From Polycladomyces abyssicola (lineage in GTDB: Bacteria > Bacillota > Bacilli > Thermoactinomycetales > JIR-001): a DNA stretch of 64,000 bases. The DNA is taken from positions 2,902,001 to 2,966,000 of the forward strand of contig NZ_AP024601.1 in assembly GCF_018326425.1 (NCBI RefSeq), in the 5' to 3' direction. Position numbers and translations under genes: made by a program. Shown here in pieces: positions 1 to 64,000 of the stretch. A model generated the notes under the pieces. It saw nothing but the letters and a program-made list of their open reading frames with translations, had not been told where the DNA came from and did not search any database. Within the stretch, counting starts at the first letter, position 1, and every line of letters begins with the position of its first letter.

Positions 1-1029
1 CCGTTGTGACCGGTCATACAGAACGGCCACTCGCCGCTTCTGCATATCCGGCACGCCGCCTGCCTCCATCACGCGATCCAGCTTCACCGCAAACCCTGTC
101 GCCGGAAGCGGACGGTCAAACCGCTCCAACAATTGGTCGTAACTGCCCCCGCTCAAGACAGGGAACCCCAGGGAAGCCGTATAGCCTTCAAAATAAATGC
201 CCGTATAATAGCCCAAACTGCCGACCAACCCCAAATCCAGCACCACGTGCGGCGTCACGCCGAAATCGGCGAGCGACGACCACATGGCTGAAAGCCGCTC
301 CACCGCCGCTTGTGTCTCCGGCGACGATGTCACCAAGTTGAGACACATCAACTCCGACGGATTTCTCCTCACCTGGAGCAACGAGGTCAGTTCCCGTTTT
401 ACCGAATCAGGCAAGGAAAATCGCTCCAACAAACCGAAAAACCCGACTACATTGCGGGCTCCCAACGATTCCTTCAGTTCTTGGACCGCCCCTTCATCCG
501 CCACTGCTTGCCGCAGCACACCATCCAGCAGGCCCACATGACCCACCGCCAATTGAAACGCGTCCAAACCACATGCCCGAATCGTTTCCACCGCAAGCGC
601 GATCACTTCCGCTTCTGCTTCGGGCGAAGCCTCCCCGACGAGCTCCACACCGGATTGGAAAAACTCGGCGTTGCGACCCGCGGAACGTTCTTGCGCCCGA
701 AACACGCTGCCATGGTACAACAGGCGAAGCGGCACGGGCACCTCACGCAATACGGACCCCACCACGCGTGCGATCGGTGCGGTTTGGTCGGGACGCAGCA
801 CGAGCGTTTTTCCTTCCCGGTCGATCAGCTTAAACAATTTCTCTTCGGGAATGGCACTGGCGCGACCCACGGTGTCATGGTACTCCAGCGTCGGCGTAAT
901 CACTTCCTGATATCCCCAACGCTCGAAACACCGGTGAATCCGCTCTTCCACCGCGCGTTTCTTCGCCGCCAACGACGGCGGAAAATCACGAAATCCGGTC
1001 GGTTTTTCAAATTCCCGCGGTTTTGCCAT
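1..1029 (-). CDS. hisZ: ATP phosphoribosyltransferase regulatory subunit HisZ (3' end beyond window)
   Basis: HisZ is a catalytically inactive paralogue of histidyl-tRNA synthetase that partners short-form HisG to make the first enzyme of histidine biosynthesis. The visible 343 residues begin MAKPREFEKPTGFRDF and carry the class II synthetase core. The segment YYTGIYFEGY, preceded by DLGLVGSLG, is typical of HisZ rather than HisS. The full protein should be about 390 residues, so roughly the last 50 are missing at the window edge. ATG at 1029 follows a GGGAG ribosome site. In B. subtilis hisZ heads the his operon and lies beside yvoF. Here a Ham1-type gene, pyrD, the RND locus and others separate the two. 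Confidence 0.93.
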   Translation of the reverse strand, partial: MAKPREFEKPTGFRDFPPSLAAKKRAVEERIHRCFERWGYQEVITPTLEYHDTVGRASAIPEEKLFKLIDREGKTLVLRPDQTAPIARVVGSVLREVPVPLRLLYHGSVFRAQERSAGRNAEFFQSGVELVGEASPEAEAEVIALAVETIRACGLDAFQLAVGHVGLLDGVLRQAVADEGAVQELKESLGARNVVGFFGLLERFSLPDSVKRELTSLLQVRRNPSELMCLNLVTSSPETQAAVERLSAMWSSLADFGVTPHVVLDLGLVGSLGYYTGIYFEGYTASLGFPVLSGGSYDQLLERFDRPLPATGFAVKLDRVMEAGGVPDMQKRRVAVLYDRSQR

Positions 1030-1212
1030 CCCATTCCACTCCCAGCGATACTTTAGTTTGCTAATAAATTAAAGCGGTCATTTTTCTGGTAGTGTAACAC
1101 CGACTTCCATCAGCGTCAATCCCCTAGTAGGTTGTTTGGCGATCTCTTTCGATCCATAATGGACAATAATTTTTACCAACATCCTTTAGAATGCCTCTTT
1201 CCCTTCACTCCA

Positions 1213-1773
1213 TCACCGGCTCAACAACCATTCCGCCATTTGCTCCAGTGCGCGACTGCGATACGAATACTTCATTTGTTCTTCAGGCGTCATCGCTCCC
1301 AATACCCGCGTTTCACCGTCGGGAATAAAGATGGGATTGAAAGGCAAGCCCGGTTCCGGTCGGATGCCATCAGGAATCGGATCGAGGATGCGCCCGGGTG
1401 TCCTTGCAGCAAACAGACGGGTTTCCCCATCCCAAGAAACGGCGATGCAACCTTCAAACCAAGCCGTCCGATCTTCCCCTTCCAATAGTTTTCTCACTCC
1501 GCGGTAACCAATCCGGTCAAACACCCTTTTGGTCAACACACCGGGAAAATGGTTGTACGCGGCGAAAAAGATGCCGGCGTCATCCACCATGACACGGTCA
1601 TATCCCATCCGACGAATTTGCCGCAGTTTTTCCATGGTTACCGTTTGAATTTCCCCACTGGTAGGCTCCCACAAATCGACGGATAATCCGATCACTTCAA
1701 TCCCGAACCGGGATAGTACCCGTTTCGCTTCTGCCAATTTTCCTTCATTTTGAGTGGCGAATTGCAACTTCAC
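1213..1773 (-). CDS. Non-canonical purine NTP pyrophosphatase (Ham1/RdgB family)
   Basis: Enzymes of this family hydrolyse ITP, dITP and XTP to the monophosphates and so keep deaminated purines out of nucleic acids. The 186-residue protein starts with the substrate-binding motif ATQNEGK (residues 6-12). It has the acidic segment VDDAGIFFAAYNHFPGV in mid-protein and FNPIFIPDG near the C-terminus, matching the family's conserved F-Y/F-D/N-P-I-F block. The pattern FPGV followed by LLEGEDRTAWF is closer to the archaeal MJ0226-like branch than to B. subtilis YsnA, judged by eye. Translation starts at GTG (1773) after a G-rich tract. It is not in an obvious operon; hisZ starts about 180 bp downstream. 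Confidence 0.85.
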   Translation of the reverse strand: MKLQFATQNEGKLAEAKRVLSRFGIEVIGLSVDLWEPTSGEIQTVTMEKLRQIRRMGYDRVMVDDAGIFFAAYNHFPGVLTKRVFDRIGYRGVRKLLEGEDRTAWFEGCIAVSWDGETRLFAARTPGRILDPIPDGIRPEPGLPFNPIFIPDGETRVLGAMTPEEQMKYSYRSRALEQMAEWLLSR

Positions 1774-1953
1774 TTCCCATTCCCCCGTTCCCGTACCATT
1801 ATAAGGGATGGCAGTCGGTGTATGGGCAAAAAACCGTCATACTCAGAGGACGATACTTTTTTTATACTGAAGAGGGAAAAAATCACGGTTACCATGCCCG
1901 GCTCCGCATATCTCATGCCCATCACTTGAAACCTGAAACGGAGGAGGGAGAAC

Positions 1954-2100
1954 ATGAGCTCATTGGCCCATCTCTTCATCATGATCGGCATCATCCTGGA
2001 ACTGGCCGGTGCGTTTTTCCTGCTCCGAAGAAACAGCGCCGGTTGGGAAGCGGTAGTTCTGGGTCTGCTCTGCCTGCTGGTTGGCTTTCTGGCCCGTTGA
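1954..2100 (+). CDS. Small membrane protein, 48 residues
   Basis: A short reading frame encodes 48 residues with two hydrophobic segments (about 5-22 and 32-47) joined by the polar turn RRNSAGW. ATG at 1954 is preceded at ideal distance by a strong GGAGGAGGG ribosome site (1941-1949), which is the main reason to believe it. No family is recognised. It lies in the divergent gap between the Ham1-type gene and pyrD. It could be a two-helix membrane peptide; no function is assigned. Confidence 0.6.
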   Translation: MSSLAHLFIMIGIILELAGAFFLLRRNSAGWEAVVLGLLCLLVGFLAR

Positions 2101-2269
2101 CAAATCGGTTGCCAAAGTCAACAGTTGGCCCTTATCCCACTCACCCCTTTGGATGAGGGTATGTAAGAGAACCATCAGCCCGCTACGATTCGGTTCGCCG
2201 ATCGCTCGGAAAAAACCGCTTTGTTTAAGCCTTTTCGCTTCCGTTTGAGTGCTTCTCCTCCTGAAAATG

Positions 2270-2278
2270 TGGTATCCT
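2270..2278 (+). promoter_or_regulatory. Possible extended -10 for pyrD
   Basis: TGG followed by TATCCT matches an extended -10 (TGnTATAAT) about 40 bp before the pyrD start. No clear -35 is visible. Confidence 0.35.
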
Positions 2279-2316
2279 ACCATACGAAACCCTGACCGGA
2301 AAGGACGCGAGTACCC

Positions 2317-3399
2317 TTGTATGCAATATGGAGAAAATGGCTGTTTCGATTGGACCCGGAAACTGCACATGAGTGGACGATACGCAGTTTGCAGGCCATG
2401 CAGTCTGTCCCTGCATTTCTTGCCGCTGTCGAACGCCGCATGTGCGTAATGGATGATCGGCTCGCCGTCCGTTGCTGGAATCGCATTTTCCCTAATCCCG
2501 TCGGTTTGGCGGCCGGGTTCGACAAACACGCAGGTGTATACCCGGCGCTGGCCGCTTTCGGATTTGGATCGATCGAGGTGGGGACACTCACCCCGCGACC
2601 TCAACCGGGCAATCCGAAGCCGCGCCTGTTCCGTCTGCCGGAAGACGAGGCTATCATCAACCGAATGGGCTTCAATAACAGCGGCATCGAACATGCAGCC
2701 CGATCATTTGTCAGTCTTCCCCGTCCCGCCATTCCCATCGGCATCAATTTGGGCAAAAACAAGGAAATCCCCAATGAAAAGGCGGCCAATGACTACCGAA
2801 TTGGCTTGCGAACGCTGTACAGATACGGCGATTATTTCGTCATCAACATCAGTTCTCCCAATACCCAAGGATTGCGTGATCTTCAGCAAGTGAACGCCCT
2901 AGACCGATTGTTGGCCGAGGTGATGGCGGAAAAACGGCAACTGCAAAAAGAAACGGGCGAAGAGCGACCCATTCTGCTCAAGGTGGCCCCCGACATGCCG
3001 TTGGAAATGCTGTCCGATATGGTACGAATCGGATTGCAACACCGCATCAACGGATTCATTGCCACCAACACCACGTTGACCCGGGAAGGATTGAAAAACG
3101 CACATGCCGGGGAAACAGGCGGCTTAAGCGGAAAACCACTCCGTCGCAAATCCACTGAATTTATCCGGCACATCTACCGGGAAACCGAGGGTAGCGTCCC
3201 CATCATCGGGGTAGGTGGCATCTTTACCGGTGAGGACGCTTATGAAAAAATACGGGCGGGCGCCCGGCTGGTGCAGGTGTATACCGGCATGATCTACCGC
3301 GGCCCCGGCATCGCGCGGGAGATCAATCAAACGTTGATCCGTGTTTTGGAACGTGACGGCTTGAATTCGATTGAAGCAGCCGTCGGAGCTGACGTGTGA
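2317..3399 (+). CDS. pyrD: Dihydroorotate dehydrogenase (quinone), class 2
   Basis: PyrD oxidises dihydroorotate to orotate with FMN and passes electrons to membrane quinone, the fourth step of pyrimidine synthesis. The 360-residue protein has the class 2 N-terminal membrane-binding helices (RKWLFRLDPETAHEWT), then the FMN barrel with GFDKHAGVYPAL, NRMGFNNSG, NISSPNTQGLRDL (catalytic Ser in the NISSPN region) and IGVGGIFTGEDA near the end. Translation begins at TTG (2317): this gives the conserved MYxxxRKxLF start, and AAGGA lies 11 nt upstream. The gene stands alone, whereas bacilli usually carry a class 1B pyrD in the pyr operon. Confidence 0.95.
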   Translation: MYAIWRKWLFRLDPETAHEWTIRSLQAMQSVPAFLAAVERRMCVMDDRLAVRCWNRIFPNPVGLAAGFDKHAGVYPALAAFGFGSIEVGTLTPRPQPGNPKPRLFRLPEDEAIINRMGFNNSGIEHAARSFVSLPRPAIPIGINLGKNKEIPNEKAANDYRIGLRTLYRYGDYFVINISSPNTQGLRDLQQVNALDRLLAEVMAEKRQLQKETGEERPILLKVAPDMPLEMLSDMVRIGLQHRINGFIATNTTLTREGLKNAHAGETGGLSGKPLRRKSTEFIRHIYRETEGSVPIIGVGGIFTGEDAYEKIRAGARLVQVYTGMIYRGPGIAREINQTLIRVLERDGLNSIEAAVGADV

Positions 3400-3459
3400 C
3401 GATCTAACTCGAGCTGTAGAAGATCGTCACTGGTTCTCCACCTGGTGTTAAGTGGGAAT

Positions 3460-3484
3460 GACGGTCCGGAACAGAAGGACCGTC
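3460..3484. other. Stem-loop downstream of pyrD
   Basis: GACGGTCC and GGACCGTC form a perfect 8-bp stem around a 9-nt loop, 60 bp after the pyrD stop. No T-run follows, so it is at best a weak terminator or an mRNA 3' stabiliser. Confidence 0.4.
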
Positions 3485-4168
3485 CCTCCCAAACCACGTT
3501 ATTGTGAAAACACCGTCAGAGGATGTGAAACACCAGTCAATCGTTTTGAGAACAAAAAAATAACCCTCTTAATGATGGGCAGGTTGTGACAAAACTATCC
3601 GATTCCCCTTTAAACTCTCGTATCATGCTTAAACAAAGATCAGAATCGCTTTCCCACGCCTATGTTGACGGGAATTTTTCCTGTTCCCGAACAGAAACGT
3701 CCTTTTCCTCTTATATTCAGACCTACATTAACAGACTGACTTGTTAGTAGAGCGAGTCTTAATGCTCTTCTAATTCCAAGGTAATTAGCAATATTACCCC
3801 ACTTAAAACTTCAAACCTATATTCACTTGCTGACCTGTTTCATAAGGGATTCTTAATGCTGTTTTCACATCTAATGGCATATGACTCACTTGGGGAATGC
3901 GGTTCTCATCGGTTTACCCGTTACATGGAGCGATATCGATGAGTCTGGGTGTATCTAGGATGGGAAAACATGTCCTTTAGGACTTCGTCACGATCAGCCT
4001 CATTATCAGTATCGTGGTCATTTTGGCGCTGATGTTGGTATTATTTATAATGTAGTCTGCCAACCCGCCAAATCGACAGCCAACCAAATTTTAAATATAA
4101 AAGAGGGAATATCCCATCATTCTGTCGAAATCCGGTATCATGACACTTTACTAAAGTGAGGCGAACCC
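3485..4168. other. Gene-poor, AT-richer intergenic region
   Basis: No complete gene with a convincing ribosome site is visible over about 680 bp. The only coding-like trace is at 3970-4055 on the plus strand. ATG at 3970, preceded by AGGATGG, starts MSF and then shifts frame; the adjacent frame (3981-4055) encodes DFVTISLIISIVVILALM and ends LVLFIM-stop, a single membrane helix. Removing two bases near 3978 would join them into a peptide of about 27 residues, so this may be a decayed small membrane-peptide gene. Confidence 0.35.
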
Positions 4169-4513
4169 ATGATGGAGGACAGGAACCGATCCGCTCGTTT
4201 CGGTTACGCTTGTTTCGTGACCGTTACGGGGGTCGCCTTGGGATTGTGGGGAACATGGAGTGACCTGGATCCGCGTACCCCCCGATTCCTTCCCATCTTC
4301 CTCACGGAATGCGCGCTGTTGCAAGTAGTTTTAACGCTTCCGCCACTACTCGTCCGACGCCCATCGATCCAATCATTGGCGCTCAGCGGGGCATTCGCCA
4401 CCGGCATTTTCGCTCTTTGTGTCGATCCTTACCACTGGTTCATTCCCAGCTTTTTGATCATGACCGGGGGATATTATGCCGTCGATCAAACCAACAGGAC
4501 ATCCATACGATGA
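4169..4513 (+). CDS. Hypothetical membrane protein, 114 residues
   Basis: The predicted protein has four hydrophobic stretches (about 11-28, 41-60, 69-85 and 91-104) with short polar loops, so it is probably a small integral membrane protein. ATG at 4169 follows a weak GTGAGG ribosome-site-like tract. No family is recognised. Its neighbours, the pyrD-side gap and the small peptide gene at 4758, suggest no role. Confidence 0.5.
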   Translation: MMEDRNRSARFGYACFVTVTGVALGLWGTWSDLDPRTPRFLPIFLTECALLQVVLTLPPLLVRRPSIQSLALSGAFATGIFALCVDPYHWFIPSFLIMTGGYYAVDQTNRTSIR

Positions 4514-4718
4514 AGCTGTGGCCGTTAGGATAGCGGGAGCGGCGACGGTTGCCGCACCCCGGTTGCTTGCTCACAATGTTCCGTGGAAACGGGTAATCTC
4601 TCTTATTGCATCGACTGCCTTGTGTCGTATCGCCACTGACCAAAAAAGAGTAAGGAAGGATTTCCCGCTCTTTGCGTGGAAATGGTTGTAGAGGAGGAGT
4701 CCGAGGACGGGTCGCGTT

Positions 4719-4746
4719 CCTTTCTTCGTCACACGGCGAAGAAAGG
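4719..4746 (+). promoter_or_regulatory. Hairpin masking the ribosome site of the 4758 peptide gene
   Basis: CCTTTCTTCG (4719-4728) pairs perfectly with CGAAGAAAGG (4737-4746) across an 8-nt loop. The 3' arm includes the first bases of the AAAGGAGG ribosome site (4742-4749) of the next gene. Such stems keep type I toxin mRNAs poorly translated until processed or refolded. That role is inferred from the pairing. Confidence 0.55.
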
Positions 4747-4757
4747 AGGTGATGCTT

Positions 4758-4862
4758 GTGACGGAAACGATTGATTTGCTATCGCTGGTGTTGCAAGTTG
4801 TTGCAACTACTGCGTTGGTGATACAAGTTGTCGTTCACGTCGTGACATCACGAAAAAAGTGA
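4758..4862 (+). CDS. Small hydrophobic peptide, holin-like/type I toxin candidate (34 residues)
   Basis: The peptide reads TETIDLLSLVLQVVATTALV, then IQVVVHVV and a basic tail TSRKK: one membrane helix with a charged C-terminus. This is the layout of the short 'putative holin-like toxins' and type I toxins of Bacillota. GTG at 4758 is preferred because AAAGGAGG lies 8 nt upstream; ATG at 4752 would be too close. The stop codon lies inside the left arm of a long terminator hairpin, also common in this class. No antitoxin RNA can be proved from sequence alone; an antisense RNA overlapping the hairpin is possible. Family assignment rests on architecture, not on an alignment. Confidence 0.55.
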   Translation: MTETIDLLSLVLQVVATTALVIQVVVHVVTSRKK

Positions 4863-4901
4863 CCCGTGGGCCTGCCAACCTGAGGGTCACTTTTTCGTGA
4901 T
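4847..4901. terminator. Long bidirectional terminator overlapping the small peptide stop
   Basis: ATCACGAAAAAAGTGACCC (4847-4865) pairs with GGGTCACTTTTTCGTGAT (4884-4901) with a single unpaired A. The A-rich and T-rich arms make it work as an intrinsic terminator on either strand, so it could also end a convergent antisense transcript. Confidence 0.75.
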
Positions 4902-5035
4902 CAATGGGTTGTAAGAACGCGGCCCTACCGAGGGCTCCTTCTCACTTATTTATATTATACGCATATGTTGGCAAAAAAATCAAACTGATTTGTGATAGGA
5001 AACAGGCTGGGGAAAGTCCGTCGTTTGGTGTAGCC

Positions 5036-8000
5036 CTAACCCGTCGTCACTTCGGTACGCCGATTTCGCGTCAACCGGTCTTTCCCCCGTGTGAGAATGC
5101 TGTACATAATCGGAACGATAAAGAGGGTCAGCAGTGTGGAGGAAGTCAACCCTCCGATCACCACAACGGCCAATCCCTGTGAAATGAGTGACCCTTCACC
5201 GTAACCCAGCCCCAACGGCAACAGGGCGAACACGGTGGCCAGCGCCGTCATCAGAATCGGCCGTAACCGGGTACCGGCCGCTTCCAGGAGCGCCGAACGG
5301 ATGTCCAGCCCGCGTGCCCGTTGTTGCTGAACCCGGTCGATCAACACGATCGCATTGGTGACGACGATTCCGATCAGCATCAGTGCCCCGATCATAGCGG
5401 ATACGCTGATCGGTTGGTCAGACAGCCACAAACCGACCAATCCGCCGATCACAGCAAACGGCAGGGAAAACAGGATCGTGAACGGAGCAGTCGCTTCACC
5501 AAAGGTGACGATCATCACCAAGTAGACGGCGGCTACAGCCACTACCATGGCAATACCCAGCTGGGCAAAGCTTTTTTGCATCTCCTCCGTGTCGCCCCTC
5601 AGCGTTACCTTCACGCCGGACGGAAGTTTCATCCCGTTGATGATCTGCTGGACTTGCCGTGACAGCGCCCCCGTGTCCTTGCCGATTACGTCGCCAGATA
5701 CCTGAGCATACTGGGATCCGTTCTCTTTTTGAATGGTGACGGGCCCCTGCTCAACCCTGACGGAAGCGATGTCACCCAATTTGATCATCTTGCCTGTCGG
5801 GGTCAATAATTGAATGGCTTTCAATCGCTCGACGGAATGCAGGTCCTTGTTTGCCAACCCCAGTTTAATCTCCTCGGTCTGGCTCCCTTTCTCTAGCTCA
5901 CTCACTTTTTCCGCCTGCAACAACCCGCGAATCGACATTGCCACCTGCATCGGCACCAAACCGTGTTGGGCAGCTTTGGCCTGATCGACATGGACGGAAA
6001 CCAGTCCTTTTTGTTCGCTCAGGTTGTTGGTCACATTGGTAAGGCCGCTCACTTTCTTCATTTTGTTCGTCAAGATGTCAGCCGTTTTTCGGATGTCCGC
6101 CATTCGCTCCCCTTTGATGATCGCAACAATCTGGCTGGAAGGCGGTCCGATGCTTTTCACTTCCAATACCTGCAGTTCACCATTTCCTTTGATGTTGCCC
6201 AAGTCGTTCCGTACTTGGGACAAGAAACGGTCCATGTCCGTGTCCGGATCGAGGTTGGCAAACAGGGACACCTTGTTGGTGCTGCCGATCGTCCCGTCCC
6301 CTGCCAACTGTCCGCGCAAATTACCCACGGTCGTGGACACTTGCTTTACTTGGGGATAGTTCCGCAGCTTTGCTTCCAATTTCCGAGCCTGGGCATCAGT
6401 GGTACTCAAAGCGGTACCGGGCGGCAATTCCAGTTTCACTTGCACAGCTTTGTCCTTATTGGACGGGAGAAAACTGGTTCCTACCAACGGGATGAGGAAC
6501 AGACTGGCGACAAGTGCCAAAGTGGATACAGACAGAACGACTCCTTTGTGATCCAAAGCCCATGCCAATGCCCGTCGGTAACTGGCCGCCATTCCGCTTT
6601 CCTTCTTATTGAAGCGTGGCTGTTTCCTTTTGTTCAACAGCATCAATTTCGCCATCAGCGGAACCACCGTAACGGCGACAATCAGTGAACAAAGAAGGGC
6701 AAATACCACCGTCAGCGCAAACGGCAGAAACACTTTGCCGACAATCCCACTGACCAAGCCCAATGGTACGAATACCGCCACCGTCGTCAGGGTGGAAGAT
6801 GTAATGGCAGCCCCCACTTCCTTGGTGGCATAGGTGATCAGATCGACGGTCCGATCGCGGTTTTTCATCAGGTGACGATAAATGTTTTCAATTACGACGA
6901 TGCTGTCATCCACCACCCGCCCGATGGCGACAGCCAAACCACCGAGAGTCATCACATTCAACGTGATGTCCGCTTGTTTGAGAAGAATCAGTGTGGCCAA
7001 CACCGACAGCGGAATCGAAACTACGGCGATCAATGTCGTACGGAAATTGCGCAGGAACAACAGAATCACAACGGCTGCAAACAGTGCTCCCAACAAGCCT
7101 TCCCGCACCATGCTTCGAATCGACGATTTTACCGCTCGCGATTGGTCAAACAACAATGTGAACTGTACATTGGGATCCTGCTTTTTCAGCGTTGCCAGTT
7201 TAGCCGAGACCGCTTCAGCCGCTTCCACGATGTTGCCGTCGGGGTCCTTGATCAACTCGATATTGACCGACGGCTTCCCATTCATGCGCGTAATCATGGT
7301 GCTGTCCTGTTGCGATTCGCTGATATCAGCGATTTCGGACAGTTTCACCGTCTGAATTTGTGTTTCCTTGATCTTCGGTTTACCGCCTGTCTTCGGTTGT
7401 TCACCCATTTCGCGCGGGGCTCCGCCTGCGGGTGCCCCCTTGGGTTGCGGCATCTGCTTTTGTAGTTGGCTCAGCTGTGCATTGAGCTGTTTCAACGCTT
7501 GTATCTCGGCAGCCACTTTCGGTTTCAACTGCGCCACCTGTGCAGCTGCTTCCTGATCCTGCGGGTTTTGCTTAAGCCGCATTTCCGCGGCGTTGAGTGC
7601 GATTTGATCCCCCAACAGCTGGGCCTGCAATTGTTGTGCTGATTGTAAGATACGCACTTGAGCCTGCAACAGCCCCACACCTTGGCCCACTTCACCCAAT
7701 CCCTGGCCCAGTTGACCAACTGACTGGCCCAGGCCGCCGACAGCCTGACCCAATCCCTGCATGCTTTGGCCGATCTGGTTGAAGGCATCCTCCATTCCTT
7801 CCTGTGGATTGGGTTGGATGGTGAGGCGTAAATTTTTCAATTGATCAACGGACGTGATCTTCTGATCCACCCGTATTGGCAAATCCAACCGCCCGGACGG
7901 CAATTCGCCCACCGGGATGGAAACGTTGCTCGCCTGGAGCGCTTGCTGAACCTGTTGCGCCGTCAGATTGTACTTTTTCAGCCGATCCTGTTTCAAGCGA

Positions 8001-8554
8001 ACATACACGGCTTTGGGGCCCTGTCCCTTGATCTGCACCTGACCCACGCCATCAGCTGTTTTCAGGATGGGCTCAGCCGTTTCCTTCACCCATTTTTCCA
8101 GTTCTTCCGGGTCTTTGGTTTGGCTTGTCACCCCTAGGATCATGAACGGAAATGTATTGAATCCGAACCGGCTGAACGACGGTTTCATCGCGCCGTCCGG
8201 CAGGGAGACACGGTCAACCGCTTCCTGTATCTCCTGCTTGGCCTTGTCCAGATCCGTGTCGAAATCATACTCCACGACCACAACCGACGTGCTGTCAGCC
8301 GACACCGAACTGATCTTCTTGGCTCCGGCAATTCCCTGCAACGATTGCTCGATCGGCTGTGTCACCTTTTGGTCCACATCCTGTGGCGATGCTCCCGGAT
8401 ACGGCGTGATCACCACAATGACCGGGAACGTGATGTCGGGCATCGCTTCCATTTTCAGCTGGGTTGCCGTATACAGTCCGCCGAAGGTGACCAGCAGGAC
8501 CAGGATCAGCACGGCAGCCGTGTTTCGCAGGGAGAACCGCGTCAATACGCCCAC
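5036..8554 (-). CDS. RND-family efflux transporter, SwrC/AcrB-like, with internal insert
   Basis: RND pumps use the proton gradient to export hydrophobic compounds; in Gram-positive bacteria the SwrC group exports surfactants and drugs without an outer-membrane partner. The 1172-residue protein has the N-terminal helix (about 12-31), the porter domain entry MPDITFPVI, the TM4 proton-relay segment GRVVDDSIVVIENI, and a repeated second half ending in TM10-12. SwrC has about 1065 residues. The excess is an insert at about 247-398: Gly/Gln-rich heptads (GQSMQGLGQAVGGLGQSVGQ) followed by a Q/A/L-rich coiled coil and a Pro/Gly/Lys linker. GTG at 8554 lies 7 nt after AAAGGAGG; ATG at 8558 is out of frame. 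A TetR regulator lies upstream on the same strand. Confidence 0.92.
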   Translation of the reverse strand: MGVLTRFSLRNTAAVLILVLLVTFGGLYTATQLKMEAMPDITFPVIVVITPYPGASPQDVDQKVTQPIEQSLQGIAGAKKISSVSADSTSVVVVEYDFDTDLDKAKQEIQEAVDRVSLPDGAMKPSFSRFGFNTFPFMILGVTSQTKDPEELEKWVKETAEPILKTADGVGQVQIKGQGPKAVYVRLKQDRLKKYNLTAQQVQQALQASNVSIPVGELPSGRLDLPIRVDQKITSVDQLKNLRLTIQPNPQEGMEDAFNQIGQSMQGLGQAVGGLGQSVGQLGQGLGEVGQGVGLLQAQVRILQSAQQLQAQLLGDQIALNAAEMRLKQNPQDQEAAAQVAQLKPKVAAEIQALKQLNAQLSQLQKQMPQPKGAPAGGAPREMGEQPKTGGKPKIKETQIQTVKLSEIADISESQQDSTMITRMNGKPSVNIELIKDPDGNIVEAAEAVSAKLATLKKQDPNVQFTLLFDQSRAVKSSIRSMVREGLLGALFAAVVILLFLRNFRTTLIAVVSIPLSVLATLILLKQADITLNVMTLGGLAVAIGRVVDDSIVVIENIYRHLMKNRDRTVDLITYATKEVGAAITSSTLTTVAVFVPLGLVSGIVGKVFLPFALTVVFALLCSLIVAVTVVPLMAKLMLLNKRKQPRFNKKESGMAASYRRALAWALDHKGVVLSVSTLALVASLFLIPLVGTSFLPSNKDKAVQVKLELPPGTALSTTDAQARKLEAKLRNYPQVKQVSTTVGNLRGQLAGDGTIGSTNKVSLFANLDPDTDMDRFLSQVRNDLGNIKGNGELQVLEVKSIGPPSSQIVAIIKGERMADIRKTADILTNKMKKVSGLTNVTNNLSEQKGLVSVHVDQAKAAQHGLVPMQVAMSIRGLLQAEKVSELEKGSQTEEIKLGLANKDLHSVERLKAIQLLTPTGKMIKLGDIASVRVEQGPVTIQKENGSQYAQVSGDVIGKDTGALSRQVQQIINGMKLPSGVKVTLRGDTEEMQKSFAQLGIAMVVAVAAVYLVMIVTFGEATAPFTILFSLPFAVIGGLVGLWLSDQPISVSAMIGALMLIGIVVTNAIVLIDRVQQQRARGLDIRSALLEAAGTRLRPILMTALATVFALLPLGLGYGEGSLISQGLAVVVIGGLTSSTLLTLFIVPIMYSILTRGKDRLTRNRRTEVTTG

Positions 8555-8575
8555 ACATGCTCCTCCTTTAACTAA

Positions 8576-8797
8576 AGCGTGTCTGGTGAATACTGCCCAA
8601 TTGCTTTCCCGGATCGCTCCACCTGCGTCCTGCAGGGAAGCTGGTCATGGCCGCTCCGATCCGGAGCGCAGACGCCGGCAAAGTACACTGCACTAGAGGA
8701 AGTTTCCCGCGTTCCAATCCTGCGCTTTCCGGGTCTTCGGTCGGCCGGGCTTAGGTCTTCACTCACCTCTCCCTCACGGATTTACCGGACACTCCCT
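8576..8797 (-). repeat. MITE-like dispersed repeat, copy A (full length)
   Basis: This roughly 222-bp stretch between the tetR-type and RND genes is the reverse complement of the repeat at 47610-47841. It starts AGCGTGTCTGGTGAATACTG and ends ACCGGACACTCCCT, so its ends are imperfect inverted repeats. Internal blocks shared with other copies include GCTCCACCTGCG and GGGCTTAGGTCTTC. It encodes nothing convincing. Confidence 0.75.
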
Positions 8798-8803
8798 CTT
8801 ATG

Positions 8804-9433
8804 TCATCCAAATACGGTTGTTCTCCCATCAGTTTTCACCAGACCAAACAACGTAATTTCCATTAACGGATCAATATGCTCCGGTGTAATCATGTTTTCG
8901 TTATCAAGTGCGCCGAACAATACACTGAAAAACATCCGCTCCGCCACCCGAGGGTCCACATCGCGCAGTTCCCCCCTGCGAACCCCCTCTTCGATCAAGT
9001 GGCGAAAGGAAACAAACATGTATTGCTCGTAAAGAGACATCACTTCTTCTGCTTCATTTGGAAAGATGACACGCAGATTGCGAGAGATGGTGGTATGGAA
9101 ATAGGTGATTTCCGGATGTTGCAGCGCCAGTACACACATCTCCTTCAAATATCGCGCCAGACGTTCGACAACAGACAAATCGGCGTCCAAAATATCCTTC
9201 GCACGCTCCTGCCATGCCTCCAACGTACGACGGATGAGTGTCAAAAACAAATCCCTCTTGTTACGGAAGTAATAATAGATCAGTCCGCGTCCCAGGCCTG
9301 CCACGCGGGCAATCTCCCCAATCTCGGCTCCGTGGTATCCCCGTGCGCGATATACTTTCAACGCGGCCTCCAGTATCTGCTGAATACGTCTTTCCCGTAT
9401 GGCCGCGTTTTGCTCGGGTCTTCGCGGCGACAT
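8804..9433 (-). CDS. TetR/AcrR-family transcriptional regulator
   Basis: The 209-residue protein has the TetR N-terminal helix-turn-helix (about 14-60: RIQQILEAALKVYRARGYHG, then IGEIARVAGLGRGLIYYYF) and an all-helical ligand-binding C-terminal half. ATG at 9433. It lies upstream of the RND exporter on the same strand, separated only by repeat copy A, so it probably represses itself and the exporter in response to an exported ligand. A matching palindrome lies just upstream of its start. The repeat between it and the exporter may uncouple or change read-through. Confidence 0.9.
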   Translation of the reverse strand: MSPRRPEQNAAIRERRIQQILEAALKVYRARGYHGAEIGEIARVAGLGRGLIYYYFRNKRDLFLTLIRRTLEAWQERAKDILDADLSVVERLARYLKEMCVLALQHPEITYFHTTISRNLRVIFPNEAEEVMSLYEQYMFVSFRHLIEEGVRRGELRDVDPRVAERMFFSVLFGALDNENMITPEHIDPLMEITLFGLVKTDGRTTVFG

Positions 9434-9456
9434 GGCTTCACCTCTTTCTTTTAGAC

Positions 9457-9470
9457 TGACACTTATGTCA
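9457..9470. promoter_or_regulatory. Palindromic operator upstream of tetR-type gene
   Basis: TGACA-CTTA-TGTCA, an inverted repeat of 5-bp half-sites, lies 24 bp before the regulator's start. Its size and position fit a TetR-family self-repression site. Binding is inferred. Confidence 0.55.
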
Positions 9471-9550
9471 ATTTCATTTTATTTCCGTTTATACCAGTGA
9501 GTCAATTAAAACAACTATGAGTATTTTGTGTCACCTTAGGACGATAAACG

Positions 9551-9581
9551 AAAAGAGAGGTTGCTGATCCACTCAGCAACC
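9551..9581 (-). terminator. Possible intrinsic terminator (minus strand)
   Basis: GGTTGCTGA (9559-9567) and TCAGCAACC (9573-9581) form a 9-bp stem followed on the minus strand by a TCTCTTTT tract. No intact minus-strand gene lies just upstream, so it may be left over from a lost gene. Confidence 0.4.
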
Positions 9582-9672
9582 CCGGAAATGCGAAACACAT
9601 GCGCATAAGACGACGTTGTATGGAATATGATTCTCGATATTGGCAGGTGTACCCGATGGAGATGAGAATAGT

Positions 9673-9927
9673 ATGATTCGATATGTAAGAGGAAATATAT
9701 TGGAAGCGGATGTGGAAGCATTGGTGAATCCCGTCAACTGTGTCGGCACGATGGGAAAAGGATTGGCCTTCGCATTCAAAGAGTCGTATCCGGCCAATTT
9801 CGCTGTGTATGTTTTGGCTTGTCAAGCCGGCAAAATAAAACCGGGTTCGGTGTACCCGGTTTTTGAACGAGGAAAATGGATCATGAACTTCGATGTCGAT
9901 GTTGATGTATACGAACCCCATGTTTAA
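9673..9927 (+). pseudogene. Truncated macrodomain (DarG-like) gene fragment
   Basis: The 84 residues open MIRYVRGNILEADVEALVNP, then VNCVGTMGKGLAFAFKESYP and ACQAGKIKPGSVYPV. This is the ADP-ribose-binding N-terminus of macrodomain proteins of the DarG type, antitoxins that remove ADP-ribose from DNA. Intact macrodomains need about 150 residues and DarG about 350. Here the frame degenerates into DVDVDVYEPHV and stops, so most of the fold is missing. ATG at 9673 is chosen over the upstream in-frame ATG because GGAGATGAG precedes it and family members start MIxYxxGN. No DarT toxin lies nearby. Probably a relic. Confidence 0.75.
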
Positions 9928-10445
9928 CAGGTGCCGGGCGGATTGCTCAGGGAAGGCTCCTCCTCCCGCCAGCGGATGAAACGCGCTGGATTGCCCGCGA
10001 CAAACGCTCCCGCCGGCACATCCTTCGTTACGACCGAGCCGGCACCGACCACCGCCCGATCTCCGATCCGCACCCCCGGCAGGATGGTGGTGTTGGCGCC
10101 GATCATCACATGATTACCGATCTCTACATCGCCGATCCGATACTCCTCTACCAGATATTCATGTGTCAACAGGGTCGTGTTGTAGCCGATGATCGTGTTG
10201 TTGCCGATACGAATCCGCTCAGGAAACAGGACATCCACCACCACTTTGAGTGCCAAGGCGGTTTTGTCACCGATTCGTATCCCCAAGAACGTTCGGTATA
10301 CCCAGTTTTTGAAACCCAGGTGCGGATTGTATCGGTTCAATTCCCCGATGACCACATTGCGCAATACCTTCCAAAAGGAAACCGTCCGGTATAGCTGCCA
10401 CAAAGCATTGCTACCCTCGACGGGGAAACGTTCCGTACGCCGCAT
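9924..10445 (-). CDS. yvoF: Left-handed beta-helix acyltransferase, YvoF-like
   Basis: The 173-residue protein has hexapeptide repeats characteristic of LbH acetyltransferases (IRIGDKTALALKV, IGNNTIIGYNTTLLTHE, VEIGNHVMIGANTTILPGVR, VVGAGSVVTKDV, ending FVAGNPARFIR). It probably acetylates a sugar or similar acceptor; the substrate is unknown. It is the last gene of the hprK-lgt-ppaX cluster, as yvoF is in B. subtilis. ATG at 10445 is preferred because an AAGGGGGG tract precedes it; a TTG at 10466 is possible but lacks a ribosome site. Repeat copy E separates it from ppaX. Confidence 0.85.
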   Translation of the reverse strand: MRRTERFPVEGSNALWQLYRTVSFWKVLRNVVIGELNRYNPHLGFKNWVYRTFLGIRIGDKTALALKVVVDVLFPERIRIGNNTIIGYNTTLLTHEYLVEEYRIGDVEIGNHVMIGANTTILPGVRIGDRAVVGAGSVVTKDVPAGAFVAGNPARFIRWREEEPSLSNPPGTC

Positions 10446-10537
10446 ATTCGCCCCCCTTTTGCCCAAGTCCTATATAAAGCCACTCTCTCCCGCTTTCGCT
10501 TCGATCAGAGAGTGTGCCATTTCCACCAGCACCCGCA

Positions 10538-10597
10538 GGGTGTGTCTGGTGTGACTACTGTTCAATTGCTTTTCCGGTTCGCTCCACCTGCGCCCTC
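10538..10597 (-). repeat. MITE-like dispersed repeat, copy E (one end only)
   Basis: GTGTCTGGTGTGACTACTG followed by CAATTGCTTTTCCGG and CGCTCCACCTGCG matches the first 60 bp of copy A in the same orientation. The rest is missing. It lies between ppaX and yvoF, ending about 13 bp from the ppaX stop. Confidence 0.65.
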
Positions 10598-10610
10598 AAA
10601 GAAATCAAGA

Positions 10611-11273
10611 TCAGGATGTACCCTTCGAACCAAGCCCGGCCAAATCCAACAAATCCTCCGGCGAATCCAGCACGTAATCCGGTTCCAATGCCTTCAATTC
10701 CACCGGATCATGCTTACTCCAACCCACCAGTGCAGAAGCCACTCCGGCTCGTTTACCCGCCATCAGGTCGTATTTACTGTCTCCGACCATCAATGTTTGA
10801 TCCGGCTTTCCGTGAAGTCGTTTCATCGCCGTCAGTACAGGGTCGGGGTGCGGCTTTGCCTTCTCTGTCTCACCAAAACAAATCATGGTTTGCATCAGTT
10901 TTTCCACACCCAGCAACCGCAATCCCATCTCTGCCGTCTTGCGCTGTTTGTTGGTGACGACTCCCATTTTCACACCTGCTTCAGCCAGACGATGCAGTAC
11001 CTCCACCACACCGGGAAATGCACTCGCATACTCGTCGTGGTGTTGGATATTGTGTTCTCGATAGGTCTGTACCATCACCTCGGCTTGATCCGGGTCAAAT
11101 CGACGCATCTGATCGAGAAGCGGCTCCCCCATGTACCGGATTACGTCTTCACGGGTGTATTTCCCCGGGCAATGCCGTTCCAACGTGTGCATAAACGAAG
11201 CGAGAATCAGCTCGTGTGTGTCGATCAACGTGCCATCCAGGTCGAACAACATGACGGTATACTGTTTGGACAC
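10611..11273 (-). CDS. ppaX: Pyrophosphatase PpaX (HAD superfamily)
   Basis: PpaX hydrolyses the pyrophosphate released when HprK/P dephosphorylates HPr-Ser-P, driving that reaction. The 220-residue HAD protein has motif I FDLDGTLID near the N-terminus, a helical cap, motif II VVTNK and motif III/IV KPHPDPV...VGDSKYD. GTG at 11273 is chosen because the AAAGGGGG ribosome site is 9 nt upstream; ATG at 11282 touches that site. Order lgt-ppaX-yvoF and proximity to hprK match B. subtilis, where the protein has 216 residues. An intrinsic terminator separates it from lgt. Confidence 0.9.
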   Translation of the reverse strand: MSKQYTVMLFDLDGTLIDTHELILASFMHTLERHCPGKYTREDVIRYMGEPLLDQMRRFDPDQAEVMVQTYREHNIQHHDEYASAFPGVVEVLHRLAEAGVKMGVVTNKQRKTAEMGLRLLGVEKLMQTMICFGETEKAKPHPDPVLTAMKRLHGKPDQTLMVGDSKYDLMAGKRAGVASALVGWSKHDPVELKALEPDYVLDSPEDLLDLAGLGSKGTS

Positions 11274-11292
11274 CCGGTTCATCCCCCTTTGT

Positions 11293-11321
11293 AAAAAAGA
11301 CTCGCTCCGCCTGGAGCGAGT
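11293..11321 (-). terminator. Intrinsic terminator/attenuator between lgt and ppaX
   Basis: On the minus strand ACTCGCTCC-AGGC-GGAGCGAGT is followed by CTTTTTT, immediately before the ppaX ribosome site. It should cut much of the lgt read-through into ppaX. Confidence 0.8.
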
Positions 11322-11391
11322 GAGACTGTAATCAAAAACATTGCGGATCAGCCGTATACCTGATCGATTTCTCCGTGGCATGAATCGCAAA

Positions 11392-12315
11392 TCACTCTGC
11401 CCGGCTGACGGATGCGTCGCTGATCTCCGTCTTCGAAAGATACTGTTCCGTATTCCCCCGCATCCGCCGAACGACGATCAGCAGGACACCGACCACCATC
11501 AACGTAACGCTGACCAACTGAGCGATGCGGATGTTGCCGTCCATCATCATTCCCGGTGTGAACTTCACCGTCATCGGGGACCAAAGCACATTGAGCAGGT
11601 GAGCCAGCCAGTCCGGTCCATTGAACGTCAGGCTGTCCGTACGCAGTCCCTCGATGAAGAAACGGCCCATCGAATACCAAATCAGATAGCTGAAAAAGAC
11701 TTCGCCGCGCCGCGGATTCCATCTCTGAAGCAAGAATAGCAGAAGAAAACCGACGAAATCCCAGATCGATTCATATAAAAATGTCGGATGATAATAGACG
11801 CCTTGAATGTTCATCTGCTGGATGATCCAGTCAGGCAAGTGCAGGCTCTGCAAAAATGCGAGACTGACCGGCGAGCCGTGCGCCTCCTGGTTGATGAAAT
11901 TGCCCCACCTGCCGATCGCTTGTCCCAAAATGATGCTGGGTGCCACGATATCGGCAAGATGGAGATAGCGAACCGCCTTTTTTTTCACGAAGAAATAACC
12001 GGCGATCAATGCACCGATCAATCCGCCATGAATGGCCAACCCGCCTTTCCACACGGCGATGATGTCAGCGGGGTGCAGGGAGTAATACTCCCATTCAAAC
12101 AGCACGTAATACAGACGCGCACCGACGATCGCGGAAGGTATCACCCAGATCATCATATCCAGGAACAGTTCGCTGTCCAATCCGTGCCGTCTCCCCTCCC
12201 GAATGGCCAACCACAGTCCGATCAGGGCAGCTGTGCCCATAATGATACCGTACCAGTGGACTTGCAAAGGGCCGAGGGAAAAGGCGACCGGATCGATGAC
12301 CATGGCCAAGTGCAT
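11392..12315 (-). CDS. lgt: Prolipoprotein diacylglyceryl transferase
   Basis: Lgt moves diacylglycerol from phosphatidylglycerol to the lipobox cysteine of prolipoproteins in the membrane. The 307-residue multi-pass protein carries the Lgt signature [13 protein letters not shown], the essential-His segment GGLAIHGG, and the late motif YPTFLYES-like [12 protein letters not shown] at 12315 is preferred: it yields the usual short N-terminus ([12 protein letters not shown]), with AAGGGAG 12 nt upstream. The upstream in-frame ATGs add a charged stretch atypical of the family. B. subtilis Lgt has 269 residues; this one has a longer C-terminal tail. Confidence 0.94.
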
Positions 12316-12457
12316 GTGTGTGTCGCGCTCCCTTCTCAGTAACGTATCTGTTTTTCGGTTGGATCTCGTTGACGATACAATGATCGTCTCGTCATCCGTC
12401 ATGTTTGCTTTTACCATTTTATCGTACTTCTACGACAAATGAAAATGAAAGGGTGGT

Positions 12458-12482
12458 AAAAAAAAGCGCCCACCGAGTGGGC
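12458..12482 (-). terminator. Intrinsic terminator after acyltransferase gene
   Basis: GCCCAC-TCG-GTGGGC followed by GC and eight T on the minus strand, downstream of the 12643-13674 gene and upstream of lgt. It makes lgt a likely separate unit. The remaining 12483-12642 sequence shows nothing else recognisable. Confidence 0.85.
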
Positions 12483-12642
12483 TGAGAATGCTGACAACTG
12501 TATCTGATGAGTCGGCTTCGAATGAATTCCTACTCTTTCCGAATCGGAGCTCGGCAAGGCTTGATCAGTCGCTCCTCCGGGAAATGTTGCGCGACAGGAA
12601 AACGGAGTCGAGTGGGCATGCATTCCGAACAGGCTTACACTT

Positions 12643-13674
12643 TCACTTCCCTTTCAGCAACTCGCCGTACGGCATCCGGCTGATCACCCACACCATCGTC
12701 CAAGACAGTCCCGTCACCGCCACCAGCATAAACGTAAACTCCTGCCAGGAAGCTTCCGGAAACAAATGCGGCGTCAAGCGGCTCAACAGGTTGAGCAAAA
12801 ATGGGTGGACGAGATACAACCCGTAGGAGTACCGGCCCAGTAGTGCGATCCAAGACCGTTTCCACCGTTCCCCCAACTGAAACCACAAGATTAATGAAGC
12901 GATGGAATAAATCGAGACGGTGAAGTTGTAAAAGCCGAATCGCCCGCGAAAAAAGCTCTCGGCCAACGTCAGGATGACCATTGATCCAAAGATGAGAGAG
13001 ACGCCCGTCGTCGACAATCGATCGATCATCCGCTTCAGCCGATCCACCCTTTGGCCCAACCACCCGCCCAGACAAAAGTAAAAGAGCCACGTCGGAAACA
13101 ACGAAATCGCGTTTTCCGTGTACTCCTCGCTCCACTCTGGACGACCGGCGCCGTCCCACCATGTCATCGCCTCCGACAGTGCATACACCATCAATGCCAA
13201 AGCCACCATGGTGAGACCGCCGAACCGGCGAAAGCCCCAGAACAGGACGGGCAGAATCAGGTAAAACTGCACCATCACAAACACGAAATAGAGGTGGTAG
13301 TAAGCGCGTCCCGTCAACAGCGCCATCACGAAATCCTCCACTGTATGCGGCGCCGTCTCCGGATGGAATGTCCATGCGTACGCAACATAAAATACGGACC
13401 AGATTAGATAGGGAACCAGAATGAAACGGGCGCGCTTTTTCATAAATCGTGCCATCGAAAATCCGGAGCCATAATACCGGTGAAACAAAAACAATCCCGA
13501 CAGGATGAAGAAAACGGGTACGCTAAACCTGCTGATCTGGTTGATCGCCAGGTAGATACCGCCGTCGGTAGTCGGCACCGTATCCCGCAAACTGAATGCA
13601 GTCACATGAATCAAAATGACCCCGAGGATGGCAACCCCTTTGATGAAATCCGCTTCCCGGATTCGTGTTTCCAT
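12643..13674 (-). CDS. Acyltransferase 3 family membrane protein
   Basis: These proteins acylate sugars or polymers at the membrane. The 343-residue protein has about ten hydrophobic segments, the N-terminal acyltransferase-3 motif ADFIKGVAILGVILIHVTAF with its conserved His, RFMKKRARFILVPYLIWSVF, and the C-terminal SYGLYLVHPFLL. The substrate is unknown; peptidoglycan, teichoic acid or exopolysaccharide are all possible. ATG at 13674 follows a GGGGG tract; an in-frame ATG at 13695 is also possible. It sits between hprK and lgt, which are directly adjacent in B. subtilis, so it looks like an insertion into a conserved cluster, with its own terminator. Confidence 0.85.
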   Translation of the reverse strand: METRIREADFIKGVAILGVILIHVTAFSLRDTVPTTDGGIYLAINQISRFSVPVFFILSGLFLFHRYYGSGFSMARFMKKRARFILVPYLIWSVFYVAYAWTFHPETAPHTVEDFVMALLTGRAYYHLYFVFVMVQFYLILPVLFWGFRRFGGLTMVALALMVYALSEAMTWWDGAGRPEWSEEYTENAISLFPTWLFYFCLGGWLGQRVDRLKRMIDRLSTTGVSLIFGSMVILTLAESFFRGRFGFYNFTVSIYSIASLILWFQLGERWKRSWIALLGRYSYGLYLVHPFLLNLLSRLTPHLFPEASWQEFTFMLVAVTGLSWTMVWVISRMPYGELLKGK

Positions 13675-13755
13675 GGTGTGAAAACCCCCATCCACCGAAA
13701 TTCCGGGCGCCTGTCTCTCAGGGTCTTTTTACCCTATACAGGGATGATGAAACGT

Positions 13756-14691
13756 CTAATCCAATTCATCGGCGTCTTCAATCGCTTGACCCAATTTTTG
13801 CGCAAATTGTTGGGCGGCGTTGTATCCCATCCGTTTCAACCGAAAATTCATTGCGGCCACTTCGACGATCACCGCCAAGTTACGCCCTGGTCGGACCGGT
13901 ACGGTCAGCTGCGGAAGCTCGGTGTCGATGATGCGGATTCGCTCTTCATCCAGCCCGAGACGGTCATATTGCCGGTTTTCCTGCCAGTTTTCCAGCTTTA
14001 TCGCGAGGGAGATCTTCTTGTATTCCCTGACCGCCCCCGCTCCGAACAACGTCATCACGTTGATGATGCCCAACCCGCGGATTTCCAGCAGGTGGCGAAT
14101 CAGTTCCGGCGCATGACCGACCAACTCATCCTCTTCAGTCTGCATGATTTCCACCGCATCGTCGGCCACCAGCCGGTGCCCCCGTTTGACCAGCTCCAAT
14201 GCGGTTTCGCTTTTACCGATCCCACTGTTGCCCATGATCAGGACACCCACCCCATACACGTCGACCAATACGCCGTGGACGGTGGTGGTGGGTGCCAGAC
14301 GCTTCTCCAGATAGTTGGTCACTTTGCTTCCAAATTTGGTGGTAGCCATGGATGTGCGCAACACCGGGATTCTTTTCTCTTTAGCCGCCTCCACTAATTC
14401 TTTGGGGGCACTCATATCCCGGGTGATACAAAAGCATGGAGTCGATTCGTGGCACAAGCGCCACAACCGATCCTTCCGTTCTTCCTCGGTGAGGCCGTTG
14501 ATGAACGTCAATTCGGTCTTCCCCAACAGCATCAACCGCTCAGCGGGATAATACGTGAAAAAACCGGCCAATTCCATTCCGGGTCGGTATAAATCGCTCA
14601 CCGTCAGCGTGCGCTCCAACCCCTCCCAACCGCAGATGACCTCCAAATTGAATTGCTGGACCAACTCTTTCACCGTAATCGTTTTGCCCAT
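13756..14691 (-). CDS. hprK: HPr kinase/phosphorylase
   Basis: HprK/P phosphorylates Ser46 of HPr in response to glycolytic intermediates and reverses this when phosphate is high, setting CcpA activity. The 311 residues include the Walker A loop GNSGIGKS (154-161), HG at 139-140, the catalytic acidic pair in VADDAV (about 175-180), and the family signature [16 protein letters not shown] (207-222). ATG at 14691 follows AGGGGAAAGTC and gives the family length (310 in B. subtilis). The window holds three CcpA-type operons (msmX, gnt, tre) with candidate cre sites that this enzyme would control. Confidence 0.96.
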
Positions 14692-14804
14692 GACTTTCCC
14701 CTCTTTTCCACATTCCACGAACAAAAGCGGCCGGGATGATTTATCCATTTCCCGACACGTACGTTTTGTCAACAGTGTAGCACGTTCCCGATGTGGATGC
14801 CACC

Positions 14805-14849
14805 GGACGAAACAACAAGCCGCTTCCCATTTTGATTGGGAAACGGCTT
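14805..14849 (-). terminator. Probable terminator after msmX
   Basis: On the minus strand AAGCCGTTTCCCA pairs with TGGGAAGCGGCTT (one mismatch) and is followed by GTTGTTTCG. It separates msmX from hprK. Confidence 0.6.
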
Positions 14850-14938
14850 ATACACTTGTGGAAAATCGCTTCGAGAAAAACTTCTTTTAGAACAGGCGGG
14901 TGCATTGTTCGTTTTTTGGAACACTTTACGCCGTCAGA

Positions 14939-16048
14939 TTACAACACTGTCTGCTCTGTGTCTTTGTCAAAGATGTGCATTTTGTTCATGTCAAAGGCCA
15001 GTTCCACTTCGGCTCCCGGTGTAAAGTTCGTTCGCGGGTTGACGCGGGCGGTGACCCACTTGTCAGCGATGCCGCTCAGATAGAGGTACATTTCCGCCCC
15101 CATGTTCTCGGCCACTTCCACTTTGGCCCGGAAGGTACTGTCCGGGGAAGACTCCACAAACAGCGGCTCATCATGAATGTTTTCCGGACGGATGCCGAAC
15201 ACCACTTCTTTGCCGACATATCCCTTTTCACGCAACAGCTTGGCTTTGCCCTGTGGTACTTTCACCTGCAATCCTTGACTGCGGAAATAAACGTCTCCGG
15301 CTTCTTCGAACAACGCCCCATCAATGAAGTTCATCGCCGGCGATCCGATGAATCCCGCGACAAACATGTTGGCGGGGTTGCTGTAGATTTCCGAGGGCGT
15401 AGCCGCTTGCTGGATCACACCGTCCTTCATGACAACGATCCGGTCGCCCATCGTCATCGCCTCTGTTTGATCGTGGGTGACATAAATGACGGTGGTTTCC
15501 AAACGCTGATGCAGTTTGCTGATTTCCGTGCGCATCTGCACACGCAATTTGGCATCCAGGTTGGATAACGGCTCATCCATCAGGAATACCTGCGGTTCCC
15601 GAACGATGGCCCGTCCCAACGCCACCCGCTGGCGCTGACCGCCGGAGAGTGCCTTGGGCTTTCGGTCAAGCAAATGTTCGATGTCCAGAATCCGTGCCGC
15701 CTCTCGTACCCGCTTGTCGATCTCTTCTTTTTTGAACTTGCGCAGTTTCAATCCGAACGCCATGTTTTGATAGACGTTCATGTGCGGATACAAGGCGTAG
15801 CTTTGGAAAACCATCGCAATATCCCGATCCTTGGGTGGCACATCGTTGACCAAACGATCCCCTATGTACAGCTCTCCTTCAGAAATTTCCTCCAAGCCGG
15901 CGATCATCCGCAATGTAGTCGATTTTCCGCAACCGGATGGACCGACCAATACCAAAAATTCTTTGTCCTGAATGTCCAGATGGAAATCCTTTACGACCGT
16001 CACATCGCCAAACCGTTTATACACATGATTCAACCGGACCTGTGCCAT
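14939..16048 (-). CDS. msmX: Multi-sugar ABC transporter ATPase (MsmX/UgpC type)
   Basis: MsmX is a shared ATPase that energises several carbohydrate ABC importers. The 369-residue protein has Walker [11 protein letters not shown]-loop [12 protein letters not shown], signature [14 protein letters not shown], Walker [13 protein letters not shown] and the H-loop [13 protein letters not shown]-terminal TOBE/regulatory region contains [11 protein letters not shown] at 16048 follows GGAGGGG. The absence of permease genes nearby fits a stand-alone shared ATPase (B. subtilis MsmX, 365 residues). A cre-like site 16 bp upstream suggests catabolite control. Confidence 0.9.
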
Positions 16049-16063
16049 GTTCGTCCCCTCCGT

Positions 16064-16077
16064 TGAAAGCGCTGTCT
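16064..16077. promoter_or_regulatory. Candidate CcpA cre site upstream of msmX
   Basis: TGAAAGCGCTGTCT matches the cre consensus TGWAANCGNTNWCA at 13 of 14 positions. It lies between the msmX start and a TACAAT -10-like hexamer (16085-16090), a position where bound CcpA would block elongation. Confidence 0.6.
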
Positions 16078-16167
16078 TAATTAGATTGTAATGAAAGGAA
16101 CCGATCACAGGCCATGGTCAAACCGCACAAAATTCGTCGCTATTGTTTGAACAATCCGCCGAAAGGA

Positions 16168-17157
16168 TTACTCCTCATGCGCTTCTGTCGCCGTCAACAA
16201 CAAGACTGTATACATATATACCGCATCTTCGAAACGTCGGGCATCCAACCCAGTTTCCTGCTTCAATCTCTCCAACCGGTAGAGCAGCGTGTTCCGGTGT
16301 ACATACAGTGCTCGGGCTGTCTCGCTCAGATTCAAGTTGTGACGAAACAATGCCGTCAATGTCTCCCTGAGCTCCCCGTCCTCCCAAAACGGTGTTGGAG
16401 ATTGCATCAGCCACTGTCGGACGACATCATCCGGGATTTCCATCAATAACCGCTCCATCCGAGCATTCCAGGTGGCAATCACCGTCCGTTGGGGGTGGAA
16501 TCGCCGCCCCAGCCGCCAAGCCGTTCGGAGCTCCTTCACCGCAACCGGCAATTGATCGGGATGGAATAACGGCGGATGGATCACAACCGTCACCGTCTCT
16601 CCGATCTCGGCTGCAGCCACCTCAACCAATCCTTCTCCGGCCCGGTACAACTCCTCGGTCAATGTGTTTTCCTCTTCCGACTGGATGAGAGAAACCGGTA
16701 TCAGTACCAGTAACTCTCCCTCCCGTATCGGTACCAGCCAAGCCTGCTGTTCAAAATAGGATTCGAGAACAGCCAGCTCCGTCAGGGAGAAAGCCGCCTT
16801 CGTATGCACGACCAACAAGGGAACTCGTCCCTCCCAGTCCCGCTCCAACAGCTCAGTCGGCACGGGCGTATCCGGGTCACGTTGTGCGTCGTGCAACCAC
16901 TGTGCGACTCGTTCCGCAAATCCTTCCCTTTTGGCGGACGGTGCATTTTCGTGAGCCCATTCCGTCAACAACGCGGCGATCAGTAAACGCTCACGTTCTG
17001 TTAACGGAGCGGCGACCTCCAGCGACCACCTTTCGTGGCCGGGAATGGGGATGTATACATATTGGGAGTTTCGGTCTTTCCCCGTGCGCACGATGTGAAC
17101 CTCCGCCCCCAGCATCTGCCGGAGGCGAAGTGCCCATGACGCCCACTTTTGGTTCAT
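16168..17157 (-). CDS. PucR/CdaR-type transcriptional regulator
   Basis: The C-terminal 60 residues form a PucR-type helix-turn-helix: LTALFRHNLNLSETARALYV then HRNTLLYRLERLKQETGLD. The remainder (329 residues in total) looks like the sensor part of the CdaR/PucR group, which activates sugar-acid, purine or other catabolic genes. The ligand cannot be told from sequence. ATG at 17157 overlaps the yvlD stop (ATGA), so translation is probably coupled to yvlD, with AAAGGGA 8 nt upstream. It lies between yvlD and msmX. The divergent gluconate operon some 800 bp away lacks its own gntR, so control of gnt by this protein is a speculative possibility. Confidence 0.8.
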   Translation of the reverse strand: MNQKWASWALRLRQMLGAEVHIVRTGKDRNSQYVYIPIPGHERWSLEVAAPLTERERLLIAALLTEWAHENAPSAKREGFAERVAQWLHDAQRDPDTPVPTELLERDWEGRVPLLVVHTKAAFSLTELAVLESYFEQQAWLVPIREGELLVLIPVSLIQSEEENTLTEELYRAGEGLVEVAAAEIGETVTVVIHPPLFHPDQLPVAVKELRTAWRLGRRFHPQRTVIATWNARMERLLMEIPDDVVRQWLMQSPTPFWEDGELRETLTALFRHNLNLSETARALYVHRNTLLYRLERLKQETGLDARRFEDAVYMYTVLLLTATEAHEE

Positions 17158-17501
17158 CGAGCGATCCCTTTCCAGATGATGTTCAACACCCAAGAGACCA
17201 AGCTGACGAAGATCGCGCCCAAAATTGCACCGAGAAAGCTTGTCACGTAAAACCCTTGGATGAAATGCCCCACCAACCAAAACAGAAATCCGTTGATGAT
17301 GAACGTAAACAATCCCAAAGTCATGATATTGAGCGGCAACGTTAAGATCACCAGAATCGGACGGATCAACGCGTTCACAATACCCAGCACCAGTGCGACG
17401 AGCAATGCCGTACCATATCCTTTCACCTCAATTCCGGGTACCCACATCGCAGCCAAAAAAACGGCCAAACCGTTGATCAACCATTTGACAATCCAGCCCA
17501 C
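17154..17501 (-). CDS. yvlD: Phage-holin-IV-like membrane protein YvlD
   Basis: The 115-residue protein has four membrane segments and the family core NALIRPILVILTLPLNIMTL followed by LFTFIINGFLFWLVG, matching B. subtilis YvlD. The family is named after phage holins, but this is a chromosomal envelope-stress-associated protein and nothing around it is prophage. GTG at 17501 is chosen because AAAGGAGG lies 7 nt upstream; ATG at 17525 would place that site inside the gene. yvlD neighbours hprK in B. subtilis; here a PucR-type gene and msmX come between. Confidence 0.85.
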   Translation of the reverse strand: MGWIVKWLINGLAVFLAAMWVPGIEVKGYGTALLVALVLGIVNALIRPILVILTLPLNIMTLGLFTFIINGFLFWLVGHFIQGFYVTSFLGAILGAIFVSLVSWVLNIIWKGIAR

Positions 17502-17828
17502 GCGCAATCCTCCTTTTGATTTCAATCCGTATATATTCTACCCTTCCGCGGATCAACGGGACACGTCTTTTTATCTTATTCCCGGCACAATCCATTGTTG
17601 AATCCCTTGAGGAAAGACCATAAGGGAAAACGTGGACTGGAAGTTTGGTCGATAGTGATTTTTGCCCACGCCCGTGGCCCGTTTCGAAACGGACGTTTTT
17701 GCTTCCTTGCAAATCCTGAAGGGGAGTGGGAATCTGATATCGGAACACGAGTGACCCGATAGATTTATGCATAATTTCATAATATTAAAATTATAACTGT
17801 CTTTACCTAAGATTCGAAAGAAAGGGTA
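17502..17828. other. Divergent intergenic region between yvlD and gntK
   Basis: Over 300 bp without a gene. It contains the palindrome CCGTTTCGAAACGG (17679-17692) followed on the plus strand by ACGTTTTTG, which resembles a small terminator or a regulator site, and an AT-rich tract at 17770-17800. No ribosome site with an open frame was found. Confidence 0.4.
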
Positions 17829-17858
17829 TTGCCAATATGATAGCGTTTCCATTATCCT
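17829..17858 (+). promoter_or_regulatory. Candidate gntK promoter with cre between -35 and -10
   Basis: TTGCCA (17829-17834) and TATCCT (17853-17858) are 18 bp apart. Between them TGATAGCGTTTCCA (17838-17851) matches the cre consensus at 12 of 14 positions, so CcpA binding here would block polymerase. Promoter strength is modest by eye. Confidence 0.45.
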
Positions 17859-17860
17859 TT

Positions 17861-17874
17861 TGATAACGGTAACA
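17861..17874. promoter_or_regulatory. Second cre/LacI-type operator upstream of gntK
   Basis: TGATAACGGTAACA matches the cre consensus at 13 of 14 positions, 23 bp (centre to centre) after the weaker site. A gluconate-specific LacI-family regulator could also use it. Confidence 0.55.
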
Positions 17875-17947
17875 ATTTTAACATTGAATTTAACCAGGCC
17901 AATCTACTCATTCATACCAGACTCAAACTACCCACAGGAGGTTTGTT

Positions 17948-19471
17948 ATGACTTCTCCACCCGTCGTCATCGGTGTAGACATTGGTACAACCAGCACCAA
18001 GGCTGTTGTTTTCGACTTTTACGGAAACGTTTTGGGACTAGGTACCACGGGCTATCCACTGATTCAACCACAACCAGGTTGGGTGGAACAAGACCCCGAT
18101 GAGATCGTGCAAGCCGTCGTGAACAGTGTGAGAACGGCTGTCGATACGGCCGGTATCTCCCCGTCAGATGTGACCGCCGTCGGATTCAGCGCGGCGATGC
18201 ACGCTTTAATCGCCGTGGATGCGGACGGAAACCCACTCACCCGTGCATGGATCTGGGCAGACAACCGCGGGGCGGAGCAAGCGGAGCAGTTGCGAACCCT
18301 GTCGTTTGGTCGAGAATGTTACCGCCGGTCAGGCACGCCCGTTCATCCGATGTCCCCACTGGTCAAGTTGTTGTGGATGAAGGAACGAGATCCTGACTTA
18401 TTTCAACGTGCTTCCAAATTCGTCTCGATCAAGGAGTACATATGGTATCGGATGTTCGGACGGTGGACCGTAGATGCCTCTCTCGCTTCCGCTACGGGGC
18501 TGTACAATCTGTCCGCCCGTGACTGGGATCCGGACATCCTGCACTTCATCGGCATCACACCGGAGCGCCTGTCACCCGTCGTTCCTCCGACGGAGGTCTT
18601 TACGGGATTGCAACGAGATTGCGCGCAACGGATGGGTCTCTCCCCCGACACCCCGTTCGTCATCGGTGCCAGTGACGGCGTTTTGGCCAATGTCGGTGTC
18701 GGAGCGATTCAACCTGGACAATTGGCTGTCACTGTGGGAACGAGCGGTGCGGTTCGAACGGCGGCTTTCTCTCCAGCGACCGATGAAAACGCTCGCACGT
18801 TTTGTTATGCCTTGACTAACGACCGGTGGGTGATCGGCGGAGCCACCAACAGCGGTGGAGACATATTGCGCTGGTTGTCTGAATCCGCTTTCAAGGGTGC
18901 GTCCGACTCGGCTCCACTCTCTGTCGACCGCCTGATGTCCCTTGCCGAATCGGCTCCACCCGGCGCAGACGGATTGCTCTTTCTCCCTTTTCTGACCGGC
19001 GAACGCGCTCCCTATTGGGACCCTGATGCCCGCGGAGCTTGGGTGGGCTTGCGTTTGCATCACCAAACCGCCCATCTGGCACGGGCGGCATTGGAAGGTG
19101 TGACGTTCACCTTGCGGGCCATCACTGATGCCGTGCGTGACGTGAGCGGCACACAAGCGGAGACGATCCGGGCTTCAGGCGGGTTCGTCCGATCCCCTTT
19201 TTGGTTGCAACTGACAGCAGATATATTGAATGCCACTGTCGAAGTGCCGGAAAACAAGGAAGCTTCGGCTATGGGAGCAGCCGTATTGGCTTTATTGGCC
19301 ATCCGGGAGATGGACGATTTGTCCCGTGTAAATGAGTGGATAAGCATCACGCGGCGCATGTACCCGGATCCGGAACGGGTACGACTGTACCACCAATGGT
19401 TTCCGTTGTTTGAAGAAACCTACCGTCGTTTGCGACCGTCTTTTCAAACATTATCTCAATGGCAACGATAG
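17948..19471 (+). CDS. gntK: Gluconokinase (FGGY family)
   Basis: GntK phosphorylates gluconate to 6-phosphogluconate. The 507-residue FGGY kinase has the N-terminal phosphate motif IGVDIGTTSTKAVVFD, the substrate region WADNRG, catalytic-Asp segment GASDGVLANVG, the adenosine motif ASGGFVRSPFW and ASAMGAAVLA near the end. Length and local wording match B. subtilis GntK (513). ATG at 17948 follows AGGAGG (17936-17941). It heads gntK-gntP-gnd, whose products import gluconate, phosphorylate it and oxidise it into the pentose phosphate pathway. Unlike B. subtilis there is no gntR in the operon. Confidence 0.93.
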   Translation: MTSPPVVIGVDIGTTSTKAVVFDFYGNVLGLGTTGYPLIQPQPGWVEQDPDEIVQAVVNSVRTAVDTAGISPSDVTAVGFSAAMHALIAVDADGNPLTRAWIWADNRGAEQAEQLRTLSFGRECYRRSGTPVHPMSPLVKLLWMKERDPDLFQRASKFVSIKEYIWYRMFGRWTVDASLASATGLYNLSARDWDPDILHFIGITPERLSPVVPPTEVFTGLQRDCAQRMGLSPDTPFVIGASDGVLANVGVGAIQPGQLAVTVGTSGAVRTAAFSPATDENARTFCYALTNDRWVIGGATNSGGDILRWLSESAFKGASDSAPLSVDRLMSLAESAPPGADGLLFLPFLTGERAPYWDPDARGAWVGLRLHHQTAHLARAALEGVTFTLRAITDAVRDVSGTQAETIRASGGFVRSPFWLQLTADILNATVEVPENKEASAMGAAVLALLAIREMDDLSRVNEWISITRRMYPDPERVRLYHQWFPLFEETYRRLRPSFQTLSQWQR

Positions 19472-19483
19472 GAGGAGATCCGG

Positions 19484-20815
19484 ATGAGCTTGTTGCTGAT
19501 GGCCGCACTGTCCATCGTTGTATTGCTCATACTCATCACCTGGGTAAAATGGCACCCGTTCGTCAGCCTGATCATCACCGCCATCGGTCTCGGGCTTGTC
19601 GCCGGTATGCCGCTCCCAGACATTATCAAATCTCTCAAAGAAGGAATGGGAAATACCCTTGGCTTCATCGCCACCGTGCTGGCGCTGGGCACCATGTTGG
19701 GAAAAATGATGGCCGAATCGGGCGGAGCGGAGCAAATCGCCAATACGCTGATTCGCCGGTTCGGACGCCGCCGCGTACATTGGGCGATGATGACGGTGGC
19801 ATTTCTCGTGGGAATCCCCGTCTTTTTTCAGGTGGGATTTGTCCTGCTCATTCCGCTGGTATTTACCATTGCCGCTGAAACGGGCATTTCCTTGGTCATG
19901 ATCGGTATTCCGCTGGTGGCGGGGTTGTCCGTGGTGCACGGTTTGGTTCCGCCCCACCCGGCCGCCATGGCAGCGGTAGACATCTATCACGCCGATGTGG
20001 GCAAAACCATTCTCTATGCCCTCCTGGTTGGCTTGCCCGCTGCTGCTGTCGCCGGTCCACTTTACGGACAATGGATTGGAAAACGCATTCATAAGTCTGT
20101 TCCCGAAAAAATGGCCGCTTCATTGTCCGTTCGCCGAAGGGAAAGAAATCTGCCTGGTTTCGCCAATACCCTGTTTACCATTTTATTGCCTGTCATTCTG
20201 ATGTTGGTCGCCACTTTGGCAGAAATTTTCCTGCCGAAAAACGGGGTGCTCTCTTCCGTGTTGTCGTTTGTCGGCGATCCCATCGTTTCCTTGCTGATCG
20301 CCACCCTGTACGCCTTCTTCAGCTTGGGAACCCTGCAGGGAACGAACCGCGAGACGATTCAGCGCTGGGCAAACGATTGCTTGGCTCCCACCGCCTCCAT
20401 CCTGTTGGTGATCGGCGGAGGTGGTGCGTTCAACAAGGTGCTGATCGACTCCGGGGTTGGTGAAGCCGTGGGCCAATTGGCGGCAAAATCCCATTTATCA
20501 ACCATTTTGCTCGCTTGGGTCATCGCCGCGGCAATCCGTGTGGCAACCGGTTCGGCCACCGTTTCGATGCTGACGGCAGCCGGGATTGTCGCTCCCATTG
20601 CCCAAGCCGTGCCGGGAACATCCCCCGAATTGCTTGTGTTGGCCACGGGGGCAGGTTCGATCATTCTATCTCATGTGAATGACTCTGGGTTCTGGATGAT
20701 TAAGGAATATTTTGGCATGAGCCTCAAAGAGACGTTTTGGACCTGGACCGCGGCGGAAACCCTGCTGTCCCTCGTTGCCTTGCCGTTGATTTTGTTGTTA
20801 AATGGGTTAGTGTAA
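19484..20815 (+). CDS. gntP: Gluconate:H+ symporter GntP
   Basis: GntP imports gluconate with protons. The 443-residue protein is hydrophobic throughout with about 12-14 membrane segments, the family motif VPPHPAAMAAVDIYHAD after LSVVHGL, and the late VATGSATVSML and SHVNDSGFWMIKEYFGMS blocks that are diagnostic of the GntP family. It starts 12 bp after the gntK stop with a GGAGGAG ribosome site, consistent with one transcript. Confidence 0.95.
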   Translation: MSLLLMAALSIVVLLILITWVKWHPFVSLIITAIGLGLVAGMPLPDIIKSLKEGMGNTLGFIATVLALGTMLGKMMAESGGAEQIANTLIRRFGRRRVHWAMMTVAFLVGIPVFFQVGFVLLIPLVFTIAAETGISLVMIGIPLVAGLSVVHGLVPPHPAAMAAVDIYHADVGKTILYALLVGLPAAAVAGPLYGQWIGKRIHKSVPEKMAASLSVRRRERNLPGFANTLFTILLPVILMLVATLAEIFLPKNGVLSSVLSFVGDPIVSLLIATLYAFFSLGTLQGTNRETIQRWANDCLAPTASILLVIGGGGAFNKVLIDSGVGEAVGQLAAKSHLSTILLAWVIAAAIRVATGSATVSMLTAAGIVAPIAQAVPGTSPELLVLATGAGSIILSHVNDSGFWMIKEYFGMSLKETFWTWTAAETLLSLVALPLILLLNGLV

Positions 20816-20836
20816 CAGTTGAAGGAGATGAAGAAA

Positions 20837-21736
20837 ATGAAGTTCGGCATGATCGGTCTCGGCAAAATGGGGATGAACCTCGTCCTGAACGCATTGGACC
20901 ATGGCCACGAGGTGGTCGTCCACGACGTCAACCCTGAACCTGTACAAACCCTGGCGGAAAAGGGCGCCATCCCCGCTGAAAGTATGGAAGCATTGGCCCG
21001 GAAACTGTCGCGCCCACGTGTCGTGTGGTTGATGGTTCCTGCAGGGGACATCGTGGATCAAGTGTTGGAATCTGTGGTTCCCGTGCTGGAGGAAGGCGAC
21101 ATCATCATTGACGGCGGCAACTCCCACTACCGTGATTCCATCTCCCGGGCAGAGCGCCTCGGCGACCGGGGACTCCGCTTTTTCGACGTCGGCACGTCCG
21201 GCGGAATGGAAGGAGCACGTCATGGCGCCTGTTTCATGATTGGCGGCGACAAGGAGACGTTTGAGCAACATTTGGAGCCATTGTTCCGTGACCTCGCCGT
21301 GGAAAACGGTTATCTGTACGCGGGACGTACCGGCAGTGGCCATTTTCTCAAAATGGTGCACAACGGAATCGAGTACGGCATGATGCAGGCAATCGCCGAG
21401 GGCTTCGAGATTTTGGACAAATCCGAGTTCGACTTTGATTATGAAGAAGTGGCCCGCGTATGGTCGAACGGTTCCGTCATCCGGGGTTGGTTGATGGAGT
21501 TGACCCGAAACGCTTTCGCCAAGGATCCCCGACTGGAAGGCATTCGCGGCGTCATGCATTCTTCCGGCGAGGGATTGTGGACGGTGCAGACGGCTTTGGA
21601 TGTCCAAGCCAGTGCCCCGGTCATCGCGATGTCGCTGTTCATGCGCTACCGGTCTTTGGAAGACGACACCTTCCACGGAAAAGTCGTCGCCGCTTTGCGC
21701 AACGAATTTGGCGGACACGCAGTGGAGAAAAAGTGA
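20837..21736 (+). CDS. 6-phosphogluconate dehydrogenase, short (GndA/YqeC) type
   Basis: The enzyme oxidatively decarboxylates 6-phosphogluconate to ribulose-5-phosphate. The 299-residue protein has the dinucleotide motif GLGKMGMNL, the substrate motif DGGNSHYRDS, GTSGGMEGARHGACFMIGG, and the catalytic Lys segment GHFLKMVHNGIEYGM. About 300 residues is the short form, generally NAD-preferring, rather than the 470-residue GntZ. ATG at 20837 is chosen because GAAGGAG lies 9 nt upstream; TTG at 20819 and ATG at 20828 are poorer. Third gene of the gnt operon. Confidence 0.92.
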   Translation: MKFGMIGLGKMGMNLVLNALDHGHEVVVHDVNPEPVQTLAEKGAIPAESMEALARKLSRPRVVWLMVPAGDIVDQVLESVVPVLEEGDIIIDGGNSHYRDSISRAERLGDRGLRFFDVGTSGGMEGARHGACFMIGGDKETFEQHLEPLFRDLAVENGYLYAGRTGSGHFLKMVHNGIEYGMMQAIAEGFEILDKSEFDFDYEEVARVWSNGSVIRGWLMELTRNAFAKDPRLEGIRGVMHSSGEGLWTVQTALDVQASAPVIAMSLFMRYRSLEDDTFHGKVVAALRNEFGGHAVEKK

Positions 21737-21748
21737 CGAGAAACATCC

Positions 21749-21771
21749 GACCCCCGCACTTGGCGGGGGTC
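21749..21771. terminator. Terminator of the gluconate operon
   Basis: GACCCCCGC and GCGGGGGTC form a strong 9-bp stem with a 5-nt loop, followed by ACTTTAT. It lies between the convergent gnd and DUF302 genes and may serve both. Confidence 0.75.
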
Positions 21772-21784
21772 ACTTTATCCGTGA

Positions 21785-22177
21785 TCAAGCCTTGGCCTCA
21801 TCAAGCGCACGGATCAGTGCCGATTCCACTTCTTTGGCGATGCTCAGCAAATGTTCGTCCTCCGTCAATGCAAACAATGCAGTCGGTCGACTCAGGCCGA
21901 TTTGTGTCTTGCCCGTATCCCCATCCGTATATACCACGATCTTGCAAGGTAGAAAGTGGCCAGCCTGCTGGTTACGTGTCAATACTTTTTTGGCTATATC
22001 CGGGTTGTACACTTCCAACACGCGATACGATTGATCAAAACGAATTCCTTTTTCCAACAGCTTAGTCGGGATGTCCAATTGCCACAACACACCGAATTTT
22101 CGCTTGGCACAAGCTTCTTCCACCGCACGAACAGCCTCATCCACCGTTTTTTCTGTCTCTACAGTATAGTGGAACAT
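21785..22177 (-). CDS. DUF302 domain protein
   Basis: The 130 residues match the DUF302 pattern: an N-terminal ETEKTVDEAVRAVEEACA strand-helix, RVLEVYNPDIAKKVL, then the conserved FLPCKIVVYTD with its single Cys, and a C-terminal helix. Function is unknown; members occur alone or fused to redox-type domains. ATG at 22177 follows GGAGGGG at 6 nt; an upstream in-frame ATG would bury this site. Convergent with the gluconate operon. Confidence 0.82.
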   Translation of the reverse strand: MFHYTVETEKTVDEAVRAVEEACAKRKFGVLWQLDIPTKLLEKGIRFDQSYRVLEVYNPDIAKKVLTRNQQAGHFLPCKIVVYTDGDTGKTQIGLSRPTALFALTEDEHLLSIAKEVESALIRALDEAKA

Positions 22178-22258
22178 TTCTAACCCCTCCTCTTCCAAGC
22201 AACTGACCTTCCACTCACCATTTTACCTAAAAGGAGGGTTGGCCGACTGCGGTTTTGA

Positions 22259-22531
22259 TCAAATGTATGCTTTCATGCTGTTTTCCAATTTCGCAATCAG
22301 ACTTTGTACAAGATTGATTTCATGTTCGTTTCTGCAATCGCACGCCTCTTCAAAGCGGTCCGACAATTTTTTGATCAAATACCCGTATTCTTTTTGGTCA
22401 AAAGACAGATGGGGATTCACCAATTTATTGAGAATGGAGAGATTGAGTCGCTGTTCTCCGTTCATGGCCGTCCGTTGTAGTGATGCGACGAATTTCCCCA
22501 GAAACAGGCGTTCCCGCAAGGTGATGTACAT
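22259..22531 (-). CDS. Hypothetical protein, 90 residues
   Basis: A soluble, probably helical protein with no family recognised. ATG at 22531 is preceded by AAGGAGG at 8 nt, a strong site. Composition is polar with a Cys-containing segment EEACDCRNEHE. It lies downstream of treA on the same strand but behind the treA terminator, so it is probably transcribed alone. Confidence 0.65.
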   Translation of the reverse strand: MYITLRERLFLGKFVASLQRTAMNGEQRLNLSILNKLVNPHLSFDQKEYGYLIKKLSDRFEEACDCRNEHEINLVQSLIAKLENSMKAYI

Positions 22532-22602
22532 GCTTTCGACCTCCTTGCGCTTTTATATACAATTAATCCTATCACATTAATAGGAATTAGGGAAGATACG
22601 CC

Positions 22603-22640
22603 CATAAAATCGCCCGTACCTTTGTCATCACGGTACGGGC
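22603..22640 (-). terminator. Terminator of treA
   Basis: GCCCGTACC and GGTACGGGC form a perfect 9-bp stem with an 11-nt loop just after treA; GATTTTAT follows on the minus strand. Confidence 0.75.
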
Positions 22641-22650
22641 ATGGAAAACA

Positions 22651-24333
22651 TTACCCTTCAATATAAAAAGCCACGGATTCATATGGACGTAATCTCAGAT
22701 GATGAAACTGGTTTGCCGCATCCGGATAATTGGAGATCAATATGCGATGTCGCCCACCAAGGTTGAGGTTCTCAGGTAAACGAAAAGTCGTTTCCACCCC
22801 GTAAAAGTTGTTGATCACCAACAGCGTTTCCTGACGATAGCGACGAAGATATGCATAGATGTGGGGATGGTCCTCCAAAATCCATTCGTAATCCCCATAG
22901 GCGATCACATCGTATTGTTTGCGTAACCGGATCAGTTTTTGATAGTGATAAAAAATCGAATCCGGGTCTTTTAAAGCTTGTTCCACATTGATTTCCTGAT
23001 AGTTGGGCGCAAGACCAATCCACGGAGTGCCGCTCGTAAAGCCTGCATTCTCTTCATTGCTCCATTGCATGGGCGTACGCGCATTGTCCCGTGATTTTTG
23101 CTTCAAGGCGGCCATCACGGTTTTCTCGTCCTTTCCTTGCGCCCGCAGCAGATGATAAGCATTGATGGATTCGACATCCCGATAATCCTCGATATTCTCA
23201 AAGTAGGGATTGGTCATGCCGATCTCTTCACCCTGATAGATAAACGGAGTCCCCTGCAACAGATGGATGGCGGTCGCCAGCATTTTGGCCGATTCCTTAT
23301 GGTACTTCCGGTCATCTCCAAATCGGGAGACCACTCTCGGTTGATCATGATTGCACCAAAACAGGGCATTCCAACCCCCACCCCGCTGCATTCCATATTG
23401 CCAATCGCTCAAAATCTTTTTTAACCGGAGAAAGTCAAAATCGGCGGCGACCCATTTTTCCCCGTTCGGATAGTCTACCTTGAGATGATGGAAACTGAAA
23501 ACCATGTTCAGTTCCTTTTCATCCGGATGGGTGTACTTAATACAGTTTTCAATTGTCGTCGAGGACATCTCTCCCACTGTCAATAGGTCCGGGTTCCTGG
23601 CAAACACCCGTCGGTTCATTTCCTTCAAAAACTCGTGTATACGGGGGCCGTCCGTATAAAACCGGCGCCCGTCATGCAATGGGGTTTCCAGCGTATCATC
23701 GGGAAAACGCTGGTCCTTCGATATGAGGTTGATCACATCCAATCGAAATCCATCCACGCCCTTGTCAAGCCAGAATCGCATCATTTCGTAGATGCGCTCG
23801 CGAAGTTCCGGGTTCTCCCAGTTCAAGTCAGCTTGCGTCACATCAAACAGATGCAGATAATACTGCCCCGTTCGTTCATCATACTGCCATGCGCTCCCGC
23901 CAAACTTGGACTGCCAATTGTTTGGTGGTCCTCCGTTCACCCCGTCTTTCCAAATGTAGAAGTCTCGATAGGGATTTTCCCGTGACTTGGCCGCTTCCCG
24001 AAACCATGGATGTTCGGTGGAGGTATGGTTCACCACGATGTCCATAATCACTTTGATCCCTTTTTCATGCGCCTGTTCCAGGAGTCTTTCGAAGGTCTCC
24101 ATCGTGCCGTATTCCGGATTGATCCGGTAATAATCGCTGATGTCATAACCGTTATCCCTTTGCGGGGATTCATAGATGGGCGTCAACCAGATCACGTCGA
24201 CTCCCAATGTTTTCAGATAGTCGAGTTTTTCGATGACCCCCTGCAGATCGCCCACACCGTTCCCGGTCGTATCCTTGAAGCTCTTCGGGTAGATTTGGTA
24301 CACGACTGCTTTTTTCCACCAAGGTTGCGTCAT
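22651..24333 (-). CDS. treA: Trehalose-6-phosphate hydrolase
   Basis: TreA splits the trehalose-6-phosphate delivered by TreP into glucose and glucose-6-phosphate in the cytoplasm. The 560-residue GH13 enzyme has the four conserved blocks: DIVVNHTS, DGFRLDV (nucleophile Asp199), TVGEMSS (acid/base Glu255) and NHDQPR (Asp330). The N-terminus WWKKAVVYQIYPKSF is typical of the oligo-1,6-glucosidase/TreA group. Assignment to TreA rather than glucosidase relies on its position 24 bp after treP in the treR-treP-treA order. Confidence 0.93.
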   Translation of the reverse strand: MTQPWWKKAVVYQIYPKSFKDTTGNGVGDLQGVIEKLDYLKTLGVDVIWLTPIYESPQRDNGYDISDYYRINPEYGTMETFERLLEQAHEKGIKVIMDIVVNHTSTEHPWFREAAKSRENPYRDFYIWKDGVNGGPPNNWQSKFGGSAWQYDERTGQYYLHLFDVTQADLNWENPELRERIYEMMRFWLDKGVDGFRLDVINLISKDQRFPDDTLETPLHDGRRFYTDGPRIHEFLKEMNRRVFARNPDLLTVGEMSSTTIENCIKYTHPDEKELNMVFSFHHLKVDYPNGEKWVAADFDFLRLKKILSDWQYGMQRGGGWNALFWCNHDQPRVVSRFGDDRKYHKESAKMLATAIHLLQGTPFIYQGEEIGMTNPYFENIEDYRDVESINAYHLLRAQGKDEKTVMAALKQKSRDNARTPMQWSNEENAGFTSGTPWIGLAPNYQEINVEQALKDPDSIFYHYQKLIRLRKQYDVIAYGDYEWILEDHPHIYAYLRRYRQETLLVINNFYGVETTFRLPENLNLGGRHRILISNYPDAANQFHHLRLRPYESVAFYIEG

Positions 24334-24356
24334 TTTCTATCACCTTTTTGATGTGG

Positions 24357-25769
24357 TTATGCGGATTTCTTTTTCGATTTTCCCCATACGGTCGTCAATA
24401 CGAAAGGCACGACCAAGGCAATGGCCATTCCGACGAAGAACACGCCCCAATACTGCGGGAAAATGGACAGGAACCCAGGAAGACCTCCCACGCCGATTGA
24501 AGAAGCTTTGACATGTTGAGACGTGATCACCACTGCTGCGATGGCGGACCCGATCATGCCGCAATAAAAAGGATAACGGTAGCGGATGTTGATCCCGAAC
24601 ATCGCCGGCTCTGTGATGCCGAGATAAGCGGAGATCGTGGAGACCAAAGACATCCCCTTGACCTTTTCATCTTTGGACACAAACATCATGGCCAACGCTG
24701 CCGACCCTTGTGAGATATTGGACAGCGCCAGAATCGGCCACAGGAAGGTACCGCCCGTGTTTGCGATCAGCTGCAAATCCACGGCCAGGAATGTATGGTG
24801 CATGCCGGTGACGACCAAAGGTGCGTAGAATGCACCATAAATAAGCCCCCCGATCAACGGCAATTGATGGAAGACCCAAACAAATGCAGATGTAATCTCT
24901 TTCCCAATAGCAAATGTGACGGGCCCAATCACAATGAAAGACAGAAATCCGGTGACCAAAAGCGCGATAGGTGCCACCAACAGCAGTTGAAAACCTTCCG
25001 GTACCCGTTTTCTCAGATACAATTCAATCTTGGTCAACACGAAAGCGGATACAAGTACCGGCAAGACTTGACCTTGGTATCCTATTTTCTGGATGCTCAA
25101 ACCAAATACGTGCCAGTATGGAACGGTTCCTTTTGAGACAGCTTCGGCGTAACTCCAGGCATTCATCAAGTCTGGGTGGATCAACATCAATCCCAGTACA
25201 ATGCCCAGTAGCTCACTGCCCCCAAAACGTTTGACGGCAGACCAACCGATCAGCCCCGGCAAAAAGACAAACGCGGTGTTGGCGATCAAATTGATGATGC
25301 CGGCTAAATCCTTCCATTCCGGATGGACGTCGATCAAGGCCTGATTGGGATAGAAAATGCCCTTTCCCGTCAATATATTGTTAATCCCCATCAACAGACC
25401 CGCACTCACAATCGCCGGCAGAAGCGGAATGAAGATATCTCCCAATATTTTGATGAGTCGCTGAAGAGGATTCAGTTTCTTCTCCGCTTCGCTTTTGACC
25501 TCTTCCTTGGTGGCATGTTGCAAGCCCGTGATTTCAAGTAAATATCCGTATGCTTTCTCAACGCCAGAACCGATGACAATCTGAAACTGTCCGTTGGCGG
25601 AAAAGGAACCTTTGACCACATCCACACGTTCCAGCGCATTTTTGTCGACTTTCCCTTCGTCTTTCAAGACCAGTCTCAACCGCGTGACACAATGGGAAGC
25701 GGTGACGATATTGTCCTTACCCCCAACAGCTTGGACGATCCGTTCCACCGAATGCTTCATCGCATCCAT
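24357..25769 (-). CDS. treP: PTS trehalose-specific EIIBC component
   Basis: TreP imports and phosphorylates trehalose. The 470-residue protein has an EIIB domain (about 1-80) with phospho-Cys27 in ASHCVTRLRL, then a glucose/sucrose-family EIIC domain with about ten membrane segments and the active-site region LGITEPAMFG. There is no EIIA domain, so it must borrow EIIA from another PTS protein, as B. subtilis TreP does. ATG at 25769 follows GAGGGGGG. It is preceded by two TreR operators and a perfect cre site. Confidence 0.95.
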   Translation of the reverse strand: MDAMKHSVERIVQAVGGKDNIVTASHCVTRLRLVLKDEGKVDKNALERVDVVKGSFSANGQFQIVIGSGVEKAYGYLLEITGLQHATKEEVKSEAEKKLNPLQRLIKILGDIFIPLLPAIVSAGLLMGINNILTGKGIFYPNQALIDVHPEWKDLAGIINLIANTAFVFLPGLIGWSAVKRFGGSELLGIVLGLMLIHPDLMNAWSYAEAVSKGTVPYWHVFGLSIQKIGYQGQVLPVLVSAFVLTKIELYLRKRVPEGFQLLLVAPIALLVTGFLSFIVIGPVTFAIGKEITSAFVWVFHQLPLIGGLIYGAFYAPLVVTGMHHTFLAVDLQLIANTGGTFLWPILALSNISQGSAALAMMFVSKDEKVKGMSLVSTISAYLGITEPAMFGINIRYRYPFYCGMIGSAIAAVVITSQHVKASSIGVGGLPGFLSIFPQYWGVFFVGMAIALVVPFVLTTVWGKSKKKSA

Positions 25770-25786
25770 GTTGTTCCCCCCTCAGC

Positions 25787-25800
25787 TGTAACCGCTTACA
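25787..25800. promoter_or_regulatory. CcpA cre site upstream of treP
   Basis: TGTAACCGCTTACA matches all 14 positions of TGWAANCGNTNWCA and is nearly palindromic. It lies 18 bp upstream of the treP start, downstream of the promoter, fitting roadblock repression by CcpA. Confidence 0.8.
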
Positions 25801-25812
25801 TTTTTCGACATT

Positions 25813-25842
25813 ATGATAACTTGTATATACAAGTTTCGTCAA
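25813..25842 (-). promoter_or_regulatory. treP promoter
   Basis: On the minus strand TTGACG (25842-25837) and TATCAT (25818-25813) are 18 bp apart. The first TreR operator fills the spacer. Confidence 0.6.
25818..25835. promoter_or_regulatory. TreR operator 1
   Basis: AACTTGTATATACAAGTT is a perfect 18-bp palindrome containing the TTGTATATACAA core known for TreR operators of bacilli. It overlaps the treP promoter spacer. Confidence 0.85.
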
Positions 25843-25843
25843 T

Positions 25844-25859
25844 ACTTGTCTATACAAGT
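25844..25859. promoter_or_regulatory. TreR operator 2
   Basis: ACTTGTCTATACAAGT differs from a perfect palindrome by one position and is centred 25 bp from operator 1, just upstream of the -35. Two sites about 2.4 helical turns apart could bind cooperatively. Confidence 0.8.
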
Positions 25860-25861
25860 TC

Positions 25862-25886
25862 AAAAAAAAGTCGCCTTATCGGCGAC
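25862..25886 (-). terminator. Terminator overlapping the treR stop
   Basis: GTCGCC-GATAA-GGCGAC followed by eight T on the minus strand; the treR stop codon is in the loop. It insulates treR from treP. Confidence 0.85.
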
Positions 25887-26589
25887 GAGCAAAATCCGTA
25901 AAAACAAATCGGTCGGGTCGGTGTCGGGATTCGGTATACTCAAACTGGGTTCCATCATATAAATGGACAAAATTCTTCACTACCACGACAAAGGGACTGT
26001 TCGGCTGAAGGTCCAGATATTCCTTGTCTTTCGAAGTAGCCGGCTCAACTCGGATCACTCTTCGGGCAAAACCGATTTTGAGTTGCAACGTTTGTTCCAT
26101 ATACTCGTAGATGGAGTTTTCCGCGATCTCCTTTGTCAGATCGGTCACGACATCCTTTAAAAAATAGTTGATGTCCAAAATGATGTTTTCCCCATCCAAC
26201 TGTCGAACGCGATACAGATGATACGCCTCTTTCCCGAGCGGCAGCTGGGTTTTTTTGTGTAGAGGAGGGTTGATGATCACGCTTTCCAACTTGGGAACAT
26301 GGGTGATAAAAGTTTGCCCGCTGTATTCACTGGCTTCCTTGAAACTGACAAGTCCGCCCACCGAAAAGGTGATCGGTTTGTTTTCTAACACAAATACGCC
26401 TTTTCCGTGCAGACTGTGAATCATTCCCTCTTCAGCCAATAAATCCAACGCTCTTCGAATGGTTCCTCTACTGACTCCATAATGGCGGCACAAATCATTT
26501 TCAGACGGCAGCTTATCGCCGGGAAGATAATGATGCTCTAATATTTTCCCCTTGATATCTTCGTATATCTGGATATATCTCCTGTTCAT
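25876..26589 (-). CDS. treR: Trehalose operon repressor TreR (GntR/HutC family)
   Basis: TreR represses the tre genes and is released by trehalose-6-phosphate. The 237-residue protein has an N-terminal GntR winged helix (YLPGDKLPSENDLCRHYGVS then RGTIRRALDLLAEEGMIHSL) and a UTRA ligand domain from about residue 80 (ITFSVGGLVSFKEASEYSG). ATG at 26589 follows AAAGGGGGG, giving the family length (238 in B. subtilis). Here treR precedes treP-treA, unlike B. subtilis where it is last. Confidence 0.93.
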   Translation of the reverse strand: MNRRYIQIYEDIKGKILEHHYLPGDKLPSENDLCRHYGVSRGTIRRALDLLAEEGMIHSLHGKGVFVLENKPITFSVGGLVSFKEASEYSGQTFITHVPKLESVIINPPLHKKTQLPLGKEAYHLYRVRQLDGENIILDINYFLKDVVTDLTKEIAENSIYEYMEQTLQLKIGFARRVIRVEPATSKDKEYLDLQPNSPFVVVVKNFVHLYDGTQFEYTESRHRPDRFVFTDFARRR

Positions 26590-26620
26590 TTTCTCCCCCC
26601 TTTTCCGGGTGTGCCCGTAC

Positions 26621-26643
26621 AAAAAGCGCCGCCTTCCGGCGGC
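26621..26643 (-). terminator. Terminator of uvrA
   Basis: GCCGCC-GGAA-GGCGGC followed by GCTTTTTG on the minus strand, 34 bp after the uvrA stop. Confidence 0.85.
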
Positions 26644-26676
26644 TCAGATTTTTGACAAAGTCTTCCCTTTGAGATC

Positions 26677-29556
26677 TCAAGATGATGCGGAGACCTTGCG
26701 CTCCAATTCCTTCATCCACTGTTCCATCCGTTGACGATCCCGTTCCAAGATGGGCTTCAGGTAACGTCCAGTGTGGGAAGCCTCGACTTCCACCACTTCT
26801 TCGGGAGTACCCGCAGCGACGATGGTGCCTCCCCCGGATCCTCCTTCCGGTCCGAGGTCGATGATGTAATCGGCTGTCTTGATCACGTCCAGATTGTGTT
26901 CGATCACCAGCACTGTGTCCCCGTTGTCCACCAACCGTTGCAATACTTGGAGCAGACGAGCGATATCATCGATATGCAAACCGGTGGTCGGTTCATCCAG
27001 GATATACAGCGTTCGGCCATTGCTCCGTTTGTACAACTCAGAAGCCAGCTTGACGCGCTGGGCTTCTCCGCCGGAGAGCGTTGTTGCCGGTTGACCCAGT
27101 TTCATATATCCCAAACCGACATCGTACAAGGTTTGAAGCTTGCGCTTGATGCGCGGGATGTTTTGGAAGAACTCCAGCGCTTCCTCCACGGTCATCTCCA
27201 GCACATCGGCGACGTTCTTTCCTTTGTATTTGATCTCCAACGTATCGCGGTTGTACCGTTTGCCTTTGCACTCCTCACACGGTACATAGACGTCCGGCAA
27301 AAAGTGCATCTCGATCTTGATGATCCCGTCCCCCCGGCAGGCTTCACAACGTCCTCCCTTGACGTTGAAGCTGAAACGCCCTTTCTTGTAACCGCGTACT
27401 TTGGCCTCCGGCGTCGACGCAAACACTTCACGGATATCGTCGAACACGCCGGTGTAGGTGGCCGGATTGGAACGCGGCGTACGCCCGATCGGAGACTGGT
27501 CGATATCGATCACTTTGTCCAAATGCTCCATCCCGACGATTTCGTCGTGGGCGCCGGGAATCACTTTGGCCTTGTTCAATTGACGGGCCAACGCTTTGTG
27601 CAGCACTTCATTGACCAGCGTACTTTTACCGGAACCGGAGACGCCTGTCACACAGGTAAATACCCCGAGCGGGATTCGGACGTCGATGTTTTTCAGGTTG
27701 TTCTCTCTGGCACCGCGTACCTCCAGCCACTTGCCGTTGGGTTTGCGCCGTTCTTCGGGCAGCGGGATGAATTTGCGCCCGCTCAAATATTGCCCTGTGA
27801 GCGACTCGGGATGGCGCATCACCTCTTCCGGTGTGCCTGCTGCCACGACACGTCCCCCATGTGCACCGGCACCCGGGCCGATGTCAATAATGTAATCGGC
27901 AGCCAGCATCGTATCTTCATCGTGCTCCACGACGATCAGCGTATTGCCCAGATCGCGCATCCTCTCCAACGTCTCGATCAAACGGTTGTTGTCCCGTTGG
28001 TGCAGTCCGATGCTCGGCTCGTCCAAAATGTAGAGGACCCCCATCAACGAAGAACCGATCTGGGTGGCCAAACGGATGCGCTGGGCTTCCCCACCGGAAA
28101 GCGTGCCCGCCGAACGGTGCAAGGTGAGGTAATCCAGCCCCACGTTGACCAGAAAGCCGAGCCGTTCCCGGATTTCCTTCAACACTTGACGGGCGATCTG
28201 TTGCTCTTTTTTATCCAGTTCCAGGTTGTCGAAGAACGAAAGAGCGTCGCGTATGGATAACCGCGTCACATAGTCGATGTTTTTCCCGCCGACAAAGACA
28301 TGCAGGCTTTCTTTGCGCAAACGGGCTCCTTTGCAAGTGGGACATGCCTTGGTGCTCATATAGTTTTCGATCATTTCGCGAACCGAATCGGAACTGGTCT
28401 CGTGGTAACGCCGTTGCAGGTTGTTGACCACACCTTCGAATCGCACCTGAGTTTCGCGTCGATGCCCCAGATCATTGGTGTAACGGAACGGAATCCGCTC
28501 TTTCGTGCCGTACAACAAGAGATCCCGCTCTTCCTGCGAAAGTTCGGCAAATGGTCGATCCATGTCGATTCCGAAATGGTCACAGACCGCTTCCAACAGT
28601 TGTTCGTAATAATTGCTGGACGAGTGGGCCCACGGCTCCAGCGCCCCTTCCCGAATCGTTTTCTCCGGGTCCGGCACCACCAGATCAGGATCAATTTCCA
28701 TCCGGCTTCCCAAGCCGTCGCAGGTCGGACACGCACCGAACGGGCTGTTGAACGAGAACATCCGGGGCGAAAGTTCGTCGATGCTGAATCCGCACTCCGG
28801 ACAAGCCAGGTTCTGGCTGAACAACAGTTCCTCCCCATCCACGACATCGATCAATACCTGGCCGTCCGTCAGACCCAGCGCCGTTTCGATCGAGTCGGTC
28901 AACCGGGTCTCGATACCCGGTTTGACGACGAGACGGTCTACTACGACTTCGATGGAGTGTTTTTTGTTCTTTTCCAGTTTGATCTCTTCGGACAAGTCCC
29001 GGATCTCCCCGTCGATCCGCACCCGGACAAACCCCTGTTTGCTGATGTCCTGCAACAGTTTGACATGTTCCCCTTTACGTCCCTTCACCATCGGGGCCAA
29101 AACCTGAATCCGCGTCCGCTCAGGCAGCTCCATAATCCGGTCCACCATTTGCTGTACCGTCTGCGAAGAGATCTCGATTCCGTGTTCGGGACAGGTGGGC
29201 CGACCGATACGAGCAAACAACAGGCGAAGGTAATCGTAAATCTCCGTCACCGTCCCCACCGTTGAACGCGGGTTGCGGCTGGTCGTTTTCTGGTCGATGG
29301 AAATAGCAGGAGACAAACCTTCGATGGCGTCGACGTCGGGTTTATCCATCTGGCCGAGAAACTGGCGGGCATAGGCGGAGAGGGATTCCACGTAACGGCG
29401 TTGTCCCTCCGCATAGATGGTGTCGAAGGCGAGCGAAGATTTGCCCGATCCGCTCAATCCCGTCAACACGACGAACTTGTCCCGCGGAATGGTGACGTCG
29501 ATATTTTTCAGGTTGTGCACACGCGCGCCGCGAACCACGATGTGATCCTGTGCCAT
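26677..29556 (-). CDS. uvrA: Excinuclease ABC subunit A
   Basis: UvrA is the dimeric ATPase that finds bulky DNA lesions and loads UvrB. The 959-residue protein has two ABC modules: Walker [10 protein letters not shown] near residue 33 and GVSGSGKST in the second half; both [10 protein letters not shown] signatures; and two zinc modules (CPECG...CPTC and CEACRGDG...CEECKG). ATG at 29556, 4 bp after the uvrB stop, is preceded by GGAGGGAG inside the end of uvrB, so the two genes form one operon. Confidence 0.98.
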
Positions 29557-29560
29557 GTGT

Positions 29561-31543
29561 TTATGCTCCCTCCGCTTTCAGTTCGATGATCATATCCCGA
29601 AGCTCCGCCGCCCGCTCAAACTCCAACTCCTTGGCTGCCGCTTTCATCTCTTTCTCCAGCTGGGCGATCAATCGTTGACGCTCTTTCTTGGTCATTTTCC
29701 CAGCCCGGTTGGGCGTTTCGTATGTGGGTCCATCTTCAGCCACCTTGGTGGCTTCAATCACATCGCGCACTTTTTTGCGCACGGTCTGCGGTGTAATGCC
29801 GTGCTTCTCGTTGTATGCGATCTGAATACGGCGACGGCGCTCCGTCTCGTCGATCGCCTTACGCATCGATTCGGTGATCGTGTCTGCGTACATGATGACT
29901 TCGCCGTTGGCATTGCGTGCTGCACGGCCAATCGTCTGGATCAGGGAGCGCTCTGCACGCAGGAAACCTTCCTTGTCCGCATCCAGGATAGCCACCAAAG
30001 ACACCTCGGGCAGGTCCAATCCTTCCCGGAGCAGGTTGATCCCCACCAAGACGTCGAATTCACCCAACCGTAAGTCGCGCAAAATCTGCATCCGCTCGAT
30101 CGTTTTGATGTCCGAATGCAAATAGCGCACCTTGATCCCGACGTCTTTCAGATAGTCCGTCAAATCTTCGGCCATCTTTTTGGTCAGTGTGGTGACCAGC
30201 ACCCGCTCGTCCCGTTCGATCCGCTTGTGGATTTCACCGATCAGATCGTCGATCTGCCCCTCAATCGGCCGCACATGCACTTTGGGGTCGACCAGTCCGG
30301 TGGGACGAATAATCTGCTCCACGACGTCTGGTGCTTTTTCCAGCTCGTATGGGCCCGGGGTGGCCGAAACGAAGATCACTTGATTGATCCGTTCCTCAAA
30401 CTCCTCAAATTTGAGGGGCCGGTTATCCTTGGCCGAGGGAAGGCGAAAACCGTGCTCCACCAATACCTCTTTGCGCGACATGTCCCCATTGTACATCCCG
30501 CGGATCTGGGGCACGGTCACGTGTGATTCGTCGATGACCATCAGATAATCATCGGGGAAATAGTCCAACAGCGTATACGGCGGTTCACCCGCTTTTTTGC
30601 CCACCAGATGACGGGAATAGTTTTCGATGCCCGAACAGAATCCCATCTCCCGCATCATCTCCATATCGTAGCGGGTACGCTGTTCGAGCCGCTGGGCTTC
30701 CAGCAATTTGCCCTGATCGCGCAATTCGGCCAACCGCTCCTGCAGCTCCTGTTCAATATCGCGGAGCGCACGACGCATGACTTCTTCCCGCGTTACATAG
30801 TGGGATGCGGGGAAGATGGCCACATGTTCGCGATCCCCGATAATTTCGCCCGTGACAACGTCGATCTCGCGAATTCGGTCGATCTCGTCACCGAAAAATT
30901 CGACCCGAACTGCCTGCTCGCTCCGTGAAACGGGGAAGATCTCCAACACGTCGCCCCGTACGCGGAAAGTACCGCGAACGAAATTGATGTCGTTGCGCTG
31001 ATACTGGATATCCACCAGTTTTCGCAGGACCTCATTCCGATCCCGCTCCATCCCGACGCGCAGAGACAGAACCTGTTCACGGTACTCATCCGGTGAACCC
31101 AAGCCATAAATGCAGGAAACACTGGCCACGATAATGACGTCCCGCCGCTCCAACAATGCACTCGTGGCCGAGTGGCGCAATTTGTCGATCTCGTCGTTAA
31201 TGGACGCGTCTTTCTCGATATATGTGTCCGTTTGCGGCACATAGGCTTCCGGCTGATAATAATCATAATAACTGACAAAATACTCCACCGCATTGTGCGG
31301 GAAAAACTCCTTCAGCTCCCCGCACAGCTGGGCGGCCAGCGTTTTGTTGGGTGCAATCACCAGCGTCGGTTTGTTCACCCGGGCGATCGTGTGTGCAATC
31401 GTGAACGTTTTCCCCGTTCCTGTAGCTCCCAACAAGGTCTGAAACTTTTTCCCTGACAGAACGCCTTGTGTCAGCTGTTCGATCGCTTTCGGCTGATCGC
31501 CGCGCGGCTCGTATTCGGACACCAATTGAAACAACCGTTCCAA
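29561..31543 (-). CDS. uvrB: Excinuclease ABC subunit B
   Basis: UvrB is the helicase-like damage verifier of nucleotide excision repair. The 660 residues include Walker [11 protein letters not shown] (about 39-48), the beta-hairpin [13 protein letters not shown] that threads between strands, helicase motifs such as [11 protein letters not shown] and QTIGRAARN, and the C-terminal UVR coiled-coil ([20 protein letters not shown]). Start is TTG at 31543, with GAGGTG 7-8 nt upstream; the nearby ATG is out of frame. The UvrB N-terminus [17 protein letters not shown] supports this. Confidence 0.98.
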
Positions 31544-31579
31544 GGCCCATCACCTCGGCTCCGCTTCTTCATCCTTTTT

Positions 31580-31620
31580 ATTATATCATAATAAAAAACA
31601 GATAAGGGAACATCCGTTCT
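31580..31620 (-). promoter_or_regulatory. uvrBA promoter with LexA (SOS) box
   Basis: TATAAT lies at 31585-31580 (minus strand). Upstream, AGAACGGATGTTCC (31620-31607) matches the Gram-positive LexA/DinR consensus CGAACRNRYGTTYC at 13 of 14 positions and overlaps where the -35 should be. uvrBA is an SOS operon in B. subtilis, so DNA damage control is likely here. Confidence 0.75.
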
Positions 31621-31754
31621 AGGACATGTCTGGCAAATCTCACACATCTTTAGCGGAGATTGTCAGCGATTTGATCCTCGGATTTCCGGATCGATGCTCG
31701 GTTGAGCTTAGATCGTCACTCATCCGGGAACATGGTTCCCTGATGAAATAACTA
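31621..31754 (-). repeat. MITE-like dispersed repeat, copy F (degraded)
   Basis: The stretch begins ACATGTCTGGCAAAT and ends near AACTAGACAAAC. In between, TTTCCGGATC and GAGCTTAGATCGTCACTC line up with copy A in the same orientation, but much of the centre is deleted and identity is low. It starts directly after the LexA box of uvrBA. Confidence 0.45.
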
Positions 31755-32186
31755 GACAAACTTTCATCCGATTGATAAAGATCTGTATACAAACCCGTCT
31801 TCCCTTATCGTTGCCGCAAACCCACCATTTTCAAACCATCACGTCAGGCCTGATGTGCAAACAAGCCGTCTTTCGCTCTCCTCTCCGTAACCTCACACCC
31901 AGATTCGCCCGTCCAAGAGAATCATTTTCGCCCTTCGATGGCATGTATGTCCCCCTATGTCCCTGCCTCTTCACCACTGCCAACAAAAGAACGCTCCCAA
32001 AACGGGAGCGACAGGTTGTTGACAAAGTCCGCAGGCTCCGATTTCCCGTCTTCGCTCTCTAGCCACATCCAGAGGATATTCGGACCCGCTACCCAAAAAG
32101 AGGGTGGCCGTTTTCCCACAAGCAACCTTTGAGCTGCGAGCGAGGGAAAACGGGCGCACCCGTGATGGTTACCACTTTGCTGGCTG
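31755..32186. other. Non-coding region between uvrB and minJ
   Basis: No gene is supported. Visible structure: a hairpin CGCTCCC-AAAAC-GGGAGCG (31992-32010), and directly after it a stretch (32019-32090) that matches the reverse complement of the hairpin element at 55137-55205 (shared TTGACAAAGTC, CCGATTTCCCGTCTTCGCTC, ATTCGGACCCGCT). Confidence 0.4.
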
Positions 32187-32211
32187 GACTGTATTCATCA
32201 AACACACGCTA
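32187..32211 (+). repeat. MITE-like dispersed repeat, copy G (right end only)
   Basis: GGACTGTATTCATCAAACACACGCTAG matches the right end of copy B (GGACACTATTCACCATACACGCT) and overlaps the minJ stop codon (CTA at 32209-32211). Confidence 0.5.
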
Positions 32212-33369
32212 GGGAGAAACCGCCTCCGAAACGGGTGAGGAGATCCGATTGATCGGGCCTGGGGAGGGGATCACACCGAGATCTGATGGGTCCCCCTCGT
32301 ATATCGCTCGCTGCACCAGTCTCGTTTCCCCCAATTCATCCACCACTTCCAGCTTGCAATAAGCGGGCGACTTTTGCATCGCCAAACGGATATCGTCCAC
32401 CGTCCGAATGTGAACGCCATTCATCCGGGTAATCCGTTCACCGGGACGAATGCCCATCTGAGACGCCGGCGTATCCGGCAACACGGCCAACACCGACAGC
32501 CCGCGAAAATGGGAGGCAAACCTTGGTTCTCTCCTTTTTTCCCGCCATTTCCCAACCAGATAGACGGCCTCATGGCCGACCACGGCAAAAATGGCAGCCG
32601 CCCATATCAATGGGGTCCACCATGTGGACACCCAGGTCAAACCTGCCAATATCAATGCATACAGCAGAGCAAAGGTGGATGCCCGTCGTTTTTGCTGCTG
32701 ATGGATCATTGACAGGTTGAGACGAGAGAAGCCCAGCAACAAAGGCAACGGCAACCATCCGCCCGCAGTCGGAACTACGAGCGGAACCGCCCACAGTTTT
32801 TGCAGTCGGAATCCACCGACGATGTACCCGTCCCGGTGCCGGACCGTTTCCGGAATAAATCCGGTCAATCCGTCCAACCGGATTAACAACCACTCCAGCA
32901 CATGCAGCAAACCGATCAAGTATAACCAGTCCGTCACGGAGACCATGGACAATCTTCGCCATGCGTCCAGCCATTCCGGCGGCACTTGCTCAGCCGACAC
33001 ATGTGACGCTAGAAGAGCGAATAAGGCCAACAATCCGCCTCCATAAGCTGCACATGCCCAACGCAGCCGGAACAACCCTAGCACCACCGTCCATCCCCAG
33101 ATCCACCACAACTCCATGGGACGGACTTCCCACTGCCAAAATGAAGCGAAAACCGAACACACTCCTCCGCCCACCGCTCCCCAAAAAAACGTGCGTAACA
33201 ACAATGGCGTGGGTGGATCCAGACGCCGACCGTATTTTCGCCATTCCCGCAAGCCTTTAAACACAAATTGCATCAACATGCACACCAAAGCCGTCCACCA
33301 CAACGGATGAACCAACAAGGCTTTCCATGTGTTCGGTGACGACAATGGAAAAGCCAACCATGAAGTCAA
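32209..33369 (-). CDS. minJ: PDZ-domain membrane protein, MinJ-like
   Basis: MinJ bridges DivIVA and MinD to keep division away from poles in B. subtilis. The 386-residue protein has about seven or eight membrane helices over residues 1-280 and then a PDZ domain (about 285-360) with GLSVLAVLPDTPASQMGIRP and GERITRMNGVHI. Topology, length (397 in B. subtilis) and the order ftsE-ftsX-...-ctpB-minJ support the name. The start is TTG at 33369, 6 nt after AGGAGGG; the TTG at 33399 lies upstream of that site. Transcribed on the same strand as ctpB but behind its terminator. Confidence 0.85.
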   Translation of the reverse strand: MTSWLAFPLSSPNTWKALLVHPLWWTALVCMLMQFVFKGLREWRKYGRRLDPPTPLLLRTFFWGAVGGGVCSVFASFWQWEVRPMELWWIWGWTVVLGLFRLRWACAAYGGGLLALFALLASHVSAEQVPPEWLDAWRRLSMVSVTDWLYLIGLLHVLEWLLIRLDGLTGFIPETVRHRDGYIVGGFRLQKLWAVPLVVPTAGGWLPLPLLLGFSRLNLSMIHQQQKRRASTFALLYALILAGLTWVSTWWTPLIWAAAIFAVVGHEAVYLVGKWREKRREPRFASHFRGLSVLAVLPDTPASQMGIRPGERITRMNGVHIRTVDDIRLAMQKSPAYCKLEVVDELGETRLVQRAIYEGDPSDLGVIPSPGPINRISSPVSEAVSP

Positions 33370-33396
33370 GCCGATCCCTCCTGGGCAATTTACAAT

Positions 33397-33426
33397 CAAA
33401 ACCCCACGGCGAACCTCGTCGTGGGG
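33397..33426 (-). terminator. Terminator of ctpB
   Basis: CCCCACG...CGTGGGG with a 10-nt loop followed by TTTTGATT on the minus strand, between ctpB and minJ. Confidence 0.8.
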
Positions 33427-33464
33427 TTGATCTTCGACAAGCGGTTTGATTTTCCTTTTTTTAT

Positions 33465-34937
33465 TTAGCGGATCTTTTTCTTGATTGCTTCGATGGCCAC
33501 TTGCAATTGCACGTCATTGGCCGGATCGCGCAACATCGCAATAAATGCATCTTGTATTTTGGCAGCGGTTTTGTCATCGACTACTCCGGTCATCGGCAAG
33601 CCTTTTATTTTTTGGAAGGATTTGACGGCCAATTCCGTTTTCTGATCAAAATAACCGTCTTTCCGACCCGGATTGAATCCCAAACCGTCCAACACCATCT
33701 GCAGATTGCGTACCGCCGGAGAATTCATGTCCCGCTTCAGCGTCTGTCCGGGCGACGGTGGAGTTGCCTGTTCATATTCCGGAGACTTCACCGGAAGCGT
33801 CGGTTGGATTCCCCCGGTTCCGCCGTGCTGGTCGATCCAGGTGCCGCTGGGTGTCAGCCATTTGGCTACGGTCAGCTTCAGGTTGCTGCCATCGCCAAAG
33901 TCCTTCACTGTCTGCACCGTTCCCTTGCCGAACGACTTCTCGCCCACCACTTGCGCTCCGGCGGATTCCTTCAATGCGGCAGCCAGAATCTCCGACGCGC
34001 TGGCACTGCCCTTATCGATCATGACGCTGATCGGGTACGATTTTTTCCCTTGCAACTTCGATTTATAAACGACTTTGTTCCCGGCTTTATCCTGCGTGAT
34101 CAGCACATTTTTCCCGCCAGGTACCAACTGATCAGCTATATCGAGTACCGATGGCAACAATCCGCCCGGATTGCCGCGCACATCGATAACCAGCCCTTTC
34201 ATCCCCTTGCTTTCCAACTGTTTCAGCTGATTACCGAAATCTTTCGCCGTGTCGTTGGAAAACTGCGTTATCTGGATGTAGCCAATCTGTTCCGGCATCA
34301 TTTTAGATTCAACCGTCTTGATGGGAATGTTGTCCCGCTTGACGTTGATGTGCAATACGCCGCTGTAACCGGGACGAATCACTTCCAGCTTGGCGATGGT
34401 CCCCTTGGGGCCGCGAATTTTCATCACCGCTTCATTCAGGGACATTCCTTCCAAGCTGACACCATTCACCTTGATCACTTGGTCATTGGGTCGCAATCCC
34501 GCTTTTTCCGCCGGCGAATCCTTAAACGGGGAGACGATCGTCACCTTGCCGTTTTTCATGGTGACTTCCGCACCGATCCCCTGGAATGACGATTCCAGAT
34601 TGGACTCAAACTGTTTGGCCGTGGACGGGTCCATATAGACGGAATAGGGGTCTCCGAGCGAATCCACCATCCCTTGGATGGCACCGTCAATCAGCTTTTT
34701 GTCGTTTGCTCCCCTTACATATTGGGACTTGATCACGGCATAGGCCGTTTTTAATTTTTCAAATCCCTCATCATCGCCTTGTACTGCCGCGGCCAAATCA
34801 CCGTCCAACCACAAGGCCGGCGTTCCTGCCAACCGATCCAAAATGCCGCCGTCTTTGACCACCGCGGCTGTCGTGACACTGCTGAGGACGATGGAAACGA
34901 TCACCATCAGCGCCACCGTCCGTGCGCGAAACTGCAT
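33465..34937 (-). CDS. ctpB: C-terminal processing serine protease CtpB (S41)
   Basis: CtpB-type proteases are secreted and cleave C-termini; B. subtilis CtpB signals in sporulation by cutting SpoIVFA. The 490-residue protein has an N-terminal membrane/signal helix (about 4-24), a PDZ domain (about 90-185, with GIGAEVTMKNGK and AGLRPNDQVIKVNG), the S41 catalytic core with Ser in KGSASASEI and Lys in GEKSFGKGTVQT, and a C-terminal peptidoglycan-binding domain (LQMVLDGLGFNPGRKDGYFD). ATG at 34937 follows AAAGGTGG. The peptidoglycan-binding tail is the CtpB-like layout. Confidence 0.93.
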   Translation of the reverse strand: MQFRARTVALMVIVSIVLSSVTTAAVVKDGGILDRLAGTPALWLDGDLAAAVQGDDEGFEKLKTAYAVIKSQYVRGANDKKLIDGAIQGMVDSLGDPYSVYMDPSTAKQFESNLESSFQGIGAEVTMKNGKVTIVSPFKDSPAEKAGLRPNDQVIKVNGVSLEGMSLNEAVMKIRGPKGTIAKLEVIRPGYSGVLHINVKRDNIPIKTVESKMMPEQIGYIQITQFSNDTAKDFGNQLKQLESKGMKGLVIDVRGNPGGLLPSVLDIADQLVPGGKNVLITQDKAGNKVVYKSKLQGKKSYPISVMIDKGSASASEILAAALKESAGAQVVGEKSFGKGTVQTVKDFGDGSNLKLTVAKWLTPSGTWIDQHGGTGGIQPTLPVKSPEYEQATPPSPGQTLKRDMNSPAVRNLQMVLDGLGFNPGRKDGYFDQKTELAVKSFQKIKGLPMTGVVDDKTAAKIQDAFIAMLRDPANDVQLQVAIEAIKKKIR

Positions 34938-35323
34938 GTCGACACCACCTTTGTCAGCCTGTTCATTCTCCACTCATCCCCGATCGCAGGTCGAAGATAA
35001 TATATGATAGACAGGCCGGGAATAGTCTGGAATTCCAACAGGCATATCGAAAAAAGAAAGGCTGACCAGTCCGTGGGACTGTACAGCTTTTTTCGAGATT
35101 GGTTTGTTCATCCATTTATTATAACGCAACGTGTCGCCGGATTCATCCCCGCGCATCCTTAATGTTGAAAGTATAGGACCGGGTTTTGCGATTCTCCCTC
35201 TCTCCCGGTTGTGCTGTTTTCCTCGTCCGCGAGCGGCCTTTTTCCCGCTCACTCCTGCAAAAGTCGTGTTCCGGAAAAAGGCCACTCTGATCACGGGATC
35301 ATCGCAGGATGGATCGGATTATG
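34938..35323. other. Intergenic region with a long bidirectional hairpin
   Basis: Between ctpB and the first M23 gene. At 35049-35094 CGAAAAAAG and GCTGACCAGTCC pair with GGACTGTACAGC and TTTTTTCG, leaving AAAG bulged; a T-run follows on both strands, so it can terminate either way. No gene is supported here. Confidence 0.55.
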
Positions 35324-35395
35324 AAAAAGTCGACCCGCTCCCGGATCGGTGAATGATCCACGATTTTGCGATGGACCAATCGGATGGGTCGACTT
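35324..35395 (-). terminator. Terminator of M23 gene 1 (long-loop type)
   Basis: AAGTCGACCC (35327-35336) and GGGTCGACTT (35386-35395) pair perfectly across about 50 nt, and the minus-strand end runs into CTTTTTCAT. The same arms occur after M23 gene 2. Confidence 0.6.
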
Positions 35396-35417
35396 GTTCT
35401 GGAATCGAATAGAGGGG

Positions 35418-36482
35418 CTATCTCAATAAATAATACTTCGGATCCTGCAAACGTCCGTTTTTCCGTACTTCGAAGTGACAGTGCGGGCCAGTGCCAGTAC
35501 CGTTGTTGCCCACTTCCGCAATTTTTTGACCGCGAGCCACGTGATCGCCCACATTGACCGTGACCGTGTTGCCGTACATATGAGCATACAGGGTGGTTAA
35601 TCCACCGTGGTCAATGACGACAATCCACCCGTATCCGTTGGACGGACCGCTTTTGCTCACTATTCCGCTGGCCGCGGCACGAATGGGTGCCCCCATCGGG
35701 CAACCAATGTCCACGCCTTCATGCATTCTTAGTTCCCCCGTCACTGGGTGGCGCCGATAACCGAATGAAGACGTGATCGGCCCATTGCACGGGAATGACA
35801 ATTTCCCGCCACTCCATACCCCACTGCTGTAAGCCAGTTCTTCGTTGATCTTGTCCAACTCTTCCTGTTTGATCTCTTCTTCGTTTTCCAGCTTGCTCAA
35901 AGCATCTTCGTGCTGTTTCACCAAGGCGACAAGTTTTTGATATTCTTCGTCTGCCTTGGCTTTTTCCTCTTTCAATTTGTTTTGCTCTGCCAACAACGTT
36001 TGCTGATCTTTCTCTTTTTTCTCCTTGGCCGCGAAATAATGATTCAACACGGCACGATCCTGTTTGACGATCAGGCGAATCGTCTCAAAACGGATCAGGA
36101 ATTCGCTGAATGAGCCAGCTGAAAACAGCGCCTTCATATATCCCATGTCGCCTTTGACGTAAATCTCGCGGACTCGCTGTTTGAAAAGAGCCGCATGCAT
36201 GTTGAGGTCTTTTTCTGCTTGCTGGAGATCTTTTTTCGCTTTCTCCACTTTTTTGTTCTGTTCATCTAATTTTTTCTCCAGCTCATTCAGTTTTTGTTTT
36301 CTGTCATCCAGCTGTTCCTTCACCTTTTTCAGATCGGCTTCTTTTTGCGACTTCTGGTTGCGAATGTTCTGCAAATCCTGCTTGGTTTTGTCCGCTTTGC
36401 TCTCCGCGTGCACCCCGTTGATCATCAGTCCGCTGAAAACCAAGCTGACCGTCAGTACCATTACAAGCAACGTACGCTTCAT
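35418..36482 (-). CDS. M23 peptidase, EnvC/CwlO-like murein hydrolase activator 1
   Basis: The 354-residue secreted protein has a signal peptide (1-26, LVFSGLMINGVHA), a long coiled coil (about 30-225, Lys/Glu/Gln-rich), and a LytM/M23 domain (about 235-350). The metal-binding residues are present: HEGVDIG and GPHCHFEVRKNG, plus LYAHM. It could cut peptidoglycan cross-links itself or activate another hydrolase. The usual cue is FtsEX, encoded just upstream. It is the third of three tandem paralogues and nearly a copy of the middle one. The M23 His in GPHCHFE, where most members have GPHLHFE, keeps both His. Confidence 0.88.
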   Translation of the reverse strand: MKRTLLVMVLTVSLVFSGLMINGVHAESKADKTKQDLQNIRNQKSQKEADLKKVKEQLDDRKQKLNELEKKLDEQNKKVEKAKKDLQQAEKDLNMHAALFKQRVREIYVKGDMGYMKALFSAGSFSEFLIRFETIRLIVKQDRAVLNHYFAAKEKKEKDQQTLLAEQNKLKEEKAKADEEYQKLVALVKQHEDALSKLENEEEIKQEELDKINEELAYSSGVWSGGKLSFPCNGPITSSFGYRRHPVTGELRMHEGVDIGCPMGAPIRAAASGIVSKSGPSNGYGWIVVIDHGGLTTLYAHMYGNTVTVNVGDHVARGQKIAEVGNNGTGTGPHCHFEVRKNGRLQDPKYYLLR

Positions 36483-36583
36483 CCAATCCTCTCTCCATAT
36501 TGTTTTCTTTCAGGTGTCAACGGAAACCGTGGCTGCCTTACCCAGTATCTCGTTTGATCACCTGTTTTCACCAATTTCTATAT

Positions 36584-36681
36584 AAAAAAAGTCGACCCGT
36601 TCCCGAATCAGGACGGATGTCCCGTTCGTAATCCCCTGCATCCATCCCGCGTTTGATTGGGCCAATTGGGTGGGTCGACTT
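36584..36681 (-). terminator. Terminator of M23 gene 2 (long-loop type)
   Basis: The same 10-bp arms AAGTCGACCC (36589-36598) and GGGTCGACTT (36672-36681) as after M23 gene 1, followed by TTTTTTA on the minus strand. The gene and its terminator were probably duplicated together. Confidence 0.65.
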
Positions 36682-36708
36682 GTTGCTGGATTTGAGAAAA
36701 GAGAATGA

Positions 36709-37770
36709 TTACCTTAAATACGGCGCCGGATCTACTGGCTGGCCGTTTTTGTGTACTTCGAAGTGGAGGTGCGGGCCGGTGGAACGTCCGTTGTTGCCCA
36801 CTTCCGCGATTTTTTGACCACGAGCCACGCGTTCGCCCACATTAACAGTGACTGTGTTGCCGTACATGTGAGCATACAGGGTGGCCAAACCGCCGTGGTC
36901 GATCACGACAATCCACCCGTATCCGTTGGATGGACGGTTTTCGATCACTTTCCCACTGGCCGCTGCATAGATGGGCGATCCCATCGGGCAGCCGAAGTCC
37001 ACACCTTCATGCATTTTGGCTTCTCCCGTCACCGGATTGATCCGCCAACCGTATGGGGACGTCATCGGCCCATTACACGGTTTCAACAATTTTCCACCAC
37101 TATACACCCCGCGACTGTAGGCCAATTCCGCCCTGATCTTGTCCAGCTCTTCCTGCTTGATTTCTTCATCGTTCTCCAGCTTGCTCAAAGCATCTTCGTG
37201 CTGTTTCACCAAGGCGGCAATTTTTTGATATTCTTCATCCGCCTTGGCTTTTTCCTCTTTCAATTTGTTTTGCTCTGCCAACAACGTTTGCTGATCTTTC
37301 TCTTTTTTCTCCCTGGCCTCGAAATAATGATTCAACAGAGTGCGATCCTGTTTAACGATGAGGCGGATCGTCTCAAAACGGGCCAGAAATTCGCTGAACG
37401 AGTCAGCTGAAAACAGTGCCTCCATGTATCCCATGTCGCCTTTGATGTAAATCTCGCGGACTCGTTGTTTGAAGATGGCCGCATGCATGTTGAGGTCTTT
37501 TTCCGCTTGCTGGAGATCTTTTTTCGCTTTCTCCACTTTTTTGTTTTGTTCGTCCAATTTTTTCTCCAGCTCATTCATTTTTTGTTTGCTGTCATCCAGC
37601 TGTTTCTTCACCTTTTCCAGATCAGCTTCTTTCTGCGACTTCCGGTTCCGGATATCCTGTAATTCCTTTTTGGTTTGGTCCAATTTGCTCTCCGCGTGCA
37701 CACCACTGACCGTCAGTCCGCTGAAAACCAAGCTGACAGCCAGTGCCATTACAAGCAACGTGCGCTTCAT
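36709..37770 (-). CDS. M23 peptidase, EnvC/CwlO-like murein hydrolase activator 2
   Basis: A 353-residue paralogue of gene 1 with the same signal peptide start (MKRTLLVMALAVSLVFSGL), the same Lys/Glu-rich coiled coil (about 30-225), and an M23 domain with HEGVDFGCPMGSPI and TGPHLHFEVHKNG. All metal ligands look intact. Coiled coils of genes 1 and 2 are almost identical, while the catalytic domains differ more at the entry (TSPYGWRINPVTG versus TSSFGYRRHPVTG). ATG at 37770 follows GGGAGAGGG. Confidence 0.88.
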   Translation of the reverse strand: MKRTLLVMALAVSLVFSGLTVSGVHAESKLDQTKKELQDIRNRKSQKEADLEKVKKQLDDSKQKMNELEKKLDEQNKKVEKAKKDLQQAEKDLNMHAAIFKQRVREIYIKGDMGYMEALFSADSFSEFLARFETIRLIVKQDRTLLNHYFEAREKKEKDQQTLLAEQNKLKEEKAKADEEYQKIAALVKQHEDALSKLENDEEIKQEELDKIRAELAYSRGVYSGGKLLKPCNGPMTSPYGWRINPVTGEAKMHEGVDFGCPMGSPIYAAASGKVIENRPSNGYGWIVVIDHGGLATLYAHMYGNTVTVNVGERVARGQKIAEVGNNGRSTGPHLHFEVHKNGQPVDPAPYLR

Positions 37771-37812
37771 CCAACCCTCTCCCCATGTCGTGTTCTTCCA
37801 GTTTTCGACGGA

Positions 37813-38973
37813 TCATCGGAAATAAGGCAGGGGATCGACCGGTTCCCCGTTTTTATGCACTTCAAAGTGCAGGTGGGGTCCAGTTGACACCCCATTATTG
37901 CCAACCGCTGCAATCACCTGGCCCCGCGATACGTGCTGTCCCACGCTGACCCGCACATCCTGCGGATACACATGCGCATACAACGTGGCCAAGTTGTTGC
38001 CGTGATAGATGACCACGATCCAACCATAACCGCTAGCGGGACGGGATTCCATCACCACGCCGTCAGCGGCAGCGTGAATCGGTGATCCCAGACGATCGGC
38101 AATGTCGATGCCCGCATGAAGACGCCACCGATGCTTGATCGGATGGTAACGAAGGCCGAATTTGGAGGTCAAGCGACCACCGTCCACAGGCCAGTAAAAT
38201 TTCCCGCCTTGATAGGTGGGTGGGGTCTGAACGCCTTTTTCACCGCGGGACGCGCGCTTTTCCAACTCGCGTTCCCTTTGCGCGATCCATTGCTGAACCT
38301 GCTTGGTGTCCTGCTCGTTCAGTTCTTCCAACTGAGATTGCTGTTGCTCCAACTTGGCCAATTGCGCTTCGTTCCGACGGTATTCGGCGATCAGTTGTTT
38401 ATGCAAACCCTCTGCTTCGGCCATCTGCTGTTTCTTCTGTTGCAGCTGCTGCTCGATGAGGGATTTTTGACGTGCAACTTCTTGCCGGTCTTTCTGAAAA
38501 CCCGTAATCAATTGCCGGTCGGCCTTAACTACTTCGCGTACCCAATAAAGCCGGGAGAGGAATTGTGCGAACGAGTCGGATTTGATCAGCGCTTCGAAGT
38601 AAAACATGTTGCCCTGCATATACAACTGGCGTACGCGATTCCGAAACAGGACCTGCCGCTCCTCCAGTTGCTTTTCCAAAAACGACAGACGCGCCTTTGA
38701 CTGTTGCAACTGCTGTTCGGTTTGGTATACCTGATCATTCAACGCTGCCAGCCGTTGCTTCATCTCGTCGATTTGCTTCATCAGTGACTGCAAATCCTGA
38801 GATTTTACCTTTTTCTCTTTTTCGATTTGCTGAATCTGCTTGTCCCGTTCTTTGATGGCTTCCTTTTTCCGATCAATATCGCTCTGCCCCGATTGGGCCG
38901 AAGCGCCGGCAGGCGGCAAGACGGCTCCCAAGGCCAGACAAAGGCTTACCGCCAACACAAAGAAGCGCTTCAC
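37813..38973 (-). CDS. M23 peptidase, EnvC/CwlO-like murein hydrolase activator 3
   Basis: The most divergent and promoter-proximal member: 386 residues, signal peptide (KRFFVLAVSLCLALGAVLPP, then AGASAQ), a longer Gln-rich coiled coil (about 35-245), and an M23 domain with LHAGIDIADRLGSPI and TGPHLHFEVHKNG. GTG at 38973 is preferred because GGAGGGG precedes it; the in-frame TTG at 38988 is upstream of that site. It lies 31 bp after ftsX, so it is probably cotranscribed with ftsEX and is the likeliest direct FtsEX partner. Confidence 0.9.
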   Translation of the reverse strand: MKRFFVLAVSLCLALGAVLPPAGASAQSGQSDIDRKKEAIKERDKQIQQIEKEKKVKSQDLQSLMKQIDEMKQRLAALNDQVYQTEQQLQQSKARLSFLEKQLEERQVLFRNRVRQLYMQGNMFYFEALIKSDSFAQFLSRLYWVREVVKADRQLITGFQKDRQEVARQKSLIEQQLQQKKQQMAEAEGLHKQLIAEYRRNEAQLAKLEQQQSQLEELNEQDTKQVQQWIAQRERELEKRASRGEKGVQTPPTYQGGKFYWPVDGGRLTSKFGLRYHPIKHRWRLHAGIDIADRLGSPIHAAADGVVMESRPASGYGWIVVIYHGNNLATLYAHVYPQDVRVSVGQHVSRGQVIAAVGNNGVSTGPHLHFEVHKNGEPVDPLPYFR

Positions 38974-39004
38974 ACCATTCCCCTCCAACTCGTTTTTTAC
39001 ATGA

Positions 39005-39901
39005 TCAGACTTTCAGGAAGCGACGAATCGACATGATACTTCCCCAGACCCCGATCACTACACCCAACACCATGGTCAACAATGCAACATACAGGGACAG
39101 AGGCCACATGTCCAATGCTTTGAAGAAGTTGTACCCCTGACCGGCATCCATAATGCGGAGGAACGCGTTATACACCACCAACACGATCGCCACCGGCACA
39201 ATCGATCCCAAAATCCCGATCAGGGCTCCTTCGATGAAAAACGGCCATCGAATAAACCAGTTACTCGCTCCCACCAACCGCATGATCTCAATTTCACGAC
39301 GACGGGCAAAGATGGTCAGCTTGATGGTATTGGAGATCAGGAACGCAGCCAGAACAGCCAAACCGGTCCCAAAGACAAATACGACGATGCGTACGTAATA
39401 GGAAAGATTGAGCAGTCTGTCGGAGACCCCGTCGCCGGAGTCAGCATCATCGATTTGGTTGAGCTGTTTGACCTTGGCCTCTAATTCCCCGATTTTTTGC
39501 GGGTTTTTGGGCACAATGCGGAACATGTCCGGTAACGGGTTTTGGTTTCCTTCCAATCCTTCCAGGAATGAGGAATCTTTCCCCCATTGCTTTTTCATCT
39601 GTTCCAGTCCCGCGGATTTAGGGACGAATTCTACGCTTTTCACTTCCGGCATCTGCGAAATCTGTTTTTTCAACGCATCCACGTCATACGTAGTGGCCGT
39701 CTGCGAGACGAACGCTGTTACACCCATCTGCTTGTCCAGCTCGCTGGCCCAATAGCTAACGTTGAAGGCAAACACGAGAAAGAATCCAAAAATGAGCAAG
39801 GTGACCGCCACCGCACTGACCGCGGCGAACGTCATCCACGAGTTCCTGCGTAAACTTTTGACCGCCTCACGAGCGTGGCGGAACATCGTACTAATCTTCA
39901 T
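39005..39901 (-). CDS. ftsX: Cell division ABC transporter permease FtsX
   Basis: FtsX forms the membrane part of the FtsEX complex, which triggers peptidoglycan hydrolases outside the cell. The 298-residue protein has TM1 at about 23-47, a large extracellular loop (about 50-165) that contacts the hydrolase partner, and three C-terminal helices with the FtsX motif RRREIEIMRLVGAS before TM3. Its start overlaps the end of ftsE by 11 bp. Confidence 0.96.
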   Translation of the reverse strand: MKISTMFRHAREAVKSLRRNSWMTFAAVSAVAVTLLIFGFFLVFAFNVSYWASELDKQMGVTAFVSQTATTYDVDALKKQISQMPEVKSVEFVPKSAGLEQMKKQWGKDSSFLEGLEGNQNPLPDMFRIVPKNPQKIGELEAKVKQLNQIDDADSGDGVSDRLLNLSYYVRIVVFVFGTGLAVLAAFLISNTIKLTIFARRREIEIMRLVGASNWFIRWPFFIEGALIGILGSIVPVAIVLVVYNAFLRIMDAGQGYNFFKALDMWPLSLYVALLTMVLGVVIGVWGSIMSIRRFLKV

Positions 39902-40577
39902 AACCGTATTCCCCCTGCAACTCGTCCCTTACAATGACGCCTTGTTCGATGGCGATAACGCGCTGGCGCATCGTGTTCACAATCTCTTTGTTGTGCGTCG
40001 CCATCACGATGGTCGTTCCACGATTGTTGATCTCCTGCAGCAAATACATAATGTCCCACGAGGTTTCGGGATCCAGGTTCCCCGTAGGCTCGTCCGCAAT
40101 CAGGAAACTGGGATTGTTTACGATCGCCCGTGCGATGGAGACACGTTGCTGTTCTCCACCAGACAACTGGGACGGGAGGGCGTGCATCCGATCCTCTAAA
40201 CCAACCAGCTCCAAGACTTCCTCCACACGCCGACGAATCTGCCGTCTCGGCGCTTCAATCGCCTCCATAGCGAAAGCGACGTTTTCATACGCCGTCATGT
40301 TGGGCAACAATTTGTAGTCTTGGAATACCACACCGATATTGCGACGCAAATACGGAATTTTCCAATCGCGAACGCGCTTGACATTGACGCCGTTGATCAG
40401 GATGACACCGCTAGACGGCTTCTCTTCCCGGTACATGAGCTTGATAAAGGTACTCTTACCTGCACCACTCGGTCCGACGACGTAGACGAACTCTCCCTGC
40501 TCAATCTTGACATCAATTCCCCGCAATGCCTCAACACCGTTCGGGTATCTTTTCCAAACATCATGCATCTCGATCAC
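39891..40577 (-). CDS. ftsE: Cell division ABC transporter ATPase FtsE
   Basis: FtsE is the cytosolic ATPase that drives FtsX. The 228 residues include Walker A GPSGAGKST, Q-loop FQDYKLLPNMTA, signature LSGGEQQRVSIARA, Walker B FLIADEPTGNLD and the H-loop MATHN. The opening IEMHDVWKRYPNGVEALRGI is typical. First gene of ftsE-ftsX-M23. Confidence 0.97.
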   Translation of the reverse strand: MIEMHDVWKRYPNGVEALRGIDVKIEQGEFVYVVGPSGAGKSTFIKLMYREEKPSSGVILINGVNVKRVRDWKIPYLRRNIGVVFQDYKLLPNMTAYENVAFAMEAIEAPRRQIRRRVEEVLELVGLEDRMHALPSQLSGGEQQRVSIARAIVNNPSFLIADEPTGNLDPETSWDIMYLLQEINNRGTTIVMATHNKEIVNTMRQRVIAIEQGVIVRDELQGEYGYED

Positions 40578-40665
40578 AATATCACCTCAAGCCTCGTGTA
40601 CCTGGTTTTCTATGCAAACTATGTAGCGAATATCCCGTCTTTCACTCGCATCCAATCTCTTATCT

Positions 40666-40693
40666 ATTATAGTATAGCATCTTTATCCCGCAA
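40666..40693 (-). promoter_or_regulatory. ftsE promoter
   Basis: TTGCGG (40693-40688) and TATAAT (40671-40666) on the minus strand, 16 bp apart, about 90 bp before ftsE. Confidence 0.55.
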
Positions 40694-40852
40694 TCCCAGC
40701 CGCCTTTCTTGGTCGTTCGTTAAATCGACAAAAGCAAACACGAAAGAAACCCGACTACCTTCCCGCAGCGGACTGTTGACTATGGGAAACGGGTCCATTT
40801 TCGACCTTCGCTCCCTCTTGCGCGGACAAATGTGTCCGTATCTTGTCAACAA

Positions 40853-40901
40853 CCTGACTGCCGTCAGGCAGGGGTTTCTATTTCGGATTGATAGAAAACC
40901 C
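40853..40901 (-). terminator. Possible argH terminator (two stem-loops)
   Basis: GGGTTTTCTAT/ATAGAAACCC (40901-40872) starts one base after the argH stop. CCTGAC-GGCA-GTCAGG (40868-40853) follows, then TTGTTG. Neither has a strong T-run. Confidence 0.45.
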
Positions 40902-40902
40902 G

Positions 40903-42306
40903 TTATTTAATAACGTGATTTAACCACGTATGGGTTTCATCGATTTTCGATTTTTTATTTCCAATTGCGTCCAAAACGGCTTGACGCCCCGTACCGCCGG
41001 GAATATTTCGCGCGTCCACCACCCGTTCCAGTTGAAGTGCTTCATAGACGTCAGCCTCAATCAACGGGGAGACAGCCTGGAATTCCGCCAATTCACAATC
41101 CGTCAACGTCTTGCCTTGTTCCAGACAATACAGTACCAAACGCCCGACTACTTCATGCGCTTCGCGGAACGGCAAGCCTTTCTTCACCAGGTAATCAGCC
41201 AGATCTGTGGCGTTGGCAAACCCGCTTTGTGCATTTTCCCGCATTTTCTCCACATTCACTTTCATGCTGGAAAGCATCGTTGCCATCAGCGCGAGCGCCC
41301 CGGTCAGCGTGTCCACCGTATCGAACACGCCTTCCTTGTCCTCCTGCATATCCTTGTTATAGGTGAGCGGCAGAGCCTTCAATACAGTGAGGAGCGCCAC
41401 CAGATGACCGATCACGCGCCCTGTTTTCCCCCGAACCAGCTCGGGGACATCCGGATTTTTTTTCTGCGGCATCATGCTGCTGCCCGTACAGAAGGCATCG
41501 TCCAACTCGATGTAACCGAACTCTTCGCTGGACCACAGGATCAACTCTTCGGACAGACGGGACAAATGGACCATGATCAGCGAAGCGATGGAGAGAAACT
41601 CCACCAGATAGTCCCGATCGCTTACGGCGTCCATGCTGTTGTCGTAGATCCCATCGAAGCCCAGCTCCTCGGCTACCATACGTCGGTCGATCGGAAAGGT
41701 CGTCCCCGCGATCGCACCGGCACCCAACGGTGATATGTTGACCCGCTTGTAACTGTCTATTAACCGCTCGATGTCACGCTGAAACATGGAAACGTAGGCC
41801 AAAAGGTGATGGGCCAGCCGTACCGGCTGGGCACGCTGCAGGTGGGTGTAGCCCGGCAAGATGGTATCCACGTGCGCTTCCGCCTGAGCGATGAGCGCTT
41901 CCTGTACACCGACAAGCAATCGGACCAGTTCAACTGTTTGATGACGAACGTACAGGTGCATATCCAACGCTACCTGATCATTGCGGCTGCGACCTGTATG
42001 CAGTTTGCCGCCGACAGGACCGATTTCCTCGATCAGTAGCTTCTCGATATTCATGTGGATGTCTTCATTCTCGACTGAAAACGACACTTCCCCACGGCGG
42101 ATTCGCTCACGGATCGTTTCCAGCCCGGAGAGGATGGTCTTCGTCTCCTCTTCCGTCAAAATGCCGCATGCACCCAACATACGCACATGGGCCATGCTCC
42201 CCCGGATATCTTCTTCAGCCAGCCGTTGATCAAACCCGATGGATGCAGTGTATTCCTCAACCAACTGGTTGGTCGGCTTGGTAAATCGCCCGCCCCAGAG
42301 CTTCAT
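40903..42306 (-). CDS. argH: Argininosuccinate lyase
   Basis: ArgH splits argininosuccinate into arginine and fumarate, the last step of arginine synthesis. The 467-residue protein has the fumarase/aspartase superfamily signature [12 protein letters not shown], the N-terminal [11 protein letters not shown] and [14 protein letters not shown] at 42306 is chosen because AAGGAGG lies 7 nt upstream and the family starts there; upstream extensions lie within argG. It overlaps the end of argG by 50 bp. Confidence 0.96.
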
Positions 42307-43513
42307 GGTCATCCTCCTTCTTCGGGTTGACGGTGGCGAATACTTGCGTCGGCAATCCCCACAGACGGATGAAACCGACGGCCGCCTGATGATCGAAGGT
42401 GTCCTCCGGCGTGTAGGTGGCCAGCTTTTCATTGTACAGCGACTGATCCGACTTCCGGCCGGTGACTACGGCATGCCCTTTAAAAAGCTTGACGCGCACC
42501 GTGCCGCTGACGGTTTCCTGCGTCACGTCGATAAAGGCGTCCAGCGCTTTTTTGAGCGGGGAGAACCACAAACCTTCATAGGTCAATTTGCCCCATTGTT
42601 GTTCCACGATCGGCTTGAACTGTGCAATCTCCCGGGGCTGCGTCAGAAACTCCAGCTCACGGTGGGCCGTGATCAGCGTAAGAGCTCCCGGACACTCGTA
42701 CACCTCACGCGATTTGATGCCGACCAAACGGTTTTCCACATGATCGATCCGGCCGACACCATGTTTGCCGGCAATCTGATTCAAAGCGGCAATCAACTCA
42801 TGAAGCGGCATCACTTTCCCGTTCAATGCAACAGGAATCCCTTTTTCAAAAGTGATCTCCACTTCATCAGGCTGATCGGGGGTATCGGCCAGAGATGCTG
42901 TCCATTCATACGCTTCCTCCGGCGGCTCTGCCCACGGATTTTCCAAAATGCCACACTCACAACTTCTTCCCCACAAATTCTGATCGATGCTGTAGGGATT
43001 ATCCAAATCGACCGGAATCGGAATACCGTGTTTTTTTGCGTATGCGATCTCTTCATCCCGGGACATCGCCCATTCCCGAACCGGTGCGATTACTTTCAGC
43101 TCGGGATTCAGTGCGGCGACGGACACCTCGAACCGTACCTGGTCATTGCCTTTCCCGGTGCAACCATGGGCCACGGCGACAGCTCCTTCCTTTTCCGCCA
43201 CTTGCACCAGCACTTCCGAGATGAGCGGACGGGAAAGCGCGGACACCAACGGATATTTTCCTTCATACATCGCATTGGCTTTTAGGGCCGGCGCCAGATA
43301 TTTTTCAGCAAACCACTGCCGTGCATCGACGACCAGCGATTTCACTGCGCCCACTTTTAACGCTTTGGCTTTGACAAAGTCCAAATCCTTGCCCTCGCCC
43401 ACATCCAGGGCGACGGCCACGACATCATAGCCGTAATGCTCCTGCAACCATTTGATGGCGACCGATGTATCTAAACCCCCGGAATATGCCAGGATCACCT
43501 TTTCCTTTGCCAT
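42257..43513 (-). CDS. argG: Argininosuccinate synthase
   Basis: ArgG condenses citrulline and aspartate with ATP. The 418-residue protein has the PP-loop [14 protein letters not shown], the citrulline-binding segment [13 protein letters not shown], and [20 protein letters not shown]. The C-terminal tail ([20 protein letters not shown]) extends beyond the usual end, inside the argH start. ATG at 43513. argG-argH are separate from the carAB-argF cluster at the window end, as in B. subtilis. Confidence 0.96.
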
Positions 43514-43526
43514 GTTTGACCTCTCC

Positions 43527-43560
43527 CTTATAAAAATTCATCTTAGTGTATTATTATACA
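43527..43560. promoter_or_regulatory. Candidate ArgR/AhrC boxes upstream of argG
   Basis: TGTATTATTATACA (43547-43560) fits the ARG-box pattern TGNATNNNNATNCA fully and includes a TATAAT -10-like hexamer (43558-43553, minus). A weaker half-conserved box CTTATAAAAATTCAT is at 43528-43542, about 19 bp away centre to centre. Paired boxes fit arginine repression. Confidence 0.5.
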
Positions 43561-43693
43561 TACATACCGATAAAAGTCCATGTTTTTTTCGAGTGTCAAG
43601 CAAATGTCAGATGTGTTGTCTTTAGCCCATCTCATATTCCTTGGAAATTGCCCACGCGTTGATGGGATAGATAAGACAACTTTGTTCCCTCTT

Positions 43694-43975
43694 TCACTTT
43701 GGAGTTCCTTTGACATGAACCCTTCTTGCCCATTTCCAAACGTCTTCTCCAAAATTCTCTTCCACCATTTCTTTGAAACGCAGAAACTCAGGATTGAGTC
43801 CACCTTCCGAGGATACGCCTTGGCTGATCCTTTCATAAATCCTTATCTTTTCTCCTACCGGGATCCCTAATATCAGGGCTTCTTGTTTCGTTTCGGGATA
43901 CACTTCGATGTAGGACCCACCATCCTCGTTTGCTCCCAGGTTGCCGCTATGACTGCGATAACTCGTGACTTTCAC
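43694..43975 (-). CDS. Hypothetical protein, 93 residues
   Basis: A soluble, charged protein opening MKVTSYRSHSGNLGANEDGG, with a middle strand-helix region (VYPETKQEALILGIPVGEKI) and a C-terminal aromatic helix (EDVWKWARRVHVKGTPK). No family is recognised. GTG at 43975 lies 8 nt after AAAGGAGG, which decides the start over ATG at 44011. It lies upstream of argG on the same strand with no clear functional link. Confidence 0.65.
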   Translation of the reverse strand: MKVTSYRSHSGNLGANEDGGSYIEVYPETKQEALILGIPVGEKIRIYERISQGVSSEGGLNPEFLRFKEMVEENFGEDVWKWARRVHVKGTPK

Positions 43976-44156
43976 TTTTGATTCCTCCTTTTGGGTAACA
44001 AGAATGCGCATTCTATGTTCGGATTATGTACAACTCGTGTTGCCCGGTTTTCACAACACTAAAGCAGCGGGTGTTAAGATGGTTCCAAACGGGGTATAAG
44101 CTTATTAAAGACCCCATAAAGTAATTCGCCATCACACATGAAAGAGGAATCAGGAT

Positions 44157-45110
44157 ATGGATCCATTCAGTCAGCACCTAGGTTACAAGCGATTGTTTAA
44201 AGAAAATCATTTGACGCTGGGTTTGTTTTTTCCAATAGAAGCCTATACCGGAAGTATTCCTTTGATGAACATCGAAGAACAAGTCAAGCTTGCAAAGAGA
44301 GCGGAACAATTGAATTTCGCTTCGTTAGTTGTCCGAGATGTTCCGCTTCATGATCCCAACTTTGGGGATGTAGGCCAAATTTACGACCCATGGGTTTTTC
44401 TCGGATATATTGCGGCAAATACGGAAAAGATTGCGCTTGTCACCGGAAGCATAATTTTAACCTTGCGTCATCCTTTGCATGTGGCAAAAGCCGCGGCTTC
44501 CGTCGACAAAATCTCCGGGGGTCGATTGGTTCTTGGTGTAGCAACGGGGGATCGGCCAATTGAATTCCCGAGTTTTGCCGTTGATTTTGACCAAAGAGGG
44601 GAATTGTTTCGGGAAGCGCTGTCGGTCATCAAAACTGTTTGGAAAGAGAATTTTCCTGTCATCGATACATTGAGGGTTCATATGTCAGATGGCGATCTAA
44701 TACCCAAACCTGATTTATATGATATACCGGTGTTAGTGACCGGTCATAGCGGGCAGTCTATTGAGTGGATCGCAAAAAACGCCGATGGTTGGATGTACTA
44801 CCCCCGCAACTTGACTTTTCAAACGGAACTGATCCAACATTGGCGTTCGCACACTGATCGTTTCAAACCGTTCAGCCAGTCCCTTTATGTTGATTTAACC
44901 GAGGATCCGGATGAGGATCCGACACCGATCCATTTGGGATTTCGAACAGGAAGAAATTTTCTTATCCAATTTCTCGAAAGCTTGAGAAATGCCGGTGTGA
45001 ACCATGTGATGATCAATTTAAAGTACGGGCAACGTCCCGCATCCGAAGTGATCGAGGAGTTAGGCGAAGAGGTTCTGCCGTTATTTCCTGCTATAACCAA
45101 TGGCAACTAG
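44157..45110 (+). CDS. Luciferase-like (LLM class) flavin oxidoreductase
   Basis: Members of this (beta/alpha)8 family use FMN or F420 to oxidise various substrates. The 317-residue protein has LGLFFPIEAYTGSIPLMNIE, the DPWVFLGYIAANTEKIALVT region, DKISGGRLVLGVATGD (the conserved flavin-contact loop) and TGHSGQSIEWIAKNADGWM. The substrate cannot be inferred. ATG at 44157 follows AAAGAGGA. The stop codon TAG (45108-45110) is also the first bases of repeat copy C. Confidence 0.85.
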   Translation: MDPFSQHLGYKRLFKENHLTLGLFFPIEAYTGSIPLMNIEEQVKLAKRAEQLNFASLVVRDVPLHDPNFGDVGQIYDPWVFLGYIAANTEKIALVTGSIILTLRHPLHVAKAAASVDKISGGRLVLGVATGDRPIEFPSFAVDFDQRGELFREALSVIKTVWKENFPVIDTLRVHMSDGDLIPKPDLYDIPVLVTGHSGQSIEWIAKNADGWMYYPRNLTFQTELIQHWRSHTDRFKPFSQSLYVDLTEDPDEDPTPIHLGFRTGRNFLIQFLESLRNAGVNHVMINLKYGQRPASEVIEELGEEVLPLFPAITNGN

Positions 45111-45292
45111 GGCGAGTCTGGTAATCCGTCAGGGGAGGAAATGCTTTCACAGGTGAGCGACTAACCAAGCCCTGATTGAACGAAGACCCGGAAAGCGCAG
45201 GCATGATATCGCGGACAACTTCCTCTAAGTCAACCGTACTTTGCCCGCGTCCTGCGCTCCGGGTTTCCAATTGGACAGTATTTATCATTGGG
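45109..45292 (+). repeat. MITE-like dispersed repeat, copy C (internal deletion)
   Basis: AGGGCGAGTCTGGTAATCCG through GGTGAGCGACTAACCAAGCC, AAGACCCGGAAAGCGCAGG and TTTGCCCGCGTCCTGCGCTC matches copy B closely. About 50 bp of the right half is then missing, and the copy resumes at CCAATTGGACAGTATTTATC. It begins inside the stop codon of the LLM gene. Confidence 0.75.
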
Positions 45293-45393
45293 TATGTGCG
45301 AGATGAGTCAAGATAACTGGCCTCTGGGCTTCATCGGAGCCAATGTGGACGCTGCAGCGGAAATCTCACAGGTATACCAAGGGAGGGATGGAT

Positions 45394-46032
45394 ATGAAAA
45401 TCGTGATCGTAGGTGCCAACGGTAAAATCGGCAGGCAGTTAGTGCAACTGTTTGCCGGGACCGAGCACCAAGTGCGGGCCATGATTCGAAACGAAGAACA
45501 AGCGTCCGAGTTGAAACGATTGGGCGCTGACGAAATCGTGGTGGCCGACTTGGAGAAAGAGATTGACCATGCAATAAAGGGGTGCTCAGCCGTCGTGTTC
45601 ACGGCAGGTTCCGGTTCGCATACCGGCCCGGACAAGACGGAATTGGTCGACAAGCTGGGGGCGATCAAAACGATTGAAAAAGCAGAAGCATTCGGTGTGG
45701 AACGGTTCATCATGGTGAGCAGCATATATGCGGACCGGCCTGATGCCGGCCCAGAGCGAATCCGGCACTATTTCGTTGCCAAAGGTGTAGCGGACGACCG
45801 CCTGCGTGCCAGCAAGCTGAACTACACCATCATCCGGCCGGGTTACTTGACAAATGATCCGCCCAAAGGAACGGTCCGGATCGCCGAACATATCGAAGAA
45901 AGTGGAGAAATTCCCCGGGGCGACGTGGCTAGAACGATTGTGGAAGCGCTGGAGAACGAACATACTTACCGGCGGTCGTTTGATTTGCAAACTGGGGAGA
46001 CGCCGATTGCAGAGGCATTACGATCTCTTTGA
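45394..46032 (+). CDS. NAD(P)-binding SDR-like protein (YhfK type)
   Basis: An atypical short-chain dehydrogenase/NmrA-like protein of 212 residues with the Rossmann motif VGANGKIGRQLVQLF at the N-terminus, AVVFTAGSGSHTGPDKTE, FIMVSSIYADRP and NYTIIRPGYLTND. These proteins bind NAD(P) and act on unknown substrates or as redox sensors; B. subtilis YhfK has 214 residues. ATG at 45394 is chosen because GGGAGGG lies 6 nt upstream; the two earlier in-frame ATGs overlap or precede it. Confidence 0.85.
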   Translation: MKIVIVGANGKIGRQLVQLFAGTEHQVRAMIRNEEQASELKRLGADEIVVADLEKEIDHAIKGCSAVVFTAGSGSHTGPDKTELVDKLGAIKTIEKAEAFGVERFIMVSSIYADRPDAGPERIRHYFVAKGVADDRLRASKLNYTIIRPGYLTNDPPKGTVRIAEHIEESGEIPRGDVARTIVEALENEHTYRRSFDLQTGETPIAEALRSL

Positions 46033-46226
46033 CACTCCACATGGCTAAAGTACCACAGGCACTCCTATGGTCGCCGTTGGATTGTTGAGTGGTTAACGCC
46101 CTCAGTCCATTTCTGTTTCGGGCCCAAAGCTAGGGCTGTGTCATCAGCCCATCCCACCCGGTTAGCACGTACCCAGATGGGTAGCACACCTACGACCAAC
46201 GGAAGTGCCCGTGGTATTATGCTAAC
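46033..46226. repeat. Inverted-repeat relic with TnpB right-end-like arms
   Basis: The sequence CGACC-AnnG-GAGTGCCTGTGGTACTTTAGCC occurs on the minus strand at 46080-46033. A variant (CGACCAACGGAAGTGCCCGTGGTATTATGC) occurs on the plus strand at 46194-46222, so the two form inverted arms about 110 bp apart. A third copy is at 59251-59290. It directly abuts the stop of the NAD(P)-binding gene and the end of a TnpB coding relic. Confidence 0.5.
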
Positions 46227-46333
46227 CCTGAAATTGCTTTGGCGATGTTAATCGCACCATGCAGATCAGCGTGGATGGTGTATCCGCGCTGTTTGCATTA
46301 GAAACGGATACCGCTACCAATAGCTTGAAGGTG
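46217..46333 (-). pseudogene. Remnant of TnpB (IS200/IS605-type) C-terminus
   Basis: Reading the minus strand gives HLQAIGSGIRF, a stop, then CKQRGYTIHADLHGAINIAK and AISGLA-stop. This is the C-terminal zinc-finger/RuvC III end of TnpB (normally YCxxCGYxxHADxNGAxNIA). The expected Tyr codon is a stop and the second Cys has become Arg, so the fragment is dead. Nothing of the remaining TnpB or of TnpA is visible. Confidence 0.8.
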
Positions 46334-46336
46334 TTC

Positions 46337-46708
46337 TTATATCACATATAAAATCCCGTCAGCTTTTGCAACTAATGTATTTTGATCATCATATATCAGG
46401 CACTCAGAATGGATCAGACTCTTTCCTTTTTTGATCACACGCGCATCAGCCAGCAAAAATTCTCCTTTAGCAGGACGCAAAAAAGAGACTTTCAGATCGA
46501 CTGTCACTACTGTTTGAATACCACGATCATCCACTTCTGGAACATTACACATCGCAACATCGGCAAGTGAAGAGATAATCCCACCATGAACAACACCTAA
46601 ACTGTTCAAAAACAAAGGTTGTAAAGGTAAATAAACGTTTATTTGATCCTCATTTACTCTTTTGTACTGTAAACCTAAGAATTCATCAAATGGTTGTTTG
46701 ATGAACAT
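46337..46708 (-). CDS. PaaI-family hotdog thioesterase
   Basis: Hotdog-fold enzymes of the PaaI/YdiI type hydrolyse acyl- or aryl-CoA thioesters. The 123-residue protein has the catalytic motif NSLGVVHGGIISSLADVA and the strand pattern VVTVDLKVSFLRPAKGEFL. ATG at 46708 follows GAAGG. It sits next to the TnpB relic and apart from any pathway genes, so the substrate is unknown. Confidence 0.85.
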   Translation of the reverse strand: MFIKQPFDEFLGLQYKRVNEDQINVYLPLQPLFLNSLGVVHGGIISSLADVAMCNVPEVDDRGIQTVVTVDLKVSFLRPAKGEFLLADARVIKKGKSLIHSECLIYDDQNTLVAKADGILYVI

Positions 46709-46795
46709 GACTTTGCCTTCTTTCACCCTGTTTTACGTCTTATTATATACAAAAATATTAATATTGTGGTAACTTCTGCGCCTCAGTGTTGACTC

Positions 46796-46996
46796 TTACA
46801 CCCAATCCCTTCTCCCCCACAGTACATATGTCATACTGTATGAGAAGAGTAGACAAGCTGCCAACAACGCCAAAACCGATGATGTCCCCATGCCGCCCAT
46901 CAGCTTGAACACCGACTCCCCGGTCTTTAGAAAAAATACCATCTGACGGGAAGCGTACACAGATGTTATGTAACTGATCTGATCGAGGAGAGCCAT
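46796..46996 (-). CDS. Possible small membrane protein, 66 residues
   Basis: The frame encodes a protein with one clear C-terminal helix (SSVLALLAACLLFSYSMTYV) and charged end GRRDWV. No ribosome site precedes the ATG at 46996, and the family is unknown. It could be spurious; it is listed because the region otherwise holds no gene. Confidence 0.3.
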   Translation of the reverse strand: MALLDQISYITSVYASRQMVFFLKTGESVFKLMGGMGTSSVLALLAACLLFSYSMTYVLWGRRDWV

Positions 46997-47072
46997 TATA
47001 AGCGGTTTGTCAGGTATTCAACCGTGATAATTGTGGGAATGATAACGCTGAATCCTGATCGGGAGGGATAAC

Positions 47073-47519
47073 ATGTCTAAATTAATCGTACTGATGGGCC
47101 TTCCCGGCTCCGGCAAAAGTACTTATGCCAACCAATTCGATCACTGTGCGGTATTGTCCAGTGATGCGATCAGAAAGGAGTTATTCGATGATGTGCAGTA
47201 TCAGGGAAATAATGAGTTAGTGTTCGATACCCTTTATAGTAGAGCAAAGGAATATTTAGAGCGTGGTTATGATGTTGTGATTGATTCAACCCATCTTGAA
47301 GCCCGCAGAAGACTTCGGGTGATCGATATGTTTCGAGATTATGAAAAAGAAATACATATCATCAATACTCCTGTTGAGCAGTGCAAAAGACGAAATCGGG
47401 AACGTGAAAGAGTCGTCCCGGAATACGTGATTGATCAAATGGCGGCAAAAATGGAATATCCCACTTACAATGAAGGATGGTCGAAAATTGTTGAGGTGAA
47501 TCCTCATCAATTAGACTGA
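47073..47519 (+). CDS. P-loop ATP-binding kinase-like protein
   Basis: The 148-residue protein has Walker A GLPGSGKST (residues 9-17), an Asp in VVIDSTHLEARRR matching the acceptor/lid region of polynucleotide-kinase-like AAA_33 proteins, and CKRRNRERERVVPEYVID, the Arg-rich lid. It probably phosphorylates a small molecule or nucleic acid 5' end; the substrate is unknown. ATG at 47073 follows GGGAGGG. Confidence 0.82.
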   Translation: MSKLIVLMGLPGSGKSTYANQFDHCAVLSSDAIRKELFDDVQYQGNNELVFDTLYSRAKEYLERGYDVVIDSTHLEARRRLRVIDMFRDYEKEIHIINTPVEQCKRRNRERERVVPEYVIDQMAAKMEYPTYNEGWSKIVEVNPHQLD

Positions 47520-47609
47520 AAAACCCAGTAAAAATGACCGGCGGGAGGAACCTGGATGAGAAATAGCGAAAGCAATGGGATAATACAGAGATGGGACAAG
47601 TGTTTCCCT

Positions 47610-47841
47610 AGGGCGTGTAACTCGTGTGGGAGCAAATGATTTCCCAGGTGAGCGACTGACCAAGCCCAACCGAGCCAAGACCCGGAAAGGGTAGGAATGA
47701 AATCGCGGGCAACTCCCTGTAAGCGAAGCGTACTTTGCCCGCGTCCTGCGCTCCGGGTCAGAGCGGCCATGACCCACTTCATTGAGGGCGCAGGTGGAGC
47801 GAACTGGGAAAGCATTTGGACACTATTCACCATACACGCTC
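47610..47841 (+). repeat. MITE-like dispersed repeat, copy B (full length)
   Basis: A 232-bp element from AGGGCGTGT to TTCACCATACACGCTCT, with internal blocks GGTGAGCGACTGACCAAGCC, CGTACTTTGCCCGCGTCCTG, GAGCGGCCATGACC and GGGCGCAGGTGGAGCGA. It matches copy A along its whole length in opposite orientation. It lies between the kinase-like and the alcohol dehydrogenase-like gene, ending 41 bp before the latter. Confidence 0.8.
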
Positions 47842-47882
47842 TAATTACACGTAAAATCGTATAGAGAAATGAGGGAGGAAAG

Positions 47883-48893
47883 ATGAAAGCAATCGTACTT
47901 AGAGAATTCGGCGGTCCGGAACAGCTGCGATACGAGGAGGTACCAGATCCGACTCCCGGTCGGGGCGAGGTGGTCGTCCGTCTGAAGGCCGCGGCACTCA
48001 ATCGCAGGGATTATTTCATTACGATCAACCAATATCCCGGAATTCGACTCCCGGCAATCCCCGGTTCCGATGGGGCGGGGATCGTCGCTGCCGTCGGTGA
48101 AGGAGTAGACAACGTCGCCGTCGGCAGCGAAGTGGTGATTAATCCCACCTTGAACTGGGGGGACAACCCGAGGGTTCAGGGGCCGGATTTTCAAATTTTG
48201 GGCGTTCCCACTGACGGAACCTATGCACAGCTGGTAAAAGTGCCTGCGGAGAACGTGTATCCGAAACCGGAATACCTCACTTGGGAAGAGGCTGCAGCTC
48301 TTCCGCTGGCAGCGCTTACTGCTTACCGGGCGCTCATCACCCGCGGGCGGCTTCAGCCGGGGGAGACGGTTTTCATTCCGGGAATCGGCGGCGGCGTCGC
48401 CACCTTTTTGCTCCAAATCGCTGTAGCTGCCGGAGCTCGGGTGTTTGTTTCCTCGCGTAGCGACGAAAAAATCGAACGTGCTCTTCAACTGGGAGCAACC
48501 GGCGGGGTGAATGTCAACTCGGAGAAGTGGGTGAAGGAACTGCAAGCGCGCATGGAGGGACAGGCCGATCTGTGCGTAGACAGCGTCGGTGGGGATACCT
48601 TTTCCCAACTCATCCGGATTACGAAGCCGGGAGGACGTATCGTCACCTTCGGAGCGACCCGAGGACCGGTCCCCAATCTGGTTATGCCGCTCATCTTCTT
48701 GAAGCAACTGGATATCCTCGGCAGCACCATGGGGAACGCTGAGGAGTTCGAACAGATGCTATCATTCTTCCAAAAGCACGAAATCCGGCCGGTGATCGAT
48801 CGGTCGTTCCCGTTAGAGCAGGCGAGCGAAGCAGTGAAGCGGATGCAAGCGGGAGATCAGTTCGGGAAAATCCTGCTGGAAATTCCCGAGTAA
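47883..48893 (+). CDS. Zinc-independent medium-chain dehydrogenase/quinone oxidoreductase-like protein
   Basis: The 336-residue MDR protein has the N-terminal GroES-like domain (VVRLKAAALNRRDYFI, GSDGAGIVAAVGEGV) and a Rossmann domain (FIPGIGGGVATFLLQIAVAAGA). The Cys/His zinc ligands of classical alcohol dehydrogenases are absent, suggesting an NAD(P)H quinone or enone reductase, like B. subtilis YogA. ATG at 47883 follows GGGAGGAAAG, 41 bp after repeat B. A strong terminator follows. Confidence 0.88.
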   Translation: MKAIVLREFGGPEQLRYEEVPDPTPGRGEVVVRLKAAALNRRDYFITINQYPGIRLPAIPGSDGAGIVAAVGEGVDNVAVGSEVVINPTLNWGDNPRVQGPDFQILGVPTDGTYAQLVKVPAENVYPKPEYLTWEEAAALPLAALTAYRALITRGRLQPGETVFIPGIGGGVATFLLQIAVAAGARVFVSSRSDEKIERALQLGATGGVNVNSEKWVKELQARMEGQADLCVDSVGGDTFSQLIRITKPGGRIVTFGATRGPVPNLVMPLIFLKQLDILGSTMGNAEEFEQMLSFFQKHEIRPVIDRSFPLEQASEAVKRMQAGDQFGKILLEIPE

Positions 48894-48923
48894 AACCGTC
48901 TCCTTCTATTTTGAACTTTAATA

Positions 48924-48946
48924 GCCCCCTTTATGGGGGCTTTTTT
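48924..48946 (+). terminator. Terminator of the MDR gene
   Basis: GCCCCC-TTTAT-GGGGGC followed by six T. Confidence 0.9.
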
Positions 48947-48972
48947 ATGAAAAATCTTTTTCTGTATGGATC

Positions 48973-49374
48973 CTAATTACCAACTAAAAACGACTCTGAA
49001 TATTGATCAATATCATATAGATCAATCCCGATGAAATCGTTGTAACGATCATCTTTGAAGTGGAAAACAACATGTTCAACAACGGCGTATTGAAGAGTAT
49101 GGGGAAGATCCGTCATCATGAATCTGAAAAAATAACCCTTGTCATGGTGAAAATGCTTTTCAAAAATATGGTTCCGACCGGCCCATTCCTTAAGACGATC
49201 CGAAGTCTTACCACCCAACTCGATTCCAACCAGTCGACCGTTTCGATCAAAATCCAACATCAAATCCGAATTTACTTCAAGCTCAACAGTTTTCACGACA
49301 CATCCCGGTGTAGGCGGGGTGAAATAGATATATCCCATCCCGGCGTAATCATCATAAGTTACTTGAGCTTTCAT
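48973..49374 (-). CDS. DUF2283-like protein, 133 residues
   Basis: The N-terminal half has the DUF2283 pattern: VTYDDYAGMGYIYFTPP, VELEVNSDLMLDFDRNGRLV then GIELG. The C-terminal half (MTDLPHTLQYAVVEHVVFHF, then DDRYNDFIGIDLYDID) is less familiar and holds many aromatics. Function is unknown. ATG at 49374 follows GAAGGTGAG; the upstream extension with MCCPFCSWEV lacks a ribosome site. Confidence 0.75.
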   Translation of the reverse strand: MKAQVTYDDYAGMGYIYFTPPTPGCVVKTVELEVNSDLMLDFDRNGRLVGIELGGKTSDRLKEWAGRNHIFEKHFHHDKGYFFRFMMTDLPHTLQYAVVEHVVFHFKDDRYNDFIGIDLYDIDQYSESFLVGN

Positions 49375-49487
49375 TATGCTCACCTTCTTTCTCACCCTTT
49401 TAATCTTAGGTAGTACTTCCCATGAGCAAAATGGACAACACAAAAGCGATGATAAAGGTTTTTCTCCTAATATGAACCTCTTTCCCT

Positions 49488-49523
49488 AAAAAAACAACCC
49501 AGCGGCATGTACCACTGGGTTGT
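49488..49523 (-). terminator. Terminator of the CWB2 amidase gene
   Basis: ACAACCCAG and CTGGGTTGT form a 9-bp stem followed by a T-run on the minus strand, 7 bp after the amidase stop. Confidence 0.85.
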
Positions 49524-49529
49524 GTTCGT

Positions 49530-51743
49530 TCACTGCATGTAACCGGAGATTTTTTGTGCCACATCAGTGGAGACAGAACCTGTTCCACCGAGGATGTACC
49601 CTTTTTGGAATACCCCACGATTCTCGGACAGATAGGTTTCCACTTCCACCGGCAGTTTGGTGGGTGTCGTCAACAAGATCGGCGAACCGGTCAAACCAGC
49701 GAGCGGTCCCCCGGACAGGGCGTCCGCGAAGAAGTTCTGATCCCCGCGTGCAAAGACGAGAGAGGAAGCGCTCATGTTGAAATACTTCGCCAGGTTGACA
49801 CCCACTTCGAAGCGGTTGGCACCACTGATGCGGGTCACCGTACCCTTGGTCTCCAGCTGCGCTTTCACCGTATCAGAAACAGTCGCCGGACCACCCACGA
49901 TAACGAACTGGTTGATCTCCGGATGATTGTTCAGGAACTGCATAATCGGGTCAGGCACGCTGTTGGTACCCACCAGCAGGATGGGCATTCCTCTTTGTGC
50001 CGCAATGCTTGAGGCGGACAGCGCATCGGGAAACGTCAATCCGCTGGCAATGATGGCTGTGTTGGTGGGCGTACCGCTCACCACTTGTTCCGCTACGGAA
50101 GCGGAAACGGCAAAACGGTTGGGTCCGTCGATTCGCGTGATCCCGTCAGCAGGGACGCCCAGATTACGCAACTGCGCTTCCACGTTGGTGGATACGGAGC
50201 CTGTTCCGCCGAGAATCACCACTTTGGCCGGATGACGACGTTGGATTTCCATCTGTACCGACGTCGGCAAAGAGGTGGTAGACGTCAGCAGGATGGGGGA
50301 CTTCGACTTGGCGGCAAGCGGTCCGCCAGACAAGGCATCAGTGTACAAATCCCCGCGTGCCAGCAGGATGGTGTCCGAGGAGAAGCCGCGGTTCTCCAAC
50401 TCCTTGCTAACATTGACCGCCACTTCATAACGGTTGGCACCGTCCAGCCGTTTCAGGTTTGTGTTGATGTTGCTCTCCTGAATGGCCGCCGCCACATCCT
50501 GTCGAATTTGTGGCAAATCGTTGTACACGTAATCGCCGGGGCAGTAGGTGCCAGGCGTGTACTTGGAATCCCGGTGACCGGCGATGTTGGGCACATCGTG
50601 ATCCACCTTCGGAATGTTGGGATCAGTCACTTCGTAATCCCGAACAAAATCCGATTTCCCCGTCGGATCGATATTGTTGATGGAGGCGACGTACGCCAAC
50701 AATTTCACCAATGCCTGACGCATGTTGGCGGGCAACGGGGTGGATTGATACTCGCCCATGAGGGAGACGGAAAAACCGCCTTTGTTAAACCCATACGTAC
50801 CCGCACCTACAACGCCGTTGGTCAGCACATCGTTGTCCTGCCCTTTTCGCCCTTCGTAGATCCGCCCGTCACTGCCGATGATGGCGTTATAGGCAATATC
50901 GCCCCAGCCTTTGGTCACGGCGTGGTAGTAATAGATGGCACGCACGCGAGCGGCGGGGTCGGGATCATTGTTGGGCGTGTCCGTGTGATGGACGAAAATG
51001 TGCGAAACCGAATGGTATTCGCGCGGCCACTTTTCCGTTCCGTCCGCATTGTAGCGCAGGGATTCGTCCGCGCCCCATTCTGCTCGGGAGACAATGTCCG
51101 GCTTGTTGGCTGCGGCGTGGACTTTTTCAAACAGGATGTCCCAGAAAGACTTCTTGGACTCCACTTTTTTCCCATCGCGCGAGTTGATGAACGTCACCTG
51201 AATGTCCTTAATGCGAGGAACCACGTTTTTGTTCGAATGCATCTGGACCCGGTATTGGAAATATCGTCCGTTGTTGGCGTAGATCAATTGGCTGAATGTT
51301 TCGGTCGAGTGGCCAGGCCCCGGTGTCATGTCCGCATCGACTTCGGCCTCCTTCCAAGAAGACCAATGATGACCGTCGGAAGAAAAGCGCACGTCGATTC
51401 GGGTGTTGGACTGTGCTTTGATCTTGTTTTTAGCCCGATTTTTCCAGTGGACACCGACATCCGTAAATACAATGGATGAACGGATGACCGGCGAAGTGTA
51501 AACCGCGTCCTGACCAGTCTGTTTCGGTGTCAGAACCGTTTGTTTACCTTCCAATTCCATCTTGACGTTTTGGCTTTTTCCCTTGGCGAAGTCACCCCAG
51601 ATTTGGTGACGAACATTGTCAGCCATCACCTTCACCGCCGGAGGCTTGGCCCAACTGGAGGGATATACAGGTAAGGAAAATGCCACAAAAGCTGCGATTC
51701 CGGCCATCAAATACATCAGGAGCCGACTTTTCCGGCGCCGCAT
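49530..51743 (-). CDS. N-acetylmuramoyl-L-alanine amidase with three CWB2 repeats
   Basis: A 737-residue secreted wall hydrolase. It has a signal/anchor helix (about 8-32, LLMYLMAGIAAFVAFSLPVY), an N-terminal beta-rich region with DVRFSSDGHHWSSWKEAEVD, an Amidase_2/PGRP domain (about 215-415) with zinc ligands in HIFVHHTDT and NIAGHRDSKYTPGTYCPGD, and three C-terminal CWB2 repeats. Each repeat starts with an R(L/I)xGxNR(Y/F)(E/A)V motif (LDGANRYEVAV, IDGPNRFAVSA, ISGANRFEVGV). CWB2 repeats bind anionic wall polymers. It resembles B. subtilis LytC in parts, but with domain order reversed (amidase first). Confidence 0.92.
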   Translation of the reverse strand: MRRRKSRLLMYLMAGIAAFVAFSLPVYPSSWAKPPAVKVMADNVRHQIWGDFAKGKSQNVKMELEGKQTVLTPKQTGQDAVYTSPVIRSSIVFTDVGVHWKNRAKNKIKAQSNTRIDVRFSSDGHHWSSWKEAEVDADMTPGPGHSTETFSQLIYANNGRYFQYRVQMHSNKNVVPRIKDIQVTFINSRDGKKVESKKSFWDILFEKVHAAANKPDIVSRAEWGADESLRYNADGTEKWPREYHSVSHIFVHHTDTPNNDPDPAARVRAIYYYHAVTKGWGDIAYNAIIGSDGRIYEGRKGQDNDVLTNGVVGAGTYGFNKGGFSVSLMGEYQSTPLPANMRQALVKLLAYVASINNIDPTGKSDFVRDYEVTDPNIPKVDHDVPNIAGHRDSKYTPGTYCPGDYVYNDLPQIRQDVAAAIQESNINTNLKRLDGANRYEVAVNVSKELENRGFSSDTILLARGDLYTDALSGGPLAAKSKSPILLTSTTSLPTSVQMEIQRRHPAKVVILGGTGSVSTNVEAQLRNLGVPADGITRIDGPNRFAVSASVAEQVVSGTPTNTAIIASGLTFPDALSASSIAAQRGMPILLVGTNSVPDPIMQFLNNHPEINQFVIVGGPATVSDTVKAQLETKGTVTRISGANRFEVGVNLAKYFNMSASSLVFARGDQNFFADALSGGPLAGLTGSPILLTTPTKLPVEVETYLSENRGVFQKGYILGGTGSVSTDVAQKISGYMQ

Positions 51744-51936
51744 GAAATTCCCCCTTCTCCCATTCAGCGATGTTTTATCTTGGAAGAATCAATGACTGGT
51801 ATCACACCGAGTAGTGTTTGAGCGAATTTTCTGTCTTGTATTAATTGAATCAGATCTATCCGTTCCTGCCGACCTGTATAGCCCGGAAATGCGCTTCTCA
51901 GAGTCCCCTCCTCTTCTATTGACATCGCTAGGAATA

Positions 51937-51964
51937 TTTTAAGTTCTAGCTATTTTAAGTCAAG
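51937..51964 (-). promoter_or_regulatory. Promoter of the CWB2 amidase gene
   Basis: TTGACT (51964-51959) and TAAAAT (51942-51937) on the minus strand, 16 bp apart. This leaves a leader of about 190 nt before the ATG, in which nothing else was recognised. Confidence 0.5.
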
Positions 51965-52114
51965 CTATTTTCCTAATCTCATCCAATAGAAAAAGTTGTA
52001 TTTGAGATGAACGGTTTTTGTTACTGGGACACCCTCAAGGGATGGACAGTGTTTCTACTTGTGTTCGCTTTTCGAGATAAGATGGCTTTTTATCTTTCCA
52101 TCACCTCCCTCTTA

Positions 52115-52143
52115 TGGACAAAAACGATATGCTTTCGTATAAT
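52115..52143 (+). promoter_or_regulatory. Promoter of the thi transporter operon
   Basis: TGGACA and TATAAT with a 17-bp spacer, ending about 25 bp before the TPP riboswitch. Confidence 0.75.
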
Positions 52144-52159
52144 GAAGCCCGTACCAATC

Positions 52160-52260
52160 GAATATTCGAGGGGAGCTGGATAATGGCCGGCTGAGAAAGT
52201 GTACCGATACACTGACCCTAGGAACCTGATCCGGGTAATTCCGGCGTAGGGAAAGATCGA
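52160..52260 (+). promoter_or_regulatory. TPP riboswitch (THI element)
   Basis: The conserved blocks are all present in order: GGGGAGCTGG, GGCTGAGAAAGTG, a variable stem (GTGTACCGATACAC), ACCCTAGGAACCTGATC, CGGGTAATTCCGGCG and TAGGGA. It binds thiamine pyrophosphate and controls the downstream transporter. Confidence 0.95.
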
Positions 52261-52285
52261 AAATCGTTCGCTTTCTGTGCATATC

Positions 52286-52317
52286 AGCGCCTCCGGATCA
52301 GGAAGGCGCTTTCTTTT
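52286..52317 (+). terminator. Riboswitch-controlled terminator
   Basis: AGCGCCT-CC and GG-AAGGCGCT form a stem followed by TTCTTTT, 36 bp before thiY. With thiamine pyrophosphate bound, transcription should stop here. Confidence 0.8.
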
Positions 52318-52353
52318 ATGGATTGATTTCTTTTTGAAAGGTGGAATCTATCA

Positions 52354-53352
52354 ATGAAACGGATCGGATGGCTTTTGAGCTTGGTTCTCCTGCTGGTCAT
52401 GGCCACTGCCTGCAGTACGCCGGGGGCCGATTCATCGGGCAAAGGACTGAAAAAAGTGACGCTCGTTCTGGACTGGACCCCGAACACCAACCATACCGGC
52501 CTTTATGTGGCGAAAGCAAAAGGTTATTTTAAACAAGAAGGGTTGGATGTGGATATTATTCAACCGGGACAGAGCGGTGCTGAACAAATGGTGGCTTCCG
52601 GACGCGCCCAGTTTGGCGTCAGCTACCAAGAAAATGTCACCGAAGCACGTACTCAAGGGATACCCATCGTCTCCATCGCGGCGGTCATCCAACATAACAC
52701 TTCGGGATTCGCTTCACCTGCAAACAAAAACATCAAGCGCCCCAAGGATTTTGAGGGCAAAACCTATGGCGGTTGGGGTTCCCCGATTGAAAAGCAAATG
52801 ATCACGTCGCTGATGGAAGGGGATCATGCGGATCCCAACAAGGTAAAAATCATCAACACAGGAAATGCGGATTTCTTTTCCATCGTCAAACGCAATGTGG
52901 ATTTTGCATGGATTTATTACGGTTGGACGGGCATTGAAGCTGAACTTCGCGGCATGAAGCTGAACATCATTTATCTGACCGATTACTCCAAAGATCTGGA
53001 TTACTATACTCCGGTGTTGATCACGAGCGAAAAAGAGATCAAGCAGGACCCGCAAACAGTCAAAGCGTTTATGCGCGCCGTGAGCAAAGGATATCAGTAT
53101 GCCATTGATCACCCGGACGATGCTGCTTCCATTCTTTCCAAAGCGGTTCCTGACCTCGATCCGAAGCTGGTAAAGAAAAGTCAAGAATGGTTGAGCCCGC
53201 GTTATCAAGCGGATGCGCCGGTTTGGGGCCATCAAAAACAAGAAGTGTGGGCCAGGTACGCCAACTGGATGAAGGAGCACAAGCTGCTCAAAGGCAACTT
53301 TGACCCGAGTAAAGCTTTTACCAATCAGTTCTTGCCCCAAGGAGGAAATTGA
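52354..53352 (+). CDS. thiY: Thiamine-precursor ABC transporter substrate-binding lipoprotein (ThiY-like)
   Basis: The 332-residue protein has a lipoprotein signal with lipobox ATAC (Cys20) and the NMT1/THI5-like fold: TLVLDWTPNTNHTGLYVAKA and GYFKQEGLDVDIIQPGQSGA near the N-terminus, followed by GGWGSPIEK. This NMT1-like group binds formylaminopyrimidine or HMP, breakdown products of thiamine. ATG at 52354 follows GAAAGGTGG. The upstream TPP riboswitch and the downstream permease and ATPase genes confirm a thiamine-related importer of the ThiXYZ type. Confidence 0.92.
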   Translation: MKRIGWLLSLVLLLVMATACSTPGADSSGKGLKKVTLVLDWTPNTNHTGLYVAKAKGYFKQEGLDVDIIQPGQSGAEQMVASGRAQFGVSYQENVTEARTQGIPIVSIAAVIQHNTSGFASPANKNIKRPKDFEGKTYGGWGSPIEKQMITSLMEGDHADPNKVKIINTGNADFFSIVKRNVDFAWIYYGWTGIEAELRGMKLNIIYLTDYSKDLDYYTPVLITSEKEIKQDPQTVKAFMRAVSKGYQYAIDHPDDAASILSKAVPDLDPKLVKKSQEWLSPRYQADAPVWGHQKQEVWARYANWMKEHKLLKGNFDPSKAFTNQFLPQGGN

Positions 53353-53353
53353 G

Positions 53354-53653
53354 ATGGCCAGTACACTCTTGAGCATTCAAATTCTCCCGCATACGCCGGG
53401 CGGGGAAAGTGTGTTCCCCTACGTCGACCGGGCAATTGAAATCATTCAAAACGCTGGGGTGCCTTTCCGGGTCGGTCCGCTGGAAACAACCATGGAAGGC
53501 GAACTGCCCGAGCTCCTTGCCATCGTGGCCAAAATGAATGAAGAAATGGTGAAGATGGGCTGTCGCAGCATCCTTTCGCACGTGAAAATCTATCACAATG
53601 TGGATGGTATCACCATGAAAGAGTTGACGCAAAAATATGATGAAACGGTTTAA
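53354..53653 (+). CDS. Thiamine-binding protein (MTH1187/YkoF family)
   Basis: The 99-residue protein is a single-domain ferredoxin-like member of the thiamine-binding family: LLSIQILPHTPGGESVFPYV, GVPFRVGPLETTMEGELPEL and a helix MNEEMVKMGCRSILSHVKIY. YkoF-type proteins bind thiamine or its pyrimidine part in the cytosol. ATG at 53354 follows AAGGAGG at 8 nt, one base after the thiY stop, and its end overlaps thiX. Being inside the transporter operon, it may trap the imported ligand or gate the transporter; that role is inferred. Confidence 0.88.
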   Translation: MASTLLSIQILPHTPGGESVFPYVDRAIEIIQNAGVPFRVGPLETTMEGELPELLAIVAKMNEEMVKMGCRSILSHVKIYHNVDGITMKELTQKYDETV

Positions 53654-54410
53654 CTACGGACCATCCATCCTGTTTTTTGCCGTCCTCCTGCTTTTGTGGG
53701 AGGCGGCTGTTCGTCTATGGTCCATTGATCCTTGGATGTTGCCGGCCCCTTCCCGCATCTTCACAACCCTGGTCCATGAGTGGACACGCATCCCGGAAAA
53801 CTTGTTCGCGACCGCATGGATCGCCATCTGCGGCTTGCTCTTGGGTCTGGCCATCGGTTTGATGGCAGCCGTCTTTTTGCACTGGTCCAGTCTTTTGAGG
53901 AAATTGATATACCCATTGCTGATCTTATCGCAAAACATCCCATTGATCGCCCTCGCTCCCCTGCTCATTCTTTGGCTGGGTTTTGGGATGGAACCGAAAG
54001 TGATGGTCGTGGCCCTGGTCTGCTTTTTTCCGATTACCGTGTCCACCTTGGATGGTTTTCAGCAAACGGACCGGACACTGATCAGGTATATGGAAATGGC
54101 GGGAGCTTCGCGCCTGCAACGCTTTTTTAAACTGGAATGGCCGTCCGCGCTTCCCTCCTTTTTTTCCGGATTCAAACTGGCGGCCACCTATAGCGTGATG
54201 GGTGCTGTGATTGCGGAATGGCTGGGAGCAAAAGACGGGTTGGGTGTGATGATGCAACTGGCCTCTTCCTCCTTCCGAACGGATCGGGTCTTTGTGGCCA
54301 TCTTGTTGGTCGCGGGTTTAAGCTTGCTCCTTTTTGCCACAATCTCCCTCATTGAAGTTTGGACCTTACGCTGGCAGACCAGGAAGGGAGGAGATGGCCG
54401 TGAAACTTGA
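53637..54410 (+). CDS. thiX: Thiamine-precursor ABC transporter permease (ThiX-like)
   Basis: The 257-residue protein has six membrane segments and the binding-protein-dependent permease motif EMAGASRLQRFFKLEWPSAL (EAA loop) before the last segments. It belongs to the NitT/TauT-like permease group. It overlaps the preceding gene by 17 bp; ATG at 53637 or 53640 cannot be separated by eye. It pairs with thiZ, which starts inside its last codons. Confidence 0.9.
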   Translation: MMKRFNYGPSILFFAVLLLLWEAAVRLWSIDPWMLPAPSRIFTTLVHEWTRIPENLFATAWIAICGLLLGLAIGLMAAVFLHWSSLLRKLIYPLLILSQNIPLIALAPLLILWLGFGMEPKVMVVALVCFFPITVSTLDGFQQTDRTLIRYMEMAGASRLQRFFKLEWPSALPSFFSGFKLAATYSVMGAVIAEWLGAKDGLGVMMQLASSSFRTDRVFVAILLVAGLSLLLFATISLIEVWTLRWQTRKGGDGRET

Positions 54411-55131
54411 GGTGAAAGAACTGGCTTTTGCCTATGACCAACAACTGATCATTGAAAACCTCTCGCTCGGGGTCAAACCGGGGGAATTCGTCTCTTTGAT
54501 CGGCCCTTCCGGGAGTGGAAAGAGCACGCTTTTTTATCTCATCGGCGGGATCTACAAGCCGAAACGGGGAGAAATTCTGCTCGACGGCAAACCCATTCGC
54601 GGAAAAAGAGGGCATATCGCTTACATGCCCCAACAACCCTCCCTGTTTCCCTGGCGCACGATTGAACAAAATGTCCGATTGGCCCAAGAGCTGAATGGCC
54701 ACCCGGATCCTTCGCATGTGCAGAGTTTGTTGAAAAAGGCGGGGCTTGACCATGTGGCCCACTGTTATCCGCATGAGCTGAGCGGCGGCATGCAACAGCG
54801 CGCTGCGTTTATCCGTGCCCTGGCCAGCAAACAGGAGCTCTTGTGCCTGGATGAACCGTTCGGCGCGCTAGACGCTCTTACCCGCACCCACATGCAACAA
54901 TGGCTCTTAACCGTTTTGGAAACGGAACGGCGAACAGTTCTTTTCATCACCCATAGCATTGAAGAAGCGCTCCTCCTGTCTGATCGTATTTATGTCTTAA
55001 GCCGACAGCCGATGCGGGTACTTCGGGAGATCTCAGTGCCATATTCCCGCGGCGACCGTTTCTCCTTGCGCGGGACAGCCGATTGGATGGCGCTGCACCT
55101 GGAAATTGAAAACCTTCTCTTGCCAACATAA
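54400..55131 (+). CDS. thiZ: Thiamine-precursor ABC transporter ATPase (ThiZ-like)
   Basis: The 243-residue ATPase has Walker [12 protein letters not shown]-loop MPQQPSLFPWRT, signature LSGGMQQRAAFIRA, Walker B LLCLDEPFGALDALT and the H-loop ITHSIEEA. GTG at 54400 is chosen because GGGAGGAG lies 8 nt upstream; the in-frame ATG at 54394 is too close to that site. It overlaps thiX by 11 bp. Last gene of the TPP-controlled operon. Confidence 0.9.
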   Translation: MKLEVKELAFAYDQQLIIENLSLGVKPGEFVSLIGPSGSGKSTLFYLIGGIYKPKRGEILLDGKPIRGKRGHIAYMPQQPSLFPWRTIEQNVRLAQELNGHPDPSHVQSLLKKAGLDHVAHCYPHELSGGMQQRAAFIRALASKQELLCLDEPFGALDALTRTHMQQWLLTVLETERRTVLFITHSIEEALLLSDRIYVLSRQPMRVLREISVPYSRGDRFSLRGTADWMALHLEIENLLLPT

Positions 55132-55136
55132 AAATG

Positions 55137-55205
55137 CATGCAGCGGGTCCGAATTTCCCGTCGCGGTGGAGCGGAGACAGGAAATTCGGACCCGCAGACT
55201 TTATC
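55137..55205. terminator. Perfect 16-bp hairpin after the thi operon
   Basis: GCGGGTCCGAATTTCC (55143-55158) pairs fully with GGAAATTCGGACCCGC (55180-55195) around a 21-nt loop. The T-run after it is poor (AGACTTTATC), so terminator strength is uncertain. A decayed relative lies at 32019-32090. Confidence 0.55.
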
Positions 55206-55262
55206 AAAAACCTAAAACACGGGACACCTCATTCTAGACAAAACATCAAAGGAAAAAAAGGG

Positions 55263-56525
55263 TTACCCAGGAAAACCCGATCTACTGGGTACACCGGTAG
55301 ATACTTCCCAACTGGCAAACAGTTGGACGGTTAATCGCCCTGCTCCCCAACCGACAGGGATCATCCATAACGCCCCCCAACCGCCGAAAGAAGGAATGCC
55401 AACCGCTACGGACAGCGGGAGGAACCCAAGTAGATGCAGCACGGAAAAGGCGATGATGAACCCGCTTTTCGGAATGCTCCCCTCTGGAAACCACACACGA
55501 AAAAGCGCATGGGAACACCACCCACGCCAATAGGAACGGACCCATAACCCCAACAATAAGGAAAACAGCAACCATAACCCCCATCGCAACCAAAACGGGG
55601 AAACGACGACCGCCATCGTGCACACGCCCACCAATTGACCGTATTGGATCAACTGTTGGCCATTGCGGAAAAAGGATTTGATGACCGCTTCCGCAAGAAC
55701 ATGAGCGGCTGTCTGCTTCCGAAATATCCTACCGGAACGCGGGAACAGCCACGGCCGCTTTTTGACCCAATAGGAAGGGCGGTTCAACACACCTGACTTG
55801 CCCATAATAAACGATGCCCACTTCAACCGCTGGGTTTGCTCATACGCCATATCCTGAAGCCAGGTTCCCTGCTCTCGGACGCGCATACGCATCCATATCA
55901 TCCAGCACCCCAACAGTATCGTGGCCGCTGTGAATAATACTGCCGGATTGTCGATCCCTTCATAACCGACCGTGACAAATCCGATCCCTGCAGCTATGAA
56001 GAACAATACCGTCCACACCCGTTTCAGGAAGGGGCGTTCCATCACGGTCAGTCTCCTTTTGACAAGAGCCACACACGCTTTGGCTTGCCAGATCCATATC
56101 CACCAAGCCACAACTGCCGGAAAGGAAACGTCCATTTTTTGTCGGAATAGCGGCCACAGCAGAACCGTGATCCACAAACTCTCCAACGCTTGCTTTATCC
56201 ATGCAAAAAGAAGGCCGGTGCGAAGAAAACGTCGCATCCACTCCGTCCGTTGCAGCAAAAACAACTGATCAGCCGGTTCGATGTACAATCGCAGCGATCC
56301 CAGCCAAACCAACAAAAAAGCCATCCCCACCAGGGAACTGGGCGGCAAAGGGCTAAGCCAGCTCGGTTCTTCTTTCCACCAAGCGAGGTAGCGATCGATG
56401 AGAATCGCCAAACTGGGGACGATCAGGTACAACGCCACCGTCCAATCGATCACGGTTCGCCACACCTGGTACTGAAACCGCCAATCCGACCACCATCTCC
56501 GAAGAAACCATTTCTGCGGCGACAT
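55263..56525 (-). CDS. ecsB: ABC transporter permease EcsB-like
   Basis: The 420-residue protein has about eight to ten membrane segments and the EcsB-type start (FLRRWWSDWRFQYQVWRTVI, DWTVALYLIVPSLAI). EcsAB affects secretion, regulated intramembrane proteolysis and competence in B. subtilis. ATG at 56525 follows AGGAGGTG; the upstream in-frame ATG at 56624 would read into repeat copy D, so that extension (MLPYGMTRQAPGEQLSYIGD) is not real protein. ecsA lies upstream, split off by the repeat. Confidence 0.85.
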   Translation of the reverse strand: MSPQKWFLRRWWSDWRFQYQVWRTVIDWTVALYLIVPSLAILIDRYLAWWKEEPSWLSPLPPSSLVGMAFLLVWLGSLRLYIEPADQLFLLQRTEWMRRFLRTGLLFAWIKQALESLWITVLLWPLFRQKMDVSFPAVVAWWIWIWQAKACVALVKRRLTVMERPFLKRVWTVLFFIAAGIGFVTVGYEGIDNPAVLFTAATILLGCWMIWMRMRVREQGTWLQDMAYEQTQRLKWASFIMGKSGVLNRPSYWVKKRPWLFPRSGRIFRKQTAAHVLAEAVIKSFFRNGQQLIQYGQLVGVCTMAVVVSPFWLRWGLWLLFSLLLGLWVRSYWRGWCSHALFRVWFPEGSIPKSGFIIAFSVLHLLGFLPLSVAVGIPSFGGWGALWMIPVGWGAGRLTVQLFASWEVSTGVPSRSGFPG

Positions 56526-56591
56526 GGGTTGCACCTCCTGGGGCGTGTCCAATCCATGTGTCCGATCGCCTATGTACGAAAGTTGTTCTCC

Positions 56592-56677
56592 TGGGGCTTG
56601 TCTGGTCATTCCGTAAGGGAGCAATGTTTTCCCAGGCGAGCGAAGACCTAAGCCCTGACTGAGCGAAGACCCCCCTA
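56592..56677 (+). repeat. MITE-like dispersed repeat, copy D (left half)
   Basis: GGCTTGTCTGGTCATTCCGT, TTTTCCCAGGCGAGCGAAGA and CCTGACTGAGCGAAGACC match the left half of copies B and C. It fills the gap between ecsA and ecsB, and its inner end reaches the ecsA stop (56675-56677). Confidence 0.7.
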
Positions 56678-57378
56678 GGCCGACGTGAGGAAATCAAAAC
56701 AATCCATCAACGATGCTTCCTCACGTCCCATCCGCGACCGTAGCTCCGCCAGCGTGCCACGAGCCACACATCGCCCTCCCGTAAGCAGGAGAAACGAATC
56801 GCAGATCTTTTCGGCCGTATCCAACACATGCGTCGACAACAGCACGGCTGCCCCGCGCTTGCGCTCTTCCATCAACAAACACAGCAGCTCCTTGGTCGCC
56901 CGCGGGTCTAAACCAATAAAAGGCTCATCCACGATATAGAGGTCCGGTTGCAACAAAAATCCTACGATCAGCATCACCTTTTGCTGCATCCCTTTGGAAA
57001 AGCTTCGTGGAAGATGATGCTTCTCTTTCGTCATTTGAAACCGCTCCAACAGCTCATCGGCTTTCTTTTCAAATTCATCACGGGGCATCGTATAAGCGGA
57101 AGCCGCCAATTCCAGATGCTCCCACACTGTCAAGTCATCGTACAGTACCGGGTGCTCCGGCACATAACTGTACCGTTGGCGGGGGCCTGTCAGGCTCACC
57201 CGACCGTCCACGTTTTCCAATAAGCCCAAAATCGCTTTAATGGTGGTGCTTTTTCCTGCGCCATTGGGACCGATCAATCCCATCATTTCACCGCTTTTCA
57301 GCGAAAACGATATATCGTGTACCACTGCCTGCGCCTGCCCGAGCCAGCTTGCCGAAGATCGACTTGCAACACTTCCAT
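56675..57378 (-). pseudogene. ecsA: ABC transporter ATPase EcsA-like, apparent frameshift near the start
   Basis: The downstream frame carries a complete ABC ATPase: Walker A GPNGAGKSTT, Q-loop PEHPVLYDDLTV, signature SFSKGMQQKVM, Walker B LYIVDEPFIGLD and STHVLDTAEKICD. The natural start, ATG at 57378 with MEVLQVDLRQAG, is in another frame. Reading ...QAG, then one missing base, then GQAQAVVHDISFSLKSGE restores a typical ABC N-terminus with the expected aromatic (Tyr) after QAG. The break is at about 57341-57342. It may be a true single-base deletion, a sequencing error, or an alternative start further upstream (57445) may be used. The product would still have all ATPase motifs. Confidence 0.7.
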
Positions 57379-57590
57379 GTTGACTCGCCCCGTCCTTTGC
57401 ATTGCATATCCTTCCGTTCCCCTCGACTGGTGTTTGTCTGATCAACGATTTTGATCCAGATGCGCCTTTTTCCTCTCACTCCTGTTTTGCCAGCTTGATG
57501 GTTTCGTCGCTGGATAAGGGCATTCCAATGAGCAATCAGACACGCACTAATCTCTTAAAACACCGTCTTTCGCCACGTCATCCCCTTCCC

Positions 57591-58970
57591 TCAATGGCAG
57601 GCGTCGAATGCATCCGACTGATCTGTCCGCCTTTTGGACAGGCACCGATCAACCAACACCGTAATGAACGCTCCGGCCAATAATCCCACACAGATCCACA
57701 TCGTCCACCGGAAGCCGAAGGGATCGATCCGTCCCACTCCGTCTGTCTCCACCCGTGAACCGAACACACCCCCTGCGAATGCACCTGTAAGAAACTGTAT
57801 CATTTGAAAAAGTCCCATATAGTTACCCGTTTGTTGCCTCGGGACACTCAGCAACGCGATTTTGTTCTGCGCGGGCATGGTAAGGGTATGACCAATACCG
57901 ATCAATAAATAGATGAAGAGAAACATCCATATGGAACCGACACCAAAAGCCGTCCACAACAACAGGCTGATACCGAGAAGGCTCAACCCCATACCGCTTC
58001 CCATCGCCGACAACGGATACCGGTCCGCCGCCCTGCCAGCCAGATTGGCGAAGAGCATGCCGGTCACCGACTCGACCAGGATCACCCATCCGATCCGATC
58101 CGTCGGCCAATGGTGAACATCCCGCAGATAACTGGGGCCATAGAGGGCGATGGTGTTGATTACCATAAAAATCAGAAAGACACGTACGCAAGCGTTCAGA
58201 AAACGAGTATGCCAATAAAACCCTTTGGGCAACAGGGGCATGTGTCTCGCCTCTCCGTAACAGAATCCTCCCAGAGCCGAAAGTGCTGCTACCAGCATGC
58301 CGATGTTGCTTGGCTCCAACAAAAACATTTGCAGGATGATGATCCCTGCCAACAGTGACAAACTGCTGATCCAAGGGATGGACGCATTTCCGGACGGTTT
58401 TTCATCAGTAGAGTAGGCGGGAATACGTATCCAACCAAGTATCAAGCTGATCAAGGCACAAAAGGCCAGAACGAGAAAGAGCGCGTGCCACTCGTAGGTT
58501 TTGAGAATCAATCCCCCCAAAGCGGGTCCCACAATGGTGGCCAATGACAAGGTGGCGGAAAACCAACCGAACGCCCATCCCACCCGCTCGTCGGGAAAAT
58601 GATGCCGAATCAGTGTCACGATTGCCGGGACGATCATCGCATCAGCAACAGCCTGTGTCGATTGGAAAAACAAAAAGCCGTACCAGTGGGTCATCACACT
58701 GCTGATCAAACAGGACAAAACAAAAAGGGACAACCCCGTCAGATACACCAGTCGAGCACCGATGCGATCTGTAATTTTCCCGAAAAACGGAAGCCCGACC
58801 GCAAAAAAAGTAAAGAACAGGATGTTTCTATACTGAAGTGTCTCATAACTGATCGAAAAGAATTGGACGAGATCGGGGAACGCGATGGAGAGCATAGAGG
58901 TACTCATCACACTGGCAAACACACCCGAAGCAATACAAAAGATCAACCATCGCTGATCAGCCAATGTCAT
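57591..58970 (-). CDS. MFS transporter
   Basis: The 459-residue protein is hydrophobic with about 12-14 helices and MFS loop motifs: GKITDRIGARLVYLTG after TM2 (motif A) and GWFSATLSLATIVGPALGGL in TM5 (motif C, typical of drug antiporters). It is probably a DHA-type exporter; the substrate is unknown. ATG at 58970 is preferred, with GGAG 9 nt upstream; ATG at 58979 and further extensions to 59027 are possible. Confidence 0.85.
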   Translation of the reverse strand: MTLADQRWLIFCIASGVFASVMSTSMLSIAFPDLVQFFSISYETLQYRNILFFTFFAVGLPFFGKITDRIGARLVYLTGLSLFVLSCLISSVMTHWYGFLFFQSTQAVADAMIVPAIVTLIRHHFPDERVGWAFGWFSATLSLATIVGPALGGLILKTYEWHALFLVLAFCALISLILGWIRIPAYSTDEKPSGNASIPWISSLSLLAGIIILQMFLLEPSNIGMLVAALSALGGFCYGEARHMPLLPKGFYWHTRFLNACVRVFLIFMVINTIALYGPSYLRDVHHWPTDRIGWVILVESVTGMLFANLAGRAADRYPLSAMGSGMGLSLLGISLLLWTAFGVGSIWMFLFIYLLIGIGHTLTMPAQNKIALLSVPRQQTGNYMGLFQMIQFLTGAFAGGVFGSRVETDGVGRIDPFGFRWTMWICVGLLAGAFITVLVDRCLSKRRTDQSDAFDACH

Positions 58971-59164
58971 GATGATCATCTCCAATAAATCGCAAGAACC
59001 ACCGCTTTTCCCTTCAATGGTTTTCAAAATGAGAAGCTGATTAGGGGGGACAGATCAATTCCTCTGCACTGAGGTGGGTAGCCTGGCTCCTGTTATTTCC
59101 TTCCTTATCGTACTATGATAATCGTTATGGATCAATAAAAATTCCCAATTTAGAGATACGGGCT

Positions 59165-59290
59165 ATTAGAACTAAACATTTTCTAGGCTTGGACGAAGCC
59201 TTCTTGGATGGAGGCGGGTTGCCACGCCAAATGAAGCGAGAAGCCCACGGCGACCAAAGGGAGTGCCTCTGGTACTTTAGCTGTGTGGAG
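59165..59290 (+). repeat. Solo TnpB right-end/omega-RNA-like relic
   Basis: ATGAAGCGAGAAGCCCACGG then CGACCAAAGGGAGTGCCTCT and GGTACTTTAGCTGTGTGGAG matches the 46033-46080 minus-strand sequence beside the TnpB remnant. The GAAGCCC...GTACTTTAGC layout resembles the 3' ends of IS200/IS605 tnpB units, which encode the guide RNA scaffold. No coding part remains in this roughly 480-bp gap (58971-59447). Confidence 0.45.
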
Positions 59291-59373
59291 CAAGTCACAA
59301 TCAAATCAGAAACTTAATGGAGAAAATCCAAAAACGGGAAAGCGACAAAGCTGAAACATATATGCTGTGAAAG

Positions 59374-59420
59374 AAAAAATCCTGTAAGCCGCGAACATAT
59401 GCGGGCCTACAGGATTTTTT
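59374..59420. terminator. argF terminator, bidirectional
   Basis: AAAAAATCCTGTA and TACAGGATTTTTT pair around an inner CCGC/GCGG stem, with T-runs on both strands. It lies 28 bp after argF. Confidence 0.85.
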
Positions 59421-59447
59421 CTATATCCAAACAACGATATGACCCAT

Positions 59448-60407
59448 TCAACCCATCAACAGCAACATCAGCGCTTTTTGGGCATGCAGGCGGTTTTCCG
59501 CCTGATCCCACACCACGGATTGTGGTCCGTCCAGTACGTCGGCGGTCACTTCCCATCCACGATAGGCGGGCAAGCAGTGGAGGAAAACGGCATCCGGCTT
59601 CGCCTTGCTCATCAATTTCGCATCCACCTGATAACTGCCGAAGATTTGTTTGCGGAGTTCCTTTTCCTCCTCCTGACCCATACTGGCCCACACGTCGGTA
59701 TAGACGGCATCGGCTTGCTGGACCGCTTCAGCCGGGTCGGTCGTAATCGTGATCTCCGCTCCCGTATCCTTGGCGATTTGCCGTGCTTCTTCCACCACAT
59801 CCGGCAACGGCTGATACCCTTCCGGGGCAGCGACGGAGATGTGAACGCCCATCGCGGCACAACCGTGAAGGAGGGAATGAGCCACGTTGTTCCCGTCGCC
59901 CACAAAAGCCAGCTTCAGACCGGCCAATGTTCCTTTTTTCTCCCGAAGGGTGAGCAGGTCGGCCAACACCTGACACGGATGGTGCAAGTCGGTCAGTCCG
60001 TTGATGACGGGCACCTCGGCATACCGGGCCAACTCGACCACGGTGCGATGCCCGAAGGTGCGAATCAGAATCCCGTCCACATACCTGGACAGCACACGAG
60101 CGGTATCCGCGATGGTCTCACCCCGGCCCATCTGCAATTCATTTCGGTTCAATGAGAGCGCATATCCACCCAATTGGGCAATCCCTGTCTCAAACGACAC
60201 CCGTGTCCGGGTGGACGGTTTGTCGAAAATCATGGCCAGCGTTTTGCCTGCCAACGGTGTGTAGCGCTCTCCGCGACGCTGTTTCTCCTTCAATCTTTGG
60301 GCTACATCCAAAATCAGCCCGATTTCTTCCGGTTTCCAGTCTGCCAGCGACAGACAGTCCCGTCCTTTCAACGGTTCTGCTTGTACGGGAACCAATGCGA
60401 CACTCAT
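59448..60407 (-). CDS. argF: Ornithine carbamoyltransferase
   Basis: ArgF makes citrulline from ornithine and carbamoyl phosphate. The 319-residue protein has the carbamoyl-phosphate motif KPSTRTRVSFE, DLHHPCQVLADLLT, and the ornithine-site motif HCLPAYRG. ATG at 60407 overlaps the carB stop as ATGA; upstream in-frame codons lie inside carB. Order carA-carB-argF matches the arginine-type carbamoyl-phosphate synthase cluster of bacilli. Confidence 0.97.
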   Translation of the reverse strand: MSVALVPVQAEPLKGRDCLSLADWKPEEIGLILDVAQRLKEKQRRGERYTPLAGKTLAMIFDKPSTRTRVSFETGIAQLGGYALSLNRNELQMGRGETIADTARVLSRYVDGILIRTFGHRTVVELARYAEVPVINGLTDLHHPCQVLADLLTLREKKGTLAGLKLAFVGDGNNVAHSLLHGCAAMGVHISVAAPEGYQPLPDVVEEARQIAKDTGAEITITTDPAEAVQQADAVYTDVWASMGQEEEKELRKQIFGSYQVDAKLMSKAKPDAVFLHCLPAYRGWEVTADVLDGPQSVVWDQAENRLHAQKALMLLLMG

Positions 60408-63400
60408 GGTTGGACGACCTCCTTCCATCCGGTTGCGGTAATGGGAACCAACGCCTGCTCCACCGGTGTAGACTCTTCAGCGATGCGGACATACCAGAGA
60501 AACGTCTCCAGGGAAGTGAAGCAAGGCACCTGCCATGCCAGACACGCCCGGCGCAGTCGATACCCCGCGCGCTTGGGATCATTGCCACGGGTGGCCACAT
60601 TGACGACGACTTTGTCGCCATTGGCCTTCAACCATTCCGTCCACTCCTCCTCGGTCAGGCTCTTCACCTCGACTCCCCATTGCTGCAGGATATAACGGGC
60701 TGTCCCAGGCGTTCCGTAAAGCGAGACCCCTTTGGCGGACAATTCGCGGACCAGCGAGCCGAGCTCATGCTTTTTGACGTCGGATACTGACAACAACACC
60801 CGGGTGCGGGAACTCAGTTCGGGCAAAGGTGCACCGACAGCCGACGGCAATACTTTTTTCATGGCGATCTCCGGTGTGGAACCCATCCCCAGCACTTCGC
60901 CGGTCGATTTCATGTTGGGTCCGAGGACAGGATCGACGCCTGGCAATTTGGCAGCGGAAAACACCGGTGCTTTCACTGCTACAATCGGAGGTGGGGGGAG
61001 CAGTCCCGTAGGGGCAAAAGCGGCCAGGGCTTCGCCCATCTGCACCCGAGTGGCCCACTCGATCATCGGTACCCCCGTAACCTTGCTGACGATGGGCACT
61101 GTCCGGGACGCACGCGGGTTGACTTCCAACACCCGCACCTCTCCGTCGTGGATGACGAACTGGATGTTGAGCAATCCTTTGTGTGACAAGGAACGAGCCA
61201 TCCGCTCCGTGTAATCGATCAGCCGGTGGCGCACCGCGTCGGGCAGGTCGATCGCCGGCAGAAACGAAATACTGTCTCCGGAATGAACACCGGCCCGTTC
61301 CACATGCTGGACCAACACGGGGATGACCACGTCCCGACCGTCGGTGACGGCGTCCACCTCCACTTCGATCCCCTCCATGAATCGGTCCAGCAGGAGCGGA
61401 TAAGCGGCTTCCGTCACCCCGTATTGATCGTACGTCGCCATTACCGTAGTCAGTTGAGTGGGGCTGTGTACCACCATCATCCCCTGTCCACCAATCACAT
61501 AGGAAGGACGCAACAACAGAGGATAACCCAGCTTTTCCGCCAGTGCGAAAACCTCTTCTGGAGAAGCGGCCGTCGCCCCCGGAATGTGCGGTATCTCCAG
61601 CTCATTCAACCAGCGATAAAACAGCTCACGATCCTCCACCCGATCGATCGCATCGGACGAGGTGCCGTACAAACGCAAACCTGCTTTCTCCAACCCCTGG
61701 ATCAATTTGACCGCCGTCTGCCCGCCGGTTTGCACCATCACGCCGTCAACCATCTCTTTTTCGGCGACATGCCGGACGTCTTCCACGGTAAGTGGTTCGA
61801 AATACAATCGGTCGGCCGTGGCGTAATCGGTGCTGACCGTCTCGGGGTTATTGTTTACCACCACGGCGCAGATTCCCCTTTTTTTGAGGGCTTTCACCGT
61901 GTGCACCGAGCAGTAGTCGAATTCGATGCCTTGCCCGATCCGGATCGGACCCGAGCCGACCACCAAGACGCGACGCTCGGCGGATGCGGTCTCCACCTCG
62001 TCGTTTCCTTTCCAAGTGGAGTAAAAGTACGGGGTTTCCGCGACGAATTCGGCAGCACAGGTATCCACCCATTTGTATGACGGAGACCATCCTTTTTGTT
62101 GCAAGCGTGAGCGCACCTCATTTTCCGAAACACCCCACGTCCGTGCCAACCAGGAGTCGGCCACGCCCCATTCTTTGGCTTTTTTCAACAGATCGTCAGG
62201 AACCGATTCCCAAGTGTGCTCCGCCAGTTTCCGTTCCAACTCCACCATCTGCTGCAGTTTGTGCAGGAAAAAGGGCGTAATGTTGGTGAACTGAAGCACC
62301 TTTTCCACGCTCCAGCCGCGACGGAAGGCTTCCCCGATCAGGAACAAACGCCGGTCGTCAGCTTCCTCCAAGCCCCGTGCCAACGCTTCGTCGCTCCAGT
62401 CGGCAAATTGAGGCAATACCAGCGCGTCCAATCCCATGTCCAATGAGCGGATCGCTTTGTACATGGCCGATTCCAAGTTGCGACCGAGCGCCATTACTTC
62501 CCCGGTGGCCTTCATCTGTGTGCCGAGCTTGCGTTCCCCGTACGGGAATTTATCGAACGGCCAACGCGGCAATTTGACCACCACGTAATCCAGCGCCGGC
62601 TCAAAGCTGGCAAACGTGTGGCCCGTCACAGGGTTGATACACTCGTCCAGGCGGTATCCCACCGCCAATTTGGCGGCGATGCGGGCGATCGGATACCCCG
62701 TCGCCTTGGAAGCCAGCGCACTGGAGCGACTGACCCGCGGATTCACTTCGATGATGGCGTATTCCCCCGTCTCGGGATGAACGGCGAATTGGATGTTACA
62801 CCCGCCGATCACGCCCAGGGCACGGATCACTTTGCACGCCACCGTCCGCAACTGTTGATACTGACGGTCGGTCAACGTTTGCGACGGGGCCACGACGATG
62901 CTGTCCCCGGTGTGGATACCGACGGGGTCGATGTTTTCCATGTTGCACACGGTGATGCACGTATCAGCATGATCCCGCATCACTTCATATTCAATCTCTT
63001 TCCATCCCAAAATGCTCTGTTCCACGAGAATCTGGCGGATGGGGCTGGCCGTGAGGCCTTTGCGGGCGATCTCGCGCAGCTCCGTTTCATTCCGGGCGAT
63101 CCCGCCGCCGAACCCGCCCAAGGTGTAGGCCGGGCGGATGATGGCGGGGTAGCCGATTTCTCCGGCAAATGCCACCGCTTCCTCCACCGTCGACACGGTT
63201 TGGCTCCGGGGGACGGGTTCTCCGATATCCGCCATCATCTGCTTGAATGCTTCCCGATCCTCTCCTTTGATGATCGTCTCGATCGGCGTTCCGAGCAGAC
63301 GGACACCGTATTGCTCCAGTACCCCTTTCTCATGCAGGGCCACCGCCAGGTTGAGCCCCGTTTGCCCACCCATTGTGGCCAGCAATCCATCGGGCCGTTC

Positions 63401-63673
63401 CCGTTTGATAATCTCTGTCACCACATCGACGGTGAGCGGTTCCATGTAGATGACATCGGCCACATCCGGATCGGTCATCATCGTGGCCGGGTTGTTGTTG
63501 ATCAGGATGACGCGGATGCCCTCTTCCTTCAGTGCCAAACATGCCTGCGTACCGGAATAGTCGAATTCGGCGGCCTGACCGATCACGATCGGACCGGAGC
63601 CGATCACCAGCACGCTGCGAACGGGTTTTGGGTTTGGCACTGGTTGTTCCGGATTGACTGCATCAGCCGACAT
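60404..63673 (-). CDS. carB: Carbamoyl-phosphate synthase large subunit, arginine-linked
   Basis: CarB makes carbamoyl phosphate from bicarbonate, ammonia and two ATP. The 1089-residue protein has two homologous ATP-grasp halves: SVLVIGSGPIVIGQAAEFDY near the start, and VLVVGSGPIRIGQGIEFDYC in mid-protein. A C-terminal MGS-like domain follows (about 950-1089, VLLSVSDVKKHELGSLVREL). Both grasp motifs look intact. It is slightly longer than B. subtilis CarB (1030) at the C-terminus. ATG at 63673 overlaps carA by 11 bp. Its place before argF marks it as the arginine-specific copy. Confidence 0.96.
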   Translation of the reverse strand: MSADAVNPEQPVPNPKPVRSVLVIGSGPIVIGQAAEFDYSGTQACLALKEEGIRVILINNNPATMMTDPDVADVIYMEPLTVDVVTEIIKRERPDGLLATMGGQTGLNLAVALHEKGVLEQYGVRLLGTPIETIIKGEDREAFKQMMADIGEPVPRSQTVSTVEEAVAFAGEIGYPAIIRPAYTLGGFGGGIARNETELREIARKGLTASPIRQILVEQSILGWKEIEYEVMRDHADTCITVCNMENIDPVGIHTGDSIVVAPSQTLTDRQYQQLRTVACKVIRALGVIGGCNIQFAVHPETGEYAIIEVNPRVSRSSALASKATGYPIARIAAKLAVGYRLDECINPVTGHTFASFEPALDYVVVKLPRWPFDKFPYGERKLGTQMKATGEVMALGRNLESAMYKAIRSLDMGLDALVLPQFADWSDEALARGLEEADDRRLFLIGEAFRRGWSVEKVLQFTNITPFFLHKLQQMVELERKLAEHTWESVPDDLLKKAKEWGVADSWLARTWGVSENEVRSRLQQKGWSPSYKWVDTCAAEFVAETPYFYSTWKGNDEVETASAERRVLVVGSGPIRIGQGIEFDYCSVHTVKALKKRGICAVVVNNNPETVSTDYATADRLYFEPLTVEDVRHVAEKEMVDGVMVQTGGQTAVKLIQGLEKAGLRLYGTSSDAIDRVEDRELFYRWLNELEIPHIPGATAASPEEVFALAEKLGYPLLLRPSYVIGGQGMMVVHSPTQLTTVMATYDQYGVTEAAYPLLLDRFMEGIEVEVDAVTDGRDVVIPVLVQHVERAGVHSGDSISFLPAIDLPDAVRHRLIDYTERMARSLSHKGLLNIQFVIHDGEVRVLEVNPRASRTVPIVSKVTGVPMIEWATRVQMGEALAAFAPTGLLPPPPIVAVKAPVFSAAKLPGVDPVLGPNMKSTGEVLGMGSTPEIAMKKVLPSAVGAPLPELSSRTRVLLSVSDVKKHELGSLVRELSAKGVSLYGTPGTARYILQQWGVEVKSLTEEEWTEWLKANGDKVVVNVATRGNDPKRAGYRLRRACLAWQVPCFTSLETFLWYVRIAEESTPVEQALVPITATGWKEVVQP

Positions 63674-64000
63674 GGATCGTCACCTTCCTCTTCTGCTGTA
63701 CCGTCTCGATAAAACGTTGGAAGATTTCCGCAGCGTCTGACGGACCCGGATGTGCTTCAGGATGAAATTGCACACCCAGAATCGGATATTGCCGGTGGGC
63801 GATTCCCTCTACCGATCCGTCATGGATATGTCGGTGCGTCACCCGCCATTGGGCCGGGTCCAGCGATTCTTCACGCACCGCGTATCCGTGGTTTTGCGAC
63901 GTGATCCACACCCGTCCTGTTTCCAGTTCCTTGACAGGATGATTGCTTCCACGATGACCGAACGACAGACGTCCTGTGTCACCGCCCATCGCCAAGGCCA
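63663..64000 (-). CDS. carA: Carbamoyl-phosphate synthase small subunit, C-terminal part (5' end beyond window)
   Basis: The last 110 or so residues of CarA, the glutaminase that feeds ammonia to CarB. They include QNHGYAVREESL and the class I amidotransferase His-x-Glu segment GVQFHPEAHPGPSDA, which supplies two members of the catalytic triad. The Cys and the N-terminal domain lie outside the window. The gene overlaps carB by 11 bp. Confidence 0.95.
   Translation of the reverse strand, partial: ALAMGGDTGRLSFGHRGSNHPVKELETGRVWITSQNHGYAVREESLDPAQWRVTHRHIHDGSVEGIAHRQYPILGVQFHPEAHPGPSDAAEIFQRFIETVQQKRKVTIHVG

What the first reader, a model, noticed from the sequence alone, without database searches (positions are those of the whole stretch)
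4719..4901. Hairpin-masked hydrophobic peptide gene: type I toxin candidate
A 34-residue single-helix peptide with basic tail has its AAAGGAGG partly locked in a perfect 10-bp stem (4719-4728/4737-4746), and its stop lies in a long terminator that works on both strands. This combination is typical of type I toxin mRNAs, but no known family name can be given by eye, so it may be a new member.
Basis: partly seen in the sequence, partly recalled or inferred. Interest (0 to 1): 0.6.

Follow-up and report, generated by a model that had tools for sequence, protein, structure and literature searches.

The report
Sporulation-promoter toxin peptide with antisense RNA
A tiny membrane-peptide gene in a spore-forming bacterium faces an antisense RNA gene and looks like a self-poison held in check by RNA; relatives were found only in its own bacterial order, and its promoter looks like one switched on at the start of sporulation.

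Summary
The locus is a cassette of about 350 bp (4655-4983). A sigma-H-like promoter (4655-4682) would drive an mRNA whose very strong Shine-Dalgarno is locked in a hairpin; it encodes a 34-residue single-helix peptide (GTG 4758, stop 4860-4862). A convergent sigma-A-like promoter on the other strand (TTGATT-18-TATAAT, 4983-4954) would drive an antisense RNA of about 100 nt. Both RNAs end in one bidirectional terminator, whose A-tract also encodes the peptide's Lys-Lys tail. The element or its remains occur in 11 of 42 genomes of the order; no convincing copy was seen in class and phylum samples. Third-codon bias, compensatory terminator changes and constant promoter spacing support it. Of ten intact copies in genomes with the sigma-H-like form, seven keep both promoters, three have lost both, none keeps only the toxin promoter. 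No Pfam, NCBIfam or PHROG family matches. The layout is that of par(pAD1)/Fst, but the peptide matches no Fst model, and the RNAs share same-sense 5' heads. Toxicity and transcription are untested. A CRISPR spacer in another family of the order appears to match the start of this gene.

The parts
4655..4682 (+). predicted sense (toxin) promoter, sigma-H type: -35 GAAGGATTT 4655-4663, 12-bp spacer, -10 GTGGAAA 4676-4682
   Evidence: Only exact match to RNAGGAWWW-N12-RNNGAAW in 64 kb on both strands (0.17 expected; 16 of 100 shuffles have one or more); kept in paralogues and relatives; the related pattern AGGATTT-N11/12-RNNGAAW hits 21 places in the genome against 1 for the reversed control, among them sites before spoVG, dnaG and divIVA.
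4690..4898 (+). predicted toxin mRNA (start site inferred from the promoter; about 210 nt)
   Evidence: Inferred; 4690-4900 folds at -95.5 kcal/mol, z -5.8, 0 of 200 shuffles. No transcript data.
4691..4719 (+). 5' head of the toxin mRNA, same-sense similar to the antisense head
   Evidence: 22 of 29 positions identical to 4915-4943 on the minus strand; 0 of 1000 shuffles as similar; 9 of 11 copies at p 0.015 or below.
4717..4748 (+). SD-sequestering hairpin, 14 bp; SD stretch AGAAAGGAGGTGAT 4740-4753
   Evidence: 7 of 21 leader pairs with changes on both sides.
4758..4862 (+). toxin peptide ORF, 34 aa, MTETIDLLSLVLQVVATTALVIQVVVHVVTSRKK
   Evidence: Homologues; third-position bias; single helix.
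4852..4898 (.). bidirectional intrinsic terminator shared by both RNAs; stem arms 4859-4865/4884-4890; its A-tract encodes Lys-Lys and its stem holds the stop
   Evidence: 91.4% of cells paired in 19 copies, 13 cells changed on both sides.
4849..4947 (-). predicted antisense RNA, about 100 nt (start site inferred)
   Evidence: Folds at -43.2 kcal/mol, z -4.7; covariance model R2 finds it facing the toxin gene in relatives.
4915..4943 (-). 5' head of the antisense RNA with a GCCCU...AGGGC hairpin
4954..4983 (-). predicted antisense promoter, sigma-A type: -35 TTGATT 4978-4983, -10 TATAAT 4954-4959, 18-bp spacer
   Evidence: TTGATT-18-TATAAT in 8 of 25 copies scored, its -10 box 104-120 nt from the tail codons at the A-tract; score 13.0 against a background 99% point of 12.5 and maximum of 13.0 in 500 segments.

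Best explanation
It is a chromosomal type I toxin-antitoxin cassette of a family not held in the libraries searched. Supported by sequence: convergent promoters, a shared bidirectional terminator, an SD-locking hairpin and a conserved 25-34-residue single-helix peptide with a basic tail. Inferred: sigma-A polymerase makes a short antisense RNA in growing cells; its terminator hairpin, fully complementary to that of the toxin mRNA over about 50 nt, starts duplex formation, so that the mRNA is cut by RNase III or kept untranslated. Inferred: when sigma-H becomes active on entry into stationary phase or sporulation, toxin mRNA outruns the antisense RNA, and the peptide inserts in the membrane and halts or kills the cell.
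For: Homologous cassettes or their remains in 11 of 42 genomes of the order, three families. Third-codon bias and dN/dS 0.21-0.67. SD sequestered more than in control genes, p 9e-7. Compensatory cells in the terminator and both-sided changes in 7 of 21 leader pairs. Antisense promoter with near-constant spacing. Sigma-H-type promoter, its consensus as printed in PMC8510167 (passage). Ten intact copies in genomes where some copy has the sigma-H-like promoter: seven keep both promoters (window, L002, L011, L018, L020, L067, L060), three have neither (L012, L065, L066), none has the toxin promoter alone; by my own arithmetic 1 in 120 by chance, with thresholds set after seeing the data. The antisense promoter is kept beside an altered, broken or missing ORF in five copies (L003, L074, L075, L068, L088).
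Against: No transcript or toxicity data. Intact ORFs without either promoter (L012, L065, L066) could be fossils or could mean the peptide has another use; L065 and L066 still have sub-threshold antisense-side scores of 11.0 and 11.5 at other spacings. L019 keeps the sigma-H-like promoter without an antisense promoter, though its ORF is altered at the tail. The members in G008/G009 and G016 have no sigma-H-like promoter that I count, and the antisense-side scores of G008/G009 are at background level (10.5 and 10.0). The overlap is only the terminator, shorter than the 100-140 bp of B. subtilis systems (PMC6562991 section 2.2). None of 20 neighbour proteins scanned (13 with any Pfam match) matched a phage or transposase family, so mobility rests on copy distribution and one CRISPR spacer.
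Confidence: 0.83

Rival explanations
1. A small membrane peptide with a physiological role (for example in sporulation or as a subunit regulator), made from a sigma-H promoter and tuned by an antisense RNA, not a toxin.
For: Sigma-H promoters serve developmental genes (recalled; C. difficile examples in PMC7438776, passages); the peptide is conserved and no toxicity has been shown.
Against: Patchy multi-copy distribution with decaying paralogues and differing genome neighbours; joint loss of both promoters; the locked SD and shared terminator are the layout of known type I toxins (PMC7472228, passages).
Confidence: 0.12
2. A non-coding repeat element (a MITE-like unit with inverted repeats around a terminator) in which the ORF is accidental.
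For: The heads form an inverted repeat; several copies per genome; degenerate copies are common.
Against: Third-codon bias, Lys-Lys near the stop in 12 of 12 aligned peptides, and different promoters on the two sides that lie outside the inverted repeat.
Confidence: 0.03
3. Cis-regulatory structure or terminator of the neighbouring genes, without a product of its own.
For: It sits between a small membrane-protein ORF and a long ORF that reads as an RND-type transporter (label from reading, no family search), and a terminator is needed there.
Against: Copies sit beside unrelated genes (hydroxyethylthiazole kinase, lipoyl synthase, EamA transporter and others) and carry their own promoters.
Confidence: 0.02

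Closest known systems
par(pAD1) / Fst family of Enterococcus and relatives (type I TA)
   Same: Convergent promoters, bidirectional terminator as the contact site of the two RNAs, SD-sequestering 5' stem-loop, 5' upstream helix, GUG start, small membrane-spanning peptide (passages of PMC7472228).
   Different: Ten diverse members gave only unrelated weak hits in Pfam and NCBIfam at E up to 10; I saw no PXXXG motif in them by eye. Pairing of the 5' regions of the two RNAs reached the lowest 5% of shuffles in only 2 of 9 loci; their heads are same-sense similar instead. Toxin promoter of sigma-H type.
txpA/RatA, bsrG/SR4, bsrE/SR5 of Bacillus subtilis (3'-overlapping type I TA)
   Same: [quoted passage not shown] short toxic peptide; SD sequestered in bsrG mRNA (PMC6562991 section 2.2).
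   Different: Overlap here about 50 nt against 100-140 bp there; no match to Hol_Tox (PF16935) in the window's genome, which by recall holds some of these peptides.
Clostridioides difficile type I TA modules
   Same: Short membrane peptides with charged C-terminal residues, an alternative-sigma promoter on the toxin gene, a link to CRISPR (passages of PMC6563280).
   Different: There sigma-B promoters and co-location with CRISPR arrays; here a sigma-H-like promoter, and a spacer of another genome that seems to match the gene.
spoIISABC of B. subtilis
   Same: A TA system whose promoters are induced in sporulation (passages of PMC6562991).
   Different: Treated there as type II with a protein antitoxin; unrelated toxin (recalled).

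Membership tests
type I toxin-antitoxin system (general) | Small hydrophobic peptide, usually one transmembrane helix with charged ends | tested here: met
   Homologues of 25-34 aa with Lys-Lys near the end; single helix at mean pLDDT 91.9.
type I toxin-antitoxin system (general) | Promoter and terminator for an antisense RNA overlapping the toxin gene | tested here: met
   At sequence level: promoter and terminator on the minus strand, kept in relatives.
type I toxin-antitoxin system (general) | Antisense transcript is made and represses the toxin | not testable with these tools
   No transcript data at hand.
type I toxin-antitoxin system (general) | Toxin SD locked in mRNA structure (common, not universal) | tested here: met
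type I toxin-antitoxin system (general) | Peptide toxic when the antisense RNA is absent | not testable with these tools
   Needs expression in a laboratory strain; only the joint loss of promoters hints at it.
Fst/Ldr family | Peptide recognised by a Fst/Ldr profile | tested here: not met
   No such match in Pfam or NCBIfam for 10 members at E up to 10; which Fst models these libraries hold was not checked.
Fst/Ldr family | Convergent promoters and bidirectional terminator | tested here: met
Fst/Ldr family | Complementary direct repeats DRa/DRb covering the toxin start | tested here: not met
   5' head pairing in the lowest 5% of shuffles in only 2 of 9 loci; head complementarity at p below 0.05 in 4 of 11; the start codon region itself was not scanned separately.
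Hol_Tox (PF16935) | Match to the Pfam model | tested here: not met
   0 matches at E up to 1 in the own genome; no hit of 10 peptides at E up to 10.
sigma-H regulon | RNAGGAWWW-N11/12-RNNGAAT promoter | tested here: met
   12 of 13 specified positions in the window copy, 13 of 13 in L003; 21 genome hits of the related pattern against 1 in the control. Dependence on sigma-H itself is untested.

The most novel reading that the evidence does not exclude
A sporulation-gated type I TA system: the toxin mRNA is made by sigma-H and the antisense RNA by sigma-A, so that the choice to sporulate tips the balance. The two RNAs carry same-sense 5' heads that change together from locus lineage to locus lineage, a layout that needs a shared partner or repeated gene conversion and for which I recall no type I precedent. 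The cassette spreads on mobile DNA that CRISPR immunity of the order targets.
Probability: 0.35. Interest if true: 0.75.

Novelty: new member of a known kind. Interest (0 to 1): 0.55.

Why it matters
It adds a peptide family and an antisense RNA that Pfam, NCBIfam, PHROGs and Rfam did not match as searched, in a spore-forming order (spore formation recalled) for which my paper searches found no type I toxin report. It ties a type I toxin candidate to a sporulation-type promoter, which makes the idea that such toxins act at the decision to sporulate directly testable. Its many natural copies, complete and broken, form a ready series for asking which parts must be lost together.

Tried and rejected
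Pairing between the 5' heads of the two RNAs as the analogue of DRa/DRb: duplex energy reached the lowest 5% of shuffles in only 2 of 9 loci (L060, L083), so I do not claim it. In its favour, head complementarity passes p 0.05 in 4 of 11 copies (L002, L003, L018, L020), since the heads are partly palindromic.

Membership in a curated protein family: weak hits only, none near a cut-off (PHROGs, without cut-offs, best E 0.079). Hol_Tox: none in the own genome; that call's control rang in 8 of 14 named genomes, only 2 over the cut-off, which shows how weak short-profile hits are.

Carriage by known phages or plasmids: no peptide match; the spacer found only short matches of E 0.4 or worse (10 of 18 phage records listed); one viral-contig pattern found nothing. 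A looser pattern gave eight viral contigs, whose frames at the match I read as unrelated. Of eight genome-contig hits three are members and five I judged unrelated; three of those five (L139, L140, L144) resemble the family's start over about ten residues but lack its tail. A phylum-wide hit at E 2.7e-4 lies in another frame of a gene that I read by eye as guaA. Three weak hits outside the order were printed and not judged related; the other weak hits were not read.

L019 first looked like an intact toxin with a sense promoter and no antisense promoter; its A-tract is one base shorter, so its frame leaves the family's tail (seen), and it is not counted as intact. L059 has another C-terminus and no terminator. 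Left out of the ten-copy count: the G002 orthologue of the window copy (nearly identical), G008/G009 and G016 (no sigma-H-like promoter counted).

One search was run with wrong coordinates (mostly repeat instead of spacer) and repeated correctly. In one search the printed label 'max possible 12' is wrong; the maximum is 13. In one search the printed 'dist -10 to stop' is measured from the tail-codon anchor, which starts about 11 nt before the stop in the window copy. Paper searches were used as listings to find reviews; read beyond the listing were passages of PMC7472228, PMC6563280, PMC6562991 (and its section 2.2), PMC7438776 and PMC8510167.

Full report
What is there. The window lies in a complete genome of 3.2 Mb, in an order with 42 genomes held and a family with three. 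Between a small membrane-protein ORF and a long ORF that reads as an RND-type transporter sits a cassette of about 350 bp. From left to right: a sigma-H-like promoter (4655-4682), a leader with a 14-bp hairpin that buries the Shine-Dalgarno, an ORF of 34 codons (GTG 4758 to TGA 4860-4862), a terminator with A6 before and T5 behind its stem (4852-4898), and on the minus strand a TTGATT-18-TATAAT promoter (4983-4954) that points back at the terminator. The SD stretch AGAAAGGAGGTGAT is, by recall, complementary over its whole length to the end of 16S rRNA, so it is very strong and would need to be hidden.

Is it more than chance? Yes, on several lines. The mRNA region folds 5.8 standard deviations below shuffles, the antisense region 4.7. 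The SD of 18 family members is 12% unpaired on average against 47% in 37 control genes of the window, p 9e-7; the 18 include damaged copies and two near-identical pairs, so they are not fully independent. The terminator stem in 19 copies keeps 91.4% of its cells paired with 13 cells changed on both sides; no shuffle of 500 reached either, and sliding the partner drops pairing to 53% or less. Against this, the number of pairs with such changes (3 of 11) is no higher than in shuffles and the number of pair types is lower; the cells come mostly from two pairs and may reflect few events. In the leader, 7 of 21 predicted pairs have a both-sided change. The peptide changes mostly at third codon positions: 56 of 105 differences in six pairs of four sequences, dN/dS 0.21 to 0.67.

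Relatives. DNA search found two further copies in the same genome and several in a sister species. Two covariance models, one for the toxin leader and one for the antisense RNA with its promoter, were searched separately over 42 genomes of the order. Each had matches in 9 of 42 at E up to 0.1; for the leader model one of the nine, G030, is a weak hit that reads as chance. In G000, G001, G002, G006, G012 and G013 the two models hit facing each other at the same place. Counting also single-model hits that I read as members and the peptide-profile hits in G016, 11 of 42 genomes in three families carry the element or its remains: G000, G001, G002, G006, G007, G008, G009, G012, G013, G014, G016. 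By matching sequence in titled public contigs, G013 is Melghirimyces profundicolus and G012 Marinithermofilum abyssi. A profile of 12 peptides over 398 genomes of the class, most of the order included, gave 124 genomes with a match at the loose limit of 0.5. All matches below E 0.001 were in the order (one of them the CRISPR spacer below), and the best outside was 0.004. Over 398 genomes of the phylum two passed 0.001, the own genome and a chance hit.

The peptide. Twelve intact members align over 25-34 residues; 10 of 12 read E-T-I-x-L-L/F-type starts, the two from G008/G009 read A-T-I-M-L-V, and all 12 carry Lys-Lys at or next to the end. The model is one helix, residues 2-33. The Lys-Lys-stop tail is written by the A-tract and first stem bases of the terminator, so peptide end and antisense terminator constrain each other. 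No library names the family, and at Rfam's own thresholds the window holds only a TPP riboswitch.

Promoters. RNAGGAWWW-N12-RNNGAAW occurs once in the 64 kb window, upstream of this gene; 0.17 expected, 16 of 100 shuffles have at least one; the 11-bp spacer form does not occur. The sigma-H consensus is printed in PMC8510167 (one passage read). Of 19 copies scored, 11 score 11 or more of 13 in the 150 nt before the start, against 9.5% of 3000 background segments. One of the 11, L108 in G016, lies only 69-41 nt before the start and I do not count it, which leaves ten: window, L002, L011, L003, L018, L020, L019, L067, L060, L075. AGGATTT-N11/12-RNNGAAW hits 21 places in the genome, 1 in the reversed control. 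Among the 21 are the spoVG promoter, sites before dnaG and divIVA, the window copy and the L003 copy; I annotated the next ORF of 10 of the 20 loci fetched, and the others of these ten precede varied genes (subtilase, solute-binding protein, COX2, nitronate monooxygenase, NYN domain, DUF2935, one without a family). The antisense promoter scores 13.0 in 13 of 25 copies scored: 12 with the -10 box 103-120 nt from the tail codons (8 of them TTGATT-18-TATAAT) and one G016 copy at 146 nt. The background 99% point is 12.5 and its maximum 13.0 in 500 segments. Members in G008/G009 and G016 have no sigma-H-like promoter that I count, and G008/G009 score at background level on the antisense side, so those features belong to part of the family.

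Which parts are lost together. Ten intact ORFs lie in genomes where some copy has the sigma-H-like promoter, the near-identical orthologue in G002 not counted. Seven keep both promoters, three (L012, L065, L066) have neither at the thresholds used; no mixed case. By my arithmetic a split this clean has chance 1 in 120, but the thresholds (sigma-H score 11 or more with an 11-12 bp spacer, antisense score 13) were set after the data were seen. L012 is telling: its counterpart L002 in the window's genome, beside the same hydroxyethylthiazole kinase gene, is complete, while L012 lost the antisense promoter and also the -35 of the toxin promoter. Five copies keep the antisense promoter beside an altered, broken or missing ORF. 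One copy, L019, keeps the toxin promoter without the antisense promoter, but its ORF has lost the family's tail. That is what selection against unprotected toxin expression would leave.

How it probably works. The two RNAs overlap only in the terminator, about 50 nt, as in par(pAD1), where contact starts at the terminator loops (PMC7472228, passages). In B. subtilis 3'-overlapping antitoxins promote decay of the toxin mRNA (PMC6562991 section 2.2). I expect duplex-led decay here, with the SD hairpin delaying translation. If the toxin promoter is sigma-H dependent, the toxin is tied to the onset of sporulation. These steps are inferred.

An unexplained feature. The first 30-50 nt of the predicted toxin mRNA and antisense RNA resemble each other in the same sense: 9 of 11 copies at p 0.015 or below, the other two at 0.07 and 0.70. 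Complementarity of the heads is weaker but not absent: p below 0.05 in 4 of 11. The shared letters differ between locus lineages. Within the closest group cognate pairs are not always the best pairs, but in L067 the own pair scores 40 against at most 22 for any other pairing with either of its heads. Pairing of the heads as RNAs is supported in only 2 of 9 loci. Gene conversion between the inverted repeats, or a common binding partner, could explain the likeness.

CRISPR. In G017, of another family of the order, the only profile hit is a 36-nt spacer in an array (29 exact repeat copies in the stretch taken) that reads ATG and 11 more codons of this family's start, 29 of 36 letters identical to L060; differences lie mostly at third positions. 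The profile E-value alone (6.9e-4 for one genome, 398 searched) would not exclude chance; its place in a spacer, its frame and the third-position bias argue for a real relative. No phage, plasmid or viral contig with the gene was found in the searches made.

Literature. Searches for type I toxin with Thermoactinomyces and for toxin-antitoxin with Polycladomyces returned no paper; the one paper for Thermoactinomycetaceae (listing only) is a seawater survey. Type I TA with sigma H and sporulation gave one paper, on microcystin, by its listing unrelated. Type I TA with SigH gave 13 papers, 8 listed, of which I read passages of one, PMC7438776, and saw no sigma-H promoter on a type I toxin in those passages. 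That the organism is a Polycladomyces and the order Thermoactinomycetales is my recall helped by the named relatives, not a result for the window itself.

Noticed in passing
L134 (G017:C1:2026300-2028900), spacer at 1288-1323 minus: A CRISPR spacer whose 36 nt encode 12 residues very like the start of this toxin family; it suggests that the gene travels on mobile DNA of the order.
   Followed up: partly
window 4691-4719 (+) and 4915-4943 (-): Sense and antisense RNAs share same-sense 5' heads that change together between locus lineages; function unknown.
   Followed up: partly
L156 (G000:C1:169039-169063, minus): A sigma-H-like pattern match with no ORF of 60 aa or more starting within 500 nt downstream; possibly a non-coding RNA or another small-peptide gene.
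   Followed up: no
window 52159-52269: TPP riboswitch above its gathering score.
   Followed up: no
L061 and L026 (G007:C4:243992-244571): A copy of the cassette whose toxin half and antisense half are separated by about 330 bases of other DNA, possibly a small inserted element.
   Followed up: no
L131 (G016:C1:1526500-1532500): Two copies about 3.7 kb apart, one with its terminator and basic tail replaced; the sense promoter there reads by eye as an extended -10 sigma-A type.
   Followed up: partly
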